Assembly: GCA_025455005.1 (NCBI GenBank)
Contig: JALONH010000009.1
Coordinates: forward strand, 1-64,000
Direction of reading: 5' to 3'
Length of the DNA: 64,000 nt
Source of the DNA: Cytophagaceae bacterium
GTDB lineage: Bacteria; Bacteroidota; Bacteroidia; Cytophagales; Cytophagaceae
This document shows, piece after piece, positions 1-64,000 of the stretch. Numbering within the stretch: the stretch's first letter is position 1; the number at the start of each line of letters is the position of its first letter. The translations under genes and the position numbers were made by a program. Under the pieces are notes generated by a model that saw only the letters and a program-made list of their open reading frames with translations, was not told where the DNA came from and did no database searches.

Positions 1-2
1 TA

Positions 3-3000
3 TTGATAAAAGAAGGTAAGTTTATAGTAAATAAGCAATCGTATAAAAACTATGAAGTCTATTCGTTATTGGCGTTAGAACGGGACTATCCGGTAGAGAA
101 TAAATATTTAAAAAGTAGTGTCAATCCGACTTTGTTTAGAAGTGTACCGGTTATCATTAAAGATTTTTCAAATGCGGATACTGATTTTTCGATTTCTGAA
201 ACCTTACCCTTACTTTATTTCTCCTTTATACATCCTCAACAGCTATTTTTATTAGACGATTTAATTACAATCGTGTATGTACTAACGGTAGTGTTACTTT
301 TTTGGATTTGGAAAAAGTCAAAATGGGCATTATCCACTTGGAAGTTATTGACCATAAAAATTGTTGGATATCTCTGTCTTCGAATAATTATTTATTGTTT
401 TCCGGCAGAATCCATGGGTTCGCAAAGTTTTCTGTTTTCGCCTTCTTATTTTGCTTCTTCAATTTGGACCGGTTCTCTTTTTGACTTCATTGTTACTATA
501 GTAATCATCAGTAGTACTATTAATGAAATTGTTTCGAATCGAAATGTAAAAGAATTTATCGTTATCACTCTAGGAAATCGTTTTAAGGGAAGTGAAATAT
601 TTATTTTTTTACTTTTAATTATACTGCTTTTTAGTGTGTTTCATTTATACTATTCTATTTTAACTTCTGTTATTTTAAATAGTTCAAGCCCTATCAACTT
701 TATAGATCATTGGGTATGGGATATTCCACAATTCTTTACCATTATCATGGTGTTAATGTTGTCGTGGTCATTTTTCTTCACCATTCATCCAATCTATCGG
801 ATAATAGTCCGTTTAATTGAACGCAAACGAATACAATTTTCTTGGTTCATATTCCCTCTTATTATAATAAGTATACTTTATTTTGTTATTGAAAATCAAG
901 AGGGGCGACTTTTATTTATAGCCTTTGTTTTTTACAGTGTATTAATTCTGTTAGCTAAGTTTCCTTTGGAGTTAGTTGAAATGCGGTATGCATCCTTTTT
1001 ATACTTATTTACATTTAGTATTGTATCCTCTTTTATTATAAGTATAGGGCTGTATTTTAAAGGCACAAACCGTTTAAACCAACAAAAGAAAAAATTTGCT
1101 CAGAACATTCTGTATGAACGAGATGAAATTACAGAATTTTTATTGTATGATGTTTCAAAAGGTATCAGGAAAGATGCGTTGATTAGAGAGAAATTTAGTA
1201 TGCCGTTAACCGATTGGTCAATGATTGAGAACAAAGTTAATCGCTACTACATTACGAATTACTTTGTCGATTATTCTATTCGAATTTTACTATTCAACAG
1301 TTCCGGTTCCCTAGTCAATCAAGGTGAAAACTACTTAGACTTCAACTTATATTTGGATGATGTGGTGTATGCATCCAAGTATATAAGAGAACGAGATATT
1401 TATATTTATAGTGATAAAATATCCGGAATTCGAAAATATATATCCATTAATAAAATAAAAAACTATGATAGGCCGGTAGGTTATGTTGTAGTAGAATTAA
1501 CCTCAACGAAATACAATAAAAACAGGGTGTTTCCTGAGTTGGCTACAGACAGTAGATACATAAAAGATGAAGGTTTGTATTTTGACTATGCCATCATACG
1601 GGATAATCAAGTAGAATCAACGAATGGACTGTTTAATTACAATGAAAATTTTATAAAAACATTTTCTTCTAAAAAAATATCCTTTTCTTACGATTTTAAA
1701 TGGAAGGATTATCATCACTATGTTGTAAAAAATGACGCGTCCTCTTGGTTAGTAATTTCTTCCCCTTATGCCATGGCAGAGTTGTTATTAACAGAGTCTT
1801 CCATCTATTTTTCTTTACATATTTTAGTAATACTTCTGTTTATTCTTTTTTATATGATACGATTGAAGCAAAATAAGATTGCTATTGGATTTGCAACAAA
1901 AATTCAGTTGTATGTAAATTTAGCTTATTTTGTACCATTGGTTATTGTTAGTTTGGTAACTTTAGGTTTTGTAAATCGAAATAACGAAGTCACGATAGAA
2001 GATACCTTTTTACAAGTTTCAGAAAAATTAAGTTCTATTATTTCAACCCAAGCTTCAACAGATGGTAACTTAAAGGAAGAGAAGATCACAGGTCTTTTAG
2101 AGAATTCAGATTTAATTAAAATTCAAGGCTATGATATTAATATTTTCTCAACTCATGGATCATTAATATCAACCAACCATCCGGAAGTATTTAAACGATC
2201 TATCATAACAGAACGAATAAATCCGGAAGCTATTCATCAACTAATTGAAAAAAATAATCAATATATTGTTTTAAACGAACGTATCGGTAAACTTCAATTT
2301 AAATCTGTTTATCGTTGGATACGATCTTCTTTAGATGCGACACCGGTGGGTATTATTCATATGCCTTTTTTTGAGTCTAAAGAAGCGTCCTTAAAACAAG
2401 TCATACAATTTTTAAAAATAATAGTAAATATTTTCGCCTTGAGTTTTATTTTTTTACTGATTCTTAGTTATATCGTCTCTGTTTATCTAACGTATCCATT
2501 ACAATTAATCACACAAGGAATCAGAAAGACAGGATTAGAGGACAATGAGCCCATTCTTTGGGAATCAAATGATGAAATAGGTCGACTAGTTCAAGAGTAT
2601 AATTACATGTTGTTAAAGATAGAGGAAAGTAAAAAACAATTATCTATTTCAGAGAAGGAGAGTGCTTGGCGGGAAATGGCTAGACAAGTAGCACATGAAA
2701 TTAAAAATCCATTAACTCCCATGAAGTTGAAGATACAATATATGCTTCAACGGCTAAGATCGGACAATGCACCCATGACATTGTCGGAGAAGGAAGAGTC
2801 CTATAAGTCCTTAATTACCCATATCGACACATTAAGTGACATTGCAGGTTCGTTTTCATCCTTTTACAAACTACCGGAATTACAACTGGAAGATGTGGAT
2901 TTCAAACAAACGGTCACCAATGTAATAGATCTTCACAACAACGATCAAGCTCAATTTTTAGTATTGGGCAATGAATTAAATTATCGTGTATGGGCAGATG

Positions 3001-3326
3001 CTAAAATGTTAAATAATATCGTTAATAACTTAGTCTTAAATGCACTTCAAAGCATGCCCAATCAAAGAAATGCAATATTGAAATTTTATTTTAATACAAC
3101 AGAAGATACAGTTATTGTAGAATTAAAAGATAATGGCAGTGGTATCCCTATCGAAATTCAAGATAAAATTTTTAGACCCTATTTTAGTACAAAATATACC
3201 GGATCAGGAATAGGTCTTGCGTTAGCAAAGCGATTAATTGAAGATATGGGCGGTAAGATTTGGTTTACCACTATTGAAGGCGAAGGTACGTCTTTCTTTA
3301 TCCAATTGCCGAGATGCGAAAAGTAG
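3..3326 (+). CDS. NtrY-type membrane sensor histidine kinase (5' end outside window)
   Basis: The visible 1107 residues form a large membrane sensor kinase. The frame is still open at the window edge and begins at a TTG with no ATG nearby, so the true start is probably upstream. The first 350 residues carry many hydrophobic segments, and two more flank a large extracytoplasmic region (about residues 370-610 and 650-820). A HAMP-like linker follows near 825-880. The phosphoacceptor H-box reads VAHEIKNPLTPMK with His898, a spelling typical of NtrY/PAS-family kinases. The N-box (NNIVNNLVLNAL), G1 (DNGSGIP) and G2 (GSGIGLALAKRL) are intact, so the kinase should be active. No response regulator is adjacent. 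The stop overlaps the start of the downstream beta-barrel gene, implying co-translation. The signal sensed is unknown. Confidence 0.85.
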   Translation: MIKEGKFIVNKQSYKNYEVYSLLALERDYPVENKYLKSSVNPTLFRSVPVIIKDFSNADTDFSISETLPLLYFSFIHPQQLFLLDDLITIVYVLTVVLLFWIWKKSKWALSTWKLLTIKIVGYLCLRIIIYCFPAESMGSQSFLFSPSYFASSIWTGSLFDFIVTIVIISSTINEIVSNRNVKEFIVITLGNRFKGSEIFIFLLLIILLFSVFHLYYSILTSVILNSSSPINFIDHWVWDIPQFFTIIMVLMLSWSFFFTIHPIYRIIVRLIERKRIQFSWFIFPLIIISILYFVIENQEGRLLFIAFVFYSVLILLAKFPLELVEMRYASFLYLFTFSIVSSFIISIGLYFKGTNRLNQQKKKFAQNILYERDEITEFLLYDVSKGIRKDALIREKFSMPLTDWSMIENKVNRYYITNYFVDYSIRILLFNSSGSLVNQGENYLDFNLYLDDVVYASKYIRERDIYIYSDKISGIRKYISINKIKNYDRPVGYVVVELTSTKYNKNRVFPELATDSRYIKDEGLYFDYAIIRDNQVESTNGLFNYNENFIKTFSSKKISFSYDFKWKDYHHYVVKNDASSWLVISSPYAMAELLLTESSIYFSLHILVILLFILFYMIRLKQNKIAIGFATKIQLYVNLAYFVPLVIVSLVTLGFVNRNNEVTIEDTFLQVSEKLSSIISTQASTDGNLKEEKITGLLENSDLIKIQGYDINIFSTHGSLISTNHPEVFKRSIITERINPEAIHQLIEKNNQYIVLNERIGKLQFKSVYRWIRSSLDATPVGIIHMPFFESKEASLKQVIQFLKIIVNIFALSFIFLLILSYIVSVYLTYPLQLITQGIRKTGLEDNEPILWESNDEIGRLVQEYNYMLLKIEESKKQLSISEKESAWREMARQVAHEIKNPLTPMKLKIQYMLQRLRSDNAPMTLSEKEESYKSLITHIDTLSDIAGSFSSFYKLPELQLEDVDFKQTVTNVIDLHNNDQAQFLVLGNELNYRVWADAKMLNNIVNNLVLNALQSMPNQRNAILKFYFNTTEDTVIVELKDNGSGIPIEIQDKIFRPYFSTKYTGSGIGLALAKRLIEDMGGKIWFTTIEGEGTSFFIQLPRCEK

Positions 3327-6300
3327 TCCGGGAGCATATTATCGTTTTTGTTTTTTTTTGTTTATGTAATTCATTACAATCGCATGCTCAAATTTCCAAC
3401 AATCGATGTAAATGGGTGAAACCATTGGAATCCGGCGTAGTTCCGGATAGTTTTACTGTCATTCCGGGCTCAATCGTTATTCGATATCCCTTAGGCTATA
3501 CCAGTACATTTGATATTAATAAGAATAAACTTTTTTTTGCACCTCAACCGCTTCCGGATTCTATCTTAATTTGTTATAGAATTTATCCATTTGCTTTACA
3601 TCAGCCGGTTTATAATCGAGATGTATCCATCTATGACTCTACCGGTGGTTACAGAGAGTCCATTCGTTATAGCGGAATGACTGTACAACAGCGGGAAGAA
3701 TTATTTTCTACTCCCGGAATAAATAAAACCGGGGTTATTTCCAGAGGTGTTTCTGTGGGGAATAATCAAAGTGTTTTTGTAAATTCTAATTTGAATTTAC
3801 AATTGGATGGTAAATTGACAGATGATATTCTATTAACTGCTGTTATTTCGGATCAGAATATTCCCTTCCAACCGGAAGGGAACACACAGTTAATTCAACA
3901 ATTTGATAGAGTATACATACAATTAAAAGGTAAACGAACTACTTTAACAGCAGGCGATATCGTCATGCAAGAGAAAAACTATTTTCTTAATTATTATCGA
4001 AATATTCAAGGTGGACAAATTTCGTATCGTTATAAGCGAGACTCAACTAGTTATACCCATACAACAGCGGGGATAGGTGTTTCCAAAGGAAAATTCCATT
4101 CTATGCAGTTTGCTCCGGGGACTCCTGATTCACTTTTAGAAGGTGTACAAGGACCGTATCGACTTCGAGGACCTAATGGAGAACGCTTTATTATAGTTAT
4201 TGCAAATTCAGAAAAGGTATACTTAGATGGTCGACTACTTACCAGGGGGTTCGATTATGATTATGTGATAGATTATAATAATGCAGAGATAGTATTTACA
4301 CCATCGATTATCATCACTAAGTTTACCAGAGTTCGAGTTGATTTTGAATATTCAGATAGAAATTATGCTCGAACTAATATGAATGCTTCTCAAACGTTTG
4401 TAACATCAACCGGTAAATATTTTGTTGGATATTTTTCTGAAAAAGATAATCCACGTAATCCACTCTTACAAGATTTGACCTTTGCAGATCAACAATTTTT
4501 GTCGACCATAGGGGATGATTTGTCTTCTGCAGTTGTATCCGGTGTAGACTCCATTGGATATTCTGAAAATAGAGTATTGTATAAAAAAATAAATACCAAT
4601 GGTATAGATGTTTATCAATATTCAACCAATCAAGACAGTGCCTTTTTTGAAGTTCGATTTTCTAGATTAGGACCCGGATTAGGTAGTTACGTTTTAGATC
4701 GAAGTACTATCAATGCCCGAATATATAGATATGTAGGTGCCGGACTTGGAGAGTATGAACCCGTTCAGCTTATTATAACTCCTAAACAAAAACAAATGGT
4801 ACAATTTTCCGGTGAACAAAAAATTGGGAAGTATCATACCGTTTTTGGAGATGCTGCACTATCCGATAATGATGTAAATTTATATTCTGATATAGATAAA
4901 TCGAATGATCAAGGAGGTTCTATTCGACTGGGATATGGCTTCAAAAAAATTCCTGTTTCACTCCTTCAAGGCTACACCTTATCGGGAAACACACAAGTAG
5001 AATATAATCAAAAGAATTTTACTGCTATTGATCGATTTCGATCAGCAGATTTTGAACGCTATTGGAGTGAGGATGCTACTGTGTTAGGGGATAATAAAAT
5101 AATTTCCGGTATACTGAGTTATCAAAAAAGTAAACATGAATTATTTTCTTATGGATTAAATTATAGGAATAAGTCGAATGATATTCAAGGTCTACAACAT
5201 ACTGTGAGTATTTATCAAAAAGTGGGCGGTTTATATTTTAAGGGAGATGGCTTTTTTAATCAAAGTAAGAATCGAGTTGGAGAGGCCAATTGGCAAAAGT
5301 ATTCTATACATTCTTATTATACGTTTAAAAAAATAACTCCCGGTTTTCAATATCAAACAGAGAAAAATAAAGTACAAGATAGTTTAGGAAGGATTACATC
5401 TTCTATCATGTATTTTGAAGAATGGAAAGGCTATCTTAAATCGTCAGATACATCTAAATTTAGATTTTTACTCGAACATATTTATCGTACGGACAAAGAA
5501 GTGTTTCAGCGAGAATTAGCCCCCAATACTATCGCTCAAAATACTGCATTTACAGGTTCCTATCGTTTCTCACCCGATCATCAATGGTCCTTCAATGGAA
5601 CATATCGTTATTTAGAATCCTCTATTGGACCTACTCGAACTCCTAATGAAGAAACATTATTGGGTCGTACAGATTGGAATGTATATGCTTTGAAACGACA
5701 TATTCGATCCGATTTAACGCTTACTACTGGTACCGGAAGGGAAACTAGAAAACAATTTGTTTACCAGCCGGTAGCAACGGGATTAGGAACGCACGTTTGG
5801 CGTGATTTTAATAATGATGGGAGACAGGATATCAATGAATTTGTTGAAAAGATATATAGTGACACACTCGAGTTTATAAAGTTGTTTTTACCAACAGACG
5901 AATATTTTAAGGCCTTTACGAACTCCATAAACTATCGGTTAGATATTACCTTACCAAGAAATTGGAAAAGAAGTGAACATGCTTTTTTTAGATGGGCTTC
6001 CAAATTCAGTAATACGAATGCCTTAACCATGAATAAAAAAACAACCGAGTCTTCCTTAATACAACGTTTTAATCCCTTTACTCCTTCGGATATAGATACC
6101 ACCTTATTGGGTTTTCAACGGGCTATACGAACGATTTTATTTTATAATCGATCGAGTGCCAGTTATGGTTTTGACCTTGCTTTTAATACAACTGAATCCA
6201 GACAGTTTTTGTCACAGGGTTTTGAAAATAGATTAACTCGAGATTGGATACTAAGTGGACGAGTCGCTATTAAGCGTTTATATGTAATTAAACCAAAAGT

Positions 6301-6772
6301 AACCAAAGGTTATAATGCTGTAGCCTCCGATTTCAATTCCTTTAGAAACTTTGTTATTGATATTAATAAATTAGGCTTGGATATCTCCTATCAGCCTAGA
6401 ACGAACATTCGACTTACATTGTTATCCGGGGTTACGTATAAAAAAAATATATATTCTAAAGGGAATGGCGAGTCTTCACAAGCTATGGATATTGGATTTG
6501 AATTAAAATGGAACAAGTTATCACAACGTACCTTTACCGGAACGTTTAAATACATTCGAATAGCATCGGATTTAAAAAGCACACCTCAAAATTCTCCTTT
6601 AGCTTATGAATTGCAAGAAGCTTTATTAAATGGGAATAATATTACTTGGAATATTCAATGGCAAGAGCGATTAACGAATGGATTACAATTGTCGTTTACA
6701 TATGAAGGACGCTCATCAGAAGGCACACGAACCATTCATACCGGACGTATGCAATTATCAGCTTTGTTTTAA
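3314..6772 (+). CDS. Large outer-membrane beta-barrel protein, function unknown
   Basis: This 1152-residue protein starts with a clear signal peptide (basic MRKVVREH, a hydrophobic core, cleavage after SHAQ). The remainder is dominated by alternating polar/aromatic strands such as GGQISYRYKR, and it ends in a phenylalanine, as outer-membrane barrels usually do. Around residue 830 a DFNNDGRQDINEF stretch has the DxNxDGxxDxxE spacing of a calcium-binding EF-hand/dockerin loop. The start overlaps the upstream kinase gene by 13 bases, so the two are probably one transcript. I recognise the type from Chitinophagaceae genomes but cannot give it a function. A SusC-type transporter is unlikely because I see no plug domain or carboxypeptidase-regulatory domain at the N-terminus. 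Confidence 0.75.
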   Translation: MRKVVREHIIVFVFFCLCNSLQSHAQISNNRCKWVKPLESGVVPDSFTVIPGSIVIRYPLGYTSTFDINKNKLFFAPQPLPDSILICYRIYPFALHQPVYNRDVSIYDSTGGYRESIRYSGMTVQQREELFSTPGINKTGVISRGVSVGNNQSVFVNSNLNLQLDGKLTDDILLTAVISDQNIPFQPEGNTQLIQQFDRVYIQLKGKRTTLTAGDIVMQEKNYFLNYYRNIQGGQISYRYKRDSTSYTHTTAGIGVSKGKFHSMQFAPGTPDSLLEGVQGPYRLRGPNGERFIIVIANSEKVYLDGRLLTRGFDYDYVIDYNNAEIVFTPSIIITKFTRVRVDFEYSDRNYARTNMNASQTFVTSTGKYFVGYFSEKDNPRNPLLQDLTFADQQFLSTIGDDLSSAVVSGVDSIGYSENRVLYKKINTNGIDVYQYSTNQDSAFFEVRFSRLGPGLGSYVLDRSTINARIYRYVGAGLGEYEPVQLIITPKQKQMVQFSGEQKIGKYHTVFGDAALSDNDVNLYSDIDKSNDQGGSIRLGYGFKKIPVSLLQGYTLSGNTQVEYNQKNFTAIDRFRSADFERYWSEDATVLGDNKIISGILSYQKSKHELFSYGLNYRNKSNDIQGLQHTVSIYQKVGGLYFKGDGFFNQSKNRVGEANWQKYSIHSYYTFKKITPGFQYQTEKNKVQDSLGRITSSIMYFEEWKGYLKSSDTSKFRFLLEHIYRTDKEVFQRELAPNTIAQNTAFTGSYRFSPDHQWSFNGTYRYLESSIGPTRTPNEETLLGRTDWNVYALKRHIRSDLTLTTGTGRETRKQFVYQPVATGLGTHVWRDFNNDGRQDINEFVEKIYSDTLEFIKLFLPTDEYFKAFTNSINYRLDITLPRNWKRSEHAFFRWASKFSNTNALTMNKKTTESSLIQRFNPFTPSDIDTTLLGFQRAIRTILFYNRSSASYGFDLAFNTTESRQFLSQGFENRLTRDWILSGRVAIKRLYVIKPKVTKGYNAVASDFNSFRNFVIDINKLGLDISYQPRTNIRLTLLSGVTYKKNIYSKGNGESSQAMDIGFELKWNKLSQRTFTGTFKYIRIASDLKSTPQNSPLAYELQEALLNGNNITWNIQWQERLTNGLQLSFTYEGRSSEGTRTIHTGRMQLSALF

Positions 6773-7465
6773 TGATCGAATCCAAGCTTGTATATCCACT
6801 GCATGTAATTCTTTTACTTCACCTTCTTTTAATTGGTTTAATAAAAAATGATGTATACGGATACGTTGAAGTCGAATCACATCATAACCAAGGGAGGCAC
6901 ACATTCGTCGGATTTGTCGATTTCTTCCTTCCGTTAGTAGGATGGAAAACGTGTGTGCATCGATGGCTGAAACTACACAGGGACGGGTTAATTTTCCCTG
7001 AATGTACATCGGTTGAGACATATCATAAAGAAAGGTAGCATTGATTTCCGGAGTAACGGTGACTACATATTCTTTCTCCATCCACTTTTCATTTCCGGCT
7101 AAAGTATTATAAAACCATCCATCATTCGTTAAAAGTATTAAGCCTTCAGAATGCTTGTCTAGTCTGCCCACCGGGAAGAACGGTTTTTGAATACCTGTCG
7201 CTTCTATTAAATTATCTTTTGTGTTTTTATTTAAGGTGCATTCAACCCCAACCGGTTTATAATAGGAGAGATAAAAAAAGTCGCTTGGATTTTGTAGGAT
7301 TTCTTCGTTTACTTCTACCTTGTCATAAGGAGTGATCAGTCGATTTTTATTTTCAGTACTTTCATTAATTCGTACCTTATCAGATGCCAACCAATATTCT
7401 ACATCCTGATAGGAGCATTTAAACTTTTTTTTAATGTATTCTTTTAAGTAGGAATGATAGGACAT
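6758..7465 (-). CDS. 23S rRNA pseudouridine synthase, RluB/RluF/RsuA family
   Basis: A 235-residue enzyme that isomerises a uridine in ribosomal RNA to pseudouridine. An S4-like RNA-binding segment occupies about residues 1-55. The catalytic motif GRLDKHSEGLILLTND has Asp103 as the expected nucleophile, and the C-terminal signature EGRNRQIRRMCASLGYDV is typical of the RsuA/RluB/RluE/RluF group. The length and S4 domain fit RluF best, but I cannot fix which uridine is modified. Its 3' end overlaps the end of the convergent barrel gene by 15 bases. The ABC ATPase gene ends just upstream, only 4 bases from this start, so the three minus-strand genes may share a transcript. Confidence 0.85.
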   Translation of the reverse strand: MSYHSYLKEYIKKKFKCSYQDVEYWLASDKVRINESTENKNRLITPYDKVEVNEEILQNPSDFFYLSYYKPVGVECTLNKNTKDNLIEATGIQKPFFPVGRLDKHSEGLILLTNDGWFYNTLAGNEKWMEKEYVVTVTPEINATFLYDMSQPMYIQGKLTRPCVVSAIDAHTFSILLTEGRNRQIRRMCASLGYDVIRLQRIRIHHFLLNQLKEGEVKELHAVDIQAWIRSLKQS

Positions 7466-7469
7466 ATTC

Positions 7470-8222
7470 TTACGAATGTTCTTTCATATCTCGAATGAGT
7501 TTATTAGCAAAAATAAAATCTTGAAGCGCGCTTACCTTATTATCTAATATAACCTCTTTGGTGCCTTCCCATATTTTTTCACCTTGAAACATAAAAATAA
7601 TATGTTCCCCAATTTCCAACATGGAGTTCATATCATGGGTGACAACTACAGTCGTCATTTCATATTCATGCGTAATTTCTTGAATTAAGTTATCAATACG
7701 AATAGACGTTTGTGGATCAAGACCGGAGTTGGGTTCATCACAATAAAGGTATTTGGGGTTCATGACGATAGCGCGAGCAATACCTACTCGTTTAGCCATA
7801 CCTCCACTGATTTCAGAAGGTAAGCGTTTAGCGGCATGATCCAATCCTACCCGTTGTAAGCAAAAATGTACTCGGTCGGACTTCTCGGATTTCGACATCG
7901 TCGAGAGCATTTCCAACGGGAACATAACATTTTCTTCTACTGTTTTAGAATCGAATAAGGCACCTCCTTGGAACAACATACCAATCTCTCTACGAATGGA
8001 TTGTTTTTCTTGGTTAGTGGCATGATTAAAAGGACGTCCATCGTAGAGTATTTCTCCTTCATCCGGTTGAACCAGCCCAACTAAACATTTTAACAAAACG
8101 CTTTTGCCCGTTCCGCTGGCGCCGATGATGAGGTTAGTTTTACCTTGATCAAATACACCGGAAACATTTTTTAAAATTTGTTTCCCATTAAATGATTTAT
8201 GGATGTTTTTACATTCAATCAT
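7470..8222 (-). CDS. ABC transporter ATP-binding protein, MlaF-type
   Basis: A 250-residue ATPase of the phospholipid/organic-solvent transporter family (MlaF/Ttg2A). Walker A is GASGTGKS (residues 34-41), the signature is SGGMAKR rather than the usual SGGQ, and Walker B reads YLYCDEPNSGLDP. The MAKR signature and SGLDP are characteristic of MlaF. It probably drives lipid traffic between inner and outer membranes together with the permease encoded 7 bases upstream. No MlaD (MCE-domain) gene lies in this cluster, so the substrate-binding component must be elsewhere or missing. Confidence 0.88.
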   Translation of the reverse strand: MIECKNIHKSFNGKQILKNVSGVFDQGKTNLIIGASGTGKSVLLKCLVGLVQPDEGEILYDGRPFNHATNQEKQSIRREIGMLFQGGALFDSKTVEENVMFPLEMLSTMSKSEKSDRVHFCLQRVGLDHAAKRLPSEISGGMAKRVGIARAIVMNPKYLYCDEPNSGLDPQTSIRIDNLIQEITHEYEMTTVVVTHDMNSMLEIGEHIIFMFQGEKIWEGTKEVILDNKVSALQDFIFANKLIRDMKEHS

Positions 8223-8229
8223 ATTCCAA

Positions 8230-8961
8230 TCAGAGTAATAATTGCGCTAATAGATAATCGAATACCAACAATGCTATACAACTATTCACAACGGCTGTAG
8301 TGGATGATTGGCCAACTTGAAAGGCGCCACCTTTGGTGTAATAACCTTGATATGCAGATATAGAAGAAATTAAAAAGGCAAATACAAACGCTTTTATTAG
8401 AGCAAACGGAACATTGAAAGCAATGAAATCGGATTGAATGCCTTGAATATATTCTTTGGCGGTCAATGCTCCGGTAGCTATTCCGGCAACAAAGCCACCC
8501 AATAACGATAAGAAAGCGGATATGGTAACCAACATAGGAATGGTGATAATACTACCTAATATTTTAGGAAGAATTAAATAGGAAGCGGAATTAATCCCCA
8601 TCACTTCTAAAGCATCGATTTGTTCTGAAATACGCATGGTGCCCAATTGCGATGCAATATTGGAACCGACTTTTCCAGCCAGTACAACACAAGTAAAGGT
8701 GGGAGCGAGTTCCAATAAAGTCATTTCACGTGTTACAGAAGCAATGATGTAACTTGGAATAAGAGGGGAAACTAAGTTAGCAGCGGTTTGAATACAGGTT
8801 ACCGCACCTATAAAACTAGAAACGATTGCTACAATTAATAAAGAGTCTACTCCTATATGTATGCATTCATCTACTGTTAGGCGAAAATATACTTTAAACC
8901 GTTCTCTACGAACGAATAAATTTCCCATCAGTATAAAATATTGTCCAAACTTTTCAATCAT
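8230..8961 (-). CDS. MlaE-family ABC transporter permease
   Basis: A 243-residue integral membrane protein of the MlaE family. It has about five hydrophobic segments and the family hallmarks EMTLLELAPTFTCVVLAGKVGSNIASQLGTM (quoted by its key parts: REMTLLELAP, then AGKVGSNIASQLGTM) and EQIDALEVMGI, which includes the conserved ALEVMG turn. It is translated first in a two-gene unit with the MlaF-type ATPase. Expected to sit in the inner membrane and move phospholipid. The next gene upstream is divergent, so the promoter should lie in the 76-base gap 8962-9037. Confidence 0.88.
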   Translation of the reverse strand: MIEKFGQYFILMGNLFVRRERFKVYFRLTVDECIHIGVDSLLIVAIVSSFIGAVTCIQTAANLVSPLIPSYIIASVTREMTLLELAPTFTCVVLAGKVGSNIASQLGTMRISEQIDALEVMGINSASYLILPKILGSIITIPMLVTISAFLSLLGGFVAGIATGALTAKEYIQGIQSDFIAFNVPFALIKAFVFAFLISSISAYQGYYTKGGAFQVGQSSTTAVVNSCIALLVFDYLLAQLLL

Positions 8962-9037
8962 CTTTGGAAAGTGATTATTCTTGTATTTAACCTATGCTAA
9001 AATAAGGTATATTTAACTGTTAAACAAAGAAGTTGGT

Positions 9038-9736
9038 ATGAAGAAAACCGCAATTATTACCGGAGGTACAAAAGGTATCGGAAGGGCATGTGTTGAGAAA
9101 TTTTTAACTGAAGGTTGTCAAGTAATTACTTGTTCCCGAAATCAGAAGGATTTAGAGGCGTTACAAAAAGAATTTTCAGAGTTTGACCTACATATTTTTC
9201 GGGCTGATATATCGCAGTTGAAGGACGTAAAAGCTTTTGCAGCATTCGTGTTCACTATTACATCTGAACCTTTGATATTAATCAATAACACGGGAATTTT
9301 TATACAAGGAAATTTAGTACAAGAGCCGGAAGGTGTTTTGGAACAATTGATGGCTACGAATGTATACAGTGCTTACCATTTAACACGTGCTCTAGTACCC
9401 TCTATGATGGAAAAAAAAGCTGGAACGATTATTAATATTTGCTCTACAGCAAGTATTACTCCTTATGTTAATGGAGGTTCATATTGTATGACGAAATATG
9501 CCTTACTAGGGATGACAAAGGTATTTCGCGAAGAATTGAAGCCTTATCATATACGGGTTACAGCGGTGCTTCCCGGAGCTACTTTTACGGCTTCTTGGGA
9601 GGGCGTAGATTTACCACAAGAACGTTTTATGCCGGCATCCGATATTGCTACTTGTATATGGGATATTTACCAATTACACCCCTCTACTGTTGTAGAAGAG
9701 GTGATCCTACGCCCAATGGAGGGGGACATCAGTTAA
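9038..9736 (+). CDS. SDR-family NAD(P)-dependent oxidoreductase
   Basis: A 232-residue classical short-chain dehydrogenase/reductase. The cofactor motif TGGTKGIG lies at residues 8-15, the structural NNAG motif appears as NNTG, and the catalytic Tyr-x-x-x-Lys is Y149/K153 (YCMTK) with the upstream serine in CSTASI. The presence of Thr in NNTG is a modest variation. The substrate cannot be told from sequence. It is divergent from the mlaE-type gene, and a separate gene, ispG, begins 136 bases downstream. Confidence 0.85.
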   Translation: MKKTAIITGGTKGIGRACVEKFLTEGCQVITCSRNQKDLEALQKEFSEFDLHIFRADISQLKDVKAFAAFVFTITSEPLILINNTGIFIQGNLVQEPEGVLEQLMATNVYSAYHLTRALVPSMMEKKAGTIINICSTASITPYVNGGSYCMTKYALLGMTKVFREELKPYHIRVTAVLPGATFTASWEGVDLPQERFMPASDIATCIWDIYQLHPSTVVEEVILRPMEGDIS

Positions 9737-9786
9737 GACAATGTTTAGTAGTAAGTTGTTGTCTATAAATTGTTTAGGTTCAATTT

Positions 9787-9820
9787 TTAAAGATGACCCC
9801 GAGTGCCGGGTTATCATTGT
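9787..9820 (+). other. GC-rich hairpin between the SDR gene and ispG
   Basis: GATGACCC and GGGTTATC can pair over 8 base pairs (one G-U) around an 8-base loop. No T-run follows, so a simple intrinsic terminator is not well supported. It may be a weak terminator of the SDR gene or part of the ispG leader. Confidence 0.25.
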
Positions 9821-9872
9821 TTGAACAAAATGACTACCTTTAACCTTATATAAACGAATCTCTTAATACAGT

Positions 9873-11858
9873 ATGAAGGACACTTCATTTAATTATACAC
9901 CTAGTTTAACGGATTACAGCCGTAGAGTAACCAAAGTAGTGCACATAGGCGATTTACCTATGGGAGGAGCGTATCCTATACGGGTACAGTCGATGACCAC
10001 TGTAGATACCATGGATACCATGGGTTCTGTAGCTCAAATCAAACGAATGGTAGATGCCGGTTGTGAATACGTTCGAATTACAGCACCAAGTGTAAAAGAA
10101 GCTGAAAATTTAGGAGAAATTAAAAAAGTCTTACGAGCTGAAGGGTATACCGTTCCTTTGATAGCCGACATTCATTTTACTCCGAATGCTGCAGAATTAG
10201 CGGCCCGTCTAGTAGAGAAAGTTCGTATCAACCCGGGTAATTATGCCGATAAAAAGAAATTTGAAACAATAGAATATACGGATACCTCTTACCAAGCAGA
10301 ACTAGATCGTATTAGAGAAAAATTTGTTCCATTAGTATCCATTTGTAAAGAGTATGGAACAGCTATGCGGATTGGTACTAATCATGGATCACTCTCTGAT
10401 CGTATATTATCTCGTTATGGAGATACTCCATTAGGTATGGTAGAGTCTGCCTTGGAATTTTTACGTATTTGTGAAGATTTAAAGTATTATAATATTGTTT
10501 TGTCCATGAAAGCATCCAATACGCGTGTCATGGTTCAAGCGTATCGTTTATTAGTTCAAAAATTACAAGAAGAAGGTTTACAGCCGTATCCCTTGCATTT
10601 AGGTGTAACAGAAGCAGGTGAAGCAGAAGACGGACGCATTAAATCTGCTGTAGGTATTGGTACTTTGTTAGAAGATGGTTTGGGGGATACCGTTCGGGTA
10701 TCGTTGACAGAAGCGCCGGAGTTTGAAGTTCCGGTAGCGAAAAAATTAATTGACCGCTACACGACTCGGAAGGCAAAACCTCCGATTCCTTCATTTGATA
10801 CACAATTCCTTCATCCATTTGAATACCATAAACGAGAATCGATAGAAGTGGGAACAATAGGAGGAAGTCAAGTCCCAAGAGTCCTTGCGGATTTTTCATC
10901 CATGGGGGAAATCAACATGAGTGATTTAAAATCAATAGGTCATTTTTATTTACCGGAGTTAGATAAATGGAGTATGAATGATATAGGGGCAGATTATATT
11001 TATTCCGGAAAACAAAAGATAAACTTCATGTTGCCCAACGGATTGAAAGAAATAGTAGATGCAGATCTTTGGAAAACCATACCGGATATTACACACGTAT
11101 TTCCAATGTTCTTAGCCCGTTGGTACAAAACTGATATCGTAAAACATCCAAAATTAAACTTTATTCAAGCTTATACAGAAGATATAGATGCAGATTTGGT
11201 CCGTGTTTTACAACAAGATTCTACCGCTGTTTTAGTCTTAGAAACAGTCAATGAACACGCTTTGGCGGATGTAAGGAGTGCAAGTGTTCGCTTAACTGCA
11301 GCCGGATGTACTACTCCAATTATTATAAAACGTTCTTATTCACATTTGGATGATGAAACGTTGGTGTTGTATGCTTCAACCGATATAGGAGGATTGTTGG
11401 TAGATGGAATAGGAGATGGCGTATTGTTATCAATGGATAAATATGTTCCGAATGAAACAAAAGAACGATTAACGTATTCGAAAGTGTTAAATGGTTTAGG
11501 CTTTGGTATTTTACAAGCGGCACGCACTCGAATGACCAAAACGGAATATATATCTTGTCCATCATGCGGAAGAACATTGTTTGATTTACAAGAAACGACT
11601 GCCATGATACGGAGTCGTACCGATCATTTAAAAGGGGTTAAGATAGGAATCATGGGATGTATTGTAAATGGTCCAGGAGAGATGGCAGATGCGGATTATG
11701 GCTATGTTGGTGTAGGTAAAGATAAGATAGCTTTATACCGAGGACAGGAGGTTGTAAAGAAAGCAGTGCCTTCCGATAAAGCGGTTGATGAGTTGATTGA
11801 ATTAATTCGAGAAGACGGAAAATGGTTAGAGCCAGTATCAATAGAGCAAATGAATTAG
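9873..11858 (+). CDS. ispG: (E)-4-hydroxy-3-methylbut-2-enyl-diphosphate synthase, long form
   Basis: IspG (GcpE) converts 2-C-methyl-D-erythritol 2,4-cyclodiphosphate to HMBPP, the penultimate step of the non-mevalonate isoprenoid pathway, in the cytoplasm. At 661 residues it is the long type found in Bacteroidetes, Chlamydiae and plants, with a TIM barrel, an inserted middle domain of roughly 250 residues and the C-terminal iron-sulfur domain. The cluster ligands are visible: Cys562 and Cys565 (SCPSCGRT), Cys596 in GCIVNGPGE, and Glu603 of the same motif as fourth ligand. The N-terminal RVQSMTTVDTMDT motif is typical. The start ATG at 9873 gives the expected N-terminus. The small DUF6728 gene follows 4 bases after the stop. 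Confidence 0.96.
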   Translation: MKDTSFNYTPSLTDYSRRVTKVVHIGDLPMGGAYPIRVQSMTTVDTMDTMGSVAQIKRMVDAGCEYVRITAPSVKEAENLGEIKKVLRAEGYTVPLIADIHFTPNAAELAARLVEKVRINPGNYADKKKFETIEYTDTSYQAELDRIREKFVPLVSICKEYGTAMRIGTNHGSLSDRILSRYGDTPLGMVESALEFLRICEDLKYYNIVLSMKASNTRVMVQAYRLLVQKLQEEGLQPYPLHLGVTEAGEAEDGRIKSAVGIGTLLEDGLGDTVRVSLTEAPEFEVPVAKKLIDRYTTRKAKPPIPSFDTQFLHPFEYHKRESIEVGTIGGSQVPRVLADFSSMGEINMSDLKSIGHFYLPELDKWSMNDIGADYIYSGKQKINFMLPNGLKEIVDADLWKTIPDITHVFPMFLARWYKTDIVKHPKLNFIQAYTEDIDADLVRVLQQDSTAVLVLETVNEHALADVRSASVRLTAAGCTTPIIIKRSYSHLDDETLVLYASTDIGGLLVDGIGDGVLLSMDKYVPNETKERLTYSKVLNGLGFGILQAARTRMTKTEYISCPSCGRTLFDLQETTAMIRSRTDHLKGVKIGIMGCIVNGPGEMADADYGYVGVGKDKIALYRGQEVVKKAVPSDKAVDELIELIREDGKWLEPVSIEQMN

Positions 11859-11862
11859 AACT

Positions 11863-12039
11863 ATGAAAATCAAAGAATACTTTCAATTAAGTGAAGTCTT
11901 TACCTATTGGTTTAGAAAACACGATCCTAATAGAAAAAGCAATACGAATATTAAAATCATGCACGGTATCAATAAAATATCGATGCTACTGTTTTTGTTT
12001 TGTGTTATAGTAATTGTGTTTCGTGCTATTTTTAGATAA
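11863..12039 (+). CDS. Small membrane protein, DUF6728-like
   Basis: A 58-residue gene beginning 4 bases after ispG. The N-terminal half is polar and basic (YWFRKHDPNRKSN), followed by IKIMHGINKIS and one hydrophobic helix (MLLFLFCVIVIVF) near the C-terminus. The FRKxDPNRxxN and MHGINKIS elements match my recollection of the small DUF6728 proteins of Bacteroidetes, which are often next to housekeeping genes. It is probably a single-span inner-membrane protein. Function unknown. The close spacing suggests co-transcription with ispG. Confidence 0.7.
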   Translation: MKIKEYFQLSEVFTYWFRKHDPNRKSNTNIKIMHGINKISMLLFLFCVIVIVFRAIFR

Positions 12040-12083
12040 TCTTACAGATAATCTCTTTTTTTTGTAATTTGCTTTGTAAACAA

Positions 12084-13259
12084 ATGCATATGTTTTTTTT
12101 ACGTACTATATTTTATATTACTGTTTGGTTTTGCTGTAGTTGGAATGCTGTAGCTCAGTATCCTGAGCCTTTTAAATGGAATGACAAATTTGGTTATAAA
12201 AATGCATCGGGTTCTATTGTGATTCCGGCGATTTATGATCGTGTATATTCCTTCTCTGAGAATAGGGCCTTGGTTTACCGACAAGGAAAAGCCTATTTTA
12301 TAGACACGATAGGAGTAATTAAAATAAATTTAAAAGTAGACTCCATTTATTCCTTTACCGAAGGATTGGCGGCTTATAGTTTAGGTGGCTTGTGGGGGTA
12401 TATGAATAGTTTTGGTATAACTAAAATTACACCCAAGTATGCTGCAGCATTCCCTTTTTCAGAAGGCAAAGCCGTCATTTCGAAAGGGGGTAGATATGGT
12501 TATATAGATAAGACAGGAAAAGAAATTATTCCTCCTCAATACGATTACGCCTATGAATTTTCAGATGGGGCAGCCGCCGTAAAGAAAGAAGGAAAATGGG
12601 GATATATTTCTCCACTCAATACTTGGTTAGTTCCTGCACAGTATGACAAAGCTTCCAACGTATATAAAGGATTAGGTATCGTCACTCAATCTGATAAATA
12701 TGGTATGATTAATATGAAAGGGCAATTGTTGTTGCCTTTGGTCTATGATTGGGTATCCGTTTTTTCAGAGGGTTATGCACGTGTTAAGAAAGGCTCCCAG
12801 TGGGGATATGTAGATACCCAAGGAAAGTGGGCCATCCCCTTGCAATATGAGTGGGCGAGCGACTTTATAAAGGGGTATGCAAAAGTAAAAGTTCAAAATT
12901 CTTATGGCTTGATTGATACCAAGGGAAATCCGACCATCCCAATACAATATCAATGGATGGAAGAGGTAACTACCGAAGGAACAGTAATGGTAATAAAAAA
13001 TGGATTTTGGGGTTGTTTAAACACAACCGGAGAAGTACTCTCCCCGTTCAAGTATAAAGTAGACCGTCCCTATTCTGAAGGCTTTGCGGTTGTATCTATG
13101 GGTGGAAAATATGGTTTTATCGACCAAAAGGGCAGTATAGTTATTCCATTTCGATACGATTATGCTTTTGATTTTATTTCAGGATGGGCAGAAGTGGTTA
13201 TAGAGGGTAAATCCTTTTATATCGATAGGCACGGTAATTGTGTAAAGCACTGTGAATAG
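12084..13259 (+). CDS. Secreted WG-repeat protein
   Basis: About 391 residues from the ATG at 12084 (a second in-frame ATG is at 12090; an upstream TTG at 12069 seems less likely). A signal peptide ends near WNAVAQ. The body is a chain of WG repeats of about 45 residues: GYKNASGSIVIP, WGYMNSFG, YGYIDKTGKEIIPP, WGYISP, YGMINMKG, WGYVDTQGKWAIP, YGLIDTKG, WGCLNTTG, YGFIDQKG. This is the KWG/WG_beta_rep family, widespread in Bacteroidetes and of unknown molecular role, presumably a periplasmic or surface binding scaffold. A TAATTTG box lies just upstream. Confidence 0.85.
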   Translation: MHMFFLRTIFYITVWFCCSWNAVAQYPEPFKWNDKFGYKNASGSIVIPAIYDRVYSFSENRALVYRQGKAYFIDTIGVIKINLKVDSIYSFTEGLAAYSLGGLWGYMNSFGITKITPKYAAAFPFSEGKAVISKGGRYGYIDKTGKEIIPPQYDYAYEFSDGAAAVKKEGKWGYISPLNTWLVPAQYDKASNVYKGLGIVTQSDKYGMINMKGQLLLPLVYDWVSVFSEGYARVKKGSQWGYVDTQGKWAIPLQYEWASDFIKGYAKVKVQNSYGLIDTKGNPTIPIQYQWMEEVTTEGTVMVIKNGFWGCLNTTGEVLSPFKYKVDRPYSEGFAVVSMGGKYGFIDQKGSIVIPFRYDYAFDFISGWAEVVIEGKSFYIDRHGNCVKHCE

Positions 13260-13286
13260 ATAAAAAATTAAAAAACTAAATATTGT

Positions 13287-13805
13287 ATGAAAGCGTTAAG
13301 AAAAATAGTCTTTATATGTAGTGCTTTATTCATAAGTAGTTGGGCGTTGGCACAACAAGAAATCCAAAGTACTACTTCAGAACCTCATAAAAATCTGAGG
13401 GCAGATAAAATTGAGATTTTATTGGTAAAAGAAATTGAAAACTTGGGGGATACAGCGAAACACCACCATCACCATGATCCACATAAATCATCGTTTCGTA
13501 TCGTTCATTTAAAGTTTGTTTTAACCAGTAACGATCCTACTATTACCGGAAATAAAACGATTTTAATGCGTATTATTGATCCTATGGGACATGATATTTA
13601 TGATATTGGTTCCGGTGGCGGATTGTTTATGTTAAACAAAAAAGAAACACCTTATACCTATAAATACACCGGTAATTTTGATGGAAAATCTATGAATGTA
13701 GATTTTTTATATAAACATACTTCAAAATTTAAAAAAGGTATCCATATCATCGAGTTTTATGTAGACGGTAAGAAAATAGGTGAGGAGCATTTCTTAATTC
13801 AATAA
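13287..13805 (+). CDS. Exported His-rich protein of unknown function
   Basis: A 172-residue protein with a clear signal peptide (cleavage after SWALAQ). A histidine cluster (AKHHHHHDPH, about residues 58-67) lies in what looks like a linker. The C-terminal part is predicted beta-rich (FVLTSNDPTITGNKTILMR, IHIIEFYVDGKKIGEE), like an immunoglobulin-type fold. The histidines could bind metal, but there is no metal gene next door. It lies 27 bases after the WG-repeat gene and may share its transcript. It ends 2 bases before the end of the convergent DUF58 gene. I do not recognise the family. Confidence 0.6.
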   Translation: MKALRKIVFICSALFISSWALAQQEIQSTTSEPHKNLRADKIEILLVKEIENLGDTAKHHHHHDPHKSSFRIVHLKFVLTSNDPTITGNKTILMRIIDPMGHDIYDIGSGGGLFMLNKKETPYTYKYTGNFDGKSMNVDFLYKHTSKFKKGIHIIEFYVDGKKIGEEHFLIQ

Positions 13806-13807
13806 GA

Positions 13808-15139
13808 TTAAATCATACCTCTCGATTTAAGTTCTAAATATTTATTTATGGTATTCAAGGGTAAATTCTCCGGTCTTGTGAGGATACTTTGGATACCATA
13901 TTTTTTTAACTCTTGAACGATACGTCCCTTTTCTAATAATAATTTCTTAGCAACCGTTTGTTGGTACACTTCTTCAGTAGTCAAGGGTTCTTGTAGGGCA
14001 AATTCAGTTACTTCTGTATTCTCAAAAAATACGACTACCAATAAGTGAAATTTATTTATTTTTCTCAGATAAGGTATGACTCTCTCTACACTTTGAAATG
14101 ATTCAAAATTCGTGAATAGAAAAAATAGACTTCGAACGGTTATTTTGTGTCGAATGGTCTGATAGAGTAATTCCATATTGGATTCTAAAAAATAGTCCGA
14201 CTCATTGTACAGTGCATCTAAAATGATGCGCAATTGCTTATTTCCTTTTTCCGCTTTAATCAAACGGTTTATACTATTACTATATAAGATAAGTCCGGCT
14301 TTATCTTCCTTTTGTAATGCAGTATTGCTAACTACCAAAGCCGTATTAATGGAGTGATCCAAGAGAGTCAAACCATTAAAGGGTAGTCGCATAGAACGAC
14401 TTTTATCTATAATACAATATACTTGTTGGGATTTTTCATCTTCATATTGGTTTACCATTATTTCATTTCGTCTACCGGTAGCTTTCCAGTTGATACTGCG
14501 AATATCATCTCCTCGGACATAGTTTTTAATTTGTTCAAATTCATAACTATGTCCGATTTTTCTAAGTTTTTTAATTCCATAAAATCGGGCTAGAGATTGA
14601 AATGATTTCAACTCAAAGTTTTTCATTAAGATTAACGATGGGTAGACCGATACAGATGTGGGAGACCCGGCAGTGTATTTCCGTTCGGCTAAGCCAATAA
14701 AACTTCTGATAAAAAATAAGGTGTGACCAAAATGGTAAAGCCCTCTGCTGGTAGGATAAATGGTATACTGTATTTCTTTCTTTTCTAACCTAGAAAATAG
14801 TTGAGAAATCCGAAATGTTCTATTCTCTAATTCTTCCGGTAACTCATCTATAATGGATAGGTGAAGAGGGAAAGGCGTTAGGCTTCGAATGTTTAAGGTT
14901 ATTGAATTTTCGGTCCCAAGCGAGAGCACTTTAGCACATTTTCGATAGCATACTAATTTAATAGCTTTATGATAAAGTAAGATAATATCTACCAATGTTA
15001 GTAACACCGTTGCTGTAAGGCTGATGGGGGCTAACCCTTGTAACGCGTCTATCCAATATCCTAACAGAAACAATACTATGACTATGCCCATTAGAATAAA
15101 AAAGCGCAGAGAAAGGTAGGTGTCGCGAAACCACTTCAT
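13808..15139 (-). CDS. DUF58 domain protein (vWA-like), MoxR partner
   Basis: A 443-residue protein with two N-terminal membrane segments (about residues 12-30 and 38-58), then the DUF58 hallmark GDDIRSINWKAT (210-221) and a von Willebrand A-like metal site DKSRSM from Asp245. DUF58 proteins are encoded next to MoxR AAA+ ATPases and are thought to be their partners or targets. Here it is the last gene of the five-gene operon, its start sharing one base with the MoxR stop. Biochemical role unknown. Confidence 0.88.
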   Translation of the reverse strand: MKWFRDTYLSLRFFILMGIVIVLFLLGYWIDALQGLAPISLTATVLLTLVDIILLYHKAIKLVCYRKCAKVLSLGTENSITLNIRSLTPFPLHLSIIDELPEELENRTFRISQLFSRLEKKEIQYTIYPTSRGLYHFGHTLFFIRSFIGLAERKYTAGSPTSVSVYPSLILMKNFELKSFQSLARFYGIKKLRKIGHSYEFEQIKNYVRGDDIRSINWKATGRRNEIMVNQYEDEKSQQVYCIIDKSRSMRLPFNGLTLLDHSINTALVVSNTALQKEDKAGLILYSNSINRLIKAEKGNKQLRIILDALYNESDYFLESNMELLYQTIRHKITVRSLFFLFTNFESFQSVERVIPYLRKINKFHLLVVVFFENTEVTEFALQEPLTTEEVYQQTVAKKLLLEKGRIVQELKKYGIQSILTRPENLPLNTINKYLELKSRGMI

Positions 15140-16119
15140 TATCTCGGAATTTCCAATTTTTCAATAATACTTTGAATAATGTCTTCTGGTGTTGCACCTT
15201 CCATTTCTTTTTCCGGACTTAAAACAATACGATGGTTCATCACGGGTTTAGCCACAAATTGAATGTCTTCCGGTATTACAAAATTTCTACCTCGCATCGC
15301 TGCTAAAGCCTTAGACGCTTTCAATATCGACAAAGAGGCTCGAGTAGAAGCGCCTAAATACAAATCCGGGTGATTTCTTGTTTGCAATACAAGAGCAGCA
15401 ATATAATCGATTAAATGACTTTCTATACTGACTTCTTCAATCACCTGTGTGATAAAGGAAAGGTCTTGAACGGAAAGAACCGGTTGTATGGTCTCGGCTT
15501 TTGATTGTTTAAAATCGTTTTTAAATAAATGTAATATCTGTTTTTCTTCTTCCAATGTAGGATATTGCATTTTTATTTTAAAAATAAATCGATCTAATTG
15601 GGCTTCCGGTAGTTTGTACGTTCCTTCTTGTTCGATAGGATTTTGAGTGGCAATAACAAAGAAAGGAAAATGTAAAATATGTGTATCTCCATCAATCGTA
15701 ATTTGTTTTTCTTCCATTACTTCAAACAAGGCTGCTTGAGTTTTAGCAGGAGAACGGTTGATTTCATCAATAAGTACAACATTTGAAAAAATAGGTCCTT
15801 TCTTAAATTGAAACTCTGATGTTTTTAAATTAAATATACTCGTTCCCAATACATCCGTAGGCATTAGATCCGGAGTAAATTGAATACGATTAAATTGTAT
15901 GTCCAATGCTTTGGCTAAACTTTTTGCGGTCATGGTTTTGGCTATACCCGGTACCCCTTCCAGTAATACGTGTCCACCAGAAACAATACCTACCAACAGT
16001 AAATCTATCATGGCATCTTGACCAATAACAACTTTATGTATTTCGTTTTTTACGTTTAGAATCAATTGATTCATACGTACGTATTTATCATCCGACTGAA
16101 AATGAAGGTTTGTTTCCAT
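15139..16119 (-). CDS. MoxR-family AAA+ ATPase
   Basis: A 326-residue AAA+ ATPase. Walker A is GVPGIAKT (residues 55-62), Walker B is VVLIDEINRS (from about residue 114), and sensor-1 is FFVIATQNPIEQEGTYKLPEAQLDRF, recognised by ATQNPIEQEGTY and LPEAQLDRF. MoxR proteins act as chaperone-like ATPases that help vWA-domain proteins mature. Here the obvious vWA partner is the DUF58 protein just downstream. Start and stop codons of its neighbours overlap by one base on both sides, so expression must be coupled. Confidence 0.93.
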   Translation of the reverse strand: METNLHFQSDDKYVRMNQLILNVKNEIHKVVIGQDAMIDLLLVGIVSGGHVLLEGVPGIAKTMTAKSLAKALDIQFNRIQFTPDLMPTDVLGTSIFNLKTSEFQFKKGPIFSNVVLIDEINRSPAKTQAALFEVMEEKQITIDGDTHILHFPFFVIATQNPIEQEGTYKLPEAQLDRFIFKIKMQYPTLEEEKQILHLFKNDFKQSKAETIQPVLSVQDLSFITQVIEEVSIESHLIDYIAALVLQTRNHPDLYLGASTRASLSILKASKALAAMRGRNFVIPEDIQFVAKPVMNHRIVLSPEKEMEGATPEDIIQSIIEKLEIPR

Positions 16120-17474
16120 TAAGATTGAATTTTAGTGTAAATGTAATGAGCTATTTGATTGAATTTTTTAAAATCACTTTCTGAAATATCATATCCGGGT
16201 GTACTGTATTTTCTTCCTGTATGAATAAAATATTTCCATTCTTCTTCCGATACCCTAGTTTTTACTGCTAATATAGGCAACTGTTCCAAATAAGAATCTT
16301 TTATAGTGAATCCATACGTATTGTAAAGGGTCATATTCATTTGTTTATAGGTCAGTAGAACTAATTGTTCTTTATTTCCACTAGAGAAAAACATTCTACC
16401 GGTTGTTAAGATATAATCCATTGTAGCATTTCGTTTTGGTTCAATAACCATCATGGAGCGTTGTCTCCTTTTACCATAAAATACTATATATAGGATACCG
16501 GAAATCAATAACAAATACCAAGCGTTTCGTAAGGACACATTATTTAGAATATATTCTAATATAGTTTCATGTTCTGTCTTTTCTTTAGGATAAAACGGAG
16601 GGGTAGAGGTGGAATAGTTGTCCCACCATAGTTCATTTCGTTTAAAAGAGTGAAAGAATGTGTTTAAAAAAAGAAAAGCCTTCGAATCTCGAATAAAGTA
16701 GTTGCTAAAATTATCCGGTTGAGTATGAAGATGGAGAGAGCCTTTTCCTAAATTTATTTTTACTCCTATAGGAACTCTTATGGTACCATTGGAACTTGAG
16801 CTGTACAGAGCATAGTCTTGAATGATTACCCCGGGAATTTTTTTAATGGAATCTGTCCAAAAATATAATACCATACTTTTAGGAAGGAAAGTATTCCCGG
16901 TGGAGGAAGGTATATTAATATTTCGTTTATCTACTCTATTGCTATCCACTGTATATTGAATTTGATATTGGTTCAGAACTGTTACATTTTGGACCAGTCT
17001 GGTATCCTGAAGCGATGAGATAAAGGGTGATTCACTCTCTACGTTACCATAGAAGAAAGATTTGGGTTCCCCTTTATTTCTCCAATATCGATAGTGTATG
17101 GAATCGAATAAAAAATGTTGAAAAGCGTGCGCTGAAATAAATACATTGTTTCCTTGTTCTACAAAATGAAGTAGGGCTTTTATGTCTAAGGGATGAATGT
17201 AATAGTGCTCTCCTATATAAATGTATTGATGAGGGATTTCGGTATTCTTGGGTAATTGATTTCGGATGGGTTTGGTGATGTAGTTGATTCGATTACCATA
17301 GCTTTTTTCCATCATGGATTTAAATACGGTAGTACCATAGGGTGTTTTGTTTTTTTGTTGAATATACTGAGTCCAATCCGTTTTAGGAGTAGAAGTATAA
17401 TAAAAGCCAAAATATACTAGAACTGAAAGGACTAGAACCGCAAATATGATTCCGAAAAGAGTCGTTTTATTCAT
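16119..17474 (-). CDS. DUF4350 domain membrane protein
   Basis: A 451-residue protein with one N-terminal transmembrane helix (FAVLVLSVLVYFGFYY) and a second near residues 318-335 (AWYLLLISGILYIVFYGKRRQ). The extracytoplasmic part between them resembles the DUF4350/GATase-like domain (TPYGTTVFKSMMEK near the start, FVEQGNNVFISAH in the middle). A cytoplasmic tail of about 115 residues follows. It belongs to the MoxR-DUF58 operon and overlaps the upstream DUF4129-like gene by 8 bases. Function unknown. The position suggests a membrane subunit serviced by MoxR. Confidence 0.8.
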   Translation of the reverse strand: MNKTTLFGIIFAVLVLSVLVYFGFYYTSTPKTDWTQYIQQKNKTPYGTTVFKSMMEKSYGNRINYITKPIRNQLPKNTEIPHQYIYIGEHYYIHPLDIKALLHFVEQGNNVFISAHAFQHFLFDSIHYRYWRNKGEPKSFFYGNVESESPFISSLQDTRLVQNVTVLNQYQIQYTVDSNRVDKRNINIPSSTGNTFLPKSMVLYFWTDSIKKIPGVIIQDYALYSSSSNGTIRVPIGVKINLGKGSLHLHTQPDNFSNYFIRDSKAFLFLNTFFHSFKRNELWWDNYSTSTPPFYPKEKTEHETILEYILNNVSLRNAWYLLLISGILYIVFYGKRRQRSMMVIEPKRNATMDYILTTGRMFFSSGNKEQLVLLTYKQMNMTLYNTYGFTIKDSYLEQLPILAVKTRVSEEEWKYFIHTGRKYSTPGYDISESDFKKFNQIAHYIYTKIQS

Positions 17475-18156
17475 TCGTCGGAGTAGGTATTAAAGACTGA
17501 ATAAACGTACGGAAAACCTGTGTTGCCTCCTCATATTGTTCCGGAAGTAAGGGATATTCACCATACCAAACATAATTAAAAATATAGGATAACTTTGCAA
17601 ACGTGGGATACAAAGGTGTATGCAACAAAGCTTGCTGGTAGAACTCATTCGTTTTGTTTTTCTCCCATTGAATTTTACCTATTAGATGAAGTTGTTGCAA
17701 CGTAATTAAGTAGTTGATACGAATGACTTGTCTGGGATTATTTTCCTTTATATATTTTTCTAATAGATGGTTTAAATTCCATTCTTCTATAGGTTTATTT
17801 TCTAGTTCTTGGTCTAAAATAGATACAGCGGTGTATTTCCCCTTTAGTTTTGTATTCGTATTGTTTATGAGTATAAATCGATTGAGGATTAAGACCAAAA
17901 GAGCGGCTACCAGTAGGATTACTCCAACGTATACAAATCCATTTAAAAATTGAAGATTAGGTAATTTAAAGTTTTTTTTATTTTTAACATAGGGATCAGA
18001 TGTCGTTTCAGGTTTATCCTCGATAAAATTTAATTCTGAAACCTCTTGTTTCCAATGGGTAGAATCAAATAGCAGAGGATCATTCTTTTGACCATAAGAA
18101 AACAGTGTCATCAGAAGGAATAGTAAACTATAGGTATAGTGTCTGATTACGCCCAC
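17467..18156 (-). CDS. DUF4129-like membrane protein
   Basis: A 229-residue protein with a signal-anchor (YSLLFLLMTLFSYGQ), a polar region, a central transmembrane helix (FVYVGVILLVAALLVLILNRFI, given by FVYVGVILLVAALLV) and a cytoplasmic C-terminal domain rich in aromatic residues (FAKLSYIFNYVWYGEYPL). The FxxxxYxxVWYGxxP ending is the recognisable part of DUF4129, a domain regularly found in MoxR-DUF58-DUF4350 clusters and in transglutaminase fusions. It overlaps both neighbours (10 and 8 bases). No enzymatic motif is visible. Confidence 0.7.
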   Translation of the reverse strand: MGVIRHYTYSLLFLLMTLFSYGQKNDPLLFDSTHWKQEVSELNFIEDKPETTSDPYVKNKKNFKLPNLQFLNGFVYVGVILLVAALLVLILNRFILINNTNTKLKGKYTAVSILDQELENKPIEEWNLNHLLEKYIKENNPRQVIRINYLITLQQLHLIGKIQWEKNKTNEFYQQALLHTPLYPTFAKLSYIFNYVWYGEYPLLPEQYEEATQVFRTFIQSLIPTPTNE

Positions 18157-19967
18157 TTTTCAATAATTTTTTTCTTCAGATAAGTAGCGGTTTGGATTTC
18201 CTTACAGGAGAATAATTTCCAATGAGGCCCCCAATACAGGATAGAACTTAACAATAACATTGAACCAAGTATTAAGAAGGTGTCAATAAAGGTATAAATG
18301 TATTGGACGCCTATAAAATCTTTCGGAATGTTCATATGAATAAAAACACTGATGAAGTATACCATAAAGGAGTTTAATAAAACAAAATAAACGGAACCAA
18401 ACAGTAGTAACACTACTTGGATTTGAATCATACTCCATATGTTTTTAGTTAACAGTGAAAAAACAGGTATTAAATTGGAAAATAAAAATTTGTTTTCTTG
18501 AACAGCCATACTACATGCAGCCATAAGATAGGAGGACAGCGGAATAAATACAATTAGATTCCATGGGAAAAACAGTTCAAATGTACATAGTAGTAAAACG
18601 ACAGTTAGGCCTGCATTGCATATGGCCTTTAATACGGTGCCTATACGAACAGGTACCGAAAGGGAAGCAGAGTTGACTTGCACTAAAGTTAACATACTTG
18701 TCCAGGCAATCCCAATTGTCAGGAGGATATACCACGGAGCTGAATTGTTTAAATATCCGGAAAATGAAACGATAGTAATATCCTCAAAGATATAGGAATT
18801 CCATTCGTATAAAATAGTGCACGTGGCAGCTGCACTAAGGAGTAGCATTAATTTAAGACCTATTCGATACGATAGATCTTGATGAAACGAATGCATTGCT
18901 ATTTGTATCGTTTCTGTTTCTGTTAAAATGTTTTCTTTAGAAGGAGTTGGAATTTCATTGATAGGTACTTTATCTTCTTTTATCCATTTAGAAAATGATT
19001 GGGTTTTATTTTTATACCAAGGTAACACAACGAAATAGCCGATTAAAAAAAACAAACTTAATAAAATTAAAAAGCCTCTTATGATATCCGGAGTATTCGT
19101 ATAACGCGTCATGAAACTTTCGATAATAGCAGCAAACGCCGTAATAGGAAGCGTGCCCATTAATATCTTAAAACCCTGCTTGGCTGATCGTTGAAAAGCT
19201 TGTAATCGAGTGAACGTGCCGGGGAATAAAAGACCGCTACCCAGTCGAAGTCCGGCTGTAGTAGCTATAACCATACCACCAATTTCCAAGGTGCCGTGCA
19301 GCCAAATTGCTAACATAGATTCTTGTAATAATCCTTTTTCATAAAAGAAAAATTGGAAGGTTCCAATCATAATGCCATTATATAAAGTAATGAATAGAGA
19401 TCCTATACCTAAAAGTAAACCGGATGCAAAGGTTAAAAAGTCAACTCGAATATTATTAAGAGTTATTTTAAAATACATATCCCATTCGTTCATGGATTTG
19501 TATACTGCCATAGGATCATTGTTAGCAATGTTTGCTTCTGTCATGGCTATGTAATCATCCCCTAAGATACTATTGACAAAGTGAGCATCTTTAATGGAAG
19601 AAAAAATGCCTATACTCACTGCTATACATAAGGTACAAAAGCTTAACAAGAGTTCTTTACGTGCATCCCACATCATCTTAGGGAGTTCCTCTTTCCAGAA
19701 GAAAATGATATCTCTTTTATTGGATCGCCTATTTTTATACACATATGAATAAAGCTGACGAGCCAAATCATTTAAATACAAACGAACAGAACGATTTTTG
19801 TAATAGGTTTGAGCATAGGATAAGTCTTCGCTCACTTGAATAAATTGGTCAACTAAGGTATCTGGATTTTTATGGGTTTGATCTAGGTGTTTTTCCAGTC
19901 TCCTCCATTTGTCTATATTCTGCTTAATAAAAAAGGACTCTTTCATGAGTTTTGGATACAATAACAA
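18147..19967 (-). CDS. SpoIIM/DUF95-type membrane protein
   Basis: A 606-residue polytopic protein. The N-terminal third has the stage II sporulation protein M (DUF95) signature: a soluble segment, then helices around NNIRVDFLTFASGLLLGIGS and a conserved WLHGTLEIGGMVIATTAG(L) stretch. The C-terminal half is a second membrane domain with about eight helices. This organism does not sporulate. In Bacteroidetes and Actinobacteria, SpoIIM homologues lie next to RDD proteins and MoxR/DUF58, as here. It is the first gene of the operon, and the RDD gene starts divergently 60 bases away. A role in membrane remodelling is plausible but untested. Confidence 0.83.
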   Translation of the reverse strand: MLLYPKLMKESFFIKQNIDKWRRLEKHLDQTHKNPDTLVDQFIQVSEDLSYAQTYYKNRSVRLYLNDLARQLYSYVYKNRRSNKRDIIFFWKEELPKMMWDARKELLLSFCTLCIAVSIGIFSSIKDAHFVNSILGDDYIAMTEANIANNDPMAVYKSMNEWDMYFKITLNNIRVDFLTFASGLLLGIGSLFITLYNGIMIGTFQFFFYEKGLLQESMLAIWLHGTLEIGGMVIATTAGLRLGSGLLFPGTFTRLQAFQRSAKQGFKILMGTLPITAFAAIIESFMTRYTNTPDIIRGFLILLSLFFLIGYFVVLPWYKNKTQSFSKWIKEDKVPINEIPTPSKENILTETETIQIAMHSFHQDLSYRIGLKLMLLLSAAATCTILYEWNSYIFEDITIVSFSGYLNNSAPWYILLTIGIAWTSMLTLVQVNSASLSVPVRIGTVLKAICNAGLTVVLLLCTFELFFPWNLIVFIPLSSYLMAACSMAVQENKFLFSNLIPVFSLLTKNIWSMIQIQVVLLLFGSVYFVLLNSFMVYFISVFIHMNIPKDFIGVQYIYTFIDTFLILGSMLLLSSILYWGPHWKLFSCKEIQTATYLKKKIIEKWA

Positions 19968-20027
19968 GAAGTTACTAGCATGAAAATAAGTAATTTATTT
20001 ATATTTAAAAATTAGTTATCTCATTTT

Positions 20028-20753
20028 ATGAATACCGTAACCATTCGTACCCCGCAAAATGTCTTAATCGAGTATGAAGCGGCAACTCTTATGGAAAGAG
20101 TTATTGCTCAAATTATTGATACTGCTTTAATGGGGATGCTGGCATTTTTTCTTTTTATGGCCGGTATTACGGTCTTTACCTCTAGTATTCAAACGGTTTT
20201 GATTGTACTGGTTGCTTTGTTGTTCACCTTCGCTACCTTATTATGTGAGCTATACGGAGATGGAATGTCGATAGGGAAGTGGTTGTTAAAGATCCAAGTA
20301 AAACGATTAGATGGACAAGAATTAAAACTAAACGATGTGTTAAGCCGTTGGGCATTCAGCTTTTTAGAAATATACCTAACATTTGGTACCCTTGCTGTTT
20401 TTATGATACAAGTATCGCAAAAGAAACAACGGATGGGGGATTTAGTTGCGACTACAACAGTTATCAAACGAAGGGCGAGTTATTTGGTAACGTTAGAAAA
20501 TGTAAAGAACAGAAAAAGTGCGGAAGACTATACCCCAACTTACCCTGGGGTGGAACGATTAAAAGAAGAGCAAATGTTGATATTAAAATCTACTTTGGAT
20601 CGTTATGAAAAATATAAAAATGAGGGGCATCAAGAAGCCCTTTTGTTATTAACAAAACACGTTTGCCAGGTATTAAATATTCCAGTTCCGAAAAAGAATA
20701 AAGCAGCGTTTTTAAAACAAATCTTAAAAGACTATGTCATTCTTACCAGGTAA
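20028..20753 (+). CDS. RDD-family membrane protein
   Basis: A 241-residue protein with the RDD domain: Arg in MERVIAQIIDTALMG, and Asp in the third segment (GKWLLKIQVKRLDGQELKLNDVLSRW, key residues LLKIQVKRLDG and RRMGDL-like QRMGDLVATT). It has three to four transmembrane helices in the first 150 residues and a soluble C-terminal tail. RDD and SpoIIM proteins are repeatedly neighbours, and some RDD proteins affect ion or osmotic balance. Here it faces the SpoIIM operon across a 60-base divergent promoter region. Its end overlaps the next gene by 20 bases. Confidence 0.83.
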   Translation: MNTVTIRTPQNVLIEYEAATLMERVIAQIIDTALMGMLAFFLFMAGITVFTSSIQTVLIVLVALLFTFATLLCELYGDGMSIGKWLLKIQVKRLDGQELKLNDVLSRWAFSFLEIYLTFGTLAVFMIQVSQKKQRMGDLVATTTVIKRRASYLVTLENVKNRKSAEDYTPTYPGVERLKEEQMLILKSTLDRYEKYKNEGHQEALLLLTKHVCQVLNIPVPKKNKAAFLKQILKDYVILTR

Positions 20754-21255
20754 GATCGTTCCATATTCTGTTTTAAAGATACTCGTATATTGTATGTGGC
20801 TTGTTTACATGCCCGTTCAAGCTCAAGACACGGTACGAATACAGATAGATGGTATGACCTGTAGCTTATGTAGTCGAAACGTACAGCAACAAATACAACA
20901 ACTGCAATTTGTAAAAAAAGTATGGTTGCAATTAAACACAAATGTGGCAGAGGTAATAGTCGATACGAGTAGGTCTGTTTCTATAGAAGCCTTGGCAAAA
21001 GCGGTTTATAATGCAGGATTTACTGTAGGCAAATTTTTAGTTCCAATACCGCCTAATCCTCGATATTCAGGTATCTATTCGTATCAATATATTTCGATTC
21101 AACCACCCTCCGGACAATTTATGACAACCGGTTATTACACGCTGGTTGGTAAAGCCTATATGAATCAAGAAGCCTATAAAAAAGTGAAGCGAGCGCTTAA
21201 AGGGATGCACTATATTCCTCCAGTAAACAACGAAAAAATACTATATTATCAATGA
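20734..21255 (+). CDS. Exported heavy-metal-associated (HMA) domain protein
   Basis: A 173-residue protein with an N-terminal signal peptide (hydrophobic core VLKILVYCMWLVYM, cleavage near PVQAQ). It is followed directly by an HMA/MerP-like fold whose metal-binding loop is GMTCSLC with Cys43 and Cys46. The second half (from residue 95) has no obvious family and contains a proline-rich linker (PIPPNPRY) and a possible second alpha-beta unit. A free extracytoplasmic HMA domain suggests periplasmic binding of copper, zinc or mercury ions. It overlaps the RDD gene by 20 bases, and its ATGA stop/start junction couples it to the outer-membrane protein downstream. Confidence 0.72.
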   Translation: MSFLPGKIVPYSVLKILVYCMWLVYMPVQAQDTVRIQIDGMTCSLCSRNVQQQIQQLQFVKKVWLQLNTNVAEVIVDTSRSVSIEALAKAVYNAGFTVGKFLVPIPPNPRYSGIYSYQYISIQPPSGQFMTTGYYTLVGKAYMNQEAYKKVKRALKGMHYIPPVNNEKILYYQ

Positions 21256-22238
21256 GTTATCGTTGGATTATCTTCTTAACACTTTCCTACATAAGTAACC
21301 TTAGCGTAGCACAGGAGTTATTCCCCTATGCAGAAGCGGCCTCGACCTTAGCCAAAGGGACAGGACAGGCTCGATTGATGTTTATGAATTTTAAAGAACA
21401 GTCGTCGAACCGAATGAAATATTGGTATGGTTTACAATACAATTATGGAATAACACCATTATGGAGTGTAGGGACAGTAGTAGGGGTGTCCAATCATCAT
21501 TTTACTTCTATACCGGTAGATGTACAAAATTATTTTTTTAATCACCATTTAAATTCTTTTCCATCCGCTCCTACCAGCATAGAAGGTATTAATGTACATT
21601 CTAAATATCGATTTTATACCCGAGATCGGCATCAAGAGCATTTGCGGGCAGCTGTTTATGTACAAGGTTGTTATTCGTTTATAGCGCACGACGAAGCAGA
21701 ACCGCTTTTAATGACGGATAACAGTGGTGTAGGAGGAGGATTTATAGGAACCTATCTAATAAAAAAATTAGCCTTGTCGATGACCTTAGGTTACATATAT
21801 CCATTTGCTTATACACAGCCGGATATTGGTTATCGGTTTCGATCCGGAAACGCATTAGAATTGTCTACATCCATTGGGTATCGTTTATGGCCCTTTACCT
21901 ATCAGTCTTATCAAGACATCAATGTGAATATATATGCTGAATTTTTAATGAAGCAGTATGGAAGAGCTACTATATCAGAATATGGTTCAAATTGGGATTT
22001 TGAAAACTTTCGACTAACCTCTCCTTATACCTACAATACCTTAACCGAAAACTTTTATATAGATGGGCGATTTTATGTACAATTAATTTTAAATTCGAAT
22101 GACAGAATTGATTTTGGAGTTAATTTCCCTATTGTCAGTCGATCATTTAATTATTGGTACCCGCATTATATGATACAATACACCACGAGTATATTTTCTG
22201 CGAAGCGGAGAGTTAAACTTCCGGATACTTCTTTTTAA
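21252..22238 (+). CDS. Putative outer-membrane protein coupled to HMA protein
   Basis: A 328-residue protein with a signal peptide (FLTLSYISNLSVAQ). The remainder is rich in alternating hydrophobic/aromatic beta-strands (LQYNYGITPLWSVGTVVGV, AAVYVQGCYSFIAH, LELSTSIGYRLWPF), consistent with an outer-membrane barrel of about 12-14 strands. It shares an ATGA overlap with the HMA-domain gene, and the pair may form a metal-handling module in the periplasm and outer membrane. That link is inferred only from gene coupling. The 3' end overlaps the convergent DUF3817 gene by 26 bases. Confidence 0.62.
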   Translation: MSYRWIIFLTLSYISNLSVAQELFPYAEAASTLAKGTGQARLMFMNFKEQSSNRMKYWYGLQYNYGITPLWSVGTVVGVSNHHFTSIPVDVQNYFFNHHLNSFPSAPTSIEGINVHSKYRFYTRDRHQEHLRAAVYVQGCYSFIAHDEAEPLLMTDNSGVGGGFIGTYLIKKLALSMTLGYIYPFAYTQPDIGYRFRSGNALELSTSIGYRLWPFTYQSYQDINVNIYAEFLMKQYGRATISEYGSNWDFENFRLTSPYTYNTLTENFYIDGRFYVQLILNSNDRIDFGVNFPIVSRSFNYWYPHYMIQYTTSIFSAKRRVKLPDTSF

Positions 22239-22506
22239 TTAAATATTCCCAATAGAAAGCACCGAAAGGGATAAGCGATAATAAAAAGCCCCATAAACAA
22301 AAGGAGAGACTCCATTTCAGTTCTTTCCATGCTAGGTATAAAGCGTAGATTAATACGAAAAATAGAATCCCATGAATCATACCGATGTGACGAACAGCCA
22401 TAGGCATACTGAAATAATATTTTAGAGGCATAGCAATACCTAATAACAGCAAAAAGGAGATACCTTCGGCTAGCGCTGTATAACGAATGAATGTGCGTGT
22501 GTTCAT
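22213..22506 (-). CDS. DUF3817 family small membrane protein
   Basis: A 97-residue protein with three hydrophobic segments. RYTALAEGISFLLLLGIAMPLKY and IGMIHGILFFVLIYAL contain the conserved EGxSFLxLL and GxxHGxLFxxY features of DUF3817 (YdzA-like) membrane proteins. Function unknown; some relatives lie near transporters. Its 3' end lies inside the last codons of the convergent outer-membrane gene. The start at 22506 leaves a 77-base divergent gap to the next gene. Confidence 0.8.
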   Translation of the reverse strand: MNTRTFIRYTALAEGISFLLLLGIAMPLKYYFSMPMAVRHIGMIHGILFFVLIYALYLAWKELKWSLSFCLWGFLLSLIPFGAFYWEYLIKKKYPEV

Positions 22507-22583
22507 GATTTAAAGATAAATAAAATTTTAGAATAGGGGTAATAGAACCGTAAATGGTCTTATGTATATAAACCCTAGAAAAA

Positions 22584-22826
22584 ATGGTAACTGCTTTTGT
22601 TAAAAATCGATTGATTGAACTATTACATCAAGAAATAGGTAATTCTCCCAAAGGGGTTCGTCCTTATCAGCCCTTAGGAATACAACTGAACGAATGGGAG
22701 TTCAACTGGTTTATGAACACTATTGAACAAGCATATAAAGTAGATTTGAGTTCACAAGTAATAACACCGGAACATCGGTTGATAGATATAGCCTATATCG
22801 TTAATAAAATGCGGGTAGCGGCATAA
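22584..22826 (+). CDS. Small acyl-carrier-like protein lacking the phosphopantetheine serine
   Basis: An 80-residue acidic protein. The order of features resembles an acyl carrier protein: an N-terminal helix, a loop with LGIQLNEWEFNWFMNTIEQAYKVDL where a carrier would have the DSL motif and the helix II sequence VELVMALEExFxI, and a final VITPEHRLIDIAYIVNKM resembling the helix IV TVGDAVDYI. The serine that carries phosphopantetheine is absent (LNEW occupies its place). It could be a degenerate carrier or an unrelated helical protein. No fatty-acid or polyketide gene is adjacent. Evidence is by eye only. Confidence 0.6.
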   Translation: MVTAFVKNRLIELLHQEIGNSPKGVRPYQPLGIQLNEWEFNWFMNTIEQAYKVDLSSQVITPEHRLIDIAYIVNKMRVAA

Positions 22827-22925
22827 TATAGGTTTAGATACGCTTTATATTGGCTAATGCAATATCAAGAAGAGGTACACCATAGACTGTTTTATGGTCT
22901 CCCATTTTTTTAGTATCTTCATCCT

Positions 22926-23459
22926 ATGAATAAAAAACGAATTGTATACTTGTTAGGAGCAGGACTATTGATGTGTGTTTTGGCTTCTTTTTTTGGACAT
23001 TCACACACCACTACTACAAGTCCATCGCCGGTTAAGTGGATGACGTATGAACAAGCTGCAGCCGCTGCTAAGAAATCACCCAAGCCAATATTTATAGACG
23101 TTTATACCCATTGGTGTGGGTGGTGTAAACAAATGGATAAAACCACATTTAGTCATCCTAAAATTGCCGACTATTTAAACAAGAAATTTTATCCGGTAAA
23201 AATCAATGCCGAAAGTTCCGATTCGACTACGTATAACGGAAAACGAATGACGTATGCCCAGCTTTGTGCACAAGTGTTTAAAGTGAATTCCTATCCCTCC
23301 ACCGTATATTTAGAAGCAGATGAACGATTGTTGCAACCTTTGCCCGGTTATATGGATCCCAATCAGTTTAATAAAGTGATTAAGTATATTGGTGACAACC
23401 ATTACAAGACCACTACTTGGGAGGATTTTTCAGCGAGTTTTACAGAAACAATCGAGTAA
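22926..23459 (+). CDS. Exported thioredoxin-fold protein
   Basis: A 177-residue protein with an N-terminal signal sequence or anchor (RIVYLLGAGLLMCVLASFFG) and a thioredoxin fold whose active site is WCGWCKQM with Cys64 and Cys67. The Asp-rich IFIDVYTHWCGWC start and the KVNSYPSTVYLEAD cis-proline loop match the DUF255/thioredoxin_7 (DsbD-gamma-like) group, so it is likely a periplasmic disulfide reductase or isomerase. It abuts mnmE with no gap: the stop at 23457-23459 is followed immediately by the GTG of mnmE. Confidence 0.88.
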   Translation: MNKKRIVYLLGAGLLMCVLASFFGHSHTTTTSPSPVKWMTYEQAAAAAKKSPKPIFIDVYTHWCGWCKQMDKTTFSHPKIADYLNKKFYPVKINAESSDSTTYNGKRMTYAQLCAQVFKVNSYPSTVYLEADERLLQPLPGYMDPNQFNKVIKYIGDNHYKTTTWEDFSASFTETIE

Positions 23460-24833
23460 GTGTATACAGCATTTATTTCGGATACCATTGTAGCTTTAGC
23501 GACTCCGCCCGGAGTGGGCGCAATAGCTGTATTACGCTTATCCGGTCCACAGGCTATAGCGATTACAGATCAAGTATTTCAAGGTAAAAAGTTGACAGAT
23601 GCTCCTAGCCATAGGGCGTATGTGGGCTTTATCGTTGATGGGGATCGCTCATTGGATGAAGTGGTGGTAACATTATTTCGAGGTCCTAAATCATTTACAA
23701 AAGAGGACGTAGTAGAAATATCATGTCATGGTTCCCCTTATATAGCGCGGGAGATTGCACAGTTGTTGATACGGCAGGGAGCACGACCGTCAAAACCCGG
23801 TGAGTTTACCCAACGCGCCTATTTAAATGGCCGATTTGATTTAGCACAAGCGGAAGCGGTAGCCGATTTAATTGCATCCGATTCTCTAGCTTCACATCAG
23901 ATGGCGTTGCAGCAGATGAGAGGAGGATTTTCTAAGGAGATACAACAATTACGCACACAGTTGATACATTTTGCATCCTTGATAGAATTGGAATTAGATT
24001 TTAGTGAAGAGGATGTAGAGTTTGCCGATCGGACACAATTACGACAATTAGTTGTAGAGATTAAACGAGTAATAGATCGATTGGTACAGTCGTTTGCATT
24101 AGGTAATGTTTTGAAAAATGGAGTTCCTACTGTTATAGTAGGCAAGCCTAATGCCGGTAAGTCCACCTTATTAAATACTTTGTTGCAAGAAGACAAGGCT
24201 ATAGTGTCAGAGATTCCCGGTACTACACGAGATTTTATAGAAGATGAATTAACCGTAGAGGGAGTAACCTTTCGATTCATCGATACGGCGGGATTACGGG
24301 AGACGGTAGATAAAATTGAGGCAATAGGAGTACAGCGGACACGCGAGAAGATGAGTCAGGCTGCATTGATACTTTATTTATTTGATGTCAATACAACTTC
24401 AGAAAAAGAATTGATTCGGGATTTAGAAGAATTAAAAAGTTTAGAGATCCCTTATTTGATAGTAGGAAACAAGGTGGATACGTTTGAAGAGGTGCAGTTG
24501 GAAAAGTTTCATAATTTTGATGGGATTATATATATATCTGCAAAACGAGAGAATGGGATAGAGGAGATGAAGCAGCGCTTATTAGAGACCATTAATTATG
24601 AGTCATTGCGCAACAATGATACCTTAGTTAGTAATTTACGGCATTATGACAGTTTACGAGAGACGCGTGCGGCCTTAGAAGAAGTATTAACAGGAATGGA
24701 CGCTCGATTACCGGGAGACTTGTTAGCTCAGCACATTCGTCAGGCTTTATTTCATTTAGGCAGTATTACGGGGGAAGTCAATACGGAGGATTTATTGGAT
24801 AATATTTTTAGTAAATTTTGTATCGGGAAGTAA
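23460..24833 (+). CDS. mnmE: tRNA uridine-5-carboxymethylaminomethyl(34) synthesis GTPase MnmE
   Basis: A 457-residue GTPase that, with MnmG, modifies the wobble uridine of several tRNAs. It has the N-terminal tetrahydrofolate-binding domain (DTIVALATPPGVGAIAVLRLSG), a helical domain, and an inserted GTPase with P-loop GKPNAGKS (228-235), DTAG and NKVD. The C-terminal zinc/catalytic cysteine motif FCIGK is intact at the very end. Translation starts at GTG 23460 directly after the thioredoxin gene stop, and no ATG is available nearby. No mnmG is in this window. Confidence 0.97.
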   Translation: MYTAFISDTIVALATPPGVGAIAVLRLSGPQAIAITDQVFQGKKLTDAPSHRAYVGFIVDGDRSLDEVVVTLFRGPKSFTKEDVVEISCHGSPYIAREIAQLLIRQGARPSKPGEFTQRAYLNGRFDLAQAEAVADLIASDSLASHQMALQQMRGGFSKEIQQLRTQLIHFASLIELELDFSEEDVEFADRTQLRQLVVEIKRVIDRLVQSFALGNVLKNGVPTVIVGKPNAGKSTLLNTLLQEDKAIVSEIPGTTRDFIEDELTVEGVTFRFIDTAGLRETVDKIEAIGVQRTREKMSQAALILYLFDVNTTSEKELIRDLEELKSLEIPYLIVGNKVDTFEEVQLEKFHNFDGIIYISAKRENGIEEMKQRLLETINYESLRNNDTLVSNLRHYDSLRETRAALEEVLTGMDARLPGDLLAQHIRQALFHLGSITGEVNTEDLLDNIFSKFCIGK

Positions 24834-24895
24834 GTGATATTGATTTAGTATTTTTTTCTGAAGTTGTAGTGTTAAGAGAATACAAAGTGAAATGT

Positions 24896-24964
24896 ATGCT
24901 ATCATTGGCGTTCCTAATTTGTTTTCTCACCATATCAGTATCACAATTGGTGTTCTACAGATAG
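24896..24964 (+). pseudogene. Orphan signal-peptide-like fragment
   Basis: A 22-codon frame beginning ATG encodes MLSLAFLICFLTISVSQ followed by five residues and a stop. The sequence reads like the export signal of a lost secreted protein. The frame is not continued in any other phase that I can recognise. It could equally be chance. Confidence 0.2.
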
Positions 24965-25339
24965 ACTTTACCAGCTAGAAGTAAGATTGTTTCATGGTTT
25001 AGAATTAAATAAGATTTAATATCTTATTCTATGCAGTTAGCGTTTATCCCACAAGGCCTTGATATTTTTTGTTTCAAGACAATACAAAGGCAAAGAGAAT
25101 GAAGGGTAATGATTAAGTAGGAGGTGAGGTGGAATGAGAAAAGATTTTTATCTCTTTTGTATAAAAAAATAATCTATTACCTATAGTTAGCTGTAACTAC
25201 AGTAAAATCAATAACAACAGACGTTTTTGAATACTTTTTACGCTAAGCGCACTTTATACTTTAAACGTTCAACTTTGAACTAAAAAGTCATGGTATTCTC
25301 CATTGTTACCATTAGCACTACATTACATTAAGCTTTAAG

Positions 25340-25525
25340 TCTTCAGCTTTACTCGCTACGGTAGAGCTATGCGTGAGGGATAGAAGCGGAAATCCCGCCG
25401 CCTATTGAACAGTAATACAACTCACTAAAATATCTGCGGCGGATTGCAGCGGATTAGCCCGACCCCGAGCGCAGAGGAGTAACTAAGTAAGGAAATCCAT
25501 CCGCGAGGGGGCACGCCCCCATTTT
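25340..25525. repeat. Dispersed REP-like intergenic element
   Basis: This stretch is much richer in G+C than its surroundings and contains phrases I recall from repeated intergenic elements of Bacteroidetes: GCGTGAGGGATAGAAGCGG followed by AAATCC (25371-25395), and a related GAGTAACTAAGTAAGGAAATCC-type phrase ending at 25498. It has an internal inverted repeat CCGCCGC (25395-25401) / GCGGCGG (25436-25442) and ends in the hairpin GGGGG-CACG-CCCCC (25507-25520). Only one copy is in this window, so the repeat status rests on memory. Confidence 0.45.
25507..25520. terminator. Short GC hairpin at the end of the REP-like element
   Basis: Five G-C pairs with a 4-base loop CACG, followed by ATTTTAAC. 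It lies between convergent genes and could act as a weak terminator for either, but the T-run is short. Confidence 0.3.
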
Positions 25526-25537
25526 AACTAACTGAAA

Positions 25538-26389
25538 TTACTGTTTATTCCGTACGATAACCTTACCTGATGTATGTATTACAAAACTAATCCCAAACAA
25601 TATTCCACTTCCCATTGCGATGGACGCGGAGATGGATACATCCCATTGCTGTGCTATCATATACCCAATACATACCGATGCTATTGCAAAGCCAAGGGAT
25701 AATAGACACATGGTCTTTAGTTGCTTTGACCATAAATACGCGCTCGCTGCCGGTACAACTAAAAACGCAATAACCAATATAGCGCCTACGGACTCAAATG
25801 CAGCTACCGTAGTAAAGGAGACTAAACTCATCAATACATAATTCCAAAGTCCTACACTCATACCTACACCGGCTGCAAAGGCACTGTCAAACGTACTAAG
25901 TTTAAAGTAGGGATAAAATACAATCAATATGAAAAATACGATTGCATTCACTAAAATTAAAGGGGGTAGTGCTACAGGAACAGAAAGGACTCCTATATCC
26001 ATTCGATGTAGGGGGACATATACAATCTCACCGTATAACACACAGTCTTGATCCAAATCTATATTATGAGCAAATACGGAAATCAATATGACGCCTAAGG
26101 CAAATAAAAACGTAAAGACGACACCAATAGCCGCATCTTCTTGTACATTAAATCGTTTATGTAATATTTCGATACATAGTGTTGTGAGGACACCGGTACA
26201 GCCAGCTCCCCACAACATCATCCAAGGATCTCTACTATCGAATACTAAATAGGCTATAACAATACCGGGTAATACGGCATGGGATATCGCATCGCCGAGC
26301 ATGACCATTTTTCGGAGGATTAAAAAACAACCCAACATACTGCAAGGTAGGGCAACTAATATGGCGGTAAGTATGATTTCGTACTTCAT
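25538..26389 (-). CDS. Metal ABC transporter permease (TroD/SitD-type)
   Basis: A 283-residue inner-membrane permease of the ABC-3 family (zinc/manganese/iron). It has about eight hydrophobic segments and the family motifs GDAISHAVLPGIVIAYLVF (key: GDAISHAVLPG) and ESVGAILVIAFLVVPAASAYL (key: VGAILVIAFLVVPAA). It is the second of two permeases, and its start overlaps the stop of the first by 4 bases. Two permeases plus a TroA-like binding protein resemble the Sit/Tro/Mts systems rather than the single-permease ZnuABC. It is last in the operon. Confidence 0.92.
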   Translation of the reverse strand: MKYEIILTAILVALPCSMLGCFLILRKMVMLGDAISHAVLPGIVIAYLVFDSRDPWMMLWGAGCTGVLTTLCIEILHKRFNVQEDAAIGVVFTFLFALGVILISVFAHNIDLDQDCVLYGEIVYVPLHRMDIGVLSVPVALPPLILVNAIVFFILIVFYPYFKLSTFDSAFAAGVGMSVGLWNYVLMSLVSFTTVAAFESVGAILVIAFLVVPAASAYLWSKQLKTMCLLSLGFAIASVCIGYMIAQQWDVSISASIAMGSGILFGISFVIHTSGKVIVRNKQ

Positions 26390-27267
26390 TTTTGTACTGT
26401 TAGAGATGAACGACGAAGAATACCTTTGGCATTTCCTATAAAAAATGAAAGTACGGCTATACTACTAATGCAGACGACAATCCATGGCCCGGTAGGCATA
26501 GAAGGATATTTATACGAAATGATTATACCCATCACGGAGGCTATCATATTAAACAGTACTGCCAATAGTAATACAACCGGAAGTCGATGGGACCAATATC
26601 GAGCGGCTACTGCCGGTGTAATCAGCATGGCAGACATCAATACGACACCTACGGCTTGTATCCCGATGACAATAGCTAATACAGACAATACCACCATTAC
26701 TTGTTGCCAACGGTGAGCTGCTATACCGATACTAAGAGCAAACGAGCGATCGAAACTAATAAGCATGAAAGGTCTATAAAATAATAGAACAGAAAACACA
26801 ACTACAAAAGCGACACTAAAGTAGAGCGGTATATCAGCCGATAATAAGGCTGCTGCCTTGCCGAGTAAAAAACTATCTAAACCACTTTGATTCCCATTTC
26901 CGTGGTGTTGGATATAAGAAAGCAAGACGACACCTACAGCGAAAAAGACCGATAATACAAGGGCAATGGCGGTATCTTGTTTTAATTTAGAATGTCGAAG
27001 AATGTATTCTATACTGAGTAAGGATAAACCTCCGGTAAGAAATGCTCCGGGTAAGATAACCCATAAGTCTTTAACTCCGGAAAATAAAAAAGCGATGGCT
27101 ATTCCGGGTAATATAGAATGCGATACTGCATCGCCGGTTAAACTCTTTTTTTGTAAATAGGTAAAGCAACCAATCAATGCTGCAGCACTATTCAGCAGTA
27201 ATGTACAAACGATGACGGTTCGCGCATTTGCATCAGCCCATAGGGATTCTACCATTACCTCATTCAT
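26386..27267 (-). CDS. Metal ABC transporter permease (TroC/SitC-type)
   Basis: A 293-residue ABC-3 family permease with eight predicted helices. Diagnostic stretches are LTGDAVSHSILPGIAIAFLF and QAVGVVLMSAMLITPAVAARYW (key: VGVVLMSAMLITPA). It is paired with the second permease and presumably forms a heterodimeric channel for Mn2+, Fe2+ or Zn2+. The start lies 2 bases after the stop of the ATPase gene. Confidence 0.92.
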   Translation of the reverse strand: MNEVMVESLWADANARTVIVCTLLLNSAAALIGCFTYLQKKSLTGDAVSHSILPGIAIAFLFSGVKDLWVILPGAFLTGGLSLLSIEYILRHSKLKQDTAIALVLSVFFAVGVVLLSYIQHHGNGNQSGLDSFLLGKAAALLSADIPLYFSVAFVVVFSVLLFYRPFMLISFDRSFALSIGIAAHRWQQVMVVLSVLAIVIGIQAVGVVLMSAMLITPAVAARYWSHRLPVVLLLAVLFNMIASVMGIIISYKYPSMPTGPWIVVCISSIAVLSFFIGNAKGILRRSSLTVQK

Positions 27268-27269
27268 TG

Positions 27270-27986
27270 TTATAGGAGTAAGCTTTCGCGTTGATACGTT
27301 TGTTGAATTCGTTCCGGCGTAAACACCTCATCGGTAGGGCCAAATGCAATTACTTTTTTATTCAATAATAAAATGGATGAAAAATACGAGCGTATAGTTT
27401 GTAAATCATGGTGTACCACCATAATGGATTTGCCGCCGGCTTGGAGTTCTTTTAATACCGATACTATATTTTTCTCTGTTGCCGCATCAACTCCGGCAAA
27501 GGGTTCATCCATAAAGTAAATAGAAGCTTCTTGAGCCAATGCACGCGCTAGAAAAACACGTTGTTGTTGACCGCCGGATAACTGCGCGATTTGTCGGTCT
27601 GCTAAGTCAATTAAATTTACTTGTTCCAAACTTTTACGTGCTATGTTGAAATCGATACTGCGGTAGCGCTTCCACCAGTTTAAATGGGGGTATCGTCCCA
27701 TTAAAACCACATCTAATACAGTAGCCGGAAAATCCCAATCGACCGATTCTCGTTGAGGTACATAGGCGATGTGCGGTCGAACAGAAGACAAAGTCTGCCC
27801 ATTAAAATAAACATTCCCTTTCTTTAAAGGGTGTATACCTAAAATACCTTTTAACAACGACGATTTACCGGCTCCGTTAGGACCCACGATAGCCGCTAAG
27901 CTAGCCGGAGCGAGTTGGAACGAAACATCGTCTACCACAACGTTATCTTGGTATTGGATGGAGATATGAGAGACGTCCAGTTGCAT
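27270..27986 (-). CDS. Metal ABC transporter ATP-binding protein (TroB-type)
   Basis: A 238-residue ATPase from the ATG at 27986, which follows the stop of the binding-protein gene by one base. A longer reading from 28019 would overlap that gene by 32 bases and adds residues not typical of the family, so I reject it. Walker A is GPNGAGKSS, the signature is LSGGQQQRVFLARAL, and Walker B is IYFMDEPFAGVD. FAGVDAATE is characteristic of zinc/manganese ABC ATPases. It powers the two permeases encoded downstream. Confidence 0.93.
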   Translation of the reverse strand: MQLDVSHISIQYQDNVVVDDVSFQLAPASLAAIVGPNGAGKSSLLKGILGIHPLKKGNVYFNGQTLSSVRPHIAYVPQRESVDWDFPATVLDVVLMGRYPHLNWWKRYRSIDFNIARKSLEQVNLIDLADRQIAQLSGGQQQRVFLARALAQEASIYFMDEPFAGVDAATEKNIVSVLKELQAGGKSIMVVHHDLQTIRSYFSSILLLNKKVIAFGPTDEVFTPERIQQTYQRESLLL

Positions 27987-27987
27987 G

Positions 27988-28911
27988 TTAACGTAAGGCT
28001 TGACAGATGGTGTGTACATTGTGTTCTACCATTCCGATGTATGTACCGGCAGGAGTTCCGGCACTACCCATGGCGTCGGAGTACAAAGTTCCTCCTATGG
28101 TAATTGGGTGTCCTTTGGCTGTACAACCTTCTACTACAGCACGAATTGATTGTTCCGAAATAGAAGATTCTATAAATACGGCTTTTATTTTTCGACTGGT
28201 AATGTATTGAACAAGTTGACTCACATCGTTTAATCCGAAATCAGCAACAGTAGAAATACCTTGTAACCCTCTAACTTCGATATGATAGGCTTGACCAAAA
28301 TATCCAAAGGCATCATGAGCTGTAATCAACACACGTTGTGCAACCGGTATACTATCGAGTTGTCGAAGTATTCGTACATGCAGTTGATCTAATTGATTTT
28401 GGTAGTCCAGCGAACGTCGTTGTATGGCAACGCTGTCGGAAGGGAATTTTGTGATAAGAAATACGGTTAAAGCTTTTACACCTTCGTTCCAAAGAGCCAC
28501 ATCAAACCAAACATGAGGATCGTATATTTGGGCAGTAGCATCCAATACACGCCATTTAGTAGAGGGGATACCATTAGTAAAAGCATAGACCGATGGATTC
28601 TTTTTTTCCAGTGCATGTAATACTTCGGACATTTTACCTTCTAAATGCAATCCATTATAAATAATAACATCAGCGGAGGTTAGTTTTTGCAAATCCCCTT
28701 CAGTGGCTTTGTACATGTGAGGGTCGACCCCCGGACCCATCAGTGCTATTACGTCTGCGGTCTCTCCCATGATCGATCGGGCAGCATCAGCCAACATTCC
28801 GGTAGTAGTGACAATGGTAGGACGTTTGTTTTTTTCACTCGGAGTAGTGGTACAGGCGGTTAACAGCAATATCCAACTACAACCTATCCAACAAATGAGT
28901 TTAGTGTACAT
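27988..28911 (-). CDS. Metal-binding lipoprotein of ABC transporter (TroA/ZnuA cluster A-I)
   Basis: A 307-residue solute-binding lipoprotein with lipobox LLTAC (Cys20). The metal ligands line up with those of Treponema TroA: His65 (VDPHMYKA), His133 (YDPHVWFD), His199 (ITAHDAFGYFG) and Asp279 (LYSDAMG). There is no long His-rich loop, unlike high-affinity zinc binders. With a DtxR-type regulator directly upstream, manganese or iron is more likely than zinc. The first 11 bases overlap the end of the regulator gene. Periplasmic, anchored in the inner membrane. Confidence 0.93.
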   Translation of the reverse strand: MYTKLICWIGCSWILLLTACTTTPSEKNKRPTIVTTTGMLADAARSIMGETADVIALMGPGVDPHMYKATEGDLQKLTSADVIIYNGLHLEGKMSEVLHALEKKNPSVYAFTNGIPSTKWRVLDATAQIYDPHVWFDVALWNEGVKALTVFLITKFPSDSVAIQRRSLDYQNQLDQLHVRILRQLDSIPVAQRVLITAHDAFGYFGQAYHIEVRGLQGISTVADFGLNDVSQLVQYITSRKIKAVFIESSISEQSIRAVVEGCTAKGHPITIGGTLYSDAMGSAGTPAGTYIGMVEHNVHTICQALR

Positions 28912-29554
28912 AGAGATTTTTAGCTACTTCGTTAGAGATGACTATTTTTTTCTTAGCGTTTAAGAGTAGTTCAAGTGATCCATCAAATTCTATTTTGTCG
29001 GTCACTTGTATCGCACAACCCGGACAAATGGCCAATCGGTCTAAGTATTGCAGAAATACAGGAGAGGTATCGGCTAGGGCGATAACTTTTCCGGAAAATG
29101 CTACCGGTACATCCGACAATAAAAATTTCTTACGTATTTTTAAATCCCCTTTTTGATCCGGTATTGGATCTCCGTGTGGATCAAAAGAAGGGTAATCTAA
29201 AAAGGCGTCCAATCGATCAATGAGTATAGTAGATTGGATGTGTTCCAATTGTTCTGCCATTTCGTGCACCTCATCCCAATTAAATTTCAGTTTATCAACC
29301 AAAAACACTTCCCATAAGCGGTGTTTTCGAACCACCAATAAGGCTTCTTTTCTACCCTTGCGCGTCAGCGATACACCTTGGTACTTAACGTAATGCACGA
29401 GCGATTTATCGGCTAACTTACGCAACATATCTGTAACCGATGCCGGTTTAGTGAGCAGCGCCTCTGCGATGGCATTGGTAGAGACTTCCCGTTGGTCTTC
29501 TCCGGACAAATGATAGATCGCTTTTAAATAATTTTCTTCCGTATAGGTTAACAT
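28901..29554 (-). CDS. DtxR/MntR/TroR-family metal-dependent transcriptional regulator
   Basis: A 217-residue regulator. The N-terminal winged helix (YTEENYLKAIYHLS, KPASVTDMLRKLADKSLVHY) is followed by the metal-binding and dimerisation helices (FNWDEVHEMAEQLEHIQS, with the His/Glu ligands H-x(2)-A-E-x-L-E-H), and then a C-terminal FeoA/SH3-like domain (GKVIALADTS, CAIQVTDKIEFDGSLEL). It heads the metal-uptake operon, with its stop overlapping the binding-protein start. It should repress its own operon when metal is plentiful, probably through the palindrome at 29725-29740. Confidence 0.93.
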   Translation of the reverse strand: MLTYTEENYLKAIYHLSGEDQREVSTNAIAEALLTKPASVTDMLRKLADKSLVHYVKYQGVSLTRKGRKEALLVVRKHRLWEVFLVDKLKFNWDEVHEMAEQLEHIQSTILIDRLDAFLDYPSFDPHGDPIPDQKGDLKIRKKFLLSDVPVAFSGKVIALADTSPVFLQYLDRLAICPGCAIQVTDKIEFDGSLELLLNAKKKIVISNEVAKNLYVH

Positions 29555-29712
29555 GGGAAGTAAAGAATAGTTATAAGGTAAACGATGTTGGTTTGTTAAT
29601 CTCGAACGTGGGATTGAACAGTATAAGAGTATCGTTAGGTATTACTTTCTGGTTTAGAAAATAAACAGGTACGGTGGATACGCTTAACGAAACGATCTGT
29701 AGTTAAGATATA

Positions 29713-29720
29713 CAAAAATA
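29713..29720 (-). promoter_or_regulatory. Candidate Bacteroidetes -7 box for the metal operon
   Basis: On the minus strand this reads TATTTTTG, an exact match to the Bacteroidetes TAnnTTTG -7 consensus. Nineteen bases upstream lies TTTT in the position of the -33 TTTG box. Predicted transcription start is near 29706, giving a leader of about 150 bases. Confidence 0.5.
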
Positions 29721-29724
29721 AAAA

Positions 29725-29740
29725 TTTAGATGAATCTAAA
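29725..29740. promoter_or_regulatory. Palindromic operator candidate for the DtxR-family regulator
   Basis: TTTAGATGAATCTAAA has perfect 7-bp arms around a 2-bp centre. The TTTAG...CTAAA frame is the general form of DtxR/MntR/TroR boxes. It occupies the spacer between the candidate -33 and -7 elements, the classic position for a repressor. Confidence 0.55.
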
Positions 29741-29759
29741 AAATAAAATAAAGAAAAGC

Positions 29760-30479
29760 TTAACTCTTTTTTCCATACCTGTTGTTATATTCTGTTAATA
29801 CGGCAAAAGCAAGCGGATGGTCGCTGTGGAGGCAAATGGTTTCAGCAGGTAAAAGTAGGCTAGCCCCATCGACGGTAGCGATAGGTCGTTGAAGTTGAAT
29901 ATCTACGATACGTTCTACAATAGCAGCTACAGAAGTTAAACTGTTTGTTGCAATTGTTCTCGGGCATAAGGCTCCGGTAGACAAATAGTGACGATCGGCA
30001 AATGCTTCTGATTTTGTTTTAAGTCCTAATCGTTTCGCTGCTTTTATTTGTGCGCTGTCAGGAGGGGCGTAGTGGAATACAAGAGAATCCCATGAGCGAA
30101 CCAATTCAGCTAACCGAAGGGCTAATTCCATATCTTCCGCTGCTCGGTTGTACAATGCTCCATGCCATTTTACATGGTGTATCCCGATCGAATACGAGCG
30201 GGCTATAGTAGTAAAAAAATCCCATTGTTGTTGAAGGCTGTCCAGTAGGACCTCCAGTGGAAGGTCTATCCAGGTGCGGCCAAAGTTTGTTTTGTCCGGT
30301 AAAGAAGGGTGAATTCCAATTTGTATGGAATGCGCCAGCGCCGCTTCGATGCACTGACGAATAGAGGCTTCCGATCCGGTATGTCCTCCGGAAGCAATAG
30401 AAACGGCTTGCACGAAGGGGAACAGTTCCTTTTCGTTTGAAATACCTTCACCGGCATCCATATTAATGTCTATTGCCAT
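29760..30479 (-). CDS. pxpA: 5-oxoprolinase subunit PxpA (LamB/YcsF family)
   Basis: A 239-residue LamB/YcsF family protein. The N-terminus DINMDAGEGISNEKELFPFV and ASGGHTGSEASI match the family signature (D-x-N-x-D-x-GE and ACGxHAGD-like). Further motifs are GIHPSLPDKTNFGR (family: HPSYPDxxGFGR) and KWHGALYN (family: KPHGALYN). PxpA works with PxpB and PxpC to hydrolyse 5-oxoproline (pyroglutamate) to glutamate with ATP. All three are encoded here in the order B-C-A, and pxpA is the last gene, starting 8 bases after pxpC. Confidence 0.92.
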   Translation of the reverse strand: MAIDINMDAGEGISNEKELFPFVQAVSIASGGHTGSEASIRQCIEAALAHSIQIGIHPSLPDKTNFGRTWIDLPLEVLLDSLQQQWDFFTTIARSYSIGIHHVKWHGALYNRAAEDMELALRLAELVRSWDSLVFHYAPPDSAQIKAAKRLGLKTKSEAFADRHYLSTGALCPRTIATNSLTSVAAIVERIVDIQLQRPIATVDGASLLLPAETICLHSDHPLAFAVLTEYNNRYGKKS

Positions 30480-30487
30480 ACTAAGAT

Positions 30488-31381
30488 TTAAAAGTGTAGT
30501 CGTTTTTCTGATTCCATGAAGGCTCTATAGGCTGTGTCTAGAGTACAAGGTACTAAAGTAAGAGTAGAATGGGGCATTTTTTGCGCCAATGCGGGTAAAT
30601 CGGAGGATATGATGTGCCCTATAATCGGGTATCCTCCGGTAGTGCCATGGTCGGCCATCAGGATGATACACGCACCGGAGGGAAGTAATTGAATACTTCC
30701 CATTTGAACCCCTCGGGAAAAGTACGATTCCTTCGGAAATGGAATAGGATCCCCTAGCAGACGGTAGCCCATTCGGTTCGATGACGCAGCAAGGGTAAAG
30801 CGTCGATTGTAATGCTCTATTAATCCATTGGATTCCGGTAGATATCGGATAACAGAAGAGGAATAGACATCCGGTATTTCGAGTGTTGTAGGATACTGTA
30901 TAGAAGTAGAAGAAGGGGGTATATCCAAGACGCTTCCTTTTGTAGGAATAAATAAGGGAATACCTGCAGAGGCCAATGCGACATCGTAGCAAACACTGTT
31001 TAAGTAAGAAGGGATGTTCCAAGTACCTTTAACTCCCAAATAAACACGAGCGCCGGAAATAGGTTGTGTGAAAGTAAGGACAGCGCCCGGTTGAAAAAGA
31101 ACAACAGTGTATAGGGGAATAGAGACGCCATCGATTTGAGCAGCGAAATCAGCGCCGGTAAGGACGATATAGACCGGAGTTGTACATCGGAGTTGAGCTG
31201 CGGGGAAATGCATCTCCAATACAGGAGTGTGTTCCGGTTGTTTCAACAAACGATTAGCTAAGCGGTATGCCCACGGATCCATCGGACCCGAAGGTCGAAT
31301 ACCCAAATGTCCAAAACCGAATCTACCTGAGTCGAGGACGGTATCTTGAAGGCCGATTTTTAGGAACTCCAGTGTTGCCAT
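30488..31381 (-). CDS. pxpC: 5-oxoprolinase subunit PxpC (biotin-dependent carboxyltransferase-like)
   Basis: About 297 residues from the ATG at 31381 (MATLEFLKIGLQDTV). A longer reading to 31462 lies wholly inside pxpB and adds a non-family N-terminus. Family motifs are LDSGRFGFGHLGIRPSGPMD (family: QDxGRxGxxxxGxxxSGPMD), SNRMGYRLLG and DHGTTGGYPIIG (family: DxQTTGGYP). Substitution of His-Gly for the usual Gln in DHGTTGGYP is notable but may be normal for the lineage. It overlaps the end of pxpB by 22 bases. Confidence 0.9.
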   Translation of the reverse strand: MATLEFLKIGLQDTVLDSGRFGFGHLGIRPSGPMDPWAYRLANRLLKQPEHTPVLEMHFPAAQLRCTTPVYIVLTGADFAAQIDGVSIPLYTVVLFQPGAVLTFTQPISGARVYLGVKGTWNIPSYLNSVCYDVALASAGIPLFIPTKGSVLDIPPSSTSIQYPTTLEIPDVYSSSVIRYLPESNGLIEHYNRRFTLAASSNRMGYRLLGDPIPFPKESYFSRGVQMGSIQLLPSGACIILMADHGTTGGYPIIGHIISSDLPALAQKMPHSTLTLVPCTLDTAYRAFMESEKRLHF

Positions 31382-32088
31382 TCTTCTAGAGTGATAGAGT
31401 AAAACTGAACCTGATCCCCTGGTTGTAAGAGCGTAGGCTTCAAAGGGTCCGGGAGTAAACAATCGATCGGTGTTCTACCAATAATGTTCCATCCCCCCGG
31501 ACTTTCGCAAGGATAGATACCGGTATATGCATCCGCAATACCAACAGATCCTTTGGGTACGTAAGAGTCGGGGATTGGTTTACGGGGTAACCGAAGAGGT
31601 GGTGGAATAGTACCCATATAGGCAAAACCGGGTAGAAAACCCATAAAAAAAACCGTATATGTTGAAGCTGTATGCCATTGGATTAATTCTTCCAGTGAAA
31701 GGTGTAAATGGTGGCAAACCGTGTTAACGGATGGACTAAGGATAGGGTCATAACAGACCGGTATAGTTCGAGTGACGGCAGTTGAGACGGTAGAGGAGGG
31801 GGTGGATTGCGCTAAGCAGTCTTTCACCCAATAATCCAATTTTGTTACGATGTCTGAAGCATTAGGAATACCCGAAAAAGAGGATAGAGTATGTTGAGGA
31901 TGCAGGCAGATTAAAATGGATTGAAATGCCGGAATACAATGTTCTATCCAATCCGGGAGACGCGCATGACATCTTAGAAAAACCGATTGAACCCAATCCA
32001 AGGAAGGCATTCCATTTGGGTTTTGGGGTTCCAAGAGAAAGGAAAAATCGGACTGAGGAGTAAGGCGGTAGTCGCTGGTTTTTTCCAT
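31360..32088 (-). CDS. pxpB: 5-oxoprolinase subunit PxpB (KipI-type)
   Basis: A 242-residue protein of the allophanate hydrolase subunit 1/KipI family. The motifs VCYDPILSPSVNTVCHHLHLS, FFMGFLPGFAYMGTIP (family: GFxPGFxYLG), LPRKPIPDSYVPKGSVGIAD (family: PRxxxPRxxVPAGSVGIA) and YPCESPGGWNIIGRTP (family: YPxxSPGGWxLIGRTP) are all present. It is the first gene of the pxpBCA set, 26 bases after the end of the glycosyltransferase-like gene on the same strand. Confidence 0.92.
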   Translation of the reverse strand: MEKTSDYRLTPQSDFSFLLEPQNPNGMPSLDWVQSVFLRCHARLPDWIEHCIPAFQSILICLHPQHTLSSFSGIPNASDIVTKLDYWVKDCLAQSTPSSTVSTAVTRTIPVCYDPILSPSVNTVCHHLHLSLEELIQWHTASTYTVFFMGFLPGFAYMGTIPPPLRLPRKPIPDSYVPKGSVGIADAYTGIYPCESPGGWNIIGRTPIDCLLPDPLKPTLLQPGDQVQFYSITLEEWQHWSS

Positions 32089-32113
32089 AAAATGGTGTTA
32101 AGGATAGACCGAT

Positions 32114-33232
32114 TTAATTTTGTATTATTTTAAGAAAGAAGTTTTCCAATTGTGTTCCTTCCCAAGTATCCGTATCGGTGGAAGAGGAGGTAAAATAGGT
32201 CGTGTGTAGAAGTTGATTGACCAGTTCGAGTGTTGGGAGTTGGGTAAACTCTACCGGCCAACCGGCAGCAACTTTTTTAATTTTGTCCTCCCACGTTGTA
32301 TTGGGAGTATATAATATAGGTAGCTTCCAATAGAGGTAATCATATAGTTTAGTTGGGATTCTGTTTTGAGTCGCCGGGTTTACTTGGTAAGCGAGAAGAC
32401 CAAAATGATGTTGGGGTATTACTGACAAAATTTCAGATGGTTTAACATAGGAATTCCCTCCAATAATTCTAACAAAGGAATAGGGTTCAGCAGCTTTTTT
32501 CAGTCGCTCCCATTCGCTAGTGCGGGAGCAATAACCAATAAAAGTAGCCTCCGTAGACGGGTAAACGGAATGAAACCGGACTACCCAATGAAGAGCATCC
32601 AAAACACCGGTGGAAGTGGCGAGGGTACCAGAAAAGAGGAAACGAATCCTTTGTCCAAATTGGAATTGTACAATATTAGATCTAACGGTATTCGTTTCGA
32701 TAGGTTTGTTTTCCAATAGGAGATAGGGGCGGTGCAGTATGAAAGGGAGTTCTTGAAGATAACATTTTTCGGCACAGAGATAAGCATCTATGAAGGGGGT
32801 GCACATCAGTTCCTTTAAACGAACCCATCCGGCTATTATTTGTCTTATACCTATAGGAAAGGTATTGCCATAAAGGGCATTTTTTGCATAATTTTCTTGT
32901 ACATCGTATATAATTTTGCCACCAAATAATATTTTGTTTACACATGTAACTATCAGTAATTCATGTGTTGTAATAATACATACTTCAGGTTTTACTTTAC
33001 GTATGATGTTGAAATAATTCCAAGAAGTAAAAAAACGGGAAAAATGCCATCTTTTAGTACTGAAAATAGGATAAAAAGTAGCGAATGAAGAGTCGGAAGC
33101 CGTGCTTTTGGCCCCTATAATATGGACGTCAACGGTGGATATTTTTCCCAAAGTTGTCCCGATTTTTTCGTACATTCGAATATCGTTAATCGGTTTTAAA
33201 ACCGAAGCGATGAGTAGTTTTACAGGGTGCAT
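32114..33232 (-). CDS. Glycosyltransferase-like protein, GT4 type (GT-B fold)
   Basis: A 372-residue protein with N-terminal VKLLIASVLKPINDIRMYEKIG and a Rossmann-like C-terminal half (RFLFSGTLATSTGVLDALHWVVRFHSVYPSTEATFIGYCS, recognised by FLFSGTLATSTGVLDAL and ATFIGYC). It has a donor-site-like region IPTKLYDYLYWKLPILYTPN, where GT4 enzymes carry PxKxxEYxAxGxPVI. It probably adds sugar from a nucleotide donor to a surface polysaccharide or lipid. No other glycan genes are adjacent. The start is 41 bases from the divergent dapD. Confidence 0.75.
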   Translation of the reverse strand: MHPVKLLIASVLKPINDIRMYEKIGTTLGKISTVDVHIIGAKSTASDSSFATFYPIFSTKRWHFSRFFTSWNYFNIIRKVKPEVCIITTHELLIVTCVNKILFGGKIIYDVQENYAKNALYGNTFPIGIRQIIAGWVRLKELMCTPFIDAYLCAEKCYLQELPFILHRPYLLLENKPIETNTVRSNIVQFQFGQRIRFLFSGTLATSTGVLDALHWVVRFHSVYPSTEATFIGYCSRTSEWERLKKAAEPYSFVRIIGGNSYVKPSEILSVIPQHHFGLLAYQVNPATQNRIPTKLYDYLYWKLPILYTPNTTWEDKIKKVAAGWPVEFTQLPTLELVNQLLHTTYFTSSSTDTDTWEGTQLENFFLKIIQN

Positions 33233-33273
33233 ATACCAAATATACCGAATAAAAATTTATAAATAAAGTACAA

Positions 33274-34083
33274 ATGAAAGAAATTATTGAGAAAGCTTGG
33301 GAAGATCGATCTTTACTTCAACAGGCCGAAACAAAAGAAGCAATTGAGCAGTTGATTGAGGAATTGGATAAAGGACGAGTTCGTGTTGCACAACCCAATT
33401 CAGATGGTACATGGACCGTAAACGATTGGGTAAAAAAAGGTGTTATACTTTATTTTCCGATTCGTCAAATGCAAACTATTGAATTAGGTCCATATGAGTA
33501 TTATGACAAAATGGCACTTAAGAAAGGGTATGAATCCTTAGGTGTACGTGTAGTGCCGCCGGCCGTAGCACGTTATGGAGCTTATTTAGCTAAAGGTACT
33601 ATTTTAATGCCTTCGTATGTTAATATTGGAGCTTATGTAGATTCCGGTACTATGGTGGATACTTGGGCCACAGTAGGAAGTTGTGCTCAAATAGGAAAAG
33701 ATGTTCACTTATCCGGCGGGGTTGGTATAGGGGGTGTTTTAGAACCGGTACAAGCTGCTCCGGTTATAATTGGAGATGGTGCTTTTTTGGGATCTAGATG
33801 TATTGTAGTGGAGGGTGTTCGAGTTGGCAACGAAGCAGTATTAGGAGCGAATGTTGTACTTACCGGCAGTTCTAAAATTATAGATGTAACCGGACCTGAG
33901 CCTATCGAATATAAAGGATTTGTACCGGAACGCTCAGTTGTGATTCCGGGTACTATACCTAAAAAATTCCCTGCTGGGGAATATCAAGTACCTTGTGCAC
34001 TTATTATAGGGAAACGTAAACCCAGTACCGATTTAAAGACATCGTTGAACGATGCCTTGAGGGAAAACAATGTTTCCGTATAG
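33274..34083 (+). CDS. dapD: 2,3,4,5-tetrahydropyridine-2,6-dicarboxylate N-succinyltransferase
   Basis: A 269-residue hexapeptide-repeat acyltransferase of the lysine/diaminopimelate succinylase pathway. It has an N-terminal helical domain (IIEKAWEDRSLLQQAETKEAI), then left-handed beta-helix repeats (VNIGAYVDSGTMVDTWATVGSCAQIGKDVHLSGGVGIGG, key: YVDSGTMVDTWATVGSCAQIG) with the catalytic-loop GGVLEPVQAAPVIIGD. The length (about 270) and the MVDTWATVGSCAQIG signature are diagnostic. It makes the precursor for cell-wall meso-diaminopimelate. It is monocistronic or paired with dps 60 bases downstream. Confidence 0.96.
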   Translation: MKEIIEKAWEDRSLLQQAETKEAIEQLIEELDKGRVRVAQPNSDGTWTVNDWVKKGVILYFPIRQMQTIELGPYEYYDKMALKKGYESLGVRVVPPAVARYGAYLAKGTILMPSYVNIGAYVDSGTMVDTWATVGSCAQIGKDVHLSGGVGIGGVLEPVQAAPVIIGDGAFLGSRCIVVEGVRVGNEAVLGANVVLTGSSKIIDVTGPEPIEYKGFVPERSVVIPGTIPKKFPAGEYQVPCALIIGKRKPSTDLKTSLNDALRENNVSV

Positions 34084-34143
34084 TGAAATAATACAAATTC
34101 AGGTATACATAAAATTGGAATCTTACTAAAGTTTATAACAAAT

Positions 34144-34620
34144 ATGGCAAAGTTAAATGCAATAGGATTAGACCAAAAAGGAGCGGAGCAATTAGCCGGG
34201 TTATTAAATGATTTGTTAGCTAATTATTCTGTTTTTTACATGAACACTCGTGGCTACCATTGGAATATTCAGGGTGAAAAATTCTTTGAATTACATCTAA
34301 AGTTTGAAGAATTATACAACGATATTTTGTTGAAAATAGATGAAATAGCCGAACGTATTTTAACCTTGGGCCACACCCCAATGCACACCTATACGGATTA
34401 TATGAAAGTATCTAAAGTAAAGGCTGCAATAGGAGTGAAAGATGGGAAAAAAGCTGTTCAGCAATTATTAGACGCTTTACAAGTACTGTTATTAAAGCAA
34501 CGGGTTGTTCTTAATGTGTCGGCTGAGGTGGGAGATGAAGGGACAAATGCTTTAATGAGTGATTATATTCGGTCACAAGAAAAACTAGTCTGGATGTACC
34601 AAGCCTATTTAGGAAAATAA
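34144..34620 (+). CDS. dps: Dps-family ferroxidase/DNA-protection protein
   Basis: A 158-residue ferritin-like protein that oxidises and stores iron and protects DNA during stress. The Dps ferroxidase ligands are spaced exactly as in known Dps proteins: His39 (YHWNIQG), His51, Asp66 and Glu70 (HLKFEELYNDILLKIDEIAER; H-x11-H-x14-D-x3-E). There is no lysine-rich N-terminal tail for direct DNA binding beyond MAKLN. A strong hairpin terminator follows at once. Confidence 0.94.
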   Translation: MAKLNAIGLDQKGAEQLAGLLNDLLANYSVFYMNTRGYHWNIQGEKFFELHLKFEELYNDILLKIDEIAERILTLGHTPMHTYTDYMKVSKVKAAIGVKDGKKAVQQLLDALQVLLLKQRVVLNVSAEVGDEGTNALMSDYIRSQEKLVWMYQAYLGK

Positions 34621-34624
34621 AAAA

Positions 34625-34651
34625 AAAAAGGGAGAGGATATCTCCCTTTTT
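34625..34651. terminator. Bidirectional intrinsic terminator
   Basis: AAAAAGGGAGA pairs with TCTCCCTTTTT (11 bp) around the loop GGATA. A- and T-runs on either side allow it to end both dps and the convergent beta-propeller gene. Confidence 0.85.
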
Positions 34652-35645
34652 ACTTAGTAAATGCTTTGTAAAAACAGAGGTTGGATTTACCTACAGAAAG
34701 CCCATCCACAGAAATCATTAATCCATCCGGGCTTACCGCAATTCCGGATATACTTAATCCTTTCATTTCATCAGTCGGGATAAGCTTCCATGTTAAACCG
34801 GAGTCTTCTGAATACTGCAATTGACCATCTGAAGTACCGGCATATAATATGTTGTTAAAACATACCAATCGAGTAATATTTTTGGGAGCATTACTGATTA
34901 CATCCCATTTGGAACCGTTATTTTTGGAAATAAAACAACCAACAGGTGTTACAACAAAAACAGCTTTGTCTGTTACTGCAATATCACCAAAGGTATAATT
35001 GTTATCTGGAATACCGGTTTTACAACTTTCCCATTCATATGATTTTTTGATGCTGAGTCGATAAATAGCATCGTTGTTCATACTGCAAAAGATATACTCT
35101 TTATTATGGGCCAGTTCATTGATGTAACTTTTCCCCAACGTAGAAAACCCTAGACTTATATTAACAAATTTAACCCCTCTATCCTTAGTAGTGAAGATGG
35201 TTTTTTGCCAGTTACAAACAAAAAGTATAGAATCGAAGTCATATAAATGGATAACTTTGCCGGAACCTAATTTACCGGAACCAACAGCCTCCCATTTTAA
35301 TAAATTGGTGCTTCTATATAACCCATAACCATCTTTAAAAGCGGTGTAGAATTGATTTTTATGCAATGTGATACTGCTAATGGAACCGCCATTGATGAGT
35401 GGATTGATTGATAATGGATAAAATACCGAAATGGTATCCATATATAAATACAGTCCTTTGGTAGAACATAAAAAGATACCACCACCCGGAACAAAAACAA
35501 GATCATTAATTTTTGTACTATCTGGATTATATTTACCTTGAATGGTTTTCCAACTAGATGAAAGCTTTTTACCACCGATGGTTTGAGTCCAACCATAGGA
35601 TACCAAAAAAAAACCAACGAAAAGTAAACTAATCGAGCGACTCAT
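34650..35645 (-). CDS. Secreted BNR/YCF48-like beta-propeller protein
   Basis: A 331-residue protein with a signal peptide (LLFVGFFLVSYGWTQ). Repeats such as FKDGYGLYRSTNLLKWEAVGSG (key: GYGLYRSTN), YSEDSGLTWKLIPTD, FISKNNGSKWDVIS and TTKDRGVKFVNIS follow the S/T-x-D-x-G-x-x-W Asp-box pattern of BNR/sialidase-type and photosystem-II-assembly-like propellers. No enzymatic residues are evident. It is probably a secreted or cell-surface protein. It ends inside the shared terminator downstream of dps. Confidence 0.78.
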   Translation of the reverse strand: MSRSISLLFVGFFLVSYGWTQTIGGKKLSSSWKTIQGKYNPDSTKINDLVFVPGGGIFLCSTKGLYLYMDTISVFYPLSINPLINGGSISSITLHKNQFYTAFKDGYGLYRSTNLLKWEAVGSGKLGSGKVIHLYDFDSILFVCNWQKTIFTTKDRGVKFVNISLGFSTLGKSYINELAHNKEYIFCSMNNDAIYRLSIKKSYEWESCKTGIPDNNYTFGDIAVTDKAVFVVTPVGCFISKNNGSKWDVISNAPKNITRLVCFNNILYAGTSDGQLQYSEDSGLTWKLIPTDEMKGLSISGIAVSPDGLMISVDGLSVGKSNLCFYKAFTK

Positions 35646-35722
35646 TTCCTGTTAATACAATCTAATCCCAATATTGTAACTTAATTTGATAAAAACAATA
35701 GGGTATTGTAATAAAATAAGAA

Positions 35723-36586
35723 TTAATGGTAACTATAGAAGCCTTGTTTCGATTTTATTCCCCATTTTCCTTGTTGCACCATTTCAACCAATAGTGGACA
35801 AGGGTGGTATTTAGGATTAGAAAAACCTCGCTCTAACACCCGAAGTATATGTAAGCAAACATCTAAACCTATATGGTCAGCTAAGCGCAATGGGCCCATA
35901 GGGTGGCGCATACCAAGTTGCATGATTTGGTCTATGGAATCGGCAGTAGCTATACCTTCCTGTAACGCCCACACGGCCTCGTTGATCATCGGTAGAAGTA
36001 TTCGATTACTAATAAATCCTGGAGCGTCTTGCACCACAATAGGTGTTTTTTGAAGTGCTTCCGTGTATCGTATGATGGCATTTAGAGTAGTGGAATCCGT
36101 CGCCTTTCCCACTATTATTTCCACTAAAGGAAGAACGGGTACCGGATTCATAAAATGCATCCCAATAAACCGTTCTGGATAAAGTAGAACACTCGCTAGA
36201 TCTGAAATAGGAACCGAGGAAGTATTGGACGCCAAAAGGGTATTAGGTGTCACCAATGGTTCTACGGTCTTCCATAATAACTGCTTTACCTCTATGTCTT
36301 CCAATACCGCTTCAATCACTAAATCTGCCGATTCAAGTGCTTTTTCCAGTCGTTCCGTAGGGGTAATTCGACATAATATAGTCTCTTTATCGTAGCTTTG
36401 TAGGATCCCTTTGGTTATTTGTCGGTCTAGATTAACGGCTATGGAATCCAATGCAGTAGCTAATACTGCCGGATCGCTGTCGTACAATCGAACGCTATAT
36501 CCAAATTGAGCAAAACTATGCGCAATCCCTTTGCCCATGGTCCCTGCTCCCAGAATAGAAATATTTGTATTTTCTAATTTAGACAT
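35723..36586 (-). CDS. 3-hydroxyacyl-CoA (3-hydroxybutyryl-CoA) dehydrogenase
   Basis: About 287 residues from the ATG at 36586 (MSKLENTNISILG). A reading to 36649 adds a non-family AT-rich leader and is rejected. The NAD-binding motif is GAGTMGKGIAHSFAQFG. Catalytic elements include GMHFMNPVPVLPLVEI (His in the HFMNP motif), NTSSVPIS and VVQDAPGFISNRIL (family: VxxxxGFxxNR). The dimerisation helix end IGLDVCLHIL is present. It oxidises (S)-3-hydroxybutyryl-CoA to acetoacetyl-CoA or the reverse. It is monocistronic and divergent from the exbB operon. Confidence 0.93.
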   Translation of the reverse strand: MSKLENTNISILGAGTMGKGIAHSFAQFGYSVRLYDSDPAVLATALDSIAVNLDRQITKGILQSYDKETILCRITPTERLEKALESADLVIEAVLEDIEVKQLLWKTVEPLVTPNTLLASNTSSVPISDLASVLLYPERFIGMHFMNPVPVLPLVEIIVGKATDSTTLNAIIRYTEALQKTPIVVQDAPGFISNRILLPMINEAVWALQEGIATADSIDQIMQLGMRHPMGPLRLADHIGLDVCLHILRVLERGFSNPKYHPCPLLVEMVQQGKWGIKSKQGFYSYH

Positions 36587-36770
36587 ATATAATTTTGTTT
36601 TTCTATTATTGATTATTAAATTTGAAATAATATTCTGAATAAATCTCATTTGTTTAGAATATTACATGATTATAACTTTATGAAAATACATCGTATTACC
36701 TTAATTTAACTAAATGTTGTATACGAAAAAATATTCTTATTAAGTTATTGTAAAGAAATCTACTTAATAC

Positions 36771-36815
36771 AATGCCAAACTTAACATTGGCTTAATATCA
36801 AGTTTGGCATTTTTG
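36771..36815 (+). promoter_or_regulatory. Attenuator-like hairpin in the exbB leader
   Basis: AATGCCAAACTT (36771-36782) pairs with AAGTTTGGCATT (36800-36811), a perfect 12-bp stem with a 17-base loop, followed by a run of T to 36814: the form of an intrinsic terminator. Inside the loop TTGGC (36787-36791) can instead pair with GCCAA (36774-36778), a mutually exclusive small hairpin. It lies 36 bases before exbB, with no gene upstream on the same strand to terminate. Confidence 0.5.
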
Positions 36816-36850
36816 CATCGTAAAACTGAAACTATACTTAAACAATTTAT

Positions 36851-37675
36851 ATGGAAAACTTAGCTGTTCCTCAAAAATCAAAATTCAATTCTGTATTCGC
36901 TTTATTAGCTATTCCTTTGTGTATTGTAGTAGCACATATTATCTTCTATACCATCTTTGGTAGTGCTAAAAACTTTGGAGAAAATGGCGAGCCACTTCCG
37001 GGTAACTATTTAGGTATAGTGTACAAAGGGGGCTTTATCGTTCCTATTTTGATGTCTTTCTTCTTAATGGTGTTTACGTTTGGATTAGAACGTTTCATCA
37101 CGATTCAACAAGCATATGGAAAAGGTTCTTTAGATAATTTTGTTCGCAAAATTAAAGCACACCTTAACGATAATGATTTAGACGCTGCTGTTGAAGCTTG
37201 TTATGTTCAAAAAGGAGCATTAGGTAATGTTACTTTATCCATTTTAAATAAATACAAAGAAGTATGGAACCAACCGGGTTCTAAAGAACAAAAGCAAGTA
37301 GCGATTCAAAAAGAATTAGAAGAATCGATTGCATTAGAATTACCGGTATTGGAAAAGAACTTAACCATCTTAGCAACTTTAGCTTCTGTAGCTACTTTAG
37401 TTGGGTTATTAGGTACTGTAATCGGTATGATTAAAGCCTTTGCGGCCTTAGCGTCTTCTGGAACACCCAATGCTGAAGCTTTAGCAACCGGTATTTCTGA
37501 AGCCTTAATCAACACCGCAACCGGTATCGCCGGATCTGCTTTTGCCATTATTTTCTACAACTTATTTACTAGCCAAATTGATACATTAACCCATTCTATG
37601 GATGAAGTAGGGTTCTCTATCAATCAAACCTTTGCTTCTAAGTATACAGAGAAAAAAGAAACTGTATTAGTTTAA
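36851..37675 (+). CDS. exbB: MotA/TolQ/ExbB proton channel family protein
   Basis: A 274-residue inner-membrane protein. It has an N-terminal helix (FALLAIPLCIVVAHIIFYTIFG), a second helix near residue 60 (ILMSFFLMVFTFGLERFI), a cytoplasmic loop, then the paired helices of ExbB with LATLASVATLVGLLGTVIGMIKAF (key: VGLLGTVIGMIKAF) and GISEALINTATGIAGSAFAIIFYN. It uses the proton-motive force with the two ExbD proteins downstream to energise TonB. Its length exceeds classic ExbB (about 240) because of the extra N-terminal helix, which is usual in Bacteroidetes. First gene of a seven-gene operon. Confidence 0.93.
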   Translation: MENLAVPQKSKFNSVFALLAIPLCIVVAHIIFYTIFGSAKNFGENGEPLPGNYLGIVYKGGFIVPILMSFFLMVFTFGLERFITIQQAYGKGSLDNFVRKIKAHLNDNDLDAAVEACYVQKGALGNVTLSILNKYKEVWNQPGSKEQKQVAIQKELEESIALELPVLEKNLTILATLASVATLVGLLGTVIGMIKAFAALASSGTPNAEALATGISEALINTATGIAGSAFAIIFYNLFTSQIDTLTHSMDEVGFSINQTFASKYTEKKETVLV

Positions 37676-37700
37676 TCGACTTCGATAGAACGTACAAGTT

Positions 37701-38306
37701 ATGGCAAAATTAAAAGCAAAACGTACTAACATCTCGTTAGACATGACAGCCATGTGTGATATGGCTTTCTTGCTCCTGACCTTCTTTATTCTTACAGCTA
37801 AGATGAAGACTCCGGAGCCGGCTAACTTTGATGTTCCGGCCTCAGTTTCGGTTACCAAACTTCCGGAGACGGAAGTATTACGTATCTCGATTTCAAATGA
37901 TGGTCGCGCCTTCTTCACCATTGCAGAACAGTCTACCCGCCGCTCGGTTATTTCTACATATTGTAATAATTATAAATTACAATTATCCGAACTTCAAAAA
38001 CAAAAGTTTGAACTAATGGAAACTTGGGGAATGCCTTCAAAGGATTTACCTGTTTATCTAAATCTTCCGGAGGCTTCAAAAAAGAATTTTCCTCAACGCG
38101 GTATACCGGTAGATTCCATTAATAATGAACTAAAACAGTGGGTAGCTACAGCTGTTACGGTGAATCCAAACTTAAGAATTGCGTTAAAAGGCGACAAAAA
38201 CACTTCCTATAAAGATTTTCAACAAGTAGTGGATGCGATGCGTCAGATGGGATTATCCAACTTCAGTTTAATCACCAATTTAGAATCCAAACCTACGGAA
38301 TTATAA
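37701..38306 (+). CDS. exbD: ExbD/TolR biopolymer transport protein (first copy)
   Basis: A 201-residue single-span protein. SLDMTAMCDMAFLLLTFFILTA contains the essential transmembrane aspartate of ExbD (MCDMAFLLLTFF). The periplasmic domain is larger than usual (about 160 residues) and ends in the TolR-like fold with RIALKGDKNTSYKDFQQVVDAMRQMG. Two unequal ExbD paralogues in tandem are typical of Bacteroidetes and may form a heterodimer in the channel. It lies 25 bases after exbB. Confidence 0.92.
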   Translation: MAKLKAKRTNISLDMTAMCDMAFLLLTFFILTAKMKTPEPANFDVPASVSVTKLPETEVLRISISNDGRAFFTIAEQSTRRSVISTYCNNYKLQLSELQKQKFELMETWGMPSKDLPVYLNLPEASKKNFPQRGIPVDSINNELKQWVATAVTVNPNLRIALKGDKNTSYKDFQQVVDAMRQMGLSNFSLITNLESKPTEL

Positions 38307-38310
38307 TATT

Positions 38311-38841
38311 ATGGCAGAAATTAATACCTCAGACGGTGGTGGTAAGGGCGGTAAAAAACGCTCTAAAAAAGTATCTACAAAAGTAGATATGACCCCGATG
38401 GTGGATTTAGCTTTCTTATTGATTACGTTTTTCATGTTGGCGACAACTTTGCAAAAGCAACAAATCATGACCTACCGAACGCCACCTATGGAGCAGTCGC
38501 CGGATCCGCCGGAATTAAAAGCCTCTAAAGCCATGACCATTATTTTGGGTGAAAAAGATAAAGTGTTTTATTATTTCATCGACCAAAGTGGTGTTCCGGA
38601 ATTCTTTGAAACCGACTATTCTGAAGAAGGCATTCGTAAAGTTTTACTCGAACGTAAAAAAATAGTTGGTGCAGAACTAAGTGTAGTGGTTAAACCGATG
38701 GAAACGTCTACCTACCAAAACTTTGTAGATATGATGGACGAATTCGCCATCACCGGAATCGAACGTAAAATATTTGATAAAATTACCGACTTGGATTTGG
38801 AATTGGTTGCCAAAGAAGAATCCTTAGAAGCGACCAAATAA
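38311..38841 (+). CDS. exbD: ExbD/TolR biopolymer transport protein (second copy)
   Basis: A 176-residue ExbD paralogue. A basic cytoplasmic tail (GGKGGKKRSKKVSTK) precedes the helix VDMTPMVDLAFLLITFFMLATT with the proton-carrying Asp (VDLAFLLITFF). The periplasmic domain is VVVKPMETSTYQNFVDMMDEFAITG and following. It starts 4 bases after the first exbD, and the two differ clearly, so this is an old duplication rather than a recent one. Confidence 0.92.
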   Translation: MAEINTSDGGGKGGKKRSKKVSTKVDMTPMVDLAFLLITFFMLATTLQKQQIMTYRTPPMEQSPDPPELKASKAMTIILGEKDKVFYYFIDQSGVPEFFETDYSEEGIRKVLLERKKIVGAELSVVVKPMETSTYQNFVDMMDEFAITGIERKIFDKITDLDLELVAKEESLEATK

Positions 38842-38846
38842 GCAAC

Positions 38847-39668
38847 ATGGAAACATCTGAATTATATAAAGCCACACTCGACGAAATCGTTTTCGACGAT
38901 CGAAATAAATATTTTGGAGGATATTTCTTACGTATCAATTACAAAAGAAATATTACGGTGGCTTCTTTACTTATCTTCTTGACGTTTTCTTTAGTGGGTG
39001 TAGCCATCCATTATAAAATGCAACAAGTGGAGCAAGTAGAAGAATTAACTTTATTAGAGGTGGACATGACGGCTTTAGAAACTAAGCCTATTGAACCGGA
39101 ACAAAAAGAATTACCACCGCCCCCTCCGCCACCAAAGGTAGAGCCTCCTAAAATAGAGTTAGTGAAATTCGTACCTCCGGTCATTAAACCGGATAATATG
39201 GTTCAAAATGAAGAACCTATTAAAAAAGACACGGAATTAGAAAATGTTCAAACCGGTAATAAGAACCAAGAAGGTGAAAAAAGTTTGAACAATTTGAACG
39301 TGGAAGAAACCGATGATGGTGTTATCGGTGGTAGCGGCCAAGATACAAAGGTTTATGATTTCGTTGAAGAACGCCCTACCTTCGAAGGGGATAATACCGG
39401 TGAAGCGTTTCGTAAATATTTGATGAACCGCATCATGTATCCGGAAGCAGCTAAAGCCAAAGGAATTACCGGAGTAGTATATGTTGAATATACAGTAACG
39501 TCTGCCGGTGATGTTACCAATGTACGCGTAGTACGGGGTATACCTGAATTAAACGAAGCCGCAATGGACGCATTCAAAAAGAAAATGCCAAAATTTAGTC
39601 CGGGAAAAAATAATGGTACTGCAGTTAACGTTAAACAAGTGGTTCCTATTGAATTTAGATTAAAATAA
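38847..39668 (+). CDS. tonB: Energy transducer TonB
   Basis: A 273-residue TonB protein with a cytoplasmic start, a single helix (VASLLIFLTFSLVGVAIHY), a proline-rich spacer beginning LPPPPPPPKVEPP, and the C-terminal TonB fold (FRKYLMNRIMYPEAAKAKGITGVVYVEYTV, key: YPEAAKAKGITGVVYVEY, ending VVPIEFRLK). It transmits energy from ExbB/ExbD to TonB-dependent outer-membrane receptors. The N-terminal 30 residues in front of the helix are longer than in proteobacterial TonB. Confidence 0.94.
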   Translation: METSELYKATLDEIVFDDRNKYFGGYFLRINYKRNITVASLLIFLTFSLVGVAIHYKMQQVEQVEELTLLEVDMTALETKPIEPEQKELPPPPPPPKVEPPKIELVKFVPPVIKPDNMVQNEEPIKKDTELENVQTGNKNQEGEKSLNNLNVEETDDGVIGGSGQDTKVYDFVEERPTFEGDNTGEAFRKYLMNRIMYPEAAKAKGITGVVYVEYTVTSAGDVTNVRVVRGIPELNEAAMDAFKKKMPKFSPGKNNGTAVNVKQVVPIEFRLK

Positions 39669-39678
39669 ACTCTCCTCG

Positions 39679-39876
39679 GTGAAAAATATTCTTATAGCAT
39701 TTCGCTTAGCCATGGCCGTTATTTACACGGCCATTGGCATTTATTTACTCGTTCATCCCCGTGCCATTGATTGGGTTATCGGTGCTGAATATGCTCCGTA
39801 TTTAGGTGGATTTTTTATCTTCTTTGGTGTCTTTAGAGGCTACCGGGCTTGGTTCATCGATCGCGTTGAAAAATAA
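39679..39876 (+). CDS. Small two-helix membrane protein in the Exb/TonB operon
   Basis: A 65-residue protein starting with GTG at 39679, 10 bases after tonB. Two hydrophobic segments (AFRLAMAVIYTAIGIYLLV and YLGGFFIFFGVFRGYR) make it a hairpin-type inner-membrane protein with a basic C-terminus. I know no functional family. Its place between tonB and the PstS-like gene, with 3 bases to the next start, argues that it is a real member of the operon. Confidence 0.65.
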   Translation: MKNILIAFRLAMAVIYTAIGIYLLVHPRAIDWVIGAEYAPYLGGFFIFFGVFRGYRAWFIDRVEK

Positions 39877-39879
39877 ATT

Positions 39880-40770
39880 ATGCTCCGTGGAATTTGGTAT
39901 ATCTTATTGGTTTGTCTGAGCAGTTGTTCTACACCGGATTCTACTAAATCTATATCCACAGCTTCTACTCCGGATACTTTTTTTGTAAGCGTAGATCCTT
40001 CATGGGAAGGCTTACTATCTAATTGGGCCAGCACATACAATGCACTGAATACCTATCAATACATTCAAGTTCGAGTCCTTCCGGAAAAAGAAGTAGCACA
40101 GCAATTCTTTTCCAATTCGATTCCCGTTGCGTTCTTGAGTAGAGGACTCTCCATCGAAGAACAGAATTATTTAGTCAGCAAAAAAAGATTTATCGATAGG
40201 GATACCGTAGCTTACGATGCGATTGCTTGCATAGTACCGCTAAGTTTTCCGGATTCTATGTTACGATTGGAAGATGTTCAATCACTATTTCAAACCGGTA
40301 AATGGAAATCAAAAGAGTATTCGTTGGTCTTTAACAGCAATGGCGGGGCTGTACCGTACTATTTAGAAACATTCTTGGGGAAACCTTCGTCATCCTCTCA
40401 TTTGTATGCGGTAGGTTCAGATGAACAAATAATAGAAAAAGTTAAAAATTCAACTGCCACCATTGGTTTTATTTCCTCTTATAAACTTTCGGATGCACAA
40501 AATCCGAAACATCGTGCGTTAGCACAAGGAATAAAAGTATTAGGTCTTTGGAATAACGAAAAAAAACAAGCCATTTGGCCGGTTCAAGAACATATTTATA
40601 CCCAATGGTATCCTTTGGTACGACCTTTGGTATTCTTAAATTATGATCGAAAAGAGGGGATAGGAACATCCTTTATTTCCTTTATTCGAGAAGAGCGAGG
40701 GCAGCGTATCGTGTTAAAAGCCGGGTTGCTTCCACACGAAATGCCTGCGCGGATAGTATCGATTCAATAA
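39880..40770 (+). CDS. PstS-like substrate-binding lipoprotein in the Exb/TonB operon
   Basis: A 296-residue lipoprotein with lipobox LLVCLSSC (Cys near residue 13). The body follows the phosphate-binding-protein-like (PBP-like, PstS) fold: WEGLLSNWASTYNAL, VAFLSRGLSIEEQNYLV, YDAIACIVPLSFPDSMLRLEDVQSLF, and STATIGFISSYKLSD. No phosphate ABC permease is nearby. Such proteins recur after exbD-exbD-tonB in Bacteroidetes, so a role connected with TonB-energised uptake is more likely than classical phosphate import. The ligand is unknown. Confidence 0.78.
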   Translation: MLRGIWYILLVCLSSCSTPDSTKSISTASTPDTFFVSVDPSWEGLLSNWASTYNALNTYQYIQVRVLPEKEVAQQFFSNSIPVAFLSRGLSIEEQNYLVSKKRFIDRDTVAYDAIACIVPLSFPDSMLRLEDVQSLFQTGKWKSKEYSLVFNSNGGAVPYYLETFLGKPSSSSHLYAVGSDEQIIEKVKNSTATIGFISSYKLSDAQNPKHRALAQGIKVLGLWNNEKKQAIWPVQEHIYTQWYPLVRPLVFLNYDRKEGIGTSFISFIREERGQRIVLKAGLLPHEMPARIVSIQ

Positions 40771-40779
40771 ACAACACGT

Positions 40780-42354
40780 ATGAAAACAACACTTTGGCTT
40801 AGTTTAGCCTCTTTATCCTGGATGACGGCACTCCATGCACAATCCGACAAAGCTGCATTACACGTTGAAAAAGAACAATACAATGCAGCCACTTCTATCT
40901 ACAAAGGATTACTTAAATCTGATCCTAAAAAAGCAGCTGAATATTACTATTACTTAGGTGATATCGCTTGGAGAAAAGACAAACAAGATTCCGCTAAATA
41001 TTATTTTATGGAAGGGGTGAAACTCGACGAAACGCAGGCCCTAAACTATGTAGGAATTGGCAAGTCCACCTTTTCATCCAATAAAGTGGAAAGTTCTAAA
41101 AGCTTTGAAAAAGCCATCGCGCTGGTATCGCCCAAAAACGCTTTGATTCCGGAAGCCATTGCCGAAGCCTATATACTGAATGGTACCGAAAAATCTGACT
41201 TTGTCAAAGCTGTTGACTATTTACAAAAAGTAATTCTCAACGATCCTAAACGCATCAGTCCCCAAATTTTGTTAGGGGATGCGTATGGCAAATTAAATGA
41301 AGGTTCTAAACAAGCCGAAGCGTATAATAGAGCTCAATATTTACTGGAGCAAACACCTTCTCCTTTGCTAAAATTAAAGTTTGGGAAAATGTATGCAAAC
41401 GTTCGAAATTTTGATTTAGCAGTGAAATACTATAACGAAGGGTTAGCTCTTGATCCCACTTATGGCCCTATTTATCGGGAGTTAGGCGATTTATATTCCC
41501 GCTTTAAGATGTATGATAAAGCCATCACGAACTATGAAAACTACTTAAAAAACATTGATAAAAATCAAGATGTAGAGTTTAAGTATGCGTATTTCTTATA
41601 CCAAAGTAAAGATTTTACTAAATCGTACGAAATCCTTCAACAACTGGAAGCGGCTAAATATTCGAATAAACAAATGGTTCGACTAAAAGCATACGTGTTG
41701 TATGAAAAAGGCTCCTATGCAGAATCATTACAACAGTTTGAAACCTTGTTTTCTACCTTTCAAGTAAATGAGATTTCAGCTCGTGACTATGAATTTAATG
41801 GTAAGGCGCTTATTCAATCTAAAAAAGAAGAAGAAGGAGTTAAGTATTTACAATTAGCCATGCAAAAAGATACCACTCGTTTAGATTTGTGTACTGATAT
41901 TGCAAATTATTATGTGAAGAAAGAGGATTATCCACAAGCCATACAATACTTAACCAAACAAGTGAACGGCAATCCTAAAGACGCTTCCGGTGTGAATGCC
42001 TTAGGGATGGTTTATTATTATGCCGGAAATTATTCCAAATCCGATTCTGTTTTTACCATCTTAACTATTTTAAAACCGAATAGTATCACCGGATATTTGT
42101 ACAAAGCACGATCTCAATCCCAACTGGATCCGGAATTAAAAACCGGATTGGCCAAGTCTACTTATGAAAAAGTAATTGAATTAGCAGCTGCTAATACTGA
42201 AAAATATAAAAAGGAATTGATTGAATCGTATGAGTATATAGGCTATTACTACGTGACCCAAAAAGATAAAACTAATGCCGATATTCAATGGAATAAAGTC
42301 TTACTCTTAGACCCGGCCAATACCAAAGCCAAAAATGGCTTGTTAATGAAATAA
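40780..42354 (+). CDS. Exported tetratricopeptide-repeat protein
   Basis: A 524-residue protein with a signal peptide (LASLSWMTALHAQ) and TPR units throughout, for example AEYYYYLGDIAWRKDKQDSAKYYFMEG (key: AWRKDKQDSAKYYF), AVKYYNEGLALDPTYGPIYRELGDLY, and DIQWNKVLLLDPANTKAKNGL at the end. About ten repeats are likely. It is a periplasmic scaffold for protein contacts and the last gene of the Exb/TonB operon, ending immediately before a strong terminator. Confidence 0.88.
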   Translation: MKTTLWLSLASLSWMTALHAQSDKAALHVEKEQYNAATSIYKGLLKSDPKKAAEYYYYLGDIAWRKDKQDSAKYYFMEGVKLDETQALNYVGIGKSTFSSNKVESSKSFEKAIALVSPKNALIPEAIAEAYILNGTEKSDFVKAVDYLQKVILNDPKRISPQILLGDAYGKLNEGSKQAEAYNRAQYLLEQTPSPLLKLKFGKMYANVRNFDLAVKYYNEGLALDPTYGPIYRELGDLYSRFKMYDKAITNYENYLKNIDKNQDVEFKYAYFLYQSKDFTKSYEILQQLEAAKYSNKQMVRLKAYVLYEKGSYAESLQQFETLFSTFQVNEISARDYEFNGKALIQSKKEEEGVKYLQLAMQKDTTRLDLCTDIANYYVKKEDYPQAIQYLTKQVNGNPKDASGVNALGMVYYYAGNYSKSDSVFTILTILKPNSITGYLYKARSQSQLDPELKTGLAKSTYEKVIELAAANTEKYKKELIESYEYIGYYYVTQKDKTNADIQWNKVLLLDPANTKAKNGLLMK

Positions 42355-42361
42355 TCTTCTT

Positions 42362-42391
42362 AGCCGTTCTCTGTGAGAACGGCTTTTTTTT
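42362..42391 (+). terminator. Strong intrinsic terminator of the Exb/TonB operon
   Basis: AGCCGTTCTC pairs perfectly with GAGAACGGCT (10 bp) around a TGT loop and is followed by a run of eight T. It lies 7 bases after the TPR gene. Confidence 0.93.
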
Positions 42392-42475
42392 ATCTATATT
42401 GAATCAGATGCATAAAGTAGGGGTGCAACGATTTGCGATTTTATGCGTTAGTATAATAAAATACGTAAAATTTTT

Positions 42476-42850
42476 ATGGCAAAAGAAAACATACATAGAG
42501 CCATGGGGAGTTTGGCTTATGCTATTGCAATAGCGGATGGGACTATTCAACCCGATGAGAAAAAAACGATTATTAATCTGGCGTTAAAGGAATTTAAAAT
42601 GTCCGATACCGACAATGAATGGATTAATAACATGTTTAACCATCTAGAAAAACAAAAAATAGGTTTGGAAGATGCCTATAATTATGCATTGGATACATTA
42701 GAGGCTAATCGGTATGATTTTGATTTTGATGCTGGTATGAAAGAAAAATGTATCGTCTTTATGCGTAAAGTAGCCGATGCTTTTGGAGATGTAGACCGAC
42801 AAGAACAATCATTGATAGAACGCTTTCAAGAAGATATGGCTAAGTTTTGA
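42476..42850 (+). CDS. TerB-like tellurite-resistance-family protein
   Basis: A 124-residue helical protein. AYAIAIADGTIQPDEKKTIINLALKEF, with A-x-A-D-G-x-x-x-x-E-K, is the typical first acidic motif of the TerB/DjlA_N fold. A second (VADAFGDVDRQEQSLIERF) occupies the matching position at the C-terminus. TerB proteins bind metal ions and associate with membrane stress complexes, but no other ter gene is here. The next gene, a patatin, starts 1 base after its stop, so the two are co-expressed. Confidence 0.75.
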   Translation: MAKENIHRAMGSLAYAIAIADGTIQPDEKKTIINLALKEFKMSDTDNEWINNMFNHLEKQKIGLEDAYNYALDTLEANRYDFDFDAGMKEKCIVFMRKVADAFGDVDRQEQSLIERFQEDMAKF

Positions 42851-42851
42851 G

Positions 42852-43901
42852 ATGACTGCCCGACGAAAAATATTAAGCATAGATGGTGGCGGTATCCGAG
42901 GGATTTTACCCGCCACCATTTTGGCTTATATAGAGAAACGGTTACAAGAAAAAACGAAGAATCCACATACTCGATTACAAGAATATTTTGATTTTTTTTC
43001 CGGAACGAGTACCGGAGCTATTTTAATTTCTACGTATTTATATCCCTCTCGCAGTTCTGCTTCTTCAAAATATACCGCCCAAGACGCTTTAAACATATAT
43101 TTAAAATGTGGGTCCTCTATATTTGAGCGGAGTTGGGTAGATAAGTTAAGATCTCTGGGAGGTTTGTGGAAAGAGCGATACGATGCAGGTCCTTTGGAAA
43201 AATACCTTAAACTTTTTTTTAAAGACACCTCTCTTAAAAATTTATTACAACCTTGTCTTTTGACCTCTTATGATATTGAGAAAAAGTCGTATCATTTTTT
43301 TAAAACGTATGCTGCCCTAGTATCCCCTAAGGATAACTTTACCGTTCAAGATGCTTGTAGAGCTAGTTCAGCCGCACCTACTTTTTTTTCCCCGGCTCAT
43401 ATTCTAAATGAAATGGGAACATCATTTACGTTGGTCGATGGTGCCGTATTGGCAAATAACCCCGGATTATGTGCTTTGACAGAAGCAATCGATTATTATT
43501 CTACAGCTGAGCATACTAAATATAACATCGTTGATTTTGAATTGTATTCATTTGGAACGGCTAAAAACCAACAAACCTATACGTATGACCAAGTTAAAGA
43601 ATGGGGCGGAATTGGATGGTTATTGCCTATTTTAGATATTATGATGTCAGGAGTCTCTGAAGTAAGCGAGCGTCAATTAAACATCCTCTATTCCGCATCC
43701 GATGGCTTATACCATAGAATACAACCCTCCTTATCTGAAGCAATAGGAGATATGGATGCCGCAACCCCAGAAAATATTCAAGCGTTACAAAACGATGCTT
43801 GGTCTTACATACATTCCAATAGTGCCTATTTAGAAGATCTAATGGACCATTGGATTGCAACAAAACCTAAGCGTTCACCCTTAACGGCCTCAATGGTTTA
43901 A
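42852..43901 (+). CDS. Patatin-like phospholipase
   Basis: A 349-residue lipid acyl hydrolase. It has the oxyanion loop DGGGIRG (residues 11-17), the nucleophile elbow GTSTG with Ser53, and the catalytic Asp196 in DGAVLANNP. A P-x-x-F motif (APTFFSPAHI) is also present. It is similar in outline to CBASS effector CapV, but no cyclase, E1/E2 or JAB gene accompanies it, so a housekeeping or lipid-turnover role is more likely. The start follows the TerB-like gene by 1 base. Confidence 0.92.
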   Translation: MTARRKILSIDGGGIRGILPATILAYIEKRLQEKTKNPHTRLQEYFDFFSGTSTGAILISTYLYPSRSSASSKYTAQDALNIYLKCGSSIFERSWVDKLRSLGGLWKERYDAGPLEKYLKLFFKDTSLKNLLQPCLLTSYDIEKKSYHFFKTYAALVSPKDNFTVQDACRASSAAPTFFSPAHILNEMGTSFTLVDGAVLANNPGLCALTEAIDYYSTAEHTKYNIVDFELYSFGTAKNQQTYTYDQVKEWGGIGWLLPILDIMMSGVSEVSERQLNILYSASDGLYHRIQPSLSEAIGDMDAATPENIQALQNDAWSYIHSNSAYLEDLMDHWIATKPKRSPLTASMV

Positions 43902-43905
43902 TACT

Positions 43906-45426
43906 ATGTGGGTACTTCGGTATGTATTCCTATTACTCTTGATTCCGGCTATGGGACAATCTCCGACAGCCCGACAACCTAAATTGGTTAATCCATCTTT
44001 ACAATCTTTAGGTACACCCATAAATACCTTAGCCTATTCAGAATTTGCTCCTACCATCAGTGCGGATGGAACAACTTTAATTTTTGAATCCGACCGCAGT
44101 GGACGTTGGCGATTGTATTCTTCTTATTTAATTAGACCCGGTGTCTGGTCCGACCCTAAGGACTTAGAAGCCATTAACAATAAAGTGGAACCCGGCGATT
44201 TTTTGGGTGGACCTTGTTTGAGCTATGACGGGACTAAGTTGTATTTCACTTCCAACATGAAAGGAAGTGTAGGAGGAGTCGATATTTGGGTAAGTGAAAA
44301 AATAAACGATCAATGGCAAGCCCCCAAAAATTTAGGTCGCACCATAAACAGTGTTGGTTATGATGGTTTTCCCTCTCTTTCTCCCGATGGAAAAAAAATC
44401 TATTTCATGCGCGAAGGAGTAAAAAATAGTCCAACCGGCCAACGGTGTTGTGTTCTAATGGTAGCAGAAAAACGCGGCGCTTTTTTTATTAACCCAAAAC
44501 CATTGCCGGCACCCATCAATACAGGTTGTGAAGGTTATCCGCGCATTATGGCAGATGGCAAAACACTTATCTTCTCCTCTTGGCGCACCGGAGGTAAAGG
44601 AGGATACGATTTATACCAATCCAAATTAAAAGGTCAAATTTGGGAAACTCCCGTACCGATGGATTTTATTAATTCTCCCATGGATGACGAGTTAATCTCT
44701 GTCCCGGCCAGTGGCGATGTTATTTATTTGTCCAACACCATGAGTAATAATAAAGATGACATTTACCGTTTACCCTTACCCAAAGAATTTCAACCGGAAA
44801 AAGTTGTAATGGTAGAAGGCGTCGTTCAAAACGAAGCTACCGGTGCGCCAATGCCCGCTACCATTAAAGTAAGTAATATAAAAACGAAAGAGAAACTGTA
44901 CGAAGTAACCAACGATTCCCTATCAGGACGATATGCTTTGTATTTAGAAAAAGGAAAAAAATATGATGTATCGGTTACAAGCAAAGGATATAGTTTTCAA
45001 TCGGAAGTGTATGACTTGCAAACTCAAATTCCGGATAAACAACCGGTAATAAAAGATATCGTTCTGGAGCCTTTAAAACTGAATGCAACGTTTCGGTTGA
45101 ATAATATATTCTTTGAATTTGATTCAGCTTCATTAAATAAAGAATCTGAATTAGAGTTATATCGAGTAGTTGAATTGATGAATAGTAACCCCACTATGGT
45201 AGTAGAAATATCGGCACATACCGATGATATGGGTAGTGATGCCTATAATCTAAAGTTGTCACAGTTGCGCGCAGAATCTGTCGTCCGTTTCTTAAGTACA
45301 CATGGAATCAGTTATGCCCGCTTAGTTCCTAAAGGTTATGGTGAAACAACTCCCGCAGTATCAAACGATTCAGACACCAACCGTGCGTTAAATAGAAGAG
45401 TAGAGTTTAAAATTATTCGTTTATAA
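43906..45426 (+). CDS. OmpA-family protein with PD40 beta-propeller
   Basis: A 506-residue exported protein (signal peptide ending near AMGQS). Residues 40-290 contain PD40/WD40-like propeller repeats (FAPTISADGTTLIFESDRSG, GPCLSYDGTKLYFTSNMKG, FPSLSPDGKKIYFMREG, YPRIMADGKTLIFSSWRTGG). A carboxypeptidase-regulatory-like domain (VEGVVQNEATGAPMPATIKV) follows, then the peptidoglycan-binding OmpA domain from about residue 395 (FFEFDSASLNKES; HTDDMGSDAYNLKLSQLRAESV; NRALNRRVEFKI). This architecture is common in Bacteroidetes; in gliding species relatives assist type IX secretion (PorE-like). It anchors to the cell wall in the periplasm. Confidence 0.93.
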   Translation: MWVLRYVFLLLLIPAMGQSPTARQPKLVNPSLQSLGTPINTLAYSEFAPTISADGTTLIFESDRSGRWRLYSSYLIRPGVWSDPKDLEAINNKVEPGDFLGGPCLSYDGTKLYFTSNMKGSVGGVDIWVSEKINDQWQAPKNLGRTINSVGYDGFPSLSPDGKKIYFMREGVKNSPTGQRCCVLMVAEKRGAFFINPKPLPAPINTGCEGYPRIMADGKTLIFSSWRTGGKGGYDLYQSKLKGQIWETPVPMDFINSPMDDELISVPASGDVIYLSNTMSNNKDDIYRLPLPKEFQPEKVVMVEGVVQNEATGAPMPATIKVSNIKTKEKLYEVTNDSLSGRYALYLEKGKKYDVSVTSKGYSFQSEVYDLQTQIPDKQPVIKDIVLEPLKLNATFRLNNIFFEFDSASLNKESELELYRVVELMNSNPTMVVEISAHTDDMGSDAYNLKLSQLRAESVVRFLSTHGISYARLVPKGYGETTPAVSNDSDTNRALNRRVEFKIIRL

Positions 45427-45435
45427 TAGATTTCC

Positions 45436-46494
45436 TTGTCCACTTTTGTTCCCATAAAAACGGCCATCATAGGTATCGGTCGTTCTGCTCAAGTTTTTCA
45501 TATTCCGTTTTTACAACAGGTTCCCGGTTTCGATTGGGTCGCAGGTGTAGAGCGAACGACGGATGTTCTTTCTACTTCCTTTCCTAAGGTACGTTCCTAC
45601 CGATTAAGCAAAGCACTATGGGAGAATGAGCAACCGGAATTGGTCATTCTAACTACGCCTAACATTACACATGAAACTTATATACTGGAGTGTTTAGAAA
45701 ACGGAGCGCATGTTTTGGTTGACAAACCGATGGTGGTCCGTTCGTCTGAAATGAAACGATGCATAGAAAAAGCCAAAGCTTGTCAACGTCATATTTTTGT
45801 ATTTCAAAATCGACGGTGGGACAGCGATTGGTTAACGCTACAACAAATTATAAAAAGGGATCTATTAGGACCGATTGAATCGATAGAATCCCGTATGGAT
45901 CGGTATCGACCTGAACCCAGACTAAGCTATTGGAAAGAATCATCAGCCTTAGGAAATGGCCTATGGTACGATTTAGGGGCCCATCTGTTAGACCAACCGT
46001 TTAGTGAATGGGGGTTACCGGATAGTATTGAAGCCGAGTTGCGCATTCAACGACCACAAGCTCAAGGTGTGGATTGGATGGAGGTCGTTTTACATTATTC
46101 ATCGAATACCCACCCTCAAAAAATTCTGCTACATGCAGACATGTTACAATCTCAACCCACACCACGGTGGAAGGTAGAAGGAGATTTAGGAACATGGATT
46201 AAAATGGAATGGGATAAACAAGAAGCCGCTTTGGCAGCCGGCACTTTTTTTACCAATAGAAGTTCCGCACAAGATACACTAGAATCCTATGGTACATTGT
46301 CCGACTTTAAAGGGAATAAGACTATTTTCCCATCGGTAGAAGGGGATTATAGTTCTATCTATCGGTCCATTGTCGGTACGTTACGAGAGAATAAAAAATT
46401 TCCGGTATCTTTGGAACAGATTGAATCGGTGGTGTACTGGTTAGAAAAAATTCAACAGGAAGCAGTTCATCAAAAAGTAGTGTGGAAACTATGA
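45436..46494 (+). CDS. Gfo/Idh/MocA-family oxidoreductase
   Basis: A 352-residue NAD(P)-dependent sugar-type dehydrogenase. N-terminal Rossmann motif AIIGIGRSAQVFHIPFL, then the signature ILECLENGAHVLVDKPMVV (family: EKP) and the catalytic region LWYDLGAHLLDQ (family: GxHxxD). It begins with TTG at 45436, no ATG being available before the Rossmann motif. The C-terminal region is typical of the YhhX/YdgJ group. The substrate is not evident. Its stop overlaps the YkgJ start (ATGA). Confidence 0.88.
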   Translation: MSTFVPIKTAIIGIGRSAQVFHIPFLQQVPGFDWVAGVERTTDVLSTSFPKVRSYRLSKALWENEQPELVILTTPNITHETYILECLENGAHVLVDKPMVVRSSEMKRCIEKAKACQRHIFVFQNRRWDSDWLTLQQIIKRDLLGPIESIESRMDRYRPEPRLSYWKESSALGNGLWYDLGAHLLDQPFSEWGLPDSIEAELRIQRPQAQGVDWMEVVLHYSSNTHPQKILLHADMLQSQPTPRWKVEGDLGTWIKMEWDKQEAALAAGTFFTNRSSAQDTLESYGTLSDFKGNKTIFPSVEGDYSSIYRSIVGTLRENKKFPVSLEQIESVVYWLEKIQQEAVHQKVVWKL

Positions 46495-46979
46495 TGGAAA
46501 TATTGGAGCAATCCAAAAAACGATATAAGCAAACCAAAAAATGGTTGGATCGCTTAAAACGAAGACCTCCCGTTGATTTGGATCGCCAATTTCAAAAGGC
46601 GCACGAGGACGTATTTCAATCAATGGATTGTTTGCACTGTGCGAACTGTTGTAAAACGATAAGCCCGGTATTCAAATCAAAAGATATTGAACGAATAGCG
46701 GCACATTTAAAATTAAAACCCGGTTTATTCATTGATCGATATTTGCGCATAGATGATGAGGGAGATTATGTTTTACAACAAAGTCCTTGTTCGTTTTTAC
46801 TACCGGATAATACCTGTCTAGTTTACGATGTTCGTCCTGCGGCATGTAAAAGTTACCCGCATACCGATAGAACCAACATGCAATCTTTATTACCTTTAAC
46901 TTTAAAAAATACGCTCACCTGCCCGGCCACTGCCGTCATAGTAGAGCGCTTACAACAGATCTATGAATCCTTGGATTAA
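46491..46979 (+). CDS. YkgJ-family cysteine-cluster protein
   Basis: About 162 residues from the ATG at 46491, which overlaps the preceding TGA; a GTG at 46482 is an alternative. The CxxCxxCC cluster (MDCLHCANCCKTISPVF), further cysteines in SPCSFLLPDNTCLVYDVRPAACKSYP, and the RPxxCKSYP motif define the zinc/iron-chelating CxxCxxCC (YkgJ/Fli B-like) family. It probably binds a metal cluster; no reaction is assigned. The 3' end overlaps the DUF4199 gene by 17 bases. Confidence 0.85.
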   Translation: MMEILEQSKKRYKQTKKWLDRLKRRPPVDLDRQFQKAHEDVFQSMDCLHCANCCKTISPVFKSKDIERIAAHLKLKPGLFIDRYLRIDDEGDYVLQQSPCSFLLPDNTCLVYDVRPAACKSYPHTDRTNMQSLLPLTLKNTLTCPATAVIVERLQQIYESLD

Positions 46980-47514
46980 TTCTATTCCTTTTGCTAAAGA
47001 AGTTATTGTAGGCTTATGCATGGCATTGGCTACTTTCGTGAGTTTGATAGTTGAATATCAGTTTGGATTTCATGGTTCACTTTTAGACTATTATTATTAC
47101 GTCTCCCTAGCGAAATGGATTATAATATTTGGAATACTTGGTTATTCTATCTACCAATTGTACTTATCTATGCCACCGGGTGTATTTACGATAAAAGATG
47201 GATTGATGCGGGGAGCTATTATTTCCGTAGTCGCTGCTTTCGGAAAAATTCTTTCTTACGGCGTATTTTTAAAATGGATTAATCCGGACTTTTTGAAAGA
47301 CATGACAACTCACCAAATTAAATTAGCGGTTATCAAAGGGGAAAATGTGATAGGTGTGATAGATGAAGCCCGACAAAATTTTAATTTTCAAACCTATTTA
47401 ATGAGTCAATTCTCCACCGTGTTATTAATCGGCTTGTTAGTTTCCTTGTTGGTAAGTTATCGATTAGTGAAACAAAGTCAATACAGAGAAAGAAAGAAAA
47501 CAGCCGGTAAATAA
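46963..47514 (+). CDS. DUF4199 membrane protein
   Basis: A 183-residue protein with four hydrophobic segments (VIVGLCMALATFVSLIVEY, WIIIFGILGYSIYQLYL, GAIISVVAAFGKILSYGVF, VLLIGLLVSLLVSYRLV). The helix arrangement and length fit the Bacteroidetes-specific DUF4199 family. Function unknown. It overlaps ykgJ by 17 bases and ends 4 bases before the convergent apt. Confidence 0.7.
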   Translation: MNPWINSIPFAKEVIVGLCMALATFVSLIVEYQFGFHGSLLDYYYYVSLAKWIIIFGILGYSIYQLYLSMPPGVFTIKDGLMRGAIISVVAAFGKILSYGVFLKWINPDFLKDMTTHQIKLAVIKGENVIGVIDEARQNFNFQTYLMSQFSTVLLIGLLVSLLVSYRLVKQSQYRERKKTAGK

Positions 47515-47518
47515 ATTA

Positions 47519-48064
47519 TTACTTAATCGAACAGACAGCACCTATAGGAGCTTCAAACTTAGAGAGCACCTCTCTTCCTTTTAATGCGGATAACTCCACT
47601 AAGAAGGTAAATCCAACAACTTGAGCTTGGGCTTTTTTTACTAATGCGGCGGCCGCCTCAGCAGTTCCACCGGTTGCTAATACATCGTCGTGAATAACTA
47701 CACGCATCCCCGGGCGAAGCGCATCGGTGTGCATTTCAAGTACAGCTTCACCATATTCCAATGCATAGGATTGCGTTAATACTTCAAATGGAAGTTTCCC
47801 CTTTTTTCGTACCGGTACCATTGGAATATTTAACCCCATGGCTAGAGGTAATCCAAACCAAAATCCACGACTATCTAAACACACAATAGCATCCGGTTGA
47901 ATTAATCGTATGGAATCCAATAATGTTTCTGTTATCATTTTACAGAGATCCGGTGATTGCAATAATGGGGTTAAGTCTTTAAATACAATACCCGGTTTAG
48001 GGAAATCAGGAACATCCCGTAAGGTATTTTTCACCACATCACTCAAGAACAATTCAGAAGACAT
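47519..48064 (-). CDS. apt: Adenine phosphoribosyltransferase
   Basis: A 181-residue enzyme converting adenine and PRPP to AMP. N-terminal IRDVPDFPKPGIVFKDLTPLL (as RDVPDFPKPGIVFKDLTPLL), the hood/loop GFWFGLPLAMGLNIPMVPVRKKGKLP and the PRPP-binding motif VVIHDDVLATGGTAEAAAAL are all present and complete. It is divergent from the MTA/SAH nucleosidase gene, which releases adenine, so the two enzymes form a salvage pair. The start at 48064 is supported by the family N-terminus. Confidence 0.96.
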   Translation of the reverse strand: MSSELFLSDVVKNTLRDVPDFPKPGIVFKDLTPLLQSPDLCKMITETLLDSIRLIQPDAIVCLDSRGFWFGLPLAMGLNIPMVPVRKKGKLPFEVLTQSYALEYGEAVLEMHTDALRPGMRVVIHDDVLATGGTAEAAAALVKKAQAQVVGFTFLVELSALKGREVLSKFEAPIGAVCSIK

Positions 48065-48131
48065 AATTAAATGGAATTACATTTCAATATACCAATTAAA
48101 TCATTTAGTTTCGTTCAGTATAGGAAATAAT

Positions 48132-48896
48132 ATGATACGAGTTGGTATAATCGCTCCGATGGCAGAAGAAATCGAAACTATTCTTGACCATATGACTATA
48201 GAAGATGTTTCGACAAGAGGAGCCCGTACCTTTTACACCGGATCCATAGAATGCGTGCCGTGTGTCGTTGTTTTATCCGGAATAGGCAAAGTTGCCTCTG
48301 CAGTTACCGCAGCTATACTGATAGAAGTATTTCAAATTACAGAACTTATTGTTACCGGTGTGGCCGGCGGGGTACACGATACGGTACACATAGGGGATGT
48401 AGTTATTGCAACAGGTGCCATACAACATGATATGGATTGTAGCCCTTTATTTCCCCAATACGAAATACCTTTAGTACATACGACAACGTTTACTACGGAT
48501 AAAGTACGAACGGACTTAGTAGCAGAAGTAGTAAAAACATTTATTACGGAACATTGGAAAGAAGTGATTGATACCAATGCTGCAGCTGCTTTAGGTATCA
48601 TTCGGCCTACAGTACATAAAGGGTTATTGTTGAGTGGAGATCAATTTATAGGTTCTCCGGAACAATTAGCCGCTTTACAAAAAGCTTTTCCGGAAGCCTT
48701 GATGGTAGAAATGGAAGGTGCTGCGGTAGCGCAAGTTTGTTTACCTTACCAACTCCCACTCTATATGTTTCGATCCATATCGGATAAAGCCAATGCACAA
48801 GCTCATGTAGATTTTACTGCGTACATAGAAACCATATCTAGACCCTATACCTGGTATTTAATTCAACACATTTTACAAGCCATATCCAAAGTCTAA
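48132..48896 (+). CDS. mtnN: 5'-methylthioadenosine/S-adenosylhomocysteine nucleosidase
   Basis: 254 residues from the ATG at 48132 (MIRVGIIAPMAEEIETIL); a reading starting at 47910 would run through apt and is rejected. The N-terminus with GIIAPMAEE, the GIGKVASA motif, TGVAGGVHDTVHIGDVVIATGAIQHDMD, and the active-site end MVEMEGAAVAQVC plus RSISDKAN are diagnostic of MtnN/Pfs. It cleaves MTA and SAH to adenine and a thioribose/ribosylhomocysteine. Its stop is immediately followed by the UMF1 transporter gene. Confidence 0.95.
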   Translation: MIRVGIIAPMAEEIETILDHMTIEDVSTRGARTFYTGSIECVPCVVVLSGIGKVASAVTAAILIEVFQITELIVTGVAGGVHDTVHIGDVVIATGAIQHDMDCSPLFPQYEIPLVHTTTFTTDKVRTDLVAEVVKTFITEHWKEVIDTNAAAALGIIRPTVHKGLLLSGDQFIGSPEQLAALQKAFPEALMVEMEGAAVAQVCLPYQLPLYMFRSISDKANAQAHVDFTAYIETISRPYTWYLIQHILQAISKV

Positions 48897-48902
48897 GTGA
48901 GT

Positions 48903-50201
48903 ATGATACAAAAAAATAATCCGTCCGTTATCCGTTCTTGGTGTTTATATGATTGGGCTAATTCCGTCTACTCACTTACCATTACTACAGCTATATTCCC
49001 GTTATACTATATGGGGGTTACAAAGAACGACGCAACCGGTAATATGGTAGATTTTTTTGGTTTTGCTATCCATCATTCGGTCTTGTTTTCTTGGGCAGTT
49101 TCAATGGTTTTTTTAGTTGCGGCTTTTGTTAGTCCACTTTTATCTTCTATGGCAGATGCTACCGGACGTAAAAAAATGTTTATGCGTATTTCTTGTTATA
49201 TAGGCTCAATGTCTTGCGCTGCCCTTTATTTTTTTGATGAAGCAAGTGTAACATTTGGGATCTGTGCATTTGTAGTTGCCGGTATTGGATATAGTACCAG
49301 TATCGTTTTTTATAACTCGTATTTACCGGAAATTGCAACAGAGGAAAAGTTTGACTCCTATAGTGCGAAAGGTTTTTCCTTAGGTTACATAGGAAGTGTA
49401 CTACTTTTGATAGTGAATTTAGTCGTCATAATGAATGCCGATGCTATGGGGATTACAAGCGGTGAAGCATCTCGATGGTCTTTTCTAAGTGTTGGCATTT
49501 GGTGGTTTTTATTTGCTACCATAAGCTTTAAAGGATTACCGGATGTACCTCCCAAAAAAATGCAAGGGAGTATACTGCAAAATAGTTTTGGTACGTTAGC
49601 CGCCGTTTTCAATATTATAAAAGGATTACCCTTGCTTTGGTATTTTTTAATCGGATTTTTCTTTTATAATATGGGGGTTCAAACGGTTATGTATTTAGCA
49701 CCCATTTTTGCCGTTGAAGTGATTCAAGTAGAAGATAGTCAATTAATCCTTACCATTCTGATTATACAATTAGTAGCCATTGCGGGGGCGTTTGTATTAA
49801 ATAAAATATCTTCTGCTGTAGGAAATTCCAAAGCATTATTAGTTGGAATTGTGATTTGGATATTGATTTGTATATCCGGATATGTGGTACAAAAAGGTAT
49901 AGGATTCTTTACTTTAGCCTCCGCTATCGGCTTTGTGATGGGAGGGATTCAGTCCTTATCCAGAGCAACGTTTTCAAAATTAATCCCCATTGATGTAGAA
50001 GAGCATGCTTCCTATTTTAGTTTCTATGACGTGATAGATAAACTATCTATTGTTTTAGGCACGTTTAGTTACGGATTGATTAAAGATATTACCGGTGATA
50101 TGCGGAACAGTGTCGTCGCTTTAGGTATATTCTTTTTGATTAGTATATTTTTTATTTTAAAGATTCCGTCGAAGACGGTATATAATACTAAGATTCAATA
50201 G
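48903..50201 (+). CDS. UMF1-family MFS transporter
   Basis: About 432 residues from the ATG at 48903 (a GTG at 48897, directly after the mtnN stop, is an alternative). The N-terminus with SWCLYDWANSVYSLTITTAIFP is typical of the Atg22/UMF1 group (family: YDWANSAY), and the protein has twelve predicted helices, including the GRKKMF loop between helices 2 and 3. It is probably an efflux or nutrient permease in the inner membrane. The substrate is unknown; placement beside mtnN could hint at a nucleoside or sulfur compound. Confidence 0.88.
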   Translation: MIQKNNPSVIRSWCLYDWANSVYSLTITTAIFPLYYMGVTKNDATGNMVDFFGFAIHHSVLFSWAVSMVFLVAAFVSPLLSSMADATGRKKMFMRISCYIGSMSCAALYFFDEASVTFGICAFVVAGIGYSTSIVFYNSYLPEIATEEKFDSYSAKGFSLGYIGSVLLLIVNLVVIMNADAMGITSGEASRWSFLSVGIWWFLFATISFKGLPDVPPKKMQGSILQNSFGTLAAVFNIIKGLPLLWYFLIGFFFYNMGVQTVMYLAPIFAVEVIQVEDSQLILTILIIQLVAIAGAFVLNKISSAVGNSKALLVGIVIWILICISGYVVQKGIGFFTLASAIGFVMGGIQSLSRATFSKLIPIDVEEHASYFSFYDVIDKLSIVLGTFSYGLIKDITGDMRNSVVALGIFFLISIFFILKIPSKTVYNTKIQ

Positions 50202-50277
50202 AGCGTCTGTAGTATTTAGAGCGGTTTCTTTCTTTGAAATAAAATGTAGAACATTTAACCTCAACGACTTAATCCCC

Positions 50278-50286
50278 TGTGGACAA
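50278..50286 (+). promoter_or_regulatory. DnaA-box-like site 1
   Basis: TGTGGACAA is one base off the reverse complement of the consensus TTATCCACA. It lies in the same orientation as a second, perfect box 55 bases downstream. Confidence 0.4.
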
Positions 50287-50332
50287 CTCCTATCTTTTTG
50301 TGAATTAGTTGTTTATATAGGAAGTAAAAAGC

Positions 50333-50341
50333 TGTGGATAA
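50333..50341 (+). promoter_or_regulatory. DnaA box, perfect match
   Basis: TGTGGATAA is the exact reverse complement of TTATCCACA. It lies 58 bases before the dcd start codon and overlaps the place expected for the -33 box if the TAATTTG at 50360-50366 is the -7 element. Confidence 0.5.
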
Positions 50342-50359
50342 AGCCCCAATTAGTTTATG

Positions 50360-50366
50360 TAATTTG
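50360..50366 (+). promoter_or_regulatory. Candidate -7 box for dcd
   Basis: TAATTTG, one base shorter than TAnnTTTG, 33 bases before the dcd ATG. A very similar GTAATTTGC lies just before the WG-repeat gene at 12064-12072. Confidence 0.35.
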
Positions 50367-50398
50367 CAAGTTAGTAGCATATTTACATCTATTGCGCC

Positions 50399-50920
50399 AT
50401 GATTCTATCTGGATTAGAGATTGAAAATTTATTAGACAAGGATATTAAAATTGAGCCATTTAATTCGAGTCAGTTAAATCCTAACAGTTATAATTTACGA
50501 CTGCACCATGAGTTGTTAGTTTATGACAACCCGGTGTTGGATATGAAAAAACCGAATCCGGCTACTCCATTAATCATCCCGGAAGAAGGATTGGTCTTGG
50601 AAACCGGTAAATTGTATTTAGGCAGAACCCTAGAATATACCGAGACCCATCGACATGTCCCTATGTTAGAAGGTCGTTCGTCTATCGGTCGTTTAGGATT
50701 GTTTGTCCATGTGACGGCCGGCTTTGGTGATGTTGGATTTTGTGGGTACTGGACCTTAGAGATGTTTTGTGTACACCCCATTAAAGTCTATCCGGGAGTC
50801 GAGATTTGTCAGATTTTTTATCATTCTATTGAAGGCGAATATGCTGCCTACAAATCAGGCAAATACCAGAACAACCAAGGCATTCAGCCAAGTTTATTAT
50901 ATAAAGATTTTGAAAAATAA
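50399..50920 (+). CDS. dcd: dCTP deaminase
   Basis: A 173-residue enzyme of the trimeric dCTP deaminase/dUTPase fold. The active-site motif EGRSSIGRLGLFVHVTAGFGDVGFCGYWTLE, recognised by EGRSSIGRLGLFVHVTAG and GFCGYWTLE, includes the conserved Arg/Ser and the catalytic Glu (family: WTLEL). N-terminal QLNPNSYNLRLH corresponds to the usual QPASVDLRL. It makes dUTP for thymidylate synthesis. A MazG-like hydrolase follows 5 bases after its stop and may remove dUTP or other dNTPs. Confidence 0.95.
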   Translation: MILSGLEIENLLDKDIKIEPFNSSQLNPNSYNLRLHHELLVYDNPVLDMKKPNPATPLIIPEEGLVLETGKLYLGRTLEYTETHRHVPMLEGRSSIGRLGLFVHVTAGFGDVGFCGYWTLEMFCVHPIKVYPGVEICQIFYHSIEGEYAAYKSGKYQNNQGIQPSLLYKDFEK

Positions 50921-50925
50921 TACCG

Positions 50926-51387
50926 ATGCGTTCTTATTTAGATCAAGTTGCAGAATTTCATACAACATTCAAACATCCGATAGTAGATTCTCCGGCCATA
51001 CCTTCTGCTGAGCGATGTCAATTACGTGTTGCTTTAATTGCGGAAGAATTAAAAGAACTCGAAGAAGCTATTGAAGCGATGGATATTGTTGGGGTAGCGG
51101 ATGCGCTATGTGATATTCAGTATGTATTATCCGGAGCGATTCACGAGTTTGGATTAGGAAACAAATTCGATGCACTATTTGCAGAGGTACAACGCTCCAA
51201 CATGAGTAAAACCTGTAAGACGGAGAAGGAAGCAGAAGAAACAAAGGCGCATTATGAATCCAAAGGAGTTCCTTGTTACTATGTTAAAAGTGGTGAACAC
51301 TTCTTGGTCTATCGAACAGCAGATAACAAAACATTAAAATCTATTTACTACTCGGAAGCCGACTTGAAATCCATTGTACAATCCTAA
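50926..51387 (+). CDS. MazG-like nucleoside triphosphate pyrophosphohydrolase
   Basis: A 153-residue all-alpha NTP pyrophosphatase. The metal-binding EELKELEEAIEA motif and the second acidic motif DIVGVADALCDIQYV (E-x-x-E...E-x-x-D arrangement) are present, in the order and spacing of the MazG/HisE-like superfamily; the C-terminal AHYESKGVPCYYV region is typical of the phage/bacterial dNTP hydrolase group. Its pairing with dcd suggests dNTP-pool control. A perfect-stem terminator follows. Confidence 0.85.
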   Translation: MRSYLDQVAEFHTTFKHPIVDSPAIPSAERCQLRVALIAEELKELEEAIEAMDIVGVADALCDIQYVLSGAIHEFGLGNKFDALFAEVQRSNMSKTCKTEKEAEETKAHYESKGVPCYYVKSGEHFLVYRTADNKTLKSIYYSEADLKSIVQS

Positions 51388-51437
51388 TTTTTTCTCTTTA
51401 CTAGTGTAAAATAATTTTCACCAATTGATACTTTAAA

Positions 51438-51471
51438 AAAACGAAAGCGGACGAGAGTCCGCTTTCGTTTT
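51438..51471. terminator. Bidirectional intrinsic terminator between the MazG-like gene and amn
   Basis: AAAACGAAAGCGGAC pairs perfectly with GTCCGCTTTCGTTTT (15 bp) around a GAGA tetraloop. A- and T-runs at its ends allow it to serve both convergent genes. Confidence 0.95.
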
Positions 51472-51488
51472 ATGATACTAAAAAATAC

Positions 51489-52259
51489 TTATTCAAATAT
51501 TAAGTGTTTCACTGATTCCCCTCGTTTCTCTAATTCCATTAAGGATTCTATACCTATATCTAAGTGGCGTTCTACATAATGTTTGGTTACGTTCGAATCG
51601 CTTTCCGCCGTTTTTACCCCATCCGGTACTAATGGATTATCCGAGACCAATAACAAGGCTCCATGTGGGATACTATTCATAAACCCCACAACAAATATAG
51701 TAGCTGTTTCCATGTCTATACCCATAGTACGAATGGAACGAAGATACTCTTTAAACTTTTCATCGTGCTCCCATACACGGCGATTCGTCGTGTATACCGT
51801 TCCGGTCCAGTAATCTAAATCTTTATTTTTGATGATATACGAAACGGCTTGTTGTAGGCGAAATGAAGGTAGAGCCGGTATTTCCGGTGGTAAGTAATCA
51901 TTGCTGGTTCCTTCTCCTCGAATAGCGGCTATGGGTAAAATTAAATCACCTATTTTGGTTTTTTTAAAGCCTCCGCATTTACCCAAAAATAATACAGCTT
52001 TAGGTTGTACCGCACTTAGCAAATCCATACAAGTAGCTGCCATAGCACTTCCCATACCAAAATTTACAATCGTGATATTTTGATAGGTAGCGGTTTGCAT
52101 AGGCTTATCTTGCCCTTTAATCGGAACGTTAAACCTATCCGCAAATAAATCGATGTAATGATGAAAATTAACTAACAAAATGTATTCACCAAATTCTTCT
52201 ATAGCCGTTCCGGTATACCGAGGTAACCAATTCTGCACGATTTCTTCTTTCGTTTTCAT
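51489..52259 (-). CDS. amn: AMP nucleosidase
   Basis: A 256-residue nucleoside phosphorylase-type enzyme, the short form of AMP nucleosidase common in Bacteroidetes. The key features are NFGMGSAMAATCMDLL, LFLGKCGGFKKTKIGDLILPIAAIRGEGTS (recognised by FLGKCGG and IRGEGTSNDY), GIDMETATIFVVGF and LLVSDNPLVPDGVKT. It cleaves AMP to adenine and ribose 5-phosphate, and Apt (4 kb away) can recycle that adenine. It is monocistronic and ends at the shared terminator. Confidence 0.93.
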   Translation of the reverse strand: MKTKEEIVQNWLPRYTGTAIEEFGEYILLVNFHHYIDLFADRFNVPIKGQDKPMQTATYQNITIVNFGMGSAMAATCMDLLSAVQPKAVLFLGKCGGFKKTKIGDLILPIAAIRGEGTSNDYLPPEIPALPSFRLQQAVSYIIKNKDLDYWTGTVYTTNRRVWEHDEKFKEYLRSIRTMGIDMETATIFVVGFMNSIPHGALLLVSDNPLVPDGVKTAESDSNVTKHYVERHLDIGIESLMELEKRGESVKHLIFE

Positions 52260-52289
52260 ATCTCTTATTAAAAATTGTAATTTAGCTTT

Positions 52290-52754
52290 ATGTATCCTGA
52301 TTTGAACCTTCCTCCGGCCACACTTTCCTTACAACGAAAGGAAGAGCGAATTTATGTTCGGGATATTGTTCGTAAAAAAGATATACTTCTTACGCCCGAA
52401 GAATGGGTTCGTCAACACATGATTCATTTTTTAGTCTACCATTTACATTACCCTTTATCTATGCTCTCGGTAGAACGGGGGTTACAGTACCATGAACGTC
52501 AAAAACGAACCGATATTCGTCTATACGAAAATACAGGAAAAGTGTTCATGTTAATTGAATGTAAATCCACCGATGTCCCTATCACGATAGATGCAGCCTT
52601 ACAATTGAGCAGTTACCAACAAACAGTAGAGGCACGTTATATTGTTTTAACCAACGGATTGGATCATATCATACTTAAAAAAAATGATACGAGGGAAGCG
52701 GCGGCTCCATGGTCTTCCTGTACTACCTTTCCGGATTATCAACGACCGAATTGA
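52290..52754 (+). CDS. Stand-alone HsdR N-terminal nuclease-domain protein
   Basis: A 154-residue protein of the type I restriction enzyme R protein N-terminal (HSDR_N) family, with a PD-(D/E)xK core: RTDIRLYENTGKVFMLIECKS (Asp in TDIRLY, Glu-x-Lys in IECKS). N-terminal TPEEWVRQHMIHFLV is the family start. There is no helicase, methylase or specificity subunit near it, so it is not a restriction system. Such single-domain proteins are common in Bacteroidetes. The end overlaps the convergent sulfatase-like gene by 16 bases. Confidence 0.88.
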   Translation: MYPDLNLPPATLSLQRKEERIYVRDIVRKKDILLTPEEWVRQHMIHFLVYHLHYPLSMLSVERGLQYHERQKRTDIRLYENTGKVFMLIECKSTDVPITIDAALQLSSYQQTVEARYIVLTNGLDHIILKKNDTREAAAPWSSCTTFPDYQRPN

Positions 52755-54604
52755 TAGAGGTTATTGTGGATCATGCCGTTGTTGTGGTACTGGATGAAGG
52801 CCATTAACAGATTTTTTTCTTCCTCTGTTGCTTCACGAATCTTTTGGTCTTGATAGTTTTTGATAACGATAGGCATTCCTACATTTCCTTCGATATACTC
52901 TTCTTTTCTATATAATCGATATTGCTGATTGGTATATTCAATTGCCAGATCTATTTTTTTACGAAATACGGATTGTCCAAAAAGGGGTACTTCTTTCGAT
53001 TTTATTCCCATTACATCTAAAATAGAAGGCATGATATCGACATGTTGTACTAAGCGTGCGGTATCGGCTTTTAAAACCCTATTAGGATGATAAAAAAGGA
53101 GCGGTACCAGATAGTCCCCTTTACTATTCATGTAGTGAGGATTGGCATGTTCGTGTGTATGATCAGCAGTAAGGACAAACAACGTGTTCTTAAACCAAGG
53201 TTGTTGTTGTGCTGATTTAAAAAATTGTCGAACCATATCATCGACATATGAAATACTACGATGAATTTTGAGTGATCCGGGGACGTATTTGCTTTCCAAA
53301 TGACTTGGAATAGCGTACGGTTGGTGTGAACTTAAGGTAAAGATACAAGCGGCGAACGGCTTTGGCAGAATAGAGAGTATGGAGTCCGCGTATTGCAAAT
53401 AAGGTCCATCGTAAATCCCCCAAGTACCATCGTAGTCTCGGTCTTTATTGGGATACTCGTTTAAACCGTAATAGTTGGAAAACCCGGCATTTTTAGTAAA
53501 GGCATCAAACCCCATAGACCCATTTTTAGCAGCGTGAAAGAATGCTGTAGTGTATCCTTTGTCTCTTAAAATGTTTCCTAGTCCTACCAAATGATTCGTT
53601 TGATACAAAGAAGTGATATAGGGTTCTTGCATACATCCGGGTATACCTCCAAGTATAGACGGTACGGCTTCCATCGATACTCTGCCGTTTGCAAAATGGT
53701 GTGGAAAATATAGTCCTACTTGTGCTAAAGAATCCAAAAAAGGAGTATATCCCTTACCAGCATTAGCTATTCCGCAATATTCGGATGCAAAACTTTCCAA
53801 AATCAAGAGGACAACATTTGTAGCGCTCGGTAGAGGTTGAAAGAAGGTGTCTTTTGGTTGTCGCAGGTATTCTAATAGTTTACGTACATCTCGATCTTCT
53901 TTAAAATGATGCACTTCTTGAATAGGTTCTATGCCTATTGTCATAAAAAAATTAAAAGGAGTGTTTAAAGCAAGGTGTCCGAGTTTGTTGGGTTCTATGG
54001 TAAACGCAATATTCGGTCGGAGTGGTTTTAATTGTAGACCACCACGAATGGTTAATACAGCTACTGCAATAAAGAATAAACTGAAGATTACTGCTTTTCG
54101 ATATACATGAGGTACGGTTTCTACTGTTGATCGTATAGCCAAAGTATGTCGGAGTATCAATAGAGAGTATACAAACCATAACAGCAACAAATCCCAGTAA
54201 TGCAGTATGAGTTGTTGCGTCTGGTCCGCAATGTCTTGTTGTAGTCCCAATAATTCAATTCCTGTTCGTTTCCCGGTAAACGAGAAATATTCTAAATCTA
54301 AAATATTCAATCCCACTATTACGCTGTTTCCAATCCAAAATAGAAAGCGGGCTATTTGTAAAAGAAAGGTAGAACGAAAGATAAATTTACCCCAAATAAA
54401 AAAGACTAGTGGGATTACATTAAATGTCATTATAATAGATGCATCAAATCGAAGTCCAAGAACATAGGCATCTTGCACTTTTTCCCAAGGAATTGTTTGA
54501 AAATAATCGGCGTTAAATAAATAGAATAAAAATCGTAACGAAGTAAACAGGAGTAAAAGAAAAACAAATCGGTAAACTATAAACAGAGTAAGTCTTAGAA
54601 TCAT
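52739..54604 (-). CDS. LTA-synthase-like membrane phosphotransferase/sulfatase family protein
   Basis: A 621-residue protein with five N-terminal transmembrane helices (about residues 1-200) and an extracytoplasmic alkaline-phosphatase superfamily domain. The metal/nucleophile region is VLLILESFASEYCGI (family: ESF), then NGRVSMEAVPSIL where the canonical nucleophile threonine is replaced by serine, and the distal metal site LFVLTADHTHE (family: TADHG/H). It is related to LTA synthase and phosphoethanolamine transferases. In this Gram-negative lineage it probably decorates a surface lipid or glycan with a glycerol- or ethanolamine-phosphate group. Confidence 0.88.
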   Translation of the reverse strand: MILRLTLFIVYRFVFLLLLFTSLRFLFYLFNADYFQTIPWEKVQDAYVLGLRFDASIIMTFNVIPLVFFIWGKFIFRSTFLLQIARFLFWIGNSVIVGLNILDLEYFSFTGKRTGIELLGLQQDIADQTQQLILHYWDLLLLWFVYSLLILRHTLAIRSTVETVPHVYRKAVIFSLFFIAVAVLTIRGGLQLKPLRPNIAFTIEPNKLGHLALNTPFNFFMTIGIEPIQEVHHFKEDRDVRKLLEYLRQPKDTFFQPLPSATNVVLLILESFASEYCGIANAGKGYTPFLDSLAQVGLYFPHHFANGRVSMEAVPSILGGIPGCMQEPYITSLYQTNHLVGLGNILRDKGYTTAFFHAAKNGSMGFDAFTKNAGFSNYYGLNEYPNKDRDYDGTWGIYDGPYLQYADSILSILPKPFAACIFTLSSHQPYAIPSHLESKYVPGSLKIHRSISYVDDMVRQFFKSAQQQPWFKNTLFVLTADHTHEHANPHYMNSKGDYLVPLLFYHPNRVLKADTARLVQHVDIMPSILDVMGIKSKEVPLFGQSVFRKKIDLAIEYTNQQYRLYRKEEYIEGNVGMPIVIKNYQDQKIREATEEEKNLLMAFIQYHNNGMIHNNLYQFGR

Positions 54605-54623
54605 GGAGTGTGCGGGCTATACT

Positions 54624-54662
54624 AAAAAGCCGATGTATCGGTGAAGGATACATCGGCTTTTT
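54624..54662 (-). terminator. Intrinsic terminator of the DUF1573 gene
   Basis: AAAAAGCCGATGTATC pairs perfectly with GATACATCGGCTTTTT (16 bp) around a 7-base loop. It lies just beyond the stop of the DUF1573 gene and before the start of the sulfatase-like gene, so it separates the two minus-strand genes. Confidence 0.9.
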
Positions 54663-54677
54663 TATGGTGTCGTTCTA

Positions 54678-55490
54678 TTATTTAGAAAAAGGAGTATTGG
54701 AATTATCCTCTTGTATAATACTGGTAGGTTGTAGAGATTCTACTACAGTAGCATCAAGCGATATGGCTAGTCTAGGAGAGGCTACATCATTTGTAATTAA
54801 CGTTATGACATCTCTATTATAACCATCTCCGGTAGGAGCATACGTAAATTCTAAACGTGCACTTTTACCCGGTAAGATGTAAGAAACAACTTCTGTCGTT
54901 TTTTCTTTAAACAATTTATAAGTAATGCAGTTACAAGCTACTTTACCGTCGCGTATAAATAAAGTATCTTTACCGGCATTGGTTACTTTTACAGAATACA
55001 GCCCTTTTTGACCGCGTTCTACTTTACCTATATTTAAGGCTGTTTTTTCAACAACAATTTTAGAAGAGGTTTTAAGTTGTTCATTTGTAGGTGTTACTAC
55101 CGTAAAATTGTCTACTATACCTTTTATCGTTAACATTTTTACTAAGTCATCTTTATAATACACCATTACATTTTTTATGAACGGACCGGGTCTTCCGGAG
55201 CTGTTAAATTGAGCGGTTATAATACCTTTTTGCCCTGGAAGAATAGGAGTAGTGGTGAAAGAGGGGGTCGTACATCCGCAAGAAGCGCGAACATTTTGAG
55301 GACCTAGTAAAATGGTATCGTTACTGGTATTAGTAAATTCAAAGGTATGGGTAGCCAAATCCCCTTCTTTTACCATTCCAAAATCATATTTATCCACTTC
55401 AAAATAAAAGCCTTTGGAATCTTGCTGTGCAAAGGAAGTAAAAACAAGGGCTAAAGTACATCCAAATAATGTTATAATTCTCTTTAACAT
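54678..55490 (-). CDS. DUF1573 exported protein
   Basis: A 270-residue exported protein (signal peptide ending TSFAQQ) with two DUF1573/ASPM-SPD2-like immunoglobulin modules: FDFGMVKEGDLATHTFEFTNTSNDTI (key: YDFGMVKEGDLATHTFEFTN) with ASCGCTTPSF, and a second LNIGKVERGQKGLYSVKVTNAGKDTL with VACNCITYKL. The SCGCT cysteine motif is the hallmark of DUF1573. A periplasmic or surface protein of unknown function. Divergent from the E1 dehydrogenase gene. Confidence 0.88.
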   Translation of the reverse strand: MLKRIITLFGCTLALVFTSFAQQDSKGFYFEVDKYDFGMVKEGDLATHTFEFTNTSNDTILLGPQNVRASCGCTTPSFTTTPILPGQKGIITAQFNSSGRPGPFIKNVMVYYKDDLVKMLTIKGIVDNFTVVTPTNEQLKTSSKIVVEKTALNIGKVERGQKGLYSVKVTNAGKDTLFIRDGKVACNCITYKLFKEKTTEVVSYILPGKSARLEFTYAPTGDGYNRDVITLITNDVASPRLAISLDATVVESLQPTSIIQEDNSNTPFSK

Positions 55491-55614
55491 AGTGTTTTAT
55501 ATTAAATTGTACTACTACGGTTTTAGGTTCGTGAGCAAATATACATAAATTATACCAACAATAACGCCAAAAGGTTCCCCTGCGTATAATGATGGAAAAA
55601 CGGCTTTATTTTAA

Positions 55615-55622
55615 TAAGTTTG
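55615..55622 (+). promoter_or_regulatory. Candidate -7 box for the E1 dehydrogenase gene
   Basis: TAAGTTTG fits TAnnTTTG exactly, 29 bases before the GTG start. No clear -33 TTTG is seen. Confidence 0.35.
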
Positions 55623-55651
55623 TAACTTGTAGGTAACCATATAGGACGCAC

Positions 55652-58057
55652 GTGAATAGTAGTGAATTAACTCGAGAACAATCTCTTACGAAAGAAGAAA
55701 TTCTAAACGATTACCGGATTGCTTGCGAAAGTAGGCAGGCCAGTATTTTGGCTCGTAAAGAAGTGTTCATGGGGAAAGCAAAGTTTGGAATTTTTGGAAC
55801 GGGAAAAGAGTTAGCCCAAATTTGCATGGCTAAATACTTTCAGCCCGGTGATTTTAGATCCGGTTATTACAGAGATCAAACATTTGTAATGGCTACGGGA
55901 GAATTGACAATTGAACAATATTTTGCTCAATTGTATGCTCATGCTGACATCGAATACGACCCACATTCCGGCGGTCGAATGATGATAGGACATTATTCAA
56001 CTCGTAATTTAGATGCGCAAGGTAGGTTTAAAGATCTAACTAAAATTAAAACTTCTACGCCCGATATTTCACCTACCGGAGCTCAAATGCCTCGTTTGGT
56101 TGGTTTGGCATGGGCCTCAAAATTATATAGACAAAATCCTGCATTACATTCCTTAACTCAATTCAGTAATCATGGGAATGAAGTAGCATTCGGTACAATA
56201 GGAAACGGAGCTGTGGCAGAAGGGGTATTTTTCGAAGCCATGAATGCAGCGGGTGTATTGCAAATACCCATGTTGATGTCTATTTGGGATGACAGTTATG
56301 CAATATCTGTAACTCAAGAATATCAAACTACTAAAACAGATATTGCGGCTTTGTTTGAAGGTTTCAGAAGGGATCATCAAGAGCGAGGTATTGAAATAGT
56401 AAAAGCTAAAGGCTGGGATTATGAAGAATTGTGTTATGCTTACCGAGAAGGGGTAAGACTCTGCAGAGAACAACATATACCCGTATTGTTACATGTATAC
56501 GATTTAACACAACCCTTAGGTCATTCTACTTCCGGCTCGCATGAACGGTATAAATCAAAGGAGCGATTGCAATGGGAAGAGGCGTATGATTGTAATGTGA
56601 AATTTAAAGAATGGATCCTTTCAAACGGTATTGCAACGGAAGATGCATTAGAATCGATTGAAGCGGCAGCGTTGGTACATGTAAAAGAATCGCGTCAACG
56701 CGCTTGGGATAATTATTTAAAATCGGTTAAACAAGACCAACAAAAAGCGATTGATTTGTTGCGACGTGCAGCCGGGCAAAGTGTGCATGCAACTGTTCTG
56801 AATCAATTGGCTCAACAATTAGAAAAAGAACAGAATCCCTATCGTTCGGATTCTGTTAAAGCAATAAAAAAGAGCCTTCGATTAACCGCACAAGAAAACC
56901 TAGAAGTACATTCCGACTTAAGAGCTTGGACAACTCGAGTGACAAAAGAAAATGTCGAGCGTTATAATTCCTTTTTGTATAGTCAGTCGGTTGAATCTGC
57001 TTTATTAGTTCCGGAAGTTAAGCCGGAGTATGATCCGGAAGCACCATTAGTGGATGGTAGAGAAGTGGTGCAACGTAATTTTGATGCATTATTAGCAAAA
57101 GACCCTCGAATCATTGCATTTGGAGAAGATGTGGGAGTGATAGGAGACGTTAACCAAGGTTTTGCCGGTTTGCAAGAAAAATATGGAGAGATACGAGTTA
57201 CCGACACCGGAATTCGTGAAACGACCATTGTAGGTCAAGCTATCGGTGCAGCTATGCGGGGCTTACGCCCTATCGCTGAAATACAATATTTAGATTATAT
57301 TTATTATTGTATCCAAATCTTAGCAGATGATGTATCGTCACTTCATTACCGTTCTGCCGGAGGGCATAAAGCGCCTTTGATTGTACGAACACGAGGACAT
57401 CGATTGGAAGGTATGTTCCACTCCGGTTCTCCTATACAGATGATACTTGGAGCTATTCGAGGTATCTTTTTCTGTGTTCCAAGAAACCTGACACAGGCTG
57501 CGGGAATGTATAACACTTTGTTACAAGGCGACGAACCAGCATTGGTAATCGAAAGTTTAAATGCGTACCGTTTAAAAGAAAAATTACCGACAAACTTAGG
57601 AACGTTTACCGTACCCATGGGAGTTCCGGAAGTTTTACGTAGAGGTGAAGATGTCACCATCGTGACCTATGGTTCGATGTGTCGTATCGTTCAAGAAGCA
57701 GCTAATGAATTATCGACACTGGGCATATCTGTTGAAATTATAGATGTACAAACGTTATTACCGTTTGATATTCATCATACCATTGTAGATTCCATTAAGA
57801 AAACCAATCGAGTGATTTTCGCAGATGAAGATGTTCAAGGGGGAGCTTCGGCCTATATGATGCAACAAGTCTTAGAAAAACAAAAAGCATGGAACTATCT
57901 GGATGCAGAACCAAGAACAATTTCTGCAAAAGATAATCGTCCGGCATATTCTACAGATGGGGATTATTATTCTAAACCAAGTGCGGATGACGTTATGGAC
58001 TTGGTCTACGAAATGATGCACGAAAGCAATCCTCAACGCTTTCCCGCTTTATATTAA
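55652..58057 (+). CDS. Fused E1 alpha/beta 2-oxoacid (pyruvate or branched-chain) dehydrogenase
   Basis: An 801-residue single-chain E1 of a 2-oxoacid dehydrogenase complex. Residues 1-400 are the alpha part, residues 460-801 the beta part (VVQRNFDALLAKDPRIIAFGEDVGVIGDVNQGFAGLQEKYG, given by GEDVG and FAGLQEKYGE; then DTGIRETTIVGQAIGAAMRGLRPIAEIQY). In the alpha part the thiamine-diphosphate motif reads GNGAVAEGVFFEAMNAAG...SIWDDSYAIS, where many E1 proteins have GDG...NN. I believe this is normal for the Bacteroidetes fusion, but it is worth checking. It starts with GTG. E2/E3 genes are not in the window. Confidence 0.9.
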   Translation: MNSSELTREQSLTKEEILNDYRIACESRQASILARKEVFMGKAKFGIFGTGKELAQICMAKYFQPGDFRSGYYRDQTFVMATGELTIEQYFAQLYAHADIEYDPHSGGRMMIGHYSTRNLDAQGRFKDLTKIKTSTPDISPTGAQMPRLVGLAWASKLYRQNPALHSLTQFSNHGNEVAFGTIGNGAVAEGVFFEAMNAAGVLQIPMLMSIWDDSYAISVTQEYQTTKTDIAALFEGFRRDHQERGIEIVKAKGWDYEELCYAYREGVRLCREQHIPVLLHVYDLTQPLGHSTSGSHERYKSKERLQWEEAYDCNVKFKEWILSNGIATEDALESIEAAALVHVKESRQRAWDNYLKSVKQDQQKAIDLLRRAAGQSVHATVLNQLAQQLEKEQNPYRSDSVKAIKKSLRLTAQENLEVHSDLRAWTTRVTKENVERYNSFLYSQSVESALLVPEVKPEYDPEAPLVDGREVVQRNFDALLAKDPRIIAFGEDVGVIGDVNQGFAGLQEKYGEIRVTDTGIRETTIVGQAIGAAMRGLRPIAEIQYLDYIYYCIQILADDVSSLHYRSAGGHKAPLIVRTRGHRLEGMFHSGSPIQMILGAIRGIFFCVPRNLTQAAGMYNTLLQGDEPALVIESLNAYRLKEKLPTNLGTFTVPMGVPEVLRRGEDVTIVTYGSMCRIVQEAANELSTLGISVEIIDVQTLLPFDIHHTIVDSIKKTNRVIFADEDVQGGASAYMMQQVLEKQKAWNYLDAEPRTISAKDNRPAYSTDGDYYSKPSADDVMDLVYEMMHESNPQRFPALY

Positions 58058-58067
58058 TGAATAGGGT

Positions 58068-58574
58068 TTATCGCCAAAGTACAAAGGAGTCGGTTGTCAC
58101 CCACTGACTAAAGTTACCGGCGCGATCCTTTATTTGAACATCAAAGCGCAACGTATCAAGTGGAAAAAGAGGGCCGGGAGGAATTCCCGGTCGGATGAAA
58201 GTAACCGAGCGGGTAATAGTTCCATCTATAGGACCGGATGCAGTGAGAGGGGATAATAAAGGTAATTTTCCATTATAATCTAAACCGGTAAACAATACTT
58301 CGGAAAACACACCGCCTGATTTTTTAAATACTTTTAAAAAGTAATCATTCGCCTGTGGAGGGTCATTACCCAAATCGCCGTTCCCATCTTGAAATCGAAT
58401 CGTGATAAATACAGAATCCACTCGAGCTAAAGTATTAACGTCAGTTCCAACCGTAACTCTTAGGTTATCAAACTGAATGGAAGGTTGATCAGGATAACCC
58501 GGCGCTCTCTTACAGGACGCTGAAAGAAGAAAGAGAATAAAAAAAATACTATATACTAGACCTTTCCGCAACAT
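58068..58574 (-). CDS. Lipoprotein of unknown function
   Basis: A 168-residue protein with a lipoprotein signal peptide (FILFLLSASC, Cys at residue 21). The rest looks like a small beta-sandwich with IRFQDGNGDLGNDPPQANDYFLKV (contains a DGNGDLG turn like a calcium loop) and DVQIKDRAGNFSQWVTTDS, typical of Bacteroidetes surface lipoproteins. No named family recognised. It is convergent with the E1 gene and divergent from the LuxE-like gene. Confidence 0.65.
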   Translation of the reverse strand: MLRKGLVYSIFFILFLLSASCKRAPGYPDQPSIQFDNLRVTVGTDVNTLARVDSVFITIRFQDGNGDLGNDPPQANDYFLKVFKKSGGVFSEVLFTGLDYNGKLPLLSPLTASGPIDGTITRSVTFIRPGIPPGPLFPLDTLRFDVQIKDRAGNFSQWVTTDSFVLWR

Positions 58575-58608
58575 TGTTTTTTATTTGTATTAAAGATACG
58601 GACTTCTT

Positions 58609-59604
58609 ATGTCATTTCGAAACGAAGTTAAAGACATACTCTTACATCGACCACATACTATTAACGAAGATTTTTGGTTGGAAGTATTCCGATATCAATA
58701 CCAAAGCACCCCGGTGTATCAAACCTATTGTCAATATTTGAAGCGAAGACCCCATAACGTAACTTCCATCTTACAAATTCCTTACTTACCCATTTCTTTG
58801 TTTAAAACACAAAAGGTGTTGGTAGAAGGATTAATCGAAACCAAATCATTTTATAGTAGTGGAACTACGGGATCTAGTCGGTCTACACATTATGTTGTCG
58901 ATACAGAGTGGTATACTAACCGATCGCTTCAATTGTTTCAAGCGGCTTATGGTAGTATACAGGAATATGTAATACTTGCCGTTTTACCTTCTTACCAAGA
59001 AAATCCTTCATCCTCTTTGTTGTTCATGTTAGATGGTTTCATTCGGTCTACGAAGCATCCTTTATCCGGCTATTATCCTCTGGATAAAGAAGCTCTAAGC
59101 CGAGTTTTACCTCAACTTCCATCGGACAAGAAGGTATTGTTGTGGGGAGTGACTTATGCTTGTTTGGATTTAGCAGAATCCGGTTGGAAATGGGACTCAG
59201 CAGTAAATGTGACGGTGTTGGAAACCGGGGGTATGAAAGGAAGAAGGCAAGAGTGGACACGCACCCATGTGCACCATGTATTAAAAGAGGCATGGGGAAT
59301 CCCATCCGTTCATTCGGAATATGGCATGACAGAGATGCTCTCTCAGCTTTATTCAACCGGAGATGGGCTATTGGATGTACCAAAGGGGGTGGAGGTAAGC
59401 ATACGAGAACTACAAGATCCACTCAACATCTATGAAGAAGAAGGAAAAAGTGGAGGGATAAACATTATGGATGCAGCCAATATTGATTCTTGTGTGTTTA
59501 TAGAAGTGCAAGATATAGGTAAAAAAATAGGGGATAAGGTTGAAATTTTGGGTAGAACAGATACGAGTGATATTCGAGGGTGTAATTTGTTGTATACGGG
59601 GTAA
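58609..59604 (+). CDS. LuxE/PaaK-like acyl-protein synthetase (acyltransferase)
   Basis: A 331-residue AMP-forming-type enzyme of the LuxE family. It has the adenylation signature FYSSGTTGSSRSTHYV (SSGTTGxxS), an early IPYLPISLFKT (family: P-x-x-P-x-x-x-F-K), the HSEYGMTEMLSQ active-site motif, and the DxGDxxEILGRxDxSDIRGCN-like tail DIGKKIGDKVEILGR and TSDIRGCNLL. Activates a fatty acid or related carboxylate as adenylate. No luciferase genes are near, so the bioluminescence role does not apply. The acceptor is unknown. Confidence 0.85.
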   Translation: MSFRNEVKDILLHRPHTINEDFWLEVFRYQYQSTPVYQTYCQYLKRRPHNVTSILQIPYLPISLFKTQKVLVEGLIETKSFYSSGTTGSSRSTHYVVDTEWYTNRSLQLFQAAYGSIQEYVILAVLPSYQENPSSSLLFMLDGFIRSTKHPLSGYYPLDKEALSRVLPQLPSDKKVLLWGVTYACLDLAESGWKWDSAVNVTVLETGGMKGRRQEWTRTHVHHVLKEAWGIPSVHSEYGMTEMLSQLYSTGDGLLDVPKGVEVSIRELQDPLNIYEEEGKSGGINIMDAANIDSCVFIEVQDIGKKIGDKVEILGRTDTSDIRGCNLLYTG

Positions 59605-59732
59605 AGCAAGGTGGAGCAGTCTAACTTACTGTATATCGGCGGTTTGAATTTAAAATATCCCAAGTGGTATTAAATTTTAGAAAAATATGAAGTTCAATCG
59701 TTGGGATTCTTTTAATATTTCGTGATTTTATA

Positions 59733-59740
59733 TATTTTTG
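59733..59740 (+). promoter_or_regulatory. Candidate -7 box for the small lipoprotein gene
   Basis: TATTTTTG fits TAnnTTTG. TTTT lies 19 bases upstream, the same layout as at the metal operon. The ATG at 59772 is 32 bases further on. Confidence 0.45.
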
Positions 59741-59771
59741 TATAGAAACAATCTAAAACGATCACGACCGA

Positions 59772-59894
59772 ATGAAAGCGAGCATTGTATTTGTAGCAGT
59801 AGCAGTTGTAGCATTAGTAGCAGCATCATGTGCACCACATAGAACATGTCCAACATATACTAAACAAACTACAACCGTAGAGAAACCTTCTTAA
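59772..59894 (+). CDS. Tiny lipoprotein (40 residues)
   Basis: A 40-residue gene with a complete lipoprotein signal: basic MKAS, the hydrophobic VAVAVVALVAA core, and lipobox AASC with Cys20. The mature part is only about 20 residues (APHRTCPTYTKQTTTVEKPS). Similar small lipoproteins with a CPTY motif occur widely in Bacteroidetes. It has its own promoter-like box upstream and a perfect-stem terminator downstream, which strongly supports it as a real, independently transcribed and probably highly expressed gene. Confidence 0.75.
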   Translation: MKASIVFVAVAVVALVAASCAPHRTCPTYTKQTTTVEKPS

Positions 59895-59913
59895 TTAGTA
59901 TATAAAGAAAAAC

Positions 59914-59946
59914 AAAAGTCTTCCCTTATATGGAAGACTTTTTTTG
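59914..59946. terminator. Intrinsic terminator, probably bidirectional
   Basis: AAAAGTCTTCC pairs with GGAAGACTTTT (11 bp) around a 7-base loop and is followed by TTTG. It ends the tiny lipoprotein gene and lies at the 3' end of the convergent GH5 gene. Confidence 0.85.
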
Positions 59947-60954
59947 TTTTAGTTTTTTCTTGTACAAAAGATAATTGTATAACTCATTTTTATATTTTTG
60001 TATTAATACCTTTCTAATATATACACCAGAAGCAGATAACATATAATCTTCCCATTCGCTTATACCAGCTTTAGGTTTTAAGATTGCAGATGTTTCATTT
60101 TTATGAGATACAGACCAATTACACCAACTTAACTTATACTTTTCCATAAACTCAAACCACTCATTTGTTGCATTGTATCCTAACTCACCATCACCAGTAT
60201 AATCACAATCACCAAACTCAGTTACAAAAATAGCTATACCCATTTTCATTGCTTTTTCAGCTTCATCTCTTAGATATTTACCATGTGAAACAGCATAAAA
60301 ATGTAGTGTATACATAATGTTTTTTTCAATTATAGGATTTGATGCTGCTTCGGTAACCATTTGAGACCATTGCCTAGTACCTACAATAATAATATTATCA
60401 GAATCATTTTTACGAATCGTGGATATAATGTCTTCTGCATAAGGTTTAATTTGATTTGTCCAACTTGCATCTTGTAAAGGTTCATTAAAAATTTCATATA
60501 AGACATTAGGGTATTTACTATACTTTTTTGACATTTTTTCAAAAAAAGATTTAGCTAAAGCAGGATTTTTGTGAGCTTTATGGCTATGATAATCTATTAT
60601 AACATAAATACCTAAATCGATAGCCGCTTCTATAACTGTACAAATTTTCTCTTCTTCTATATCTGGATTATATAAATAACCTCCCTCTTCCTCTACACCC
60701 ATAGCTGCTCGTATAACAGTGCATTTCCAATCTTCTTTTAGCCATTTTATGGTTTCATAATTATAGTACTCAGGCATCCATTGACTCCAAAATAGTGACA
60801 TACCTCTTAACTGTACAGTATCTTTGTATTGGCTAAGTATATAGTTTCCACTTACAGATAAATGACCATATCTGAAAACGATATCTTTTTCAGCTTTTAA
60901 ATTTGAATGTATTACATTTAATATAAGTAATACTAACAGAATGCTTTTTTTCAT
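59926..60954 (-). CDS. Secreted GH5-family endoglucanase
   Basis: About 342 residues from the ATG at 60954 (MKKSILLVLLILNVIHSN, a signal peptide ending near LKA); a reading to 60981 adds nine residues and is less likely. A glycoside hydrolase family 5 TIM barrel: RGMSLFWSQWMPEYYN, CTVIRAAMGVE, VIIDYHSHKAHKN, acid/base Glu158 in YEIFNEPLQ, TLHFYAVSH, nucleophile Glu246 in FVTEFGD, and YKLSWCNWSVSHKNE. It cleaves beta-1,4-glucan (cellulose-type) outside the cell. The gene is notably AT-rich, contains no CCGG and pairs with the AraC-type regulator upstream. Confidence 0.93.
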   Translation of the reverse strand: MKKSILLVLLILNVIHSNLKAEKDIVFRYGHLSVSGNYILSQYKDTVQLRGMSLFWSQWMPEYYNYETIKWLKEDWKCTVIRAAMGVEEEGGYLYNPDIEEEKICTVIEAAIDLGIYVIIDYHSHKAHKNPALAKSFFEKMSKKYSKYPNVLYEIFNEPLQDASWTNQIKPYAEDIISTIRKNDSDNIIIVGTRQWSQMVTEAASNPIIEKNIMYTLHFYAVSHGKYLRDEAEKAMKMGIAIFVTEFGDCDYTGDGELGYNATNEWFEFMEKYKLSWCNWSVSHKNETSAILKPKAGISEWEDYMLSASGVYIRKVLIQKYKNELYNYLLYKKKLKQKKSSI

Positions 60955-61006
60955 ATAATGGTTTTGTTTTCTGTTAAACATAAACCATAATAAAACAAAA
61001 ACGTTG

Positions 61007-61024
61007 GTATTATTTAAATAATAC
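61007..61024. promoter_or_regulatory. 18-bp perfect palindrome upstream of the GH5 gene
   Basis: GTATTATTTAAATAATAC is identical to its reverse complement over all 18 bases. It lies 53 bases before the GH5 start and overlaps one copy of the direct repeat AATACTTTGCA. Confidence 0.5.
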
Positions 61025-61095
61025 TTTGCATTATTTTAACTAATTGATCGGTAGAAGATTATATAAGTTTTGTAAAAAAAATAAAATACTTTGCA
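61020..61095 (-). promoter_or_regulatory. Direct-repeat pair upstream of the GH5 gene
   Basis: AATACTTTGCA occurs at 61020-61030 and again, identical over 11 bases, at 61085-61095. On the coding strand of GH5 this is TGCAAAGTATT twice, 65 bases apart, a possible AraC-type binding pair. Confidence 0.35.
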
Positions 61096-61119
61096 AAACT
61101 AAATATATATTTAAGTATC

Positions 61120-61154
61120 AAAAAATCAGACTTTTATAGATATGGTGATTTTTT
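61120..61154 (-). terminator. Weak AT-rich terminator candidate for the AraC-type gene
   Basis: AAAAAATCA (61120-61128) pairs with TGATTTTTT (61146-61154). The stem is 9 bp but A-T rich. It follows the regulator stop on its strand. Confidence 0.3.
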
Positions 61155-61208
61155 TTACAAAAAGGATTAAAAAGTAATCATTTTTATAAACTATTGATAT
61201 TTAGATTA

Positions 61209-62351
61209 TTAAATCTTGTTCATTTTTCCTTTTCTATAATCTTTTGGTGATATACCTACGGTCTCTTTAAATACTCGATTGAAATGAGAAATATGTCCAT
61301 AGCCAACTTTATATGCAATGTCTGATATAGGTTCATTTACATCTTTTAAAAGACGTTTTGCTTCATTAATTCGGAGTTTATTTAAGTATTGTTTGAAGTT
61401 TAATTGGTATTTATCTTTTAATAATAGAGATACTTTGGAACTTTGAAGTCCTAAGTCTATTTGAATGTTGCTTAAACTTAGTTCAGGATTAGAATAATTA
61501 ACAGATATATAGGATACAAGGTTTTCTAAATCATTAACAGATTTATTAACCATATTTACAGGTGTATATTGAATTTCTATTGTTTCGCTTAAAGAAATAG
61601 TTTTTCTTTTTCTAATAAGAAGTAAAAGAAATAAATAATAAACGATTCCAAAGGATAATAGGTAGCCGTAGAAAATATAAATGTTTTTTGTAAATCGAAT
61701 TGAATACAAAGTGATTTTATCTTTAACCCCATTTGGAATTAATTGACAATTTTGAATGTTAATAGAAGCTAATTTATCGAAAGAATAATTGGAAACCTCT
61801 TCCTCTTTAATATTTTCTTTTAGATACCACCAGGAAGGAGTATAAAAATCATCTAATGATAAAGTGTATTTTTTTTGCTTTTGATTTAAATCCAGATCCT
61901 TAACGATATACTTTTTTAAATAATTATTATCCTTTTTAAAAATTGAATTAATGCCTAATAGCATTTGTGGACGTTTAGTTATTGTACCAGCAATATCTAT
62001 TTCAATAAAATCAAATTCATTAATATTTAATAAAGTGTTGTTTTGGGAAAGCAAAGTAATTCCTGCATAAGGTGTTGTATTATTTTTTTGAAGTTCATAC
62101 TCAAATACTATAGAATCAGTGTGATTAATGATAATATTGGATTTCGAATACGATAAAATAGGAGAGTATACAGTATCAGAATAAGAATATACTTTATATA
62201 GATTATTTGATGTATTAGGTGTTATGGTTAGGGTTTTATGTGGTTCTACAATATAAAAGGCTACTATAAAAACAAATAATGGTAATGAAATTAGTAAAAA
62301 ATAAATTGAATTCAGTTTGAACGGAGCAATTCGCATTATATTGAAAAACAT
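61209..62351 (-). CDS. Membrane-anchored AraC-family transcriptional regulator
   Basis: A 380-residue protein of unusual layout. An N-terminal transmembrane helix (SIYFLLISLPLFVFIVAFYIV) is followed by an extracytoplasmic domain of about 180 residues that looks like a beta-sandwich (FVYELQKNNTTPYAG-type strands, WWYLKENIKEEEVSNYSFDKL). A second helix (IYIFYGYLLSFGIVYYLFLLL) precedes a short linker and the AraC/XylS double helix-turn-helix (about residues 280-375: YISVNYSNPELSLSNIQIDLGLQ, INEAKRLLKDVNEPISDIAYKVGYGHISHFNRVFKETVGISPKDYR, recognised by SDIAYKVGYGHISHFNRVFKE). It is probably a receptor that senses a sugar outside and controls the downstream GH5 gene. Confidence 0.85.
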   Translation of the reverse strand: MFFNIMRIAPFKLNSIYFLLISLPLFVFIVAFYIVEPHKTLTITPNTSNNLYKVYSYSDTVYSPILSYSKSNIIINHTDSIVFEYELQKNNTTPYAGITLLSQNNTLLNINEFDFIEIDIAGTITKRPQMLLGINSIFKKDNNYLKKYIVKDLDLNQKQKKYTLSLDDFYTPSWWYLKENIKEEEVSNYSFDKLASINIQNCQLIPNGVKDKITLYSIRFTKNIYIFYGYLLSFGIVYYLFLLLLIRKRKTISLSETIEIQYTPVNMVNKSVNDLENLVSYISVNYSNPELSLSNIQIDLGLQSSKVSLLLKDKYQLNFKQYLNKLRINEAKRLLKDVNEPISDIAYKVGYGHISHFNRVFKETVGISPKDYRKGKMNKI

Positions 62352-62460
62352 AACTTAAACAAATTATATATAAATCTAAGTAAAAATAGACACAAATGTT
62401 GTTCTTAATCAAATAATCCTTTAGTCTATACACTTGAAGAAGTATTATCAATAAGAATAC

Positions 62461-62793
62461 TTAATTACTTACATATTTTAAACCGACTACAGATAGGATT
62501 AAGGTTGTTATAAAAAATACTCTCCAAAAATCAGCCGCTTCTTGAAACAACCAGATTCCGGCAATTGCTGTTCCCACCGCACCGATACCAGTCCAAACAG
62601 CATAAGCTGTTCCAATAGGTAAACCTTCCGTTGCTTTCATCAATAATAACATACTGGCGGTGGACAGAATAAAAAATCCCAAGTACCACCAAAAGGCAAC
62701 CATACCGATGCTTTCTTTGGCTTTGCCTAAACAAATGGCAAATGCTGTTTCTAATAATCCGGCAATAATTAAAATGGTCCAATACATACCCAA
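62461..62793 (-). CDS. SMR-family exporter, Gdx/SugE type
   Basis: A 110-residue protein with four transmembrane helices (an alternative ATG two codons later gives 108). IIAGLLETAFAICLGKA carries the essential glutamate; counted from the second ATG it is Glu13, exactly as in SugE/Gdx. GTAYAVWTGIGAVGTAIAGIWLFQE matches SugE/Gdx rather than EmrE. The known substrate of Gdx is guanidinium. No guanidine riboswitch is visible upstream. AccC lies upstream on the same strand. Confidence 0.9.
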   Translation of the reverse strand: MGMYWTILIIAGLLETAFAICLGKAKESIGMVAFWWYLGFFILSTASMLLLMKATEGLPIGTAYAVWTGIGAVGTAIAGIWLFQEAADFWRVFFITTLILSVVGLKYVSN

Positions 62794-62821
62794 AGAATAC
62801 AGGTTTAAGGCTTGAAAAAAG

Positions 62822-62845
62822 AAAACCCCGAATGATCGGGGCTTT
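62822..62845 (-). terminator. Terminator-like hairpin after accC
   Basis: CCCCGA pairs with TCGGGG (6 bp, ATGA loop). On the minus strand it is followed by TTTTC. It lies just past the accC stop. Confidence 0.65.
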
Positions 62846-62852
62846 CTTCAGA

Positions 62853-64000
62853 TTATTTTATGGTACTAAAATCGAAGTCTTCTAAGAACTTGGTTGTAAA
62901 TTTACCGGAGCGGAACTTAGGGTCATCCATCAATTTTATATGAAAAGGAATAGTAGTTTTAACACCATCTATTACAAATTCTTGTAAGGCACGTTTCATA
63001 CGATCGCACGCTTCATCTCGAGTAGGAGCAGTAACGATCAGTTTGGCAATCATGGAATCGTAATTCGGAGGTATGGTGTATCCGGTATAGCAATGACTGT
63101 CAACACGAACTCCAAATCCACTTGGAATATGGAAGTTGGTTATTTTTCCGGGAGAAGGTCGGAATCCATTTGCAGCATCTTCCGCATTGATTCTACATTG
63201 AATAGAGAATTTTTCAGGAAAGAAGTTTTTCTTTTCCAATTTAGCACCGGCAGCAACGCGTATTTGCCATTTAACTAAATCGATACCTGTTACTTCTTCT
63301 GTAATCGTATGCTCTACTTGTATACGCGTATTCATTTCCATGAAGTAGAAGTCACCATTTTTATCCACCAAAAACTCTATCGTTCCGGCTCCTTCATATC
63401 GAATGGCTTTTGCGCCTTTGATGGCAGCTTCTCCCATTTTATTCCGTAGGCGTTCCGTTAAGATAGGTGAAGGCGTTTCTTCTACTAACTTTTGATGGCG
63501 GCGTTGAATAGAACAATCTCTTTCTGACAAGTGAACGACTGTCCCGTGTTGATCACCGAGTAATTGTACTTCAATATGACGTGGTTCTTCAACAAATTTC
63601 TCTAGATAAATTCCGTCATTACCAAAAGCTGCACCAGCTTCTTGACGCGCATCAGCCCATGCTTTTTCGAATTCTCGATCGTTTTTAACGATCCGCATTC
63701 CTCTACCACCACCACCGGCAGTAGCTTTTAGGATAACGGGATATTTAATTTTATTCGCAATTTTAATTCCCTCTTCCACACTACTTAATAAACCATCTGA
63801 TCCGGGAATACAAGGTACTCCGGCTTTAATCATGGTAGCTTTTGCAGATGCCTTATCTCCCATGGAATTAATCATTTCAGGGCTAGCGCCTATGAATTTA
63901 ATTCCATAGTCTCTACATACTTCTGAGAATTTGGCATTTTCAGATAGGAAACCATATCCCGGATGAATGGCATCAGCATTTGTAATTTCAGCAGCTGCAA
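62853..64000 (-). CDS. accC: Biotin carboxylase subunit of acetyl-CoA carboxylase (N-terminus outside window)
   Basis: The last 382 or so residues of AccC are visible; the reading frame continues to the window edge ([33 protein letters not shown], seen as [12 protein letters not shown]). ATP-grasp motifs are [48 protein letters not shown] (key: [19 protein letters not shown]) and [26 protein letters not shown]. It carboxylates the biotin on BCCP as the first step of fatty-acid synthesis. The usual partner accB should lie just beyond the right edge. Confidence 0.96.

Follow-up and report, generated by a model that had tools for sequence, protein, structure and literature searches.

What would an exported HMA protein and a predicted outer-membrane barrel do together, when their genes are joined by an ATGA overlap? 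The question arises from a 64,000-nucleotide stretch of a Cytophagaceae genome (the window), in which a first-pass annotation had proposed an undescribed metal-handling pair. It touches a wider problem: the route of copper across the outer membrane is still poorly known, and published reports contradict one another even on the direction of PcoB. Analysis of the window and its relatives indicates that the pair's probable task is copper handling at the outer membrane. The family as a whole has a good link to copper, which we extend by inference to the lone pair of the window.

Two overlapping genes and their predicted products

The upstream gene encodes a protein with a signal-peptide-like stretch (residues 1–31), an HMA domain, and a C-terminal part of ~70 residues (Table 1). 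Its match to PF00403 reaches 44.5 bits (cut-off 24.8) with C43 and C46 present, and GMTCSLC is intact at residues 40–46; the first-pass description of an exported HMA protein with this motif, ATGA-coupled to the next gene, had its coordinates exactly right. A fold search matched the domain to HMA domains of copper chaperones and ATPases. In NCBIfam, MerP, ZntA, and CopZ are among the closest profiles, yet each scores far under cut-off: 35.2 bits against 92.55 for MerP (TIGR02052), and 37.5 against 91 (NF033795) and 36 against 85 (NF047957) for CopZ. The additional C-terminal part described as uncharacterised is real, no Pfam family exceeding its cut-off over about residues 105–173, and is modeled with low to middling confidence. 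Five of the aligned HMA proteins, each partnered with a short barrel (a subfamily defined below), carry a Cys-rich C-terminal tail.

Table 1. Features of the pair and of the gene upstream (positions in the window)
Feature	Position	Strand	Details or basis
RDD-family membrane protein	20028..20753	+	ORF listing, Pfam
Exported HMA protein gene	20734-21255	+	173 aa; ORF listing, Pfam, model
HMA domain PF00403, residues 36-96	20839..21021	+	Pfam E 2.1e-11
CSLC metal-binding motif, C43 and C46	20860..20871	+	kept in aligned partners
Uncharacterised C-terminal part of HMA protein	21046..21252	+	model: one helix and short strands
ATGA overlap, barrel start codon on HMA stop	21252..21255	+	sequence CAATGAGTT
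Outer-membrane barrel protein gene	21252-22238	+	328 aa, 12 predicted strands
Mature N-terminal segment of barrel, residues 21-37, before strand 1	21312..21362	+	strand-free in model
SNHH, residues 80-83, start of long loop before strand 4	21489..21500	+	motif count
HDEAEPLLMTDNS, residues 146-158, next long loop	21687..21725	+	motif count

Both proteins open with a hydrophobic stretch, ahead of ..VQAQ-D in the HMA protein and ..SVAQEL in the barrel. As a proxy for signal peptides we required a mean hydrophobicity > 1.8 over 12 residues, a simple cut that 23/24 HMA rows and 21/24 barrel rows pass; the window's HMA protein lies above it (2.23) and its barrel slightly under (1.72). The first-pass view that an exported HMA domain is unusual was overstated: MerP is the textbook periplasmic HMA protein, and exported HMA proteins of the GNCxMC type occur elsewhere in the window's genome and beside several loci of the pair.

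The downstream protein has no match in Pfam (E ≤ 1), NCBIfam, or PHROGs, and 24 family members searched against Pfam gave only four weak single-member matches, all to unrelated families. An AlphaFold2 model built from 24 sequences contains 12 strands (mean pLDDT 88.4, pTM 0.82), which supports the barrel originally called putative; the protein is very likely an outer-membrane channel. Its best solved-fold match is FapF (5o65; Z 21.8, rmsd 2.8, 246 residues, 11% identity), followed by the COG4313 channel Pput2725 (4rl8; Z 21.1, rmsd 2.7, 236 residues, 7% identity). PcoB, CusC, and TonB receptors are unnamed among the fold-search matches listed and may stand further down. Pfam matched neither the plug nor the barrel domain of TonB-dependent receptors in the window protein or the 24 members; barrels of such receptors have 22 strands, vs. 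12 predicted here. Pfam presumably holds a CopB model, and the window barrel has no PcoB/CopB match there at E ≤ 1. A profile search of solved chains returned six, titled as designed or leucine-rich-repeat proteins, over short stretches around SNHH; we took these as chance.

Profile–profile comparison extends the likeness to COG4313. The 24-row barrel alignment (A1) scored 84% over 243 columns against ten PF13557 members from related genomes; a second run gave 91% with 9 members and 97% with 21, over 264 columns, its PF13557 proteins being the longest ORF over the locus middle, kept by length (9/10; 21/25) and not rescanned. Controls reached 70% over 70 columns (OMP_b-brl_2) and 8% (PorP_SprF), and five column shuffles stayed at ≤ 0.2%. 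Split by subfamily, the long-barrel profile scored 11% and the short-barrel profile 73% against the small PF13557 set, and 95% and 91%, respectively, against the large one. Pfam itself detects PF13557 in none of the 24 members at E ≤ 0.1 and nowhere in the window's genome (G000). Judged from these profiles, remote homology to COG4313/Phenol_MetA_deg channels is likely, not certain.

After predicted cleavage, 17 residues precede strand 1, a segment that may be plug-like by analogy with COG4313 and FapF. Q21, E22, L23, E28, and A30 are invariant in A1; QEL(F/Y)P and DNxG served as search patterns for barrels, which accounts for part of their conservation; SNHH and CxxC were not among these patterns. 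Within the strands, 21 of 23 residues conserved at ≥ 90% sit in the inward register, as judged by hydrophobicity (19 of 23 if that judgement ignores conserved columns; Fisher P = 0.001).

Upstream, the RDD gene shares 20 bases with the start of the HMA gene and, given this overlap, may be co-transcribed with it. The order of RDD gene and then pair is repeated in relative L055, and another gene lies upstream in L056 and L057; the RDD gene is outside the conserved pair. Third-position G+C is 0.31 in the HMA and barrel genes and 0.35 in both the RDD gene and mnmE further down. Promoter and terminator scans of the window gave results at shuffle level, and the 64 kb hold no tRNA. Neither a copper-locus marker nor a metal pump occurs within about 9 kb of the pair. 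The genome's CopA-like ATPase sits on contig C19 and a further ATPase with an HMA domain on C28; its three CusA-type pumps scoring over cut-off are likewise on other contigs, with CusA-type genes on C2 and C6; an HYC-like gene grouped with a GNCEMC-type HMA gene lies on C23, away from the pair.

Recurrence of the pair and two barrel subfamilies

From 74 scanned loci, 58 distinct ones remained after 16 duplicates were dropped—mostly one genome present twice, with L063 and L104 being close species; the counted loci L106 and L108 are cut or broken. Using an HMA profile built from 24 of the same loci, we found an HMA gene with CxxC within 0.6 kb of the barrel in 55 of 58. It stands upstream in all 55 and on the same strand in 54. 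GxxCxxC is present in each of these 55 genes, and both cysteines are invariant in the 24 aligned partners. Two of the three unpaired loci (L097 and L114) have no HMA match near the barrel; the third, L100, is at a contig edge with only 61 bases upstream. A TlpA-like gene stands between HMA gene and barrel in L110, L112, L115, and L153. Five barrel-less loci fetched for their HMA match (L075, L077, L080, L081, and L082) lie outside the count. Two findings had been named in the first-pass annotation as speaking against its proposal, a pair not conserved and HMA cysteines lost in most homologues; pairing and cysteines are both retained.

The pair is spread through Bacteroidota. Among 59 related genomes, 22 have the barrel and 25 the HMA protein, all 22 falling within the 25; among 296 sampled Bacteroidota genomes of ≥ 90% completeness, 18 have the barrel, the window's own included. 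A scan of named genomes yielded 33 loci, many from the same genomes as in the other samples, with hosts that include Cytophaga aurantiaca, Sporocytophaga, Taibaiella, Edaphocola, Flaviaesturariibacter, Saprospiraceae, Kapabacteria, and Ignavibacteria. In a plasmid collection the pair had no DNA match, and the two barrels searched as proteins, one long and one short, had none either. Identity to the window's barrel ranges from 24 to 52% among 24 aligned proteins. HMA and barrel distances are correlated (Mantel r 0.86; 0 of 2,000 permutations as high), a value that proves no contact, because joint descent alone would yield such agreement. That the HMA and barrel genes form a real conserved pair is, on this recurrence, virtually beyond doubt.

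The 58 barrels fall into two subfamilies: 32 long (the window's included) and 26 short. SNHH is present in all 32 long barrels and in none of the short ones, and the H-(D/E/T/N)..E pattern of the HDEAEPLLMTDNS loop in 30/32 and 0/26, respectively; for L158 and L162, where only 78–81 barrel residues are aligned, motif absences say little. A third motif, D-x4-H-x-R, is common to both (32/32 long and 24/26 short, both misses being partial alignments). Long barrel loops usually face outward, so the His/Asp/Glu loops of the long subfamily would be extracellular.

Copper-type genes around the pair

Copper-locus markers other than TlpA occur in 25 of 58 loci vs. none of 20 control regions (arbitrary 17-kb stretches from 20 genomes, in which no HMA match was found), with most labels resting on similarity to seed proteins rather than on a family model for each gene. 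Seeds came from four counted loci (L061, L064, L073, and L110) and from L080, which is not counted; without the four, 21 of 54 loci are positive. The HYC gene of L113 fell below the cut in this tally and went uncounted. A CopA-like ATPase or CusA-like pump is found in 12 of 58 loci (flanks of at most about 8.5 kb per side), a count that enters the L069 ATPase as CopA-like despite its possible zinc type. The earlier statement that no ATPase or efflux gene is nearby consequently holds for the window, over about 9 kb, and fails for the family.

Family scans name several of these neighbors directly. In L110 they are HYC_CC_PP, HMA, a TlpA/ResA-like redoxin, HMBD, DUF3347, and a CusA/CzcA fragment; in L073, HYC_CC_PP; in L061, an AraC-type regulator; in L069, a P-type ATPase; and in L064, MbnP, a di-haem CCP_MauG protein, and HlyD_D23. 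The full order in L064, with labels given partly by similarity, runs CusA-like, CusB (HlyD_D23), a 126-aa protein, MbnP, MbnH-like, HMA, and barrel, then HYC-like, HMA, AraC-type, and HMA. Four further loci (L148, L154, L156, and L161) combine the pair with CopA-like ATPase, DUF3347-like, HMBD-motif, and TlpA-like genes.

These markers are unevenly distributed: 19 of 26 short loci are positive and 6 of 32 long ones, three of those six from one genus. With only 6 of 32 long loci marked, the copper link rests mostly on the short subfamily, which is without the SNHH and H(D/E)..E loops. Table 1 of a Bizionia copper survey has HMA proteins and no such barrel (PMC11213822).

Readings of the pair and known systems

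We read the pair as an outer-membrane metal module of two proteins, in which a Cu(I) chaperone of the periplasm would work with a plugged channel, and give this overall reading about an even chance. The metal would be Cu(I)/Ag(I), which the neighboring genes make fairly probable. Once exported, the HMA protein would serve in the periplasm as a chaperone or buffer of Cu(I), giving copper to the barrel or taking copper from it; the N-terminal segment of the mature barrel (QEL(F/Y)...) would plug the pore, and in the long subfamily the outer loops rich in His/Asp/Glu could form the metal path. CopA, encoded elsewhere in the window's genome, would feed the periplasm with copper, and in relatives with a TlpA/ResA-like thioredoxin in the operon, that thioredoxin may keep CxxC reduced. 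Removal of copper from the periplasm would be the most likely net outcome. We lean to export because the informative neighbors are mostly resistance-type genes, and put an outward direction at, or just short of, an even call. A more specific form is offered tentatively: the HMA chaperone would dock on the plugged channel of 12 strands, either load it or release its plug, and carry Cu(I) through the outer membrane with neither TonB nor an RND pump.

Export would be passive, with no evident energy source, which counts against it; a barrel that admits copper to a trapping periplasmic HMA protein, for cuproenzyme supply or copper buffering, would provide the pull that passive export lacks. Such acquisition also fits the 26 of 32 long loci, the window's included, that have no copper marker nearby, as an uptake or supply pair might; the same 26 count against the copper-module reading. 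According to one study, PcoB lets Cu into E. coli and, on its own, sensitises the cells (PMC9210255). Against acquisition stand the mostly resistance-type neighbors (CopA-like, CusA/B-like), although MbnP/MbnH could fit it too, and the lack of Pfam matches to TonB-dependent receptor domains in the barrel. Together these points leave acquisition possible but doubtful. The metal might instead be zinc, mercury, or another soft metal. HMA domains bind several of these, the nearest NCBIfam profiles span MerP, ZntA, and CopZ, and the L069 ATPase (705 aa) may be zinc-type, its N-terminus being rich in His and its locus holding a CDF-like gene; judging by family names, however, the MbnP, MbnH-like, CusA/CusB-like, HMBD, and HYC_CC_PP neighbors favor copper or silver, and we consider a non-copper metal unlikely.

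The barrel might also be a COG4313-like channel for small organics or peptides, the HMA protein only helping or regulating it, for example through metal-dependent plug movement. The barrel's fold and profile resemble COG4313 and FapF, whose known associations are with hydrophobic compounds and amyloid subunits, and a periplasmic domain of FapF may control its plug (PMC5557850). A near-constant HMA partner and copper-type neighbors would be unexpected for a general channel, however, and this role seems decidedly unlikely. For an artefact—two chance ORFs or an accidental gene order—we found no supporting point, and recurrence in 55 of 58 loci at the barrel identities given above makes it negligibly probable.

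The proposal of an undescribed metal-handling pair is supported in part, by the conserved pairing, the kept cysteines, and the position of relatives among metal genes. Exported HMA proteins and barrels of the COG4313/FapF fold are already known. What appears new is the near-fixed HMA/barrel pairing, together with a barrel family that has no Pfam, NCBIfam, or PHROGs match. None of the open-access papers covered by our searches dealt with the HMA/barrel pair. If confirmed, the module would put a name to a barrel family not yet listed and make copper loci easier to flag.

Among known barrels, COG4313/PF13557 channels share with the window's barrel 12 strands, a conserved segment before strand 1, a collinear profile match, and, if cleavage follows A20, an invariant Glu as second mature residue; in COG4313 the N-terminal segment is reported to fill the lumen, with Glu2 conserved (PMC4493636). 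That report describes passage of ions and some small molecules in vitro, and its authors regard a channel for hydrophilic molecules as unlikely, which counts against copper passage (PMC4493636). The window's barrel differs in having no PF13557 match (E ≤ 1), in its 7% identity over the structural match to Pput2725, in its tie to an HMA gene, and in the His-rich loops of the long subfamily. FapF is likewise a plugged 12-strand barrel and the best fold match, but has a periplasmic coiled coil for which the 17 residues before strand 1 leave no room. On the HMA side, MerP, a periplasmic mercury-binding HMA protein with a GMTCxxC motif, resembles the window's protein as an exported single HMA domain with that motif; the window's protein differs in its score far below the MerP cut-off, its extra C-terminal part, and its predicted barrel partner. 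CusF/CusABC also handles copper in the periplasm, and RND pumps adjoin the pair in some relatives, but the window's pair has no RND or CusC-type member, and the CusF fold differs from the HMA fold.

By analogy, the closest working counterpart of the window's pair is PcoA/PcoB, whose single operon likewise encodes a copper protein of the periplasm and a barrel of the outer membrane. There the partner is a multicopper oxidase rather than an HMA protein, and the window's barrel, unlike PcoB, has no Pfam match. Copper efflux is reported for Caulobacter PcoA/PcoB (PMC12509749) and copper import for E. coli PcoB (PMC9210255). If the HMA chaperone docks on the channel as outlined above, the pair would play the part of PcoA/PcoB in Bacteroidota with different components, and one form of its operon would add a TlpA-type reductase acting on the thiols of the HMA protein.

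Copper-type gene rows in relatives

Four loci from relatives (L109, L110, L112, and L115) carry a compact copper-type row comprising HYC, an HMA gene with GNCGMC, an HMA gene with GLTC, a TlpA-like gene, and the barrel gene, though a given locus may lack some of these; L110 additionally holds a second HYC gene, HMBD, DUF3347, and a CusA fragment. HYC genes lie on both sides of the pair of exported HMA and outer-membrane barrel genes in three of the four. Under the name HYC_CC_PP, no paper was found in the open-access library searched. The CopA-like ATPase gene adjoining the pair in L078, a locus from the same Sporocytophaga sp. genome as L088, is broken into two frames; L061 and L062, two related loci, have it intact.

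Surroundings of the pair and the genome at large

Features near the pair and elsewhere in the genome
Feature	Location	Strand	Basis or content
Block with SpoIIM at its end	window 13808-19967	-	SpoIIM by Pfam
Exported thioredoxin-like protein, WCGWC	window 22926-23459	+	Pfam Thioredox_DsbH and Thioredoxin_2 matches
Putative metal ABC transporter	window 25538-29554	-	two permeases, ATPase, binding protein; ORFs read by eye
Row in own genome	L198 4709-5883, contig C23		small Cys-rich protein, exported GNCEMC HMA protein, HYC-like protein

The SpoIIM block also adjoins the pair in the relative's locus L055. Judged by eye, it includes putative DUF4350-, MoxR-, and DUF58-like genes, and its DUF4129-like gene scored below the Pfam cut-off. 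About 3.3 kb from the pair, the putative transporter genes are accompanied by a putative DtxR/MntR-like regulator (also read by eye); no connection to the pair is apparent. The GNCEMC gene, which represents the other Bacteroidota type of exported HMA gene, lies in a row far away from the pair. Base composition departs at window 60001-62000 (G+C 27% vs. 30-46% in the other 2-kb bins), a stretch that by reading covers a putative glycoside-hydrolase gene and a putative AraC-type regulator.

The downstream thioredoxin-like gene

Encoded on the pair's strand, the thioredoxin-like gene follows 0.7 kb downstream. BLAST gave its product no partner among the relatives' loci compared; the gene is reminiscent of the TlpA-like gene within the relatives' operons.
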